A stretch of 23,291 bases of DNA from positions 1 to 23,291 of the IMG/VR virus record IMGVR_UViG_3300047375_001061; one strand, written 5' to 3'. Of the stretch, positions 1 through 23,291 are shown one piece after another. Source of the DNA: a virus. The notes beneath the pieces are model-generated. The model ran no database searches. It saw only the letters and a program-made list of their open reading frames with translations, and was not told where the DNA came from. The position numbers and the translations under genes are program-made. Numbering within the stretch: the first letter of the stretch is position 1; each line of letters opens with the position of its first letter.

Positions 1-81
1 CTCTGCAGCGGCTTCCTGATTGCCAGCTCTCTCTGCTGCTTCCTGTGCTTTTTTTAACTGCTCATAAGAATATGTAGCCAT
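1..81 (-). CDS. N-terminus of a further late gene, probably a large internal virion protein (partial)
   Basis: An ATG at 81 (complement) opens a frame that runs off the left edge, giving 27 residues starting MATYSYEQLKKAQEAAER. The peptide is strongly helical and rich in Ala, Glu and Gln, ending in GNQEAAAE. It starts 11 bases after the stop of the preceding internal virion-type gene. In T7-like podoviruses the last and largest internal virion protein (T7 gp16-like, sometimes with a transglycosylase) sits at this place, and helical N-termini of this kind are common in large polyvalent phage proteins. The start and frame are seen directly. Identity as the large ejection protein is inferred from position only. 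Confidence 0.6.
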   Translation of the reverse strand, partial: MATYSYEQLKKAQEAAERAGNQEAAAE

Positions 82-92
82 TTAGTCTATCC

Positions 93-1310
93 TTATCTTC
101 CAATGTTCCGTTGGTTTATTAGCTGTGCCGTGCTTAACGGAGGTGAGCCGTCGCCACCAGTATCAATAAATTCTAAGGCTCCTGGGGAAAGAAGAGCATC
201 AGGCTGTCCGGTATCCGGGTTTATAAACTCACCAGTATCTATGTCAAAATTTGAATCAGCAGCAGCCTGTCGAGCTACATTAAGAACTTGATAGAACCTC
301 CAATCACCATTCTCACTCCTTGCATCACTTGGCATTCGTGAAACATTCTCAATTGCATCACTAACTTTTGAAAGCATTCTCAATTTCATTTGCACTGTCT
401 CTGGCATGTCTCCCTCTGTCGGAAGCATGTTGTAATATCTTTCAGCCTCAGAGTCTGATCCAGCTGCTCCTGAGAATGCTTTAAAGATTGCTTCTCCAGC
501 CATGTTTCTCGCTGTTGTGAATCTCTGACCTTTTCCAGTTGTAAGATAATTTGACATAGGAAGGTTTCTACTTAAGCGATTCCAAGTTTCTTCACCACCT
601 CGCGTATCAAAGCCCTCATCCATAGTGGCAACTAGCTCCAGCATGGCAGAATCTAACGCAGTAAGCCTTATCCGCGCTGAACCTTCAGATTCTTTTAACG
701 AATCTTGATCACTCACCGCAGACCTCTTAGTCCAATTGCCGTCAGCCATTTGGTTGTACTCGGGGTCAGCACCTAGAACAACTTTATTCCCATTAGCATC
801 CATAGTTAGTTGATACGGACGCTGCGAATCTTTTAACTCATCAAATTGCTTTTGGCTTAGGTTATTACTAGTTATATAAGCGGTTTGCTCAGCCAACGTT
901 AAGTCTGCAAATGGTATAGATTCAATTCTATCTACCTGCTCACTTTCGATTTGGCTTTGTGCTGCTTCAAACTCCATCGTTGTTGCTTGATCTTCCAATT
1001 CTTGATTTCTTAATTCAATATTACGCTCATCTTCTCTTGTTTCTGATCGATCTAAATCTTCAAGCTGCTGTTCCCTTGTTGTCTTATCTCTTCCAAGTGT
1101 AAATTCATTACGCTTATCTTCCAGTCCTTCTTGAAACTTCTGACCTGCTACTCGCTCCGAAGTCTGATACTGCCGAGCTTCCTCAAGCGCTTCTTGATTA
1201 CGCAACTCTACCGCAACATCGTTGTAGTACTGACCGCCGACTTCAAGCGCCTTACCAATACCCATACCAACATTAAATGCAACTGGCCGTTCAGGTCGAT
1301 TCTTAAACAT
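93..1310 (-). CDS. Putative internal virion / ejection protein (405 aa)
   Basis: I do not recognise a defined family. Residues about 40-130 are almost continuously charged and helical, rich in Glu, Arg and Gln with repeats such as RNQELED, and so are a likely coiled coil. The middle and C-terminal parts are mixed and soluble-looking, with no signal peptide or membrane segment. The start overlaps the stop of the upstream gene by 8 bases, and a CAGGAG ribosome-binding site lies about 10 bases upstream. It lies in the run of Ala/Gln/Glu-rich genes after the tail genes, where T7-like podoviruses encode the proteins of the internal core that are ejected into the host. That role is inferred from position and composition. 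Confidence 0.65.
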   Translation of the reverse strand: MFKNRPERPVAFNVGMGIGKALEVGGQYYNDVAVELRNQEALEEARQYQTSERVAGQKFQEGLEDKRNEFTLGRDKTTREQQLEDLDRSETREDERNIELRNQELEDQATTMEFEAAQSQIESEQVDRIESIPFADLTLAEQTAYITSNNLSQKQFDELKDSQRPYQLTMDANGNKVVLGADPEYNQMADGNWTKRSAVSDQDSLKESEGSARIRLTALDSAMLELVATMDEGFDTRGGEETWNRLSRNLPMSNYLTTGKGQRFTTARNMAGEAIFKAFSGAAGSDSEAERYYNMLPTEGDMPETVQMKLRMLSKVSDAIENVSRMPSDARSENGDWRFYQVLNVARQAAADSNFDIDTGEFINPDTGQPDALLSPGALEFIDTGGDGSPPLSTAQLINQRNIGR

Positions 1311-1869
1311 TAGCTAAAAACTCCTGTAGCTCACCCTCGTCAACTTTGTCACCCTGAGTCTGCATATAGTTCTGCAGCCCGATACTGTATGCCTCACTCA
1401 TCTCATCCTCAGTGATGTCGATACGAGGATTTGCCGTTTCAACAATTTCCACAATTTCCTCGACAGCTCTCTCCCCAATCGACCCAAGGACATCTTCCGT
1501 CATCATTGGGTTCTTATCTTGGATTTGCAGAACGACGTCACTAGCTATGTTGCCTACACCGAGCACCGGATCATCATGAGCAAACACAGCTTTAAGTAAC
1601 GCTGAGCTTTGCCCTTTACCGTGAATCATCTGAATTAGCTGCTGCTCAGCTTGTTCGTGCATCGCTTGTTCTTCAGGACCAGCCTCTGGCTGCTCAGTCA
1701 TTTCGACGTCACCAGCTTGGCGTATAGCTTTACTATGTGCCTCTCTTCCGTTCTTAGCTTGCTGCACAGCATCCGGTCTTGCTTGCTCAGCTTGCGCCTG
1801 ATCCATGTTATTGACAGCTTCACCAACAGATGAGCCCTGACGTTCCTGTATACGTTGCACAATACTCAT
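1303..1869 (-). CDS. Putative internal virion protein, acidic (188 aa)
   Basis: This is a Gln/Glu-rich, acidic soluble protein with no recognised domain. Residues about 20-85 are Ala/Gln/Glu-rich and probably disordered or helical (QAQAEQAR, QAEQQLIQM). The C-terminal part (about 120-188) is predicted helical with many acidic residues (GERAVEEIVEIVE). Its ATG overlaps the stop of the upstream gene in a TAATG junction, and the end of that gene supplies the Shine-Dalgarno TAGGA, so the two are likely translationally coupled. Position within the internal virion cluster suggests a virion core or assembly role, but the sequence gives no specific function. Confidence 0.6.
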   Translation of the reverse strand: MSIVQRIQERQGSSVGEAVNNMDQAQAEQARPDAVQQAKNGREAHSKAIRQAGDVEMTEQPEAGPEEQAMHEQAEQQLIQMIHGKGQSSALLKAVFAHDDPVLGVGNIASDVVLQIQDKNPMMTEDVLGSIGERAVEEIVEIVETANPRIDITEDEMSEAYSIGLQNYMQTQGDKVDEGELQEFLANV

Positions 1870-2600
1870 TAGACATTCCTATAAGAATCAGTAGTAGGGT
1901 CGTAGTAACCAGTATTCGATGAAGGCTTTTGCATTGCAGCTTGGCCTCCGGTCTGACCTTGTGTAGTCGTCGGTGTGTAAGCCAATTGCGGACCAACACC
2001 GCCACCATCAGTGCCGCCTTTTAATCGGTCAGCAATGTTGAGTCGGAAGGCTGTATTAGTATCGAACTCTTTTTTCTCGGCGTTGTATCTATCCATCTCA
2101 GCATCTGCTGCAGACTTAGCACCGATCACCTGTCCAGCAATGTTCAAACCAGTCGATGCAATCATTGCATTGCCGGGAGTAGCGACCGACCATTTCGCGA
2201 GGCCGGCTGCTTTAGATGCACCAGCACTTAGCAGCGATGAGATAGCATTGCCTGAAGCAGCCAGTGCGCTAGTTCCAGCAGCGGCAGCGCCTCCAGTTGC
2301 GGCTGCGGTAGCTCCCCAAGTGGCTGACGGCATGCCTACCATACTACCCAGCATGGCAGCTTGACTGCTGGCGGCAGCAGCTGAGGTTGCTGCAGCTCCG
2401 GTTGATGCTGCCGTGGCTGATGCCCCTGCCCCAGCCCCTGCCCCGAGGCTCCCGGCTACGGCCCCCGCCGTAAAATAAATAGCCGCTGCAACAACTATAG
2501 CTTTAAATATTTTACTCTTAACTACTTTCTTGACGACTTTCTTAACTGCCTTAAAGACTTTCTTTATGCCGCGCCCAATAGACTTAATCAATTTAGACAT
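1869..2600 (-). CDS. Putative membrane-active ejection protein with poly-basic N-terminus (243 aa)
   Basis: The first 34 residues carry 12 Lys and 1 Arg on an amphipathic helix pattern (GRGIKKVFKAVKKVVKKVVK). A hydrophobic stretch at about 34-50 and a long Ala/Gly/Ser/Thr-rich region to about 165 follow. There is no Asp or Glu before residue 166, which is unusual for 165 residues. The C-terminal part is hydrophilic and Gln/Gly/Thr-rich. Proteins starting with Lys-rich helices followed by Ala/Gly-rich hydrophobic sequence occur among podovirus internal virion proteins. A role in crossing or lining the host membrane during DNA ejection is inferred. The start has a GAGGG Shine-Dalgarno and overlaps the upstream GNAT-like gene by 8 bases. 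Confidence 0.65.
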   Translation of the reverse strand: MSKLIKSIGRGIKKVFKAVKKVVKKVVKSKIFKAIVVAAAIYFTAGAVAGSLGAGAGAGASATAASTGAAATSAAAASSQAAMLGSMVGMPSATWGATAAATGGAAAAGTSALAASGNAISSLLSAGASKAAGLAKWSVATPGNAMIASTGLNIAGQVIGAKSAADAEMDRYNAEKKEFDTNTAFRLNIADRLKGGTDGGGVGPQLAYTPTTTQGQTGGQAAMQKPSSNTGYYDPTTDSYRNV

Positions 2601-3066
2601 TTGTGTCCCTCAATAAATAATAGCTTTCATCACCTTTTATGAAGTTTCTTTTTTTGAGCTGTGCTCTGACCCATGGAGTCGTAGCATTTAGCTGACCTAT
2701 AGAAAAAGTGGTCATCAGTACGTCAGGCTTTTTGGAAGACCATGAGATAAACTGATCGAGCATTTCTTGGAAATGATTGTGACCGCGATGGTCTGGATGG
2801 ATGTATACACCAAGCTCTGTGGCAATGTAGCCTTGAGCATACCGATGCCGAGTCAGCTCGGCCATAAAGCAACCTACAATGTCGCCGTCGTGTTTGAGCA
2901 CGAGAGCAAAGCCGTCATGCTGCAATATAGTAATCGCAACATGATCGACGAGCTGCTTTTTATCAATTTTAAAATTTGAATCGATACCGTTTTGTAAAGA
3001 TTCGTAGAGTAGTTTTGAAATCGCAATTGCTTCCTTAGTGTGAGCAGTGCAGATTTCATATGTCAT
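2593..3066 (-). CDS. GNAT-fold N-acetyltransferase-like protein (157 aa)
   Basis: Length and pattern fit a single GNAT domain. An N-terminal strand and helix (ICTAHTKEAIAISKLLYES) are followed by beta strands around residues 53-70 (FALVLKHDGDIVGCFMAE). The motif A strand and loop (TELGVYIHPDHRGH, residues 83-96) and a C-terminal RNFIKGDESYYLLRD segment come next. The acetyl-CoA pyrophosphate-binding loop, normally R/Q-x-x-G-x-G/A, here reads RGHNHF and lacks the second Gly, so activity is uncertain. GNAT-like proteins lie among internal virion genes in several T7-like phages, including gp13-type proteins, which suggests a structural or assembly role is possible. The start has AGGT upstream. 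The end overlaps the next gene by 8 bases. Confidence 0.8.
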   Translation of the reverse strand: MTYEICTAHTKEAIAISKLLYESLQNGIDSNFKIDKKQLVDHVAITILQHDGFALVLKHDGDIVGCFMAELTRHRYAQGYIATELGVYIHPDHRGHNHFQEMLDQFISWSSKKPDVLMTTFSIGQLNATTPWVRAQLKKRNFIKGDESYYLLRDTNV

Positions 3067-3073
3067 AGATTAC

Positions 3074-4240
3074 CTATTTCGGAGTTCGTAAAGGTTGGAG
3101 CCCCTTGCTTTGCACCCAAGCCTCAGCAGTACCTGCTGGGACACCGCCTAACTGATCTAACTCAGTAGCCGTCATGCCTACTTGTATTGCTTTATTGTAG
3201 GCTTCCATGGCCTCAGTATCAGTCGCATCGAGTCCTTTAGCTGCAAGGTCTGATATACGGCTCGTATTTAAAAAATTCATTCGCTCATTGTAAGAATCGT
3301 TAACTCGATTAAATTGCTCGACCTGAGATTCCGGGGAAGAAGTAATATCAATATTAGCTACGCCGTTACTGAAAGAGTTAAATGCATTAGTAGCATCTGA
3401 CCGGTATTCACTTGTAACACCAAAGTTCTCTTTCATTTGCTGCAGTTTTATAGCGCTCTCATTATTCCACTTAGTGACATTCTCTCGGCTCAAACGATCC
3501 AACCGACCTTCAGCCGCAGCAGCAGTTGCATTTGATTTAGCGATGCTCTCTTGGCTTGCGTTACGCGCAGCCTGTACCTGCTCATTACTTGTCAAAGTCG
3601 CCGTATTGAGACTTTCAGCGCTTGCAGCTCGCTGCGTCTCTAGGGCTCTCGAAGTGATACCGCGCTGCGTCTCTACAGCTAAAGCTGAGGCAGCCTGAGT
3701 GTTAGCGATAGCCATTTTGTTAGCTCGGTCTGCAACAGCCATAGCCTCAGTACTACCGAGCTGATTAGTAAGTCTTGCCATCGCTGCTGTATCTGCAGCA
3801 GACTGTATAGACTTCTGTGTCTGCGACTGCTGCTGAGCTATTTTTTCCTGACTCAATATCTGAGAGGCTAATCGCTCTTTAGCTGCCTGGTCACCTTGCG
3901 TCTGAATCTTAAGCTGCGTATCTGTCGTCAGCTTAGTACGATCTAAAGCTGCAACATCAGATATTCTTTGCTGCTCTAACGCAGTTTTGTTTTGCGCTTG
4001 AGAGATGTTTGATTGGCTAAAAATATTAGCATCAGCTTTTGCAACATCACTACCGATTCGCATTACACTTTCAGCCGCTGCGCCCACAGCAATAGAGCTA
4101 TTAGTGAGTCCTCGGGCTCCAGCCTCTCGCCGGCCTAATGCTGACGCATATTGCATGCTGGGCGAGTTCGAGTCGGTAAACTTCTTTAGCCTTCCCGCAA
4201 CTGTCTCTTCTTCTTTTACGGTAACGTCACCGATTGCCAT
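3074..4240 (-). CDS. Putative internal virion protein, Ala/Gln-rich coiled coil (388 aa)
   Basis: Residues about 35-270 form a long, almost uninterrupted helical region rich in Ala, Gln, Ser and Thr, with a repeated pattern such as ALETQRAASAESLNTAT. Pro and Trp are nearly absent there. An N-terminal segment ARGLTNSSIAVGAA resembles the start region seen in some podovirus internal virion proteins. No signal peptide, membrane segment or catalytic motif was found. The ATG has GAGGTGAAAT upstream. It begins the run of ejection-type genes that ends at base 1. The role as an internal core or ejection component is inferred from composition and position. Confidence 0.65.
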   Translation of the reverse strand: MAIGDVTVKEEETVAGRLKKFTDSNSPSMQYASALGRREAGARGLTNSSIAVGAAAESVMRIGSDVAKADANIFSQSNISQAQNKTALEQQRISDVAALDRTKLTTDTQLKIQTQGDQAAKERLASQILSQEKIAQQQSQTQKSIQSAADTAAMARLTNQLGSTEAMAVADRANKMAIANTQAASALAVETQRGITSRALETQRAASAESLNTATLTSNEQVQAARNASQESIAKSNATAAAAEGRLDRLSRENVTKWNNESAIKLQQMKENFGVTSEYRSDATNAFNSFSNGVANIDITSSPESQVEQFNRVNDSYNERMNFLNTSRISDLAAKGLDATDTEAMEAYNKAIQVGMTATELDQLGGVPAGTAEAWVQSKGLQPLRTPK

Positions 4241-4249
4241 ATTTCACCT

Positions 4250-4483
4250 CTAGTTTTTAAAATACCAAACAGCACTTAACGCGCCCAAAGTACCAACAGT
4301 TAAAAACTGAACAACAGTTTTGGAAATGCCATGCTTTACACTGCGCCAAGCATCAAGCAAACCTCTTAGCTCATGCATGTCGTGAACAGCCATATCATCT
4401 TGTAGACCAATATTTTTTAACGCTCTCTCGGCTCCTTTCTCAGCAGCTCTGTTTAGCAATATCTCAATCTCTGCGTCGTTCAT
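4250..4483 (-). CDS. Small C-terminal membrane protein, DUF6127-like (holin candidate)
   Basis: The 77-residue protein has a soluble helical N-terminus (LLNRAAEKGAERALKNIGL, residues 10-28), a conserved-looking segment ELRGLLDAWRSVKHGI, and one hydrophobic segment at residues 55-73 ending in a short basic tail. This resembles the small phage family DUF6127, recognised from memory of its AAEKGA.RAL...LRDLLEAWR pattern. Small phage proteins with one membrane segment can be holins or antiholins, but no endolysin lies next to it, so a lysis role is only a guess. The Shine-Dalgarno AGGGG is 6 bases from the ATG. The 34 bases before the gene hold no other signal. Confidence 0.7.
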   Translation of the reverse strand: MNDAEIEILLNRAAEKGAERALKNIGLQDDMAVHDMHELRGLLDAWRSVKHGISKTVVQFLTVGTLGALSAVWYFKN

Positions 4484-4517
4484 AAGAAGCCCCTAGTTAT
4501 AAACTGCGTAAATTCAT

Positions 4518-4796
4518 CTACTCAGCTTCTTCTTCAATCGGTACGCGAGGATCAAACCAACCCTCTATTTCAGCAAACACGCCTTCAGCAGAACAAGTGT
4601 ATTTATTACCAAACCAATCGTCTGGTTCTGTTACATCTTCGATAACAGTCGCGTTACCACTATTTAAATCAGAAATTATCAAATCCAGATTTGACGGATC
4701 ACCCATTTCAATAAAATTAGCCGTAACATTTATTGGGTAATCATCCTCTACTAAATATTTAGAAACATTGTTTAGACTGTCTACGATAGTTTTCAT
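4518..4796 (-). CDS. Hypothetical protein common next to marine phage tail genes (92 aa)
   Basis: This is a short acidic protein with no membrane segment. Its pattern (SKYLVEDDYPINVT near the N-terminus, WFGNKYTCSAEGVF and a C-terminal GWFDPR) matches a small family I associate with marine phages, but no function is known to me. It starts inside the end of the upstream receptor-binding candidate (4-base overlap, ATGA type) with AGGA upstream. That tight coupling suggests a part in tail-fibre or receptor-binding protein assembly. This is inference from gene order only. Confidence 0.65.
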   Translation of the reverse strand: MKTIVDSLNNVSKYLVEDDYPINVTANFIEMGDPSNLDLIISDLNSGNATVIEDVTEPDDWFGNKYTCSAEGVFAEIEGWFDPRVPIEEEAE

Positions 4797-6289
4797 GTTT
4801 GTCCTGTAAGCAAAAGTTTAGTGGCTGATAATGCTTTACCTGCACTTTGTGAAGAAACAGTTGTTGATATTGTTCCTGAAGATTGCACATAGTAAGCACT
4901 GTTTGGGCTTAAACTTGATAGGTTTTCTGCAACCCCTCCACGCAACGTAACAGTTCCTGTAGCAGAGTTGGAAATAGCTGCTGCGCTAATTCCTACATAT
5001 TCTGTATTGTTTGATCTTGGAGCGGTGACTGTTTTTGATGTTCCATAGTTATTATTTTGATAATCACGGATAACCAAAAAGAAAGTTTTTTGATCTGAGT
5101 CATAACAAATGCCATTAGCTTCTAAACTGCCTGTAGAAATTGAGGTAACTGTAGACCCAAAAGAAATTGTGCTTCCGCTTATGCTTGCTATTACAAATTT
5201 TCCTGCTAACGGTTGATTGTATTCCCTAAAGAAAATACCAATTTGATTAGTATCACTATCAAAAGCCAATTCAAGATAATCCATACCAGAGGTATAGCTT
5301 GGATGTTGAACAGCCGTTGTTTTTGAAAAACTACTGCCACTATAAGTCAACAGAAAAAACGATCCAACACCAGACGATGAATTATAATAATCTGAATGAG
5401 CACAAAATGTTTTCCCTGCTACTGGATCAAATACCATTGTTAAATTATATAGATCGTTGATGCTAGGGTTATATTCAGAACCTACAGTCAAATTACCATT
5501 TGCGTTATTTTGTATAGCCCTAAAATATTTATAATTGCTTCGTTGATAACCGATAATGGTATGATTTGAAGCAGTGTCGTAAACAATAGCATTCGGAAAG
5601 TTATAATCACCCTGATTACCAATTAAGTATTGAGTGCTGTAACTAAAACTTTGATTTCCGCTATAAGTTGCTCTTCTGACGTACTGAGAGTTGTAAGGAT
5701 AAGCGTTTCTGAAAGTATATATAATTTGATTTATGGCAGTATCAAAAACCATGTTTACATGACTATAACTTGCATATGAGTTATTCATTGTACTTTGTGG
5801 TGAGTAGAAATTAAAATTATTACCACTATAATTTTGTGGATCAGAAGCCTGAATGTATAAGTGACCAGTTGCGTAAGCGTCTTGCACGCCGTACATAACA
5901 ATCCAACAGGTATTAGTTGAATCAAAAATTATAGCGTTAGAATCTTGAAAAGATCCGTTGCTACTTAAAACAACTGGAGTTCCAAATGTAGCAACACCAT
6001 TTGCTATAGACCCCATTACGCAACGCGAAGTACCACTTTGGCGATAGATGACACCAACTTTTTTTGCTACAGGATCATAAGCACATTTTATGCTATTAAC
6101 ATCAGCACTTATAAAGACACTAGCATTGCCCGCAGTGCTTGGATAACCTTCCGCACTTACTGGAGAAACCGTTCCGTTAGAGTTAAGAACTACTGCAACG
6201 CCATTTGAAATTGTTCCTGTTGCAACAAAGTCAGCAGTCTTACCGCCACCAGAACCACCGCCACCAATTAAATCGCTTAAATTACTCAT
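4793..6289 (-). CDS. Putative receptor-binding protein, seven-repeat beta-propeller-like (498 aa)
   Basis: Three parts are visible. The N-terminus has a MSNLSDL cap, a Gly-rich linker and a small domain (DFVATGTISNG...NGTVSPV, residues 20-44). The middle has seven repeats, each with an aromatic-Asp pair followed by a hydrophobic strand: Y71D, F122D, F182D, Y237D, F287D, F343D and Y396D, spaced 50-60 residues. The C-terminal domain (about 430-495) ends AGKALSATKLLL. Seven such repeats fit a seven-bladed propeller. The upstream 506-aa gene has the same three-part plan, so the two are tandem paralogues. Position after the tail fibre suggests a host-recognition or adhesin role. The ribosome-binding site (GTGGA) is weak. 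The fold and role are inferred. Confidence 0.7.
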   Translation of the reverse strand: MSNLSDLIGGGGSGGGKTADFVATGTISNGVAVVLNSNGTVSPVSAEGYPSTAGNASVFISADVNSIKCAYDPVAKKVGVIYRQSGTSRCVMGSIANGVATFGTPVVLSSNGSFQDSNAIIFDSTNTCWIVMYGVQDAYATGHLYIQASDPQNYSGNNFNFYSPQSTMNNSYASYSHVNMVFDTAINQIIYTFRNAYPYNSQYVRRATYSGNQSFSYSTQYLIGNQGDYNFPNAIVYDTASNHTIIGYQRSNYKYFRAIQNNANGNLTVGSEYNPSINDLYNLTMVFDPVAGKTFCAHSDYYNSSSGVGSFFLLTYSGSSFSKTTAVQHPSYTSGMDYLELAFDSDTNQIGIFFREYNQPLAGKFVIASISGSTISFGSTVTSISTGSLEANGICYDSDQKTFFLVIRDYQNNNYGTSKTVTAPRSNNTEYVGISAAAISNSATGTVTLRGGVAENLSSLSPNSAYYVQSSGTISTTVSSQSAGKALSATKLLLTGQT

Positions 6290-6290
6290 A

Positions 6291-7811
6291 TTATAAATCC
6301 ACTAAACTAATTGATTGTGCCGATATAGCCTTCCCTGCTGCTACTGAAGTTGAAGTCGTACCTAGTGTTCCGTTACCTTGCACAAAATAATCCGAACCTG
6401 CCGTCAATCCTGTTTGGTTAGTAACAAGACCACCCAATACTGTGATACCACCTGTAGCACCTGAAGAAATAGCTGCGTTTGCTGTACCAATAAAATCTGC
6501 GCTGTTCGATTGCGAATAACTTGGTGTAACAAGTCTATAAACATAATCTCGCGTTCCAGAAGAATCTGTAATATAAGGAAACAATATGAATCCATAGCCT
6601 GCTGAAGTGCTAGGTGCTGCTGCATTAGTCATACGTCTACCATTTACAAATGCTGCTGGATTGGTGCTATTAATTGTGCCGATACTACTCCAAGATATAG
6701 AAGAAGAACTTTTTGTTGCTAACGCAAAATAAGCAACGCTACCAGACTGTTGATTCCAAGTTGTTACATAAGTGTTAGACCGATTTTCATAAGTTACACC
6801 CAACGAATAGGGAACTGTTCTCGAAGCATAGCTTCCGAAATTTGTTGGGCTACCTGCTGTTATTGTCGTTCCACTTACATCAAAAGCATAACCAACAACA
6901 CGATAAGTTGAGCCAGAGCCTGAGTACATATCGTGTACAGCTACACCTTCGCTACCGTTCATTGAAACCACAAGAGAGCCATCCTCTGTTGTTGTTCCTA
7001 ATCGAACAGCCGTTCCTACTGTAACCCCACCTGATCCAGTATCGGTTATCGGGACAAGTGCAGGATACGCCAGACCATACACATCTCGCGTTACAACAGT
7101 GATTTCATTAACAGAATCGTATGCAGCTTGCATAGATTCGAGTCTAGTTTGATTTGAAGATATTGAGGTGGCAGTTCCTACAGTTATCGAAGATGAACCA
7201 GTAATTTCAATAGGTATACAAATAGGTCCGTAAGAGTTCCATATATCTTTTGCTTCAAAAATAAGCATCCTTCCACTGCTAGGATCAAAAGAAACAGTAG
7301 GACCATAACTACTATCTCCACCTGCTCTTCCTCCCCATACATTTGATGAAGAAGTAATATAATTAGAACTATCAATTGAAATTACTCTTACTTGATACGA
7401 ATTATCAGAGGTAACTACCATCCCATAGCCTTGTGTACTGTCCCAAGCAAACCCACTCTTATAACTGATACCCAACCCTAAAGTTGTACCCCAAGTTATA
7501 GCTCCATTCGCAGCCACCGCACCTGCTCTTAAATTGCAACGATAACCGTCATACCAAAAAACAATATATCTATTGTTCGCTGCATCGAAAACAGGAACAG
7601 CCGAAGACATTGTACCGCCTGTACCACTAGCTGGATTTCTTATGCTTACTTGGCTGCTTACAGAACTTCCAATTGTTGTTTGAACCACTGGCTCAACTTT
7701 TCCATCACTGCGTAAAGCGACAGTCTGCCCATTATTTATTGCGCTTTGAGCAACAAAATCTAAACTATTCTGGGTTCCCCCAGATGGAAAAAGCTCTGAA
7801 AGAGTAGACAT
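6291..7811 (-). CDS. Putative receptor-binding protein, paralogue of the next gene (506 aa)
   Basis: It has the same architecture as the 498-aa neighbour. The N-terminus reads MSTLSEL, followed by DFVAQSAINNGQTVALRSDG (18-37). The middle holds six or seven spaced aromatic-Asp-like repeats: F75D, W123D, F175D, Y231D, a degenerate one near 284, Y341E, and a possible last one near 400. The C-terminal domain (about 438-500) contains SSGATGGITVLGG and ends AAGKAISAQSISL. The C-terminal halves of the two proteins align clearly by eye while the repeats have diverged, which suggests an older duplication with selection for different binding surfaces. The start codon abuts the stop of the tail-fibre gene (TAAATG). 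Function in host binding is inferred from position. Confidence 0.7.
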   Translation of the reverse strand: MSTLSELFPSGGTQNSLDFVAQSAINNGQTVALRSDGKVEPVVQTTIGSSVSSQVSIRNPASGTGGTMSSAVPVFDAANNRYIVFWYDGYRCNLRAGAVAANGAITWGTTLGLGISYKSGFAWDSTQGYGMVVTSDNSYQVRVISIDSSNYITSSSNVWGGRAGGDSSYGPTVSFDPSSGRMLIFEAKDIWNSYGPICIPIEITGSSSITVGTATSISSNQTRLESMQAAYDSVNEITVVTRDVYGLAYPALVPITDTGSGGVTVGTAVRLGTTTEDGSLVVSMNGSEGVAVHDMYSGSGSTYRVVGYAFDVSGTTITAGSPTNFGSYASRTVPYSLGVTYENRSNTYVTTWNQQSGSVAYFALATKSSSSISWSSIGTINSTNPAAFVNGRRMTNAAAPSTSAGYGFILFPYITDSSGTRDYVYRLVTPSYSQSNSADFIGTANAAISSGATGGITVLGGLVTNQTGLTAGSDYFVQGNGTLGTTSTSVAAGKAISAQSISLVDL

Positions 7812-9569
7812 TTACACACTCCAGCCAATCGTTGCATTTACATAAGTCATTACGATTTCGGCAAAATTCTTATCGAAAGTAAGGTCGCTTGCGGCAGATG
7901 CAATGTTTGATCCGTTACGAGCAACGGTAAAGTTAGTTGTCGCTGCTGCTCCTGTACCGTCTTTAACCACTACATAATCACCTGCTGATGGGCTAGAAGG
8001 CAAAGTAATAGTTATCGAACCTGCCGTCGCAACCAAGAACGAGGCTGACGTTGCAGTGGTGTTTGTGGCTACCAGGGTTGGAGCTGGATAACCTGCGGCT
8101 TCTGCTGCTGATGTCCATGTGCTTCCGTTAGACTTTAGAACGTTACCTGATGTTCCCGGTGCGACTGCTTGTAATGCACCCGTGCCATTTCCTAATAGCA
8201 CATTGTTAGCAGTTAAAGTAGCTGCACCCGTACCGCCATTAGCAACAGGTAGTGTACCTGTAACGCCAGTTGTTAAAGGCAAACCAGTTGTGTTTGTAAG
8301 TACACCTGCGCTTGGTGTTCCAAGATTCGGCGTTGTAAGAACTGGACTTGTGCCAAAAACTAAAGAACCTGTACCTGTTTCATCTGTAACTGCCGTAATT
8401 AAATTGGCAGAAGATGGTGTAGCAAGGAAAGCATCCAAATTTGCATTTAAGTCACTTATTTGGCCTAAAGTGAACGAAGTAGCCGTGGGAGCCACAGCAG
8501 CCCATACAGATCCTGTATAGACCTTCATTTGATTTGATGTTGTGTTATAGACGAGATTACCTGCAACCTGCGCGTCGCCGTCTGGATCCGTCGCGGGGTC
8601 GCTCGCCTGTGCTCCTTGATACTGATCAGTAAAACTATCAAGCGACGCAGCCGCTGAGGCAGCCGAGGACGAAGCACTTGACTCGCTGCTGGATGCAGCC
8701 GATTGACTAGCCGCAGCAGCGTTTTGACTGACAAGTGCAGCAGCCGCGCTTGTGCTGGCTTCGCCGGCTTTTGTGGTCGCCGTGCCCGCAGAGGTCGATG
8801 CCGAGCTGCTAGAATTTGACGCATTGGTCTCAGCCGCTTCACTCGCCGTTTTCGCAGTTTCACTCGCGCTTTGAGCTGCCTCACTGGCGGCCTGAGCTGC
8901 GACCGAAGCTACGCGAGAGGTTTCACTTGCAGTGGCCGAGGTTGAAGCACTTGATGCGCTGGTGCTCGAAGAATTTTGACTTGATAAGGCAGCCGCAGCC
9001 GATGCCGCCGCCGCATTCGCGTCGCTTTGCACACCGGCTTCGCTGGCCGCCGCAGCGTTTTCGGAGACAAGGGCGGCTGCAGCGGATGTGCTGCTGGCCG
9101 TAGCGCTGGTGGCCGCAGCATTTTGACTCACAAGCGCGGCTGCCTGAGCAGTTTCACTTCCAGTCTTCGCAAGCTCACTAGCAGTTTTCGCAGTTTCACT
9201 CGCGCTTTGAGCGGCTTCACTAGCTGTTTTCGCGCTTGTTGCTGAGGTGCTAGAAGAGGCCGCCGCTGTCGCTGACGACGCCGCAGCATTTTGGCTTGCA
9301 AGAGCAGCGGCAGCGGAAGCATCTGTGGCGTTTTTATTGGTTAAGACGCCAGACTCTGCGGCGTCCATAACACTTTTCGGAACAGCGTGATTGCTTAGCG
9401 TAGGTGTTCCAACAGTAAACGCACTAGATACACCTTTCTCGCCGGTCGCTGGCTCATCACCGAGCTTTTGAAACGATGCCTTGATCGCCGAATTTAAGTC
9501 ATTAAAGTCATCAGACTGAATAACTCGGCGTGGCCGATACGTTTTTAAGATTTCAAAAAGATTTGCCAT
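7812..9569 (-). CDS. Tail fibre protein with Ala/Ser-rich coiled repeats (585 aa)
   Basis: Residues 1-75 form a distinct N-terminal domain (MANLFEILKTYRPRRVIQSD), probably for tail attachment. Residues about 80-310 consist of Ala/Ser/Thr-rich repeats in which AAALVSQNAAA-type units recur at least five times and SETAKTASE-type units several times, a pattern typical of trimeric phage fibre shafts. Next comes a GNLVYNTTSNQMKVYTG segment (about 343) often seen in tail fibres. A Gly/Thr-rich distal part follows, with LTTPNLGTPSAG and PVANGGTGAATL, and a small C-terminal domain ends ATIGWSV. No autocatalytic chaperone domain is visible. It starts 3 bases after the nozzle gene with AAGGA upstream. 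Fibre identity is strong; its receptor is unknown. Confidence 0.85.
   Translation of the reverse strand: MANLFEILKTYRPRRVIQSDDFNDLNSAIKASFQKLGDEPATGEKGVSSAFTVGTPTLSNHAVPKSVMDAAESGVLTNKNATDASAAAALASQNAAASSATAAASSSTSATSAKTASEAAQSASETAKTASELAKTGSETAQAAALVSQNAAATSATASSTSAAAALVSENAAAASEAGVQSDANAAAASAAAALSSQNSSSTSASSASTSATASETSRVASVAAQAASEAAQSASETAKTASEAAETNASNSSSSASTSAGTATTKAGEASTSAAAALVSQNAAAASQSAASSSESSASSSAASAAASLDSFTDQYQGAQASDPATDPDGDAQVAGNLVYNTTSNQMKVYTGSVWAAVAPTATSFTLGQISDLNANLDAFLATPSSANLITAVTDETGTGSLVFGTSPVLTTPNLGTPSAGVLTNTTGLPLTTGVTGTLPVANGGTGAATLTANNVLLGNGTGALQAVAPGTSGNVLKSNGSTWTSAAEAAGYPAPTLVATNTTATSASFLVATAGSITITLPSSPSAGDYVVVKDGTGAAATTNFTVARNGSNIASAASDLTFDKNFAEIVMTYVNATIGWSV
8848..9211 (-). 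repeat. 28-base direct repeat inside the tail-fibre shaft
   Basis: The same 28 bases occur at 8848-8875 and 9184-9211, 336 bases apart and in the same reading frame. They encode part of a QSASETAKTASE unit of the shaft. The spacing is a multiple of three, so recombination between the copies would remove 112 residues without a frameshift. The repeats are seen directly; any role in fibre-length variation is inference. Confidence 0.8.
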
Positions 9570-9572
9570 GAA

Positions 9573-11627
9573 TTATTTCCTTGCTCGCCCGAGCATTTCA
9601 AAATCAATTGTGTAGCCAGTAACTTTAAATGGGAGAACAAACTTAGATGAATTGTCTAACGTGAAACCTATAGAGAATCCTATTCCTTTTAATGACGCTC
9701 TCCCACGAACACTACCCGCCTGGTCAAATCGAGCTTCATCCCAAAGACCCTCGTCATAAATATAACGACCACCTTCGATCTGAAAAGTACGCGCCTCGAA
9801 AACCTTAGCGCCGTAATTTGATTTATATTCCAGACTCATCGTTACTGAGTTTGTGCCCTCAGCTTCAAAGAATACTTTTTTAAAAGACTTATTCTGACCC
9901 GGTGTTTTTAAATGGTTAGAATGCAGTTCGAGATAAGAATAAATTGTGTCGCCATCAAAGTTTGAGCCAACATCAGCTTCGTAAATGTAACCATTATCTG
10001 AACTAAAAAATGTTCTTTCCCGACCGTCGCTCCAAATTTCAGTTGATACATTTTTTACTGGCCTATTTACATATTCTGCAATTCCAAAAGAAAACGACAT
10101 GCCTTGGTTCGATGGTAATGCAGTCATCATCAAAAATGTGTTGTCGTTGAAATACCAGCGTACTTGCTCTTTTGTTGTGAGCGTTGTGCTGCATAATAAT
10201 TTTGTACCAAGATCAGCTACTCTTTCTTGCACATGAGTACTAACCGATCCACCAGCATAACCACCGCTTGTGTCAGTTCTTACGAGCGAACCAACACCTC
10301 GAGTTGATAGCGCATAGATGTCATCAAGTTTCTGCACACCGCGGGGCTGAGCACCGACGTTTGAAGCAGCGTCAAAGAATGCCCAGTTTGTGTTATCTGT
10401 ACCTGTTAGCTTTTTTGCACCTTGTTTCGTGTAAACAATCATGTTCTCGGAGTCAGCCGATTGCAGCGCAGTGATAAAATCACCTACACCGATATTCGCT
10501 GCGCCAAAAGACCCACCATAGTTAAATGGTAATCCCGGCTCACTGATGTTGAATGTGCCCGATCCTGTGGACCACATTAGCTTTTCATTATGCACACTGA
10601 TGTGCGTCGCTTTTGTATCAGTCAGTGAGTTAAAGTCAGGTGCGAGGGGAAGCAAACAATGATGCTGCTTTGAGTAAACCATTGGAATGTTTGTGCCATC
10701 AGCAATAAAGGCTGAAAGCTCATCGGGATGGCTTAAGAAGTTGTGATTTTCAAACTCAATATATGAACCAAACGCATTAATTGGCTGAAGGCTCTGCGCG
10801 ATAGTAAAACTAGCTCCACCACTTGAAGTGTTAGCGCCATTAGCCGGTGCATCTGCTGCTGTGTTTGGTTTTACAACAAGCCAATTCTTTGTAGCATCTT
10901 CTACTTTAGTCGTCGGGTCATACCACTTACATACAGCCATCACCGTGTATTTAGTAGAGTCGATTGTTTCGTTGACAACAATTGTTTGCGAGACCGATGT
11001 AACTTCTATGGCTCTACCAATGCGGCCTTCGGACCAGCCGCTTGCTGTTGCTTTATAAATCTTTGGAGCATTAGAGGCATTATTTTTTAGAGCTACTACT
11101 GTGTCGTCGAGCTGAACAACACCCGCGCATGCCGTACTTGTACCGCCAACCTGACCCACTAGATTACGATAGTAGGTCCAGGCTGCCTCAAGATAAGTCT
11201 CATCGTCGGTATCAGAGTCGGCTCCGCGCTCCACAATCTTGGTAAGGCTTGATGCACCATCCCAATCAAGTGCTACATAAGGGTCGGCAATTGTTCCAAC
11301 CAAAGCTGTCGCGTAGGCAATCAAAGTATCAGATGTCGATGTATCTACTGCTAAAATATAAAAACTTAGAGTGCTCGCAACGGTTATTGTTGAAGCTGCT
11401 GTAATATCCGTGTTCTTAGTATCCCAGCTATCAAATGTTAGCTTATAGTAAGTGGCAGTCGCCGGGGATGTTCTACCGTCGTACCGCTCGTAACCTGCAA
11501 TTCTTTCGTAACCGCCTTTAGTAGATTCGAAATAATTTCTGCTGTCTCGAATCGCTCCGGGCCAAACCTCTAAAGGTGAAGCAGACAGGTTTAAGCCTCC
11601 TCGAAGAGGAAAGTGCCTTGATGCCAT
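9573..11627 (-). CDS. Tail nozzle / tail tubular protein B-like (684 aa)
   Basis: The N-terminus (FPLRGGLNLSASPLEVWPG, residues 6-24, then GGYERIAGYERYDGR) is the characteristic opening of podovirus tail nozzle proteins of the T7 gp12 type. The remainder is beta-rich with no signal peptide or membrane segment, and the C-terminus ends in a strand-rich VTGYTIDFEMLGRARK. T7 gp12 is about 790 residues, so this is somewhat shorter but within range. It follows the tail adaptor gene by 17 bases, the usual order, and has a GAGGTGACTC ribosome-binding site. It would form the tail tube end through which DNA passes and to which fibres attach. The family assignment rests on the N-terminal pattern and gene order. 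Confidence 0.85.
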   Translation of the reverse strand: MASRHFPLRGGLNLSASPLEVWPGAIRDSRNYFESTKGGYERIAGYERYDGRTSPATATYYKLTFDSWDTKNTDITAASTITVASTLSFYILAVDTSTSDTLIAYATALVGTIADPYVALDWDGASSLTKIVERGADSDTDDETYLEAAWTYYRNLVGQVGGTSTACAGVVQLDDTVVALKNNASNAPKIYKATASGWSEGRIGRAIEVTSVSQTIVVNETIDSTKYTVMAVCKWYDPTTKVEDATKNWLVVKPNTAADAPANGANTSSGGASFTIAQSLQPINAFGSYIEFENHNFLSHPDELSAFIADGTNIPMVYSKQHHCLLPLAPDFNSLTDTKATHISVHNEKLMWSTGSGTFNISEPGLPFNYGGSFGAANIGVGDFITALQSADSENMIVYTKQGAKKLTGTDNTNWAFFDAASNVGAQPRGVQKLDDIYALSTRGVGSLVRTDTSGGYAGGSVSTHVQERVADLGTKLLCSTTLTTKEQVRWYFNDNTFLMMTALPSNQGMSFSFGIAEYVNRPVKNVSTEIWSDGRERTFFSSDNGYIYEADVGSNFDGDTIYSYLELHSNHLKTPGQNKSFKKVFFEAEGTNSVTMSLEYKSNYGAKVFEARTFQIEGGRYIYDEGLWDEARFDQAGSVRGRASLKGIGFSIGFTLDNSSKFVLPFKVTGYTIDFEMLGRARK

Positions 11628-11644
11628 GAGTCACCTCATTTTAT

Positions 11645-12319
11645 TTACGGTAGGAGTGTGCCAGTTGCGGGAGGAGTATCTTCATCAAACGAGTTGTTAT
11701 TTAACTGCACAAAGTCGTTGAAATATTTTCGATAACGAGGCCCGTGCGCGTTATAGAGATTCATACCTTCTTGACCACCTTGCAGCGCACCATATTTCGT
11801 GATGGCTAAGTGGACAATCATCATATGGTAATCAGCGGGTAGTCCGTATGGCACATCGTCGTTTGCTACAAGCGTTTGTACACCTTTGAGGTAATCAAAA
11901 CTTACAGATTGCGTAGTCGCGACATCAGGATAAGTTTCTATTTGCCCTACTCTACTCGTTACATTATAAACGCGGCTCGTATCTTGCGTCGTAGATGCAG
12001 CTCGTCGCTTAGCTCGAAGTGCCTCGTAAGTTATCTGCTCAATAGTGCCATTCGAGTTGTAAAAACTATTAGGAATAATTACGTCACCGTCTGCGAGTCC
12101 TAAAGCATTATATGTGTAGGTCGTCGTACCATTGGTTATATTGACTGTCTTTTCTGCAAAACGAAAAGGCCAGCGACGAGAAATTTGTATTTCATTCCAT
12201 GAGGAATTTAGCCAACTCGCCGCCTGTGCTACATCATCATAGGCATCCACGATTGTCGCTACCTGATCACTTACACCTGTCTCGACAAGAAATTTATTTG
12301 TGAGCCCGAGATAATCCAT
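11645..12319 (-). CDS. Tail adaptor / tail tubular protein A-like (224 aa)
   Basis: The length and pattern fit the gp11-like adaptor that joins portal and nozzle in podoviruses. There is an N-terminal helical pair (TNKFLVETGVSD and DDVAQAASWLNSSWNEI), then RRWPFRFAEKTVNITNG leading into a beta domain. A late PYGLPADYHMMIVHLAITKYGA helix follows, with a conserved-looking YRKYFNDF near the end. T7 gp11 is 196 residues. It starts 2 bases after the upstream gene with an AAGGTG ribosome-binding site about 7 bases from the ATG. Order relative to capsid and nozzle supports the call. Confidence 0.85.
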   Translation of the reverse strand: MDYLGLTNKFLVETGVSDQVATIVDAYDDVAQAASWLNSSWNEIQISRRWPFRFAEKTVNITNGTTTYTYNALGLADGDVIIPNSFYNSNGTIEQITYEALRAKRRAASTTQDTSRVYNVTSRVGQIETYPDVATTQSVSFDYLKGVQTLVANDDVPYGLPADYHMMIVHLAITKYGALQGGQEGMNLYNAHGPRYRKYFNDFVQLNNNSFDEDTPPATGTLLP

Positions 12320-12321
12320 AG

Positions 12322-12846
12322 CTATTCACCTTGGTCAATGTATGCCTTTTTCGCTTTAGAAACAGTCTTCTTAGGTTTATCTTCTACCGTTTTAACCAGT
12401 CCTTTGTTTAAGAACTTAATAACGCGCATTTCGAGAGCGCCTAACGGTATTCTGCGTGACGCTGGACCGCCTTCCTGAGTTTCACCAAGCTGGCCGACGT
12501 TCTCAATACGAAAACGGTTAGACGCAGCCTCAACCATGGTGTTGTAATAACCTATTGGTATTTCAACATCCTTACCGCGCTTTATAGTAAACATGTTTCC
12601 GTTTAGGCCGCCGGTGTATGGTTGTTTTTCATCTTTGGTAAGTGGAAGGTTAATAACGACATGTGTCGCATCGTCCTCTGGCGCATATGCATCCCATTCC
12701 AGAGCCTCATATATCTGCGAGATAATATAATCCCGCCCAGCACCTGTTTCGAAAGTTAAGCCAGCAGCTTCGCGAGCAAATGAAATAATTTGGTCGGTAG
12801 CAGCGTCGAAGATGTTTGTCTGATCAAGAGAAACTTTTGTATTCAT
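12322..12846 (-). CDS. Hypothetical virion-associated protein between capsid and tail adaptor (174 aa)
   Basis: I do not recognise a family. The protein has an N-terminal helical part (FDAATDQIISFAREAAG), a central beta-rich part (THVVINLPLTKDE, NMFTIKRGKDVEIPIGYY), and a strongly basic C-terminal tail (about residues 150-170, KPKKTVSKAKKAY). There is no membrane segment. It is the first gene after the terminator-like hairpin and has AGGTG upstream of its ATG. Its place suggests a head completion, decoration or connector-associated protein, and the basic tail could contact DNA. Both are guesses. Confidence 0.6.
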   Translation of the reverse strand: MNTKVSLDQTNIFDAATDQIISFAREAAGLTFETGAGRDYIISQIYEALEWDAYAPEDDATHVVINLPLTKDEKQPYTGGLNGNMFTIKRGKDVEIPIGYYNTMVEAASNRFRIENVGQLGETQEGGPASRRIPLGALEMRVIKFLNKGLVKTVEDKPKKTVSKAKKAYIDQGE

Positions 12847-12855
12847 TTTTCACCT

Positions 12856-12887
12856 ATAAAAGCAGTGAGGGAGCCTAAGCTCCCCCA
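12856..12887 (-). terminator. Rho-independent terminator after the major capsid gene
   Basis: On the minus strand a 9-bp stem with a 4-base loop (12866-12887, core GGGAGC-TTAG-GCTCCC) is followed by CTGC and a run of four T. One pair is G-T, which is stable as G-U only in the minus-strand transcript; the plus-strand RNA would have A-C there. This supports function for the late operon. T7 carries its late terminator T-phi at the same place, after gene 10. The short T tract suggests partial read-through, which would keep the tail genes expressed. Confidence 0.75.
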
Positions 12888-12902
12888 GTACTCGATTTAC
12901 GA

Positions 12903-13910
12903 TTAAGAGATTGCGGAAGTGACAGTGTGCTTCACTGCGACTATCCAGTTTTGGTTCAAGATAAGCTCATCTGAGTATGTCTTCCAACCCATTGAACCAG
13001 TTTGACCAAGCGGGTCTGAGCTTGATGGTGTTCCAACCATTCTAACTATAGGAGTGAATGCGCCTTTACCAGCCAAAGCGATTTGACCGTATGCATCCAT
13101 TCCACAGAAAATAGTTGTGTAAACATCAGCCCGTGAACCACCAGCGGAAATATTTCCCGCAGTTGTGGAAAGCAACTGACCTGCGTTAATTGTTGAAGAA
13201 AGATCAGGCGATGCAATGTAGCGAACATCATTAACTGATCCAAATTCGTGAGGTGAAACAGGCTTCATCGAGCCATACTGCGCCACAGGCGTGAAACCAG
13301 CCATAGCACGAATGCTATCTTTCACATCTGTATGGCAGAATGCCAAGTAAGCTGCTTCAATTGGAGTTGTGTTGATCTTCACACCACCACTCAAGATTTG
13401 TGTGTATTGCCGCGCCTTGTTGCGAGAAAGAGTTCTCACAGCAAGTGCTTGCTCACCATAATCGAGAGGTTGTGCAACAGCGGTCAACGCAGTCATCGCA
13501 TTTGAGTACTGAACATTAGTCGCCGCACCAAGGACCGCCCACAAAAGAGCTTCTTTGGTTCGAGCACACTGCTCAGCGTTTTGCTTGTTGATGTCATCGA
13601 GGATTGGAGCCTCGTGCATGTCAACAAGTTTATCTGTGAGGGGTGTAAAGCCACCATATTGTAGAAGCGTTCCGGTAACTTCTTCATACCGGAAATCCGT
13701 TCCACTTGGGGCCGTTCCCTCAGTCAGCGCGGTAGTCGCCGCAGCGTAAGGTACAACCCTTCGCCACTTTACACTGTCCGTGCTTTTTTTAGGCTGCACA
13801 GTTAATTTTGCACCCTTTCCAAGTACGACTATTGGCTCAGCATGTCGCAGCGCTTGTTTTTCGTAGCGAGCGGCTTGCTGGCCGGTTATATCACCATAAG
13901 CATTTGCCAT
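12903..13910 (-). CDS. Major capsid protein, N4-gp56 family type
   Basis: At 335 residues it fits the N4-gp56 family of HK97-fold capsid proteins. Visible hallmarks are an N-terminal helical arm (ARYEKQALRHAEPIVVLGK), a beta-rich KWRRVVPYAAAT...TEGTAPSG segment, an AEQCARTKEALLW spine-like helix, and a closing GSMGWKTYSDELILNQNW typical of the family. No delta domain or prohead-cleavage site is obvious. The gene lies directly after the scaffold gene, has a strong AAGGAAGGTG ribosome-binding site, and is followed by a terminator-like hairpin. All of these fit the most highly expressed late gene. Family membership was recognised from memory of the pattern, not by a search. Confidence 0.88.
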   Translation of the reverse strand: MANAYGDITGQQAARYEKQALRHAEPIVVLGKGAKLTVQPKKSTDSVKWRRVVPYAAATTALTEGTAPSGTDFRYEEVTGTLLQYGGFTPLTDKLVDMHEAPILDDINKQNAEQCARTKEALLWAVLGAATNVQYSNAMTALTAVAQPLDYGEQALAVRTLSRNKARQYTQILSGGVKINTTPIEAAYLAFCHTDVKDSIRAMAGFTPVAQYGSMKPVSPHEFGSVNDVRYIASPDLSSTINAGQLLSTTAGNISAGGSRADVYTTIFCGMDAYGQIALAGKGAFTPIVRMVGTPSSSDPLGQTGSMGWKTYSDELILNQNWIVAVKHTVTSAIS

Positions 13911-13932
13911 TTCGAATCACCTTCCTTAAGTT

Positions 13933-13952
13933 GAGGTATTAGACTAATCCTC
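13933..13952 (-). other. Small hairpin spanning the scaffold stop codon, upstream of capsid
   Basis: On the minus strand GAGGATTA and TAATACCTC pair around a 3-base loop with one bulged base. The stem covers the scaffold stop and ends about 6 bases before the capsid ribosome-binding site. It could be a processing or stabilising element for capsid mRNA; this is inference from location. Confidence 0.35.
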
Positions 13953-14810
13953 ACGGGCCCATTCGGCATCATAAGCCTCATCCACCGATAAATTACTTTT
14001 AGTAGAACTTGGTTTTGATGCTTTACCTTCTGCTGAAGCAGCTTCCTCAAGAACAGCCTTTCGCCGAGCGCCTTCATCTTCATAAGATGCTTTTACTCGA
14101 GCGACTTTTTGTTCTTGCTTAAACTCATTCATTAGATCGATAAATTCATATGGGTCCGGGGAATCAAATTTATTTTGCTGCTCAACAGTAAAGGCAGACT
14201 TATACGTCTCCCACTCAGTCGAATTCAAGATGTCCGATGCATCAGGGTGTACTTTAAATACAACCTGCAGATCTTCACTTGGTTCTTGAGCTGCTTCAGC
14301 AGACTCAGCTTGAGGCAATCGAGATTCCATCAATTCCTTCACTTCATTAAAAAGCTCAGGATGCTCAGTCTCGTAAACACCTTTTTTGCGAGTTACTTCA
14401 GCAAATTGGTTGTTTACTTTGTCAAACTCTTTTTGAAGGGCAGCCGCGCGATGTTCTGCATTTTTATGACGACCCTTCATGGCTTTAAAATCATTTTGCG
14501 CCTTCTCGTAAGCGTCCTTTAGTTCAGCTGGAGCGTTAGCCCATATGTCACCGGAAGTTTCACTCTCCGCAGAGTTATTTTCGGGTGTTTCTGGGGAAAC
14601 GTCTTGCTGAGTTACAGGCTCTGAATCATCCTTTGCGGTTTCGGGTTCATCAGCTTTTTCATCGACAATAGCGGGTGGAGCGTCTTGAATAACTTCTACA
14701 TCTGAGGTCGAAGAAGCCGTATTTTCATCTTCTTTCGCCCACTCAGCATCGTAATCATTCGCTGAGACTGCACTCTCATTATTTTCGGTTACATTTACTT
14801 GTTCAGTCAT
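13944..14810 (-). CDS. Capsid scaffolding protein (288 aa)
   Basis: This is a highly acidic, Glu/Asp/Ala/Ser-rich protein lying directly before the capsid gene, the standard place for a podovirus scaffold. Residues 30-90 are low-complexity and acidic, 95-150 are predicted helical with a likely coiled coil (AEHRAAALQKEFDKVNNQFAE), and the C-terminal 60 residues are basic/acidic helix. A nearly identical nine-residue motif occurs at both ends: YDAEWAKED at residues 20-28 and YDAEWARED at 280-288, the very C-terminus. A related motif is found at the portal N-terminus. The start has AAGGA about 12 bases upstream. The scaffold assignment is from composition and position. Confidence 0.8.
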   Translation of the reverse strand: MTEQVNVTENNESAVSANDYDAEWAKEDENTASSTSDVEVIQDAPPAIVDEKADEPETAKDDSEPVTQQDVSPETPENNSAESETSGDIWANAPAELKDAYEKAQNDFKAMKGRHKNAEHRAAALQKEFDKVNNQFAEVTRKKGVYETEHPELFNEVKELMESRLPQAESAEAAQEPSEDLQVVFKVHPDASDILNSTEWETYKSAFTVEQQNKFDSPDPYEFIDLMNEFKQEQKVARVKASYEDEGARRKAVLEEAASAEGKASKPSSTKSNLSVDEAYDAEWARED

Positions 14811-14813
14811 GAT

Positions 14814-14893
14814 TTAAAACAGTCCTTCTGCCGGTCTAATAAGAGCAGCAGGGTTTGCCTCAACAGAGGTAGTTGTGGAAGGTGTATACCGTC
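14814..14893 (-). other. Probable -1 frame continuation of the small gene after portal
   Basis: Immediately after the TAG that ends the 61-aa gene, the -1 frame stays open for 26 further codons and stops with TAA at 14814-14816, just before the scaffold ATG. It has no start codon of its own. Its product (LGRYTPSTTTSVEANPAAL, then IRPAEGLF) has protein-like composition. The junction lies in a run of five T (14896-14900, complement). A ribosome with Phe tRNA on TTT could slip back one base and re-pair perfectly, or one T may be missing from the assembly. The joined protein would be about 88 residues. Confidence 0.5.
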
Positions 14894-15079
14894 CTAAAAA
14901 GTCAAATCAAGAGTATCGCCGTGCGAGTTCTCGACTAAATCGATCACGCGCTCCAAAACAAAATGTTGATGGCGTTTGATTCGACAGGTTTCATCATTCA
15001 CTACTGGACTCAAAATTTCTTTTTCTAACTCAGAAATTTTAACTCGCAGTGCGTAAAGGACGTCCGGGGCATTGTTCAT
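14894..15079 (-). CDS. Small helical protein between portal and scaffold, possibly frameshifted (61 aa)
   Basis: The product is a small, mostly helical protein (YALRVKISELEKEIL, then RHQHFVLERVIDLVE) without a recognised domain. It starts in a TAATG overlap with the portal stop, and AGGGG inside the portal C-terminal codons supplies the ribosome-binding site, so translation is coupled to portal. As annotated it stops at TAG within CTTTTTAG, but the -1 frame continues to just before the scaffold gene. The true product may therefore be about 88 residues. Its position suggests a head-assembly accessory role, which is inference. Confidence 0.65.
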   Translation of the reverse strand: MNNAPDVLYALRVKISELEKEILSPVVNDETCRIKRHQHFVLERVIDLVENSHGDTLDLTF

Positions 15080-17472
15080 TAGATACCCCTATCGATAGTG
15101 CCAGCTATTTTATTGCTAAGCTCCGACGCTTTAGTGTCCGCATCTTTAGCTTTAGCTTGTGCTTCTAGCTGTTTTGCATCTGCAAGCTTCTGGTTCGTCT
15201 CTTCATCTTGCAGTAATTTGCCAGCGGCAATGTCACGCTTACTTTGTATTTCAGTCAGCTTAACTTGCAACTGTTGTTGGACAGATTCCGCTTTACTTTG
15301 CAATCCCATCAAAGCGGTTTGCCCAGATACTTCGGTCATAGCTTCGATCTTTATCATCTCTCGATAATGCTTACGCTCGTCGCTAATCATGTCTAACTGT
15401 AATCGAGCATCTTTTTCTGCTTTCTCGATTTCTATCTTCATTAATTGGATTTCTATTTCTGCTTCCTTAGTCTCCTGTTGAGCAGCCAACTTTTCTTGCT
15501 CAATTTGCACCTCGGGCGGTATGGTCGGATTCTCAGCTTCTATTTGCGCGCGTGACATTTCTTCATCAATCGTTTCGACAAATCGACCATCTGGGAATTG
15601 CATACCAGATTGAATTTCACGCAACATTGCCGTCGCTTTAGAACCGGGCGTCGCGCCACCACCTGTCAGCTGATAAAGCTGAAACAAATTTTGTGTATTG
15701 ACTTCTCGCTGCATCAAAACTGATGAGCCTCGAGGTTCAATTTCCATCGGACCTTTGTACGCATCATCATCTTCATACTGCATCAGCCAATCATACAAAC
15801 GAGTCAATGTTTCTTTGGTAATCTCGTCATCAAAATCTCTGACTTGTCGTCGCCGGCTTACCGACGCATTATTTTGATAAATCTGCGTAGCACCGAGCGT
15901 CACTGGCGCATTGTCAACACCGATCTCATTTTTCTCGATGCGTGTTACACCCGTAAGCTTGTAAGCATCTTCCTCAGCCTTTTCCATAATCGCAAAGAAC
16001 TGATTAAGCGCTACTGGTATCTCGTGAATCTCAAAAGGACGACCTCGAGCACCATCTGGCAAATTAAACATGTCACTATTAATGTGCCAGACCTTGCCAG
16101 CTTGCAGCGAGTAATCAGATTTGTTGTTACCCGCGGGGCTGACCTTGTCTTTCATCATAGACACCATTGGCACTGCAGATAGACCGCCATGGTCCAGTAT
16201 CATGCGCCAAACAGCGTTGTAAATGAGCTGGCAGTTTTCTGCCAGGATAGGAATGCCCTTTCCGAGAACGCATGTTGGATCTTTTGACCAATTCCAAATG
16301 CTAAATGGCATCTCGCCACTATCAAGCGGATTCAAATAAGCTTTCAGACAGCGCGACTCCGAATGGACGACGCAAGCTAATATTGTCTCGTAATCTTTAA
16401 CGCTTTCCTTAATGCCTTTAACACCAGCTTTACGAAGAAGACCCACTTGGAATTCTGCGTGAGTTTCGAATACCTCATAGCGACTTTCATATAGCTTTTC
16501 GACAAGCGCGGAGTCTTTGAGTGAGAGTCTTTCAACTGCGCCCTCAGAGCCGCTCTCTCCAATTTTGCGCGGAGGAAAAGATAATAAGGCATCAATTTCA
16601 TCTTCATAATATTTTCCGCTACCTTTTAGCTGTCGTAACTGTCTTGGCAGATTCCAAAGCCGTACAGAGGCATAAGCCATGTCTTCTTTTGTTTCTGCCG
16701 ACATATCCGGTAAAAAGTCGAGCACATTGACGACCGAAAAGTCAGCTTTGTGCCCTTGTTTGTTCATCAGCTGCCAATTATCACCTTTAACTGCCCAGTG
16801 TTTGCTGCCAGCATGATTAACATATGGTCCTTTTAAAATAGCTGTGCCAGTACGCGCAGCATCGTGAATTAAGCGTCGTCCTAAGCGACCAAATCGGACT
16901 CGCTCGAGGTTAGCTGACACGATTTCTCGCATGCGAACGCATTTGGCTTCTAACTCAACCTTTCTGGCCTCCCAAGCTTGCTGATGAGTGACCTGATTAC
17001 CTTCGGGGTCGAGTAAGGGGGCACCAGTTTGGTCAACTGCGCCTTCGTTTTTCATTTTAATGGGGGGTCGAGCAGGGTAAACAGGTAAGATGCCGTAATT
17101 ATCTTGGTCTGTCGGATACAACATGTCACCAAGCTGGCTCGCACCATCGTCAGTCAACTGCCGCACGATATTTTGAACAACTTTACTGCCATCTTTTACT
17201 GCTTTACGACTACCTTCCCAGTCGTGCAAAAGGTCATCCGAGGCGTCGATGCTACAAGCGTTATAGAGCTTAGATGCTCTTTTAATTTCATCGCTGAATG
17301 TGCTCGTGTTCCGGTCCCGAATACTTTCGTTGACAAGCGCAAGCGCCTCTCGGGCTAACTGGTCGCGAGCTTGTTTAAGCTCACGCTCTTCGCTGCTCAT
17401 ACGTTTGGGCTCTTCTTCTTCTGCTGCCCATGCCTCATCGTACTGTGCGTCGATTGGAGTTATTTTAGCCAT
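15079..17472 (-). CDS. Portal (head-to-tail connector) protein, large form (797 aa)
   Basis: It lies directly downstream of TerL, with an 8-base overlap, in the usual portal place. The body contains podovirus portal features, for example DGASQLGDMLYPTDQDNYGIL near residue 115-135, AARTGTAILKGPYV, a WRMILDHGGLS segment and RRRQVRDFDDEITKETL. Residues about 645-780 are a long Gln/Lys/Glu-rich coiled coil (EKLAAQQETKEAEIEIQL), like a barrel extension. T7 gp8 is 536 residues, so this is clearly longer. The N-terminus carries YDEAWAAEE at residues 11-19, resembling the scaffold end motif. The last codons (…TIDRGI, stop) contain the ribosome-binding site of the next gene. Confidence 0.85.
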   Translation of the reverse strand: MAKITPIDAQYDEAWAAEEEEPKRMSSEERELKQARDQLAREALALVNESIRDRNTSTFSDEIKRASKLYNACSIDASDDLLHDWEGSRKAVKDGSKVVQNIVRQLTDDGASQLGDMLYPTDQDNYGILPVYPARPPIKMKNEGAVDQTGAPLLDPEGNQVTHQQAWEARKVELEAKCVRMREIVSANLERVRFGRLGRRLIHDAARTGTAILKGPYVNHAGSKHWAVKGDNWQLMNKQGHKADFSVVNVLDFLPDMSAETKEDMAYASVRLWNLPRQLRQLKGSGKYYEDEIDALLSFPPRKIGESGSEGAVERLSLKDSALVEKLYESRYEVFETHAEFQVGLLRKAGVKGIKESVKDYETILACVVHSESRCLKAYLNPLDSGEMPFSIWNWSKDPTCVLGKGIPILAENCQLIYNAVWRMILDHGGLSAVPMVSMMKDKVSPAGNNKSDYSLQAGKVWHINSDMFNLPDGARGRPFEIHEIPVALNQFFAIMEKAEEDAYKLTGVTRIEKNEIGVDNAPVTLGATQIYQNNASVSRRRQVRDFDDEITKETLTRLYDWLMQYEDDDAYKGPMEIEPRGSSVLMQREVNTQNLFQLYQLTGGGATPGSKATAMLREIQSGMQFPDGRFVETIDEEMSRAQIEAENPTIPPEVQIEQEKLAAQQETKEAEIEIQLMKIEIEKAEKDARLQLDMISDERKHYREMIKIEAMTEVSGQTALMGLQSKAESVQQQLQVKLTEIQSKRDIAAGKLLQDEETNQKLADAKQLEAQAKAKDADTKASELSNKIAGTIDRGI

Positions 17473-18994
17473 AATTAGTTATATCCCGACTTAGTGTTCT
17501 CACATTAGTTTGCGTCACAAACTCAGTATGTTTTTTGAGTTGGTCATAATCTGGGTGAGCGAAGATACACAAATATTGCAGCGCATCATGTGGATGACTT
17601 TCGCGGCTCTTACATGGCAAGTCTTTATAAGTAGCCCGGCCAGTAACCTGCTTGCGGTCATACTGATAGCTTTGATTAAAACCTTTGATCAGCATCTTGC
17701 TATTTTTGTCGATCTGGAAAAGTGGTAGCCCTGTGTTTGTCTTTGAGGTAAGAAAGTGCCGTACAGCATTTAATCGCATCTCAATATGGTTACTTGGCGC
17801 TGGCGCGGTCTTAAACCAATCCTTAAACACACCGACGCGCTCATCGTTGAGCACATGAAAGTAATTGCGATTCTTTTCCGCTAGGCCATGACTTGATAGT
17901 CCAGCAGGGTCACCGATAGAAAATATCTTCCAACCTTCAGATCCACAATGTTCTTGCAACCAAGGTTTAACAAAGTCAGTTGCAAAGTCGCGGAGCCCGA
18001 TGTTATCGCCGAAAAATTCTTCGACTAATCGTAACTGGCCGCTGGGCATAACCTGACCGACTACACAACTCTCGCCACCAGCACCCCAATCCCAGCCTAA
18101 AATAACCGGGTGCTCTTTCACCAACTGTAGTCCCGCTTTACTGATGTGGTAATCATGGTCCCACTGTCTTTTATAGACCGCCTTACCACTCGAGGTGACA
18201 CCGTACCGTCCCTCAAATAAAACTTTAACTTGCTCAGGCGTTAGCGTCGGTATGCGGTCAAGGTAATATCGCTTAGGGCCAACACCAATGTATTTAAAGT
18301 TCTCGCCTTTTGGATTTAGCTTGTAGCCCAGATCAGATTTACTATCTTTGAGTATTGCCGGGGGCTGTCTAAAGAACTCCCAGCCCATCGGCGTATTTTG
18401 CTCAATCTGTGAGACCCACGAGTCATCCTCTGGCGGGTTCGTGTCCATTATTAAAGAGACACGAGTAATAGGTTTATTTTCATCAATCGCATCTACTGGC
18501 GCAGGGTAACGTCCTAGCCTTGAGTAAACAGCACTGACGATTTCACTATCCATCGCGCCGCACTCGTTTATAAATGCGCCGGTCAGTTCGAGTGACTTTA
18601 AGTTCTCGTAATCTTCCGGTTTCGCAACCGCTTGGAAGATAAACTCAGCTCCCATCTTCGTGCCATCGGCTAACTTGTCGGTCCACCGTATCTTCATCGG
18701 TGCTGACATTGTGTAGCGGCGAGTCGTCTGGTTTGGCTTAAGCCATAGCTTAAAGCTGGCAAAAGTCGTTTCCAGTAGCTGCGGATAGGTTTCCCGCACA
18801 ATGACATACTTACTGGACCTGACATTATCTTTATCAGGCCGCTGCAGCATTGCCATTTTTAGCAACTCGATAATCATCATTGTCGATTTGCCCGATCCTA
18901 CATTGCCGAGAACAATTCTGATGTCGGCATTTGAGTTGTGGAATAGCATCCCAGTGGGGCTCGGATGGTACGCCACTATTTTGTCTTCAAGCAT
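17465..18994 (-). CDS. terL: Terminase large subunit (packaging ATPase and nuclease)
   Basis: Both enzyme halves are visible. The ATPase has Walker A GNVGSGKST at residues 30-38, a Walker B-like segment GAFINEC with catalytic Glu144, and a coupling motif LIMDTNPP at 181-188. The RNase H-fold nuclease has its acidic residues in GWDWG (Asp302), IGDPAG (Asp362) and HPHDALQYL (Asp470). At 509 residues it is of normal length and appears intact. It would drive DNA into the prohead through the portal and cut concatemers. The ATG has AGGA upstream, and the gene follows the small subunit by 8 bases. The portal starts inside its last codons. Confidence 0.93.
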   Translation of the reverse strand: MLEDKIVAYHPSPTGMLFHNSNADIRIVLGNVGSGKSTMMIIELLKMAMLQRPDKDNVRSSKYVIVRETYPQLLETTFASFKLWLKPNQTTRRYTMSAPMKIRWTDKLADGTKMGAEFIFQAVAKPEDYENLKSLELTGAFINECGAMDSEIVSAVYSRLGRYPAPVDAIDENKPITRVSLIMDTNPPEDDSWVSQIEQNTPMGWEFFRQPPAILKDSKSDLGYKLNPKGENFKYIGVGPKRYYLDRIPTLTPEQVKVLFEGRYGVTSSGKAVYKRQWDHDYHISKAGLQLVKEHPVILGWDWGAGGESCVVGQVMPSGQLRLVEEFFGDNIGLRDFATDFVKPWLQEHCGSEGWKIFSIGDPAGLSSHGLAEKNRNYFHVLNDERVGVFKDWFKTAPAPSNHIEMRLNAVRHFLTSKTNTGLPLFQIDKNSKMLIKGFNQSYQYDRKQVTGRATYKDLPCKSRESHPHDALQYLCIFAHPDYDQLKKHTEFVTQTNVRTLSRDITNYG

Positions 18995-19002
18995 GTGAAT
19001 TC

Positions 19003-19647
19003 CTAGTGGACTAGCTCATCAATCTCATCGGTCTCATCAACAACATCGCTTAGGTCAGTGCCATCGTCTGGCGCAATGTATTCCTCGTCTTGTATAGACG
19101 CGAAATTGAAAACAAGAGGAGCTTGCTGATCGAGAATCGATTGGTCCCACATCATTAACTTGCTTAGCATTTGGACAGCTCTGTGCTGCGCCATGTTGTC
19201 CCAGCAATATGTGCCATCATGATTTCTCATGATGAAGCTAGTGGCGCATCGGAAGCGAGGCTCTATGTCTTTGGGCTCTTTAGGTACGACAGTGAACTTA
19301 CCTTTTACTTCAGTCCCATTGCCGTTTACATAGGGCACTCGGGTCGCTACGTCATCGAGCGCAGCTAAAGATTGATTCAGTAAGCGCTGGCAGATAGCTG
19401 CCCTGCCCTGATCAAGTTGATCTAGTTTAGTCTGCAAATATTCTTCAATTGCGCTAATTATCTTTGGATCATTGAATAACTTATTTACTGTCTCATGAAG
19501 CTGATTGTTATTGTCAACGTAACCCGCAGTCTCAGCGGCAAGTGTCTTATCGAGACACTCCGCGTAAGCTTTGACTAGCTTTCTTTTCTTTGGAATTAGA
19601 GAGTCCAAAATTGGAGTGTCATAGATTTTCTTTTTTGTGGAGTCCAT
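19003..19647 (-). CDS. Putative terminase small subunit (214 aa)
   Basis: The protein starts MDSTKKKIYDTPIL. It has basic and helical sequence to about residue 100 (KKRKLVKAYAECLDKTL), a middle beta segment with KGKFTVVPKEPKDIEPRFRC, and a very acidic C-terminal tail (about 190-212, DDGTDLSDVVDETDEIDE). The place directly before TerL, the size and the acidic tail fit a DNA-recognition subunit of the terminase, but I see no diagnostic motif. I chose the ATG at 19647 because AAGGA lies 8 bases upstream. An upstream in-frame extension to 19794 would overlap the preceding gene deeply and adds only shadow-like sequence. It overlaps the upstream peptidase gene by 29 bases. Confidence 0.65.
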   Translation of the reverse strand: MDSTKKKIYDTPILDSLIPKKRKLVKAYAECLDKTLAAETAGYVDNNNQLHETVNKLFNDPKIISAIEEYLQTKLDQLDQGRAAICQRLLNQSLAALDDVATRVPYVNGNGTEVKGKFTVVPKEPKDIEPRFRCATSFIMRNHDGTYCWDNMAQHRAVQMLSKLMMWDQSILDQQAPLVFNFASIQDEEYIAPDDGTDLSDVVDETDEIDELVH

Positions 19648-20098
19648 TGGAAGAGTCCTTTTTGCGTACACGATATTTGCGGATGCCAAACTCAACGCCG
19701 CTGCAAGAATCCATCTTGCATGCCAGGCGAATCGCTTGCGGTCCAGTTTTACCAGCAAGTAAAGCAGCAAGCGCAAAGCTACCGCCTGTACCAATAGCGA
19801 AGGGGGTTGTCATAGGGGCCGGCAGCATTGTGCCACCGTAGTATTCACATCTGCTTTCACTCACGAGCATGATCTGCCAATCGCCAGCATCAACAATGTA
19901 TGAATCATCGGGCGAGCTGTTAGTGGGCAAAAGCAATCGCTTAACGACGACTGTAGCTTCAGCAATGTCGCCAGCTACTGCACAAAAAACGCCGTTCTTC
20001 TGAAATATTTTCTGGCAAGCGCCTTGATCAATAACAGCACCAGTAATGCTTCGGGTATCCGCACATATGAATTCTCCATCCCACACGCAAGTTGTCAT
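19619..20098 (-). CDS. HslV / proteasome-beta-like Ntn-hydrolase peptidase (159 aa)
   Basis: With the ATG at 20098 the protein begins MTT, so removal of Met exposes Thr as in HslV, where TT is the mature N-terminus. Counting from that Thr, Asp13 (in CADTR) and Lys29 (in CQKIF) are 16 residues apart, the same spacing as the catalytic-site Asp17 and Lys33 of HslV. A later IGTGGSFALAALLAG (residues 102-116) matches the IGSGG...A.AA region of HslV and proteasome beta subunits. The ribosome-binding site GAGG is well placed for this ATG, whereas a GTG two codons earlier would bury the Thr. No HslU-like ATPase is in the window. The substrate is unknown; scaffold or host proteins are possible. Family call by pattern only. 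Confidence 0.75.
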   Translation of the reverse strand: MTTCVWDGEFICADTRSITGAVIDQGACQKIFQKNGVFCAVAGDIAEATVVVKRLLLPTNSSPDDSYIVDAGDWQIMLVSESRCEYYGGTMLPAPMTTPFAIGTGGSFALAALLAGKTGPQAIRLACKMDSCSGVEFGIRKYRVRKKDSSNGLHKKENL

Positions 20099-20105
20099 AA
20101 GCACC

Positions 20106-20597
20106 TCACGTTAGTAGCAAAATAGCAATCCAAATAGTGAGGCCCAAAGCGACAGTTGCGGCGGCTATGAAAATACAATCCATAATAAAAGCACGGTCTT
20201 TTGCAGCCTGTTCAGCTCTACGCGCTTTCTCCTGTTTAATCTTACGTCTCTCTTTGATTAAATCTCGGTAAAGGTCACCGCGCCCGCTGTAGATCATTAT
20301 CTCCCTAAGCGCTTCTTCTTTTTTTAGAAGGTCGTCTCTGGCGAATACAATCTCAGCGGCGTTATCTTCTATCTCTTCCTTTCGGAAGATACGCTCAAGC
20401 AATGAAGGCGTATTGACCTTCTTTTCGTGAGCACTGAGTAACTCTTTGGCTGTCCAGAATTTATCAAATGTTTTACCGATACCTCGGTTGATAACATCAA
20501 TATCATCTCTTGCACTGCTAACAGCTGACGCTGTTTTTGACAGTAACTTAAATGCTGCGTTGGCCGCCGATATAGCGGCTAAGATTTCTGCTCCCAC
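20106..20597 (-). CDS. C-tail-anchored coiled-coil membrane protein (163 aa)
   Basis: The N-terminal 30 residues are Ala/Ser-rich helix. Residues 30-135 are charged and helical with a likely coiled coil. The segment IMIYSGRGDLYRDLIKERRK (100-119) resembles a motif recurring in uncharacterised phage membrane proteins. One hydrophobic segment (about 138-162) closes the protein, leaving almost no tail. Translation starts at GTG with GAGGT upstream. It sits between a tiny Lys-rich gene and the HslV-like peptidase. The bulk is predicted cytoplasmic. A holin-like or membrane-scaffold function is possible, but nothing decides it. Confidence 0.7.
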   Translation of the reverse strand: MGAEILAAISAANAAFKLLSKTASAVSSARDDIDVINRGIGKTFDKFWTAKELLSAHEKKVNTPSLLERIFRKEEIEDNAAEIVFARDDLLKKEEALREIMIYSGRGDLYRDLIKERRKIKQEKARRAEQAAKDRAFIMDCIFIAAATVALGLTIWIAILLLT

Positions 20598-20611
20598 GGC
20601 AATACCTCAAC

Positions 20612-20647
20612 TCAATATCCCGGCTTTTTCACCTTTTTCTTTTTCAT
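20612..20647 (-). CDS. Eleven-residue Lys-rich peptide MKKKKVKKPGY
   Basis: A complete ATG-to-TGA frame of 11 codons has a GAGG ribosome-binding site 8 bases before the ATG, and it fills most of the gap between the lipoprotein and membrane-protein genes. Seven of eleven residues are Lys, ending in PGY. Very short Lys-rich peptides of this kind are encoded in other marine phages, recalled without a search. Its function is unknown; it could also serve as a translated leader for the following GTG-start gene. Confidence 0.5.
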   Translation of the reverse strand: MKKKKVKKPGY

Positions 20648-20696
20648 GATGCATCCTCAATGTAGAAACAAATAAATACGCGAAATTGCGTCGAAA

Positions 20697-20954
20697 TTAG
20701 TTATCAGAAACTCCACTATCACTTTTGCTGGTTGCTTCAGCCGGCCCTCGTGCTTCCTCTGCTGCTTCTTCTACAGCGAGGCATAGGTCCGGGGCACTAG
20801 CACCAACGAGTACACTACTTGCCATCCTTGCGGTTGCTCGAAGGCCACGATAGACGTCTGAGCAATACAAAGAATGATTGTCGATCATCCTGTCACTTAC
20901 CGCGCAGCCTTGTGAGAGCATCGCGATAGCCATGAGGGGAATTAACTTATTCAT
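20697..20954 (-). CDS. Small lipoprotein (85 aa)
   Basis: A short basic N-terminus, a hydrophobic stretch and then SQGC ending at Cys17 give a type II signal peptide, although the lipobox has Ser at -3 and Gln at -2 and so is not ideal. Ala at +2 would favour the outer membrane in a Gram-negative host. The mature part has two further Cys (31 and 58) and an acidic, Ala-rich tail. The start overlaps the upstream hydrolase by 8 bases. Phage outer-membrane lipoproteins near the terminase can be Rz1-type spanins, but this one lacks the Pro-rich character of Rz1, so that remains a weak guess. Confidence 0.7.
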   Translation of the reverse strand: MNKLIPLMAIAMLSQGCAVSDRMIDNHSLYCSDVYRGLRATARMASSVLVGASAPDLCLAVEEAAEEARGPAEATSKSDSGVSDN

Positions 20955-21558
20955 ATGTTTGATACCTTGATTCGTGAACTAGAGAGTTAATGATGAGCGG
21001 CGCAAAGTACGTCAACTTCTCAGCTCTCGCGAAGTCAGAATGCTTCCGCGATGAGACAGCGTAGTCATCTTGTTTATTATGATTTCTCATTCGAAGGTCT
21101 TCACCCTCATATCCGGTCCTACCCATCTCACCCCAGATATTCTTAGGCAGCCATCGAGCAAACTTAACGGGGGCATCACTGGGTGAATACCAAACGTCCA
21201 CTTTGCTAACTTGTGGGCCGGGCACTAGGTCTTTCTCGAGTGCTGGGTTGAGATAAGCCACTTTGTCGATGGGTGCATCGTAAAGTGTCGTCGCAAGGTG
21301 AATCACAGCGCAGCCATTAGAGTGGCCTAGTGCGATGACTGGATGGTCGTTTAAAAGCTTGGCATTACGCGCAGCTTTAGCGAGGCGTTTAGCATGCCTC
21401 TTGTTTTGCGTGTAGACCTGCACAATGTCCATCCACCCCATTCTAAACACTACGGTGTCCCACCCGCGCGTCAGTAGGTAAGGCGAAAGGCGAGCTATGG
21501 TGCCAGAGCCGTTGTCTCGCACGTTGAAGCCGTGTACGAGAAGCGCAGTGCCAGACAT
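20947..21558 (-). CDS. Alpha/beta hydrolase (serine esterase/lipase-like, 203 aa)
   Basis: A nucleophile elbow GHSNG (Ser80) follows the strand VIALGHS, and an LLVHGFN motif (His9-Gly10) provides the oxyanion region, both typical of the alpha/beta-hydrolase fold. Likely triad partners are Asp128 in WYSPSDAP and His173 in SSRKHSDF, in the right order and spacing for a small esterase. There is no signal peptide, so it is probably cytoplasmic. I chose the ATG at 21558 because GAGGT lies 7 bases upstream; an upstream TTG at 21585 would add nine residues and overrun that site. It is the first gene of the late block. The substrate is unknown; it might act on host envelope lipids or small esters. 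Confidence 0.8.
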   Translation of the reverse strand: MSGTALLVHGFNVRDNGSGTIARLSPYLLTRGWDTVVFRMGWMDIVQVYTQNKRHAKRLAKAARNAKLLNDHPVIALGHSNGCAVIHLATTLYDAPIDKVAYLNPALEKDLVPGPQVSKVDVWYSPSDAPVKFARWLPKNIWGEMGRTGYEGEDLRMRNHNKQDDYAVSSRKHSDFARAEKLTYFAPLIINSLVHESRYQTYE

Positions 21559-21638
21559 ATGCGATACCTCATTCAGTATTATCAATAAATTTATAATTTG
21601 TTAGATTTTTGATTTAAAAATTTTCAGAAAAAATCGTC

Positions 21639-21653
21639 CGATAGCATGCATCG
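21639..21653 (+). other. Dyad around GCATGC, possible operator
   Basis: CGAT and ATCG flank a central GCATGC palindrome, with one extra A breaking perfect symmetry. It lies about 80 bases upstream of the minus-strand hydrolase start, so a repressor site for the late block is possible but untested. Confidence 0.3.
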
Positions 21654-21732
21654 CTTCGCCGCTCAGGCGCCCATATATAAAGGCCGGGGGTTGGTCGATT
21701 TTTGATCAATTAGCTCAATTTTTGGGGACCGG

Positions 21733-21762
21733 TTGACGTTTTAACAAGCCGTATATTGTTAT
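21733..21762 (+). promoter_or_regulatory. Candidate sigma-70 type promoter (TTGACG, 18, TGTTAT)
   Basis: A -35-like TTGACG (5 of 6 to consensus) is followed after 18 bases by TGTTAT (4 of 6). It faces the plus-strand genes and lies about 240 bases before the first start codon. The match is reasonable but not unique in AT-rich DNA. Confidence 0.35.
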
Positions 21763-21863
21763 AAATCAATGCCTTAACTTATTGAGCTCCAAGGAATCGC
21801 CATTCAATGGGCGCGCAGCCGCGGCCGATTGTTTGAATATTGGCTTGCGTCATGCTGGCCGCA

Positions 21864-21889
21864 CTCGGGCGCACGTGCTCGAGCCCGAG
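21864..21889 (+). repeat. GC-rich inverted repeat CTCGGGC / GCCCGAG
   Basis: Seven bases pair perfectly around a 12-base loop that itself contains the palindrome GCACGTGC (21871-21878). The stem is stable in either transcript but lacks a T tract on the plus strand, so a simple terminator is unlikely. A protein-binding or origin-associated dyad is possible. Confidence 0.5.
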
Positions 21890-21901
21890 CGGGTTAAATT
21901 A

Positions 21902-21933
21902 ATTCGAATATAGGCTTTACTTATATTCTGAAT
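21902..21933 (+). repeat. Inverted repeat ATTCGAATATA / TATATTC(T)GAAT overlapping a -35 region
   Basis: Eleven bases on each side are complementary with one bulged T, around a 9-base centre GGCTTTACT. The centre holds most of the -35-like TTTACT of the candidate host promoter at 21916-21945. A regulator bound here would cover that promoter. The dyad is seen directly; the operator role is inferred. Confidence 0.5.
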
Positions 21934-21945
21934 AGACGATATAGT
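21916..21945 (+). promoter_or_regulatory. Candidate sigma-70 type promoter (TTTACT, 18, TATAGT)
   Basis: TTTACT (4 of 6) and TATAGT (5 of 6) are separated by 18 bases and would start transcription near 21952, about 48 bases before the first plus-strand gene. It overlaps an imperfect inverted repeat. Transcripts from here would carry a normal leader with AGGGG before the ATG at 22000. Confidence 0.4.
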
Positions 21946-21971
21946 CCGAGTATGCAATAACGCATATATAT

Positions 21972-21994
21972 CGATAAGGACCACTATAGGGGAA
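21972..21994 (+). promoter_or_regulatory. T7-superfamily phage RNA polymerase promoter
   Basis: The core CACTATAGGG is identical to the T7 promoter core and shared with the K11 and SP6 class; against T7, 14 of the 20 bases from -17 to +3 match. Predicted +1 is G21989. It lies immediately before the first plus-strand gene. The initiating GGGG would also act as ribosome-binding site for the ATG at 22000, giving an 11-base leader. I searched for the same core by eye on both strands and found no second good copy, including none ahead of the minus-strand late genes. Confidence 0.8.
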
Positions 21995-21999
21995 TGACA

Positions 22000-22851
22000 A
22001 TGTTGAAACACAACAAAACAAAGCAGCAGCTAATCAAGCGCATTAAACGCGCAGCGCTAACCGAGACGGGTAAACAATGGGCTCTCGATAACATCGATTA
22101 TTTAATGAAGCCGATGACGCTACTCGGTAGTTCCAAGAAAGTCGAAAAGGGATTAAAGAAAAAGATCATTACTAAGGTAATGTACTTATTCCCTCACAAT
22201 GCCATTTCACTTGTCACACTCTGCGCTGGTGCTAAGACAGCCGGCTGCGCCGACGGTTGTTTGTATCAATCAGGCCAGCTCGGTATGCCAGTAGGACGCG
22301 ACGCCATGGCTAAGCGAACGGTTTTAATGATCTTATTCCCATTACGCTTTCGAGCTGCTTTGATTGATGAGATAGCTCGAGCATATGAGCGGCATGGCGA
22401 CGCACTAGCGATACGGTTAAACGGCACGAGTGACGTTGATTTTTCCGAGGTGATCAAAGCGAATCCTCAAGTCCGTCATTATGATTATACGAAGCTATAC
22501 AATCGCGTAGTAAAGAATGACCTTCCAAACTATCACTTGACATACAGCGGCAGCGCTTTCAACGCTCGATCGATTAAGAATACTGCGCGAGCGATCAATG
22601 CCGGTGTTAACACTGCGCTTGCGTTTAACACAAAGCAGTTACCAGGGGAATTTGAGATTCCTGGCACGTTAACTGATTTCGACGAAACCGATCTGCGTTT
22701 CTTCGATAATAACGGCAGCGTCGGCGCATTGACTCGAAAAGGATCAAACCGAGCTGAACGCAGCGCCGAAAATAATCGAGAATCCTTTTTCTTTAATCCA
22801 AAAAGCTATTCAAAGCTTACTTCATTGATCGCTAGTGATAGGGGAATTTAA
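22000..22851 (+). CDS. GP88-like Cys-motif protein (283 aa)
   Basis: The central part LFPHNAISLVTLCAGAKTAG continues into a Cys cluster (Cys75, Cys83, Cys87; C-x7-C-x3-C) and a later AKRT. This resembles the phage GP88-type domain, in which a short Cys cluster (CP.A..GC...CL) precedes G...A..RT; the call is from memory. The Cys residues could bind a metal or iron-sulfur cluster. The N-terminal 60 residues are Lys-rich. I prefer the ATG at 22000 over 21994 because AGGGG is 7 bases from the former and 1 base from the latter. It is the first gene of the plus-strand operon, immediately behind the phage-type promoter. Biochemical role unknown. Confidence 0.65.
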   Translation: MLKHNKTKQQLIKRIKRAALTETGKQWALDNIDYLMKPMTLLGSSKKVEKGLKKKIITKVMYLFPHNAISLVTLCAGAKTAGCADGCLYQSGQLGMPVGRDAMAKRTVLMILFPLRFRAALIDEIARAYERHGDALAIRLNGTSDVDFSEVIKANPQVRHYDYTKLYNRVVKNDLPNYHLTYSGSAFNARSIKNTARAINAGVNTALAFNTKQLPGEFEIPGTLTDFDETDLRFFDNNGSVGALTRKGSNRAERSAENNRESFFFNPKSYSKLTSLIASDRGI

Positions 22852-22853
22852 TA

Positions 22854-23063
22854 ATGCATTTTTCAACATATCTACGAATTGAGAATTTAGCTGGCGGCTG
22901 CTTGGCATCCGATCGATCTTTTATAAGAGCGCTGCGCTCGAGGTTAAATAAGAAAGCATTGAAGCGCGGCAGCCGAGACATTCGGCGGGAATTGATAGCC
23001 GATATGTTCGAACTTAGAAATGAAGCCAAAAAAGTTATGATAATTGTAAATAGGGGCATTTAA
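22854..23063 (+). CDS. Small basic hypothetical protein (69 aa)
   Basis: This is a strongly basic protein rich in Arg and Lys (RALRSRLNKKALKRGSRDIRR), mostly helical, with no membrane segment and no recognised family. It follows the GP88-like gene by 2 bases. AGGGG, within the last codons of that gene, lies 9 bases before its ATG. It ends with the residues RGI, as do the upstream gene and the portal, because the ribosome-binding site of the next gene is built into its own last codons. Small basic early proteins of phages often bind nucleic acid or host proteins; that is only a general expectation. Confidence 0.65.
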   Translation: MHFSTYLRIENLAGGCLASDRSFIRALRSRLNKKALKRGSRDIRRELIADMFELRNEAKKVMIIVNRGI

Positions 23064-23064
23064 C

Positions 23065-23274
23065 ATGGAAAAAGATATAGATACTCGAGGCGCTTTTTTA
23101 GTCACTTGGACCGAGCGAATAACATTTATAGACCACTACCATGCATTCGATACTTACGACGAAGCGCTTGTATTTTTTAAAGCGCAATCCGATTGCAATA
23201 ATGTTTTAGCTATTCATTTAACTCAAACGATTAAAAGCTCGGATTATGCCGGCATTACAACGGGGGTCTTATAA
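23065..23274 (+). CDS. Small hypothetical protein (69 aa)
   Basis: The product is an acidic, aromatic-rich soluble protein (FIDHYHAFDTYDEALVFF) with no family recognised. The pattern of a strand (AFLVTWTERITF), an aromatic loop and a helix starting YDEALVFFKAQ suggests a small alpha/beta fold. AGGGG lies 8 bases before the ATG, one base after the upstream stop. It ends in a TAATG junction with the next gene. Part of the plus-strand early-type operon. Confidence 0.6.
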   Translation: MEKDIDTRGAFLVTWTERITFIDHYHAFDTYDEALVFFKAQSDCNNVLAIHLTQTIKSSDYAGITTGVL

Positions 23275-23291
23275 TGAAAACATACTATGCA
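23274..23291 (+). CDS. Start of a further plus-strand gene (partial)
   Basis: An ATG overlapping the previous stop (TAATG) opens MKTYYA and runs off the window. GGGGG about 8 bases upstream fits the ribosome-binding pattern of the other genes in this operon. Too short to identify. Confidence 0.5.

Follow-up and report, generated by a model that had tools for sequence, protein, structure and literature searches.

A probable proteasome-like Ntn peptidase of the PPH type encoded beside the terminase genes of a phage

PPH, a proteasome homolog some 140 residues long, has been described in tailed phages and their hosts (Fuchs, Alva, Lupas 2021; PMC8665760), where its sequence cluster corresponds to KEGG OC.1434257. 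PPH has no propeptide, no H2 and no AAA partner, and its genomic context gave no hint of function (PMC8665760). A phage HslV without HslU had been claimed in 2020 (PMC7823757). The betaproteobacterial proteasome homolog (BPH) is a structurally solved relative without an unfoldase and is inert on standard substrates (PMC5777263), and Connectase illustrates that a proteasome-type fold can also act as a ligase (PMC8665760). In HslV, residues F54, F57 and Q114 accommodate the C-terminus of HslU (PMC6429459), and point mutations in the R86/R89/K90 cluster severely cut activity (PMC5777263).

The window analysed here is a stretch of viral DNA of 23,291 nucleotides (IMG/VR record IMGVR_UViG_3300047375_001061), in which a gene directly before the terminase small subunit gene (TerS) encodes a protein that is, at a probability of roughly 0.88, a proteasome-like Ntn peptidase (Table 1). 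Judged by the published description of PPH features, the protein is very probably a PPH. The phage family is already known, having been described under that name in 2021, and its members have been annotated for years.

Table 1. Coordinates of the peptidase gene, its neighbours and related features in other phages (positions refer to the window unless another record is named).
Feature	Position	Strand	Evidence or remark
Proteasome/HslV-like Ntn peptidase, 159 aa	19619..20098	(-)	PHROG 1040, predicted fold, conserved active site; probable PPH; ATG at 20098, stop ends 19619, N-terminus MTTCVWDGEF
Ribosome-binding site GAGG and ATG giving M-T-T	20096..20112	(-)	GTGAGGTGCTTATG upstream of ATG
Terminase small subunit (TerS)	19003..19647	(-)	Pfam Terminase_2 1.5e-5, PHROG 51 8.1e-6; ATG at 19647
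Terminase large subunit (TerL)	17465..18994	(-)	PHROG 2 1.4e-24; anchor for presence/absence test
163-aa protein directly upstream of peptidase	20106..20597	(-)	hydrophobic C-terminal segment, read from sequence
Alpha/beta-hydrolase-like protein	20947-21585; relative in L204 (223-822)	(-)	near start of leftward unit
Motif YD[AST]EWA[KR]ED	14753, 13973, 17442	(-)	both ends of putative scaffold; looser copy at portal N-terminus
HslU-like AAA protein	L214 1697-3433 (MW812342.1 105196-106932); MT710307.1 106144-107874		Erwinia and Salmonella jumbo phages
Two adjacent divergent HslV-like genes	L009 3432-4828; L012 2432-3885		Plateaulakevirus phages

The Ntn fold proposed in the first-pass annotation is borne out by both profile and structure searches, and the signal is far above chance. 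The protein matches PHROG 1040 ('peptidase HslV family') with an E-value of 1.8e-25 over residues 1-146, and its predicted model matches HslV with a Z score of up to 18.5. PHROG 1040 is a broad profile, since it also matches bacterial HslV. The Pfam model PF00227 (Proteasome) gave 19.4 bits, below its cut-off of 22.4, and a PDB search with the single sequence was marginal; a profile built from eight sequences of the phage family retrieved HslV and proteasome beta chains from the PDB with E-values down to 7e-10. AlphaFold reached a pLDDT of 35 with six close sequences, and a pLDDT of 87 with a pTM of 0.81 with an alignment of 38 sequences. In the structural comparison (VIA-align), the twelve best rows were all HslV chains, with Z 17.3-18.5 and an rmsd mostly of 2.4-2.9 Å over 136-141 residues, and proteasome beta subunits reached at most 17.2; differences of up to 1 in Z count as ties, so the preference for HslV over beta subunits is mild. 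Matches in BFVD include phage proteins already named Ntn hydrolase, proteasome subunit beta or HslV.

The position of the start codon matters for the nucleophile, and the earlier choice of the GAGG-preceded ATG over a GTG two codons upstream proved sound. All 37 aligned relatives begin MTT at an ATG and the codons upstream of it differ, so the GTG (at 20104), a non-conserved codon inside the Shine-Dalgarno region, is not the start. Many of the relatives were recruited with peptide patterns, one of which is MTTIAYDG and leaves out the Asp, Lys and Gly columns; members recruited by other patterns or by BLAST likewise begin M-T-T, and one annotated phage pair uses a GTG start codon. A scan of promoters and terminators returned nothing above chance. 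The protein directly upstream has no PHROG match and only weak Pfam matches, and the alpha/beta-hydrolase-like protein, likewise without a PHROG match, is encoded further upstream. The reported overlap of the peptidase gene with TerS is present in the window, but it is only 29 nt long and is missing in three relatives (L004-L006), in which about 400 bp separate the two genes. This gap holds an open reading frame of 95 codons on the opposite strand.

In the 38 aligned phage sequences, T2 (the mature Thr1), D14, K30, the oxyanion G43, G103 and G105 are invariant; they align to T1, D17, K33, G48, G123 and G125 of HslV, which are invariant in 28 bacterial HslVs. The catalytic Thr, Asp and Lys first noticed in the window protein are thus conserved in its homologues, and the IGTGG...ALAALLAG segment singled out with them occupies residues 102-116, with the GxG motif at 103-105. 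The serine of IGSGG is a Thr in the window protein, and nine of the 38 phage sequences have Thr or Asn at this position. The spacing of 16 residues between Asp14 and Lys30, which had been read as a further signature, is real in the window protein but is shared by only half of the family (19/38; range 10-17) and is not diagnostic. Purifying selection on the gene is strong, with dN/dS at 0.06-0.10 between the window and close relatives and at 0.06-0.11 over all computable pairs. A spurious frame or a decayed gene, for which small size and nothing else speaks, is ruled out by the invariant catalytic residues, these ratios and the conserved start.

The window protein resembles PPH in its core of about 140 residues, its origin in a tailed phage, its Thr1-Asp-Lys-Gly site, the lack of a propeptide, a compact C-terminus without S12/H5 and the absence of an AAA partner from the window. 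The AlphaFold model has an ordered core (residues 1-148) followed by a disordered tail, and the ATG stands directly before the Thr codon. The region from H1 to the next strand is short; in contrast to PPH, with which the model was compared by description, H2 is reduced but leaves a helix of eight residues (64-71), modelled with low confidence (pLDDT about 64), in its place. Isolate members of PHROG 1040, for example Pseudomonas phage EL gp15, Aeromonas phage 4L372XY gp206 and a protein of Escherichia phage vB_Eco_K-01, share the MTT start, the Asp, the Lys, the GxG and a similar core length within the profile match, although the window protein is about 25-29% identical to them and their gene context differs. 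BPH likewise descends from HslV and has neither the HslU interface nor a propeptide (PMC5777263), but it has H2, carries a pore loop that is long and acidic, and exceeds the phage protein in length. In Plateaulakevirus phages, the first of the two adjacent HslV-like genes begins M-T-C and encodes a longer first hairpin, which suggests two subunit types.

HslV (ClpQ) has the same fold and active site and is the best structural match, but the window peptidase is not HslV proper. It has three fewer residues before the catalytic Asp, and the stretch from the oxyanion Gly to the GxG motif is shorter by 15 (60 vs 75). The NCBIfam HslV models TIGR03692/NF003964 do not match the window protein, and E. 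coli HslV scores 288-304 bits with them. Two further HslV residues, K28 and R35, which we take from the HslUV crystal structures likewise to accommodate the HslU C-terminus, are invariant in 28 HslVs and basic in none of the 38 phage sequences. The window protein has T, V, P, Q and F in place of F54, F57, Q114, K28 and R35, respectively, and its R86/R89/K90 cluster is gone. As stated in the first-pass annotation, no partner ATPase is encoded on the contig: a search for HslU in the 23-kb record, which may be a fragment, found none. In several Erwinia and Salmonella jumbo phages, the family member is accompanied by a 578-residue AAA protein resembling HslU, which scores 197 bits with TIGR00390, below the cut-off of 362 but better than the 126 with ClpX. 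In Salmonella phage pSal-SNUABM-04, for which the genome paper detected no HslU (PMC7823757), the HslU-like protein occurs at 90% identity and is annotated 'putative DnaA protein'. The HslU-like gene of pEa_SNUABM_10 is not beside the peptidase gene, and AAA_5 matches occur in some isolate genomes.

The distribution of the gene was followed in relatives collected by TerL rather than by the peptidase. It lies before TerS in all six TerL relatives that are at least 87% identical and include upstream sequence, and it is absent from the five at 62-80% identity within fragmentary records; since these are fragments, another part of those phage genomes could carry it. Pseudoalteromonas phage Y3, a complete genome whose capsid protein and TerL are 45% and 30% identical to those of the window and whose scaffold position is taken by a weakly similar protein, gave no peptidase match. 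Because the sister phages, which share the TerS-TerL order, are without the gene in their available sequence and the TerS overlap is not conserved, the peptidase looks like accessory cargo at this site. Distant family members are scattered over unrelated phages in unrelated gene contexts, and their 79 neighbour genes revealed no recurring partner, in line with PMC8665760 (PhoH-like proteins were counted three times; ribonucleotide reductase, endolysin, portal and NinG twice each). The gene appears rare in bacteria, given that the window protein had no match in a scan of a genome collection and that two carriers came out of a profile search covering 394 genomes of one order.

These observations bear on what the peptidase might do. 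The accessory pattern speaks against an essential role in packaging or scaffolding; for a host-directed role it counts as neutral or slightly favourable. A head-maturation or scaffold-trimming protease, as earlier proposed, would fit a gene in the same block as terminase, portal, scaffold and capsid, with no other protease candidate in the portal-capsid segment. Yet sister phages with the same packaging genes are without it in the sequence available, the peptidase-less record L208 (26.6 kb) still encodes a scaffold whose ends carry the same motifs, phage Y3 has a related capsid and terminase but no peptidase match in its complete genome, and the distant members sit in contexts of other kinds; general processing of scaffold or head proteins is unlikely, and a head protease of the window phage improbable. 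The motif YD[AST]EWA[KR]ED at the scaffold ends and, more loosely, at the portal N-terminus is conserved in relatives. Its form YDAEWA[KR]ED was considered as a peptidase tag and rejected, because scaffold copies also occur in the record without peptidase; it is possibly a docking motif for head assembly. It had also been suggested that the peptidase borrows host HslU, in which case it would replace or supplement host HslV. HslV is the top structural match and is present in 58 of 60 sampled genomes of E. coli's phylum, so HslU is likely on hand in a host of that phylum, and the jumbo phages pair a family member with an ATPase of their own. With the docking residues missing, however, use of host HslU through the standard HslV dock is unlikely; the window protein falls short of the HslV equivalog model, and BPH, which also lost this interface, did not bring down HslU in pull-downs (PMC5777263). 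Replacement or supplementation of host HslV is an unlikely reading.

A mode of action independent of ATP stands at about even odds for the window peptidase. Host methionine aminopeptidase would remove Met1 and expose Thr1, which would serve as the nucleophile; Asp13, Lys29 (both in mature numbering) and the oxyanion Gly would complete the site. Rings like those of HslV and BPH are the probable form of assembly, and by homology self-assembly into rings is likely. The peptidase would then most likely work independently of HslU, its targets being either polypeptides that are unfolded or only loosely folded or one specific protein, presumably late in infection, since the gene sits in a leftward unit with structural genes. 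BPH is inert on common substrates (PMC5777263), so catalytic activity is not to be assumed and the phage protein may well need a specific substrate or activator; the literature yielded no biochemical test of any phage member. As a special case of such an ATP-independent late peptidase, a counter-defence or host-takeover protease directed at a particular host protein is conceivable, though on the weaker side of possible. Its accessory, clade-restricted distribution, the scatter over unrelated phages in variable contexts and the purifying selection are consistent with it; no linked counter-defence gene was seen, no target is known, and with the packaging genes next to it, expression is more likely to be late than early. 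More specifically still, a free-standing phage mini-proteasome without propeptide or unfoldase that eliminates a single, specific host protein, such as one used in defence, is a speculative and rather unlikely proposal.

For the family, the HslU-like/HslV-like pair of the jumbo phages provides a contrast between members with and members without a phage-encoded ATPase. The window protein is a compact member that combines an accessory pattern with a conserved active site, and a point mutant or removal of the gene in a cultured relative would be informative.
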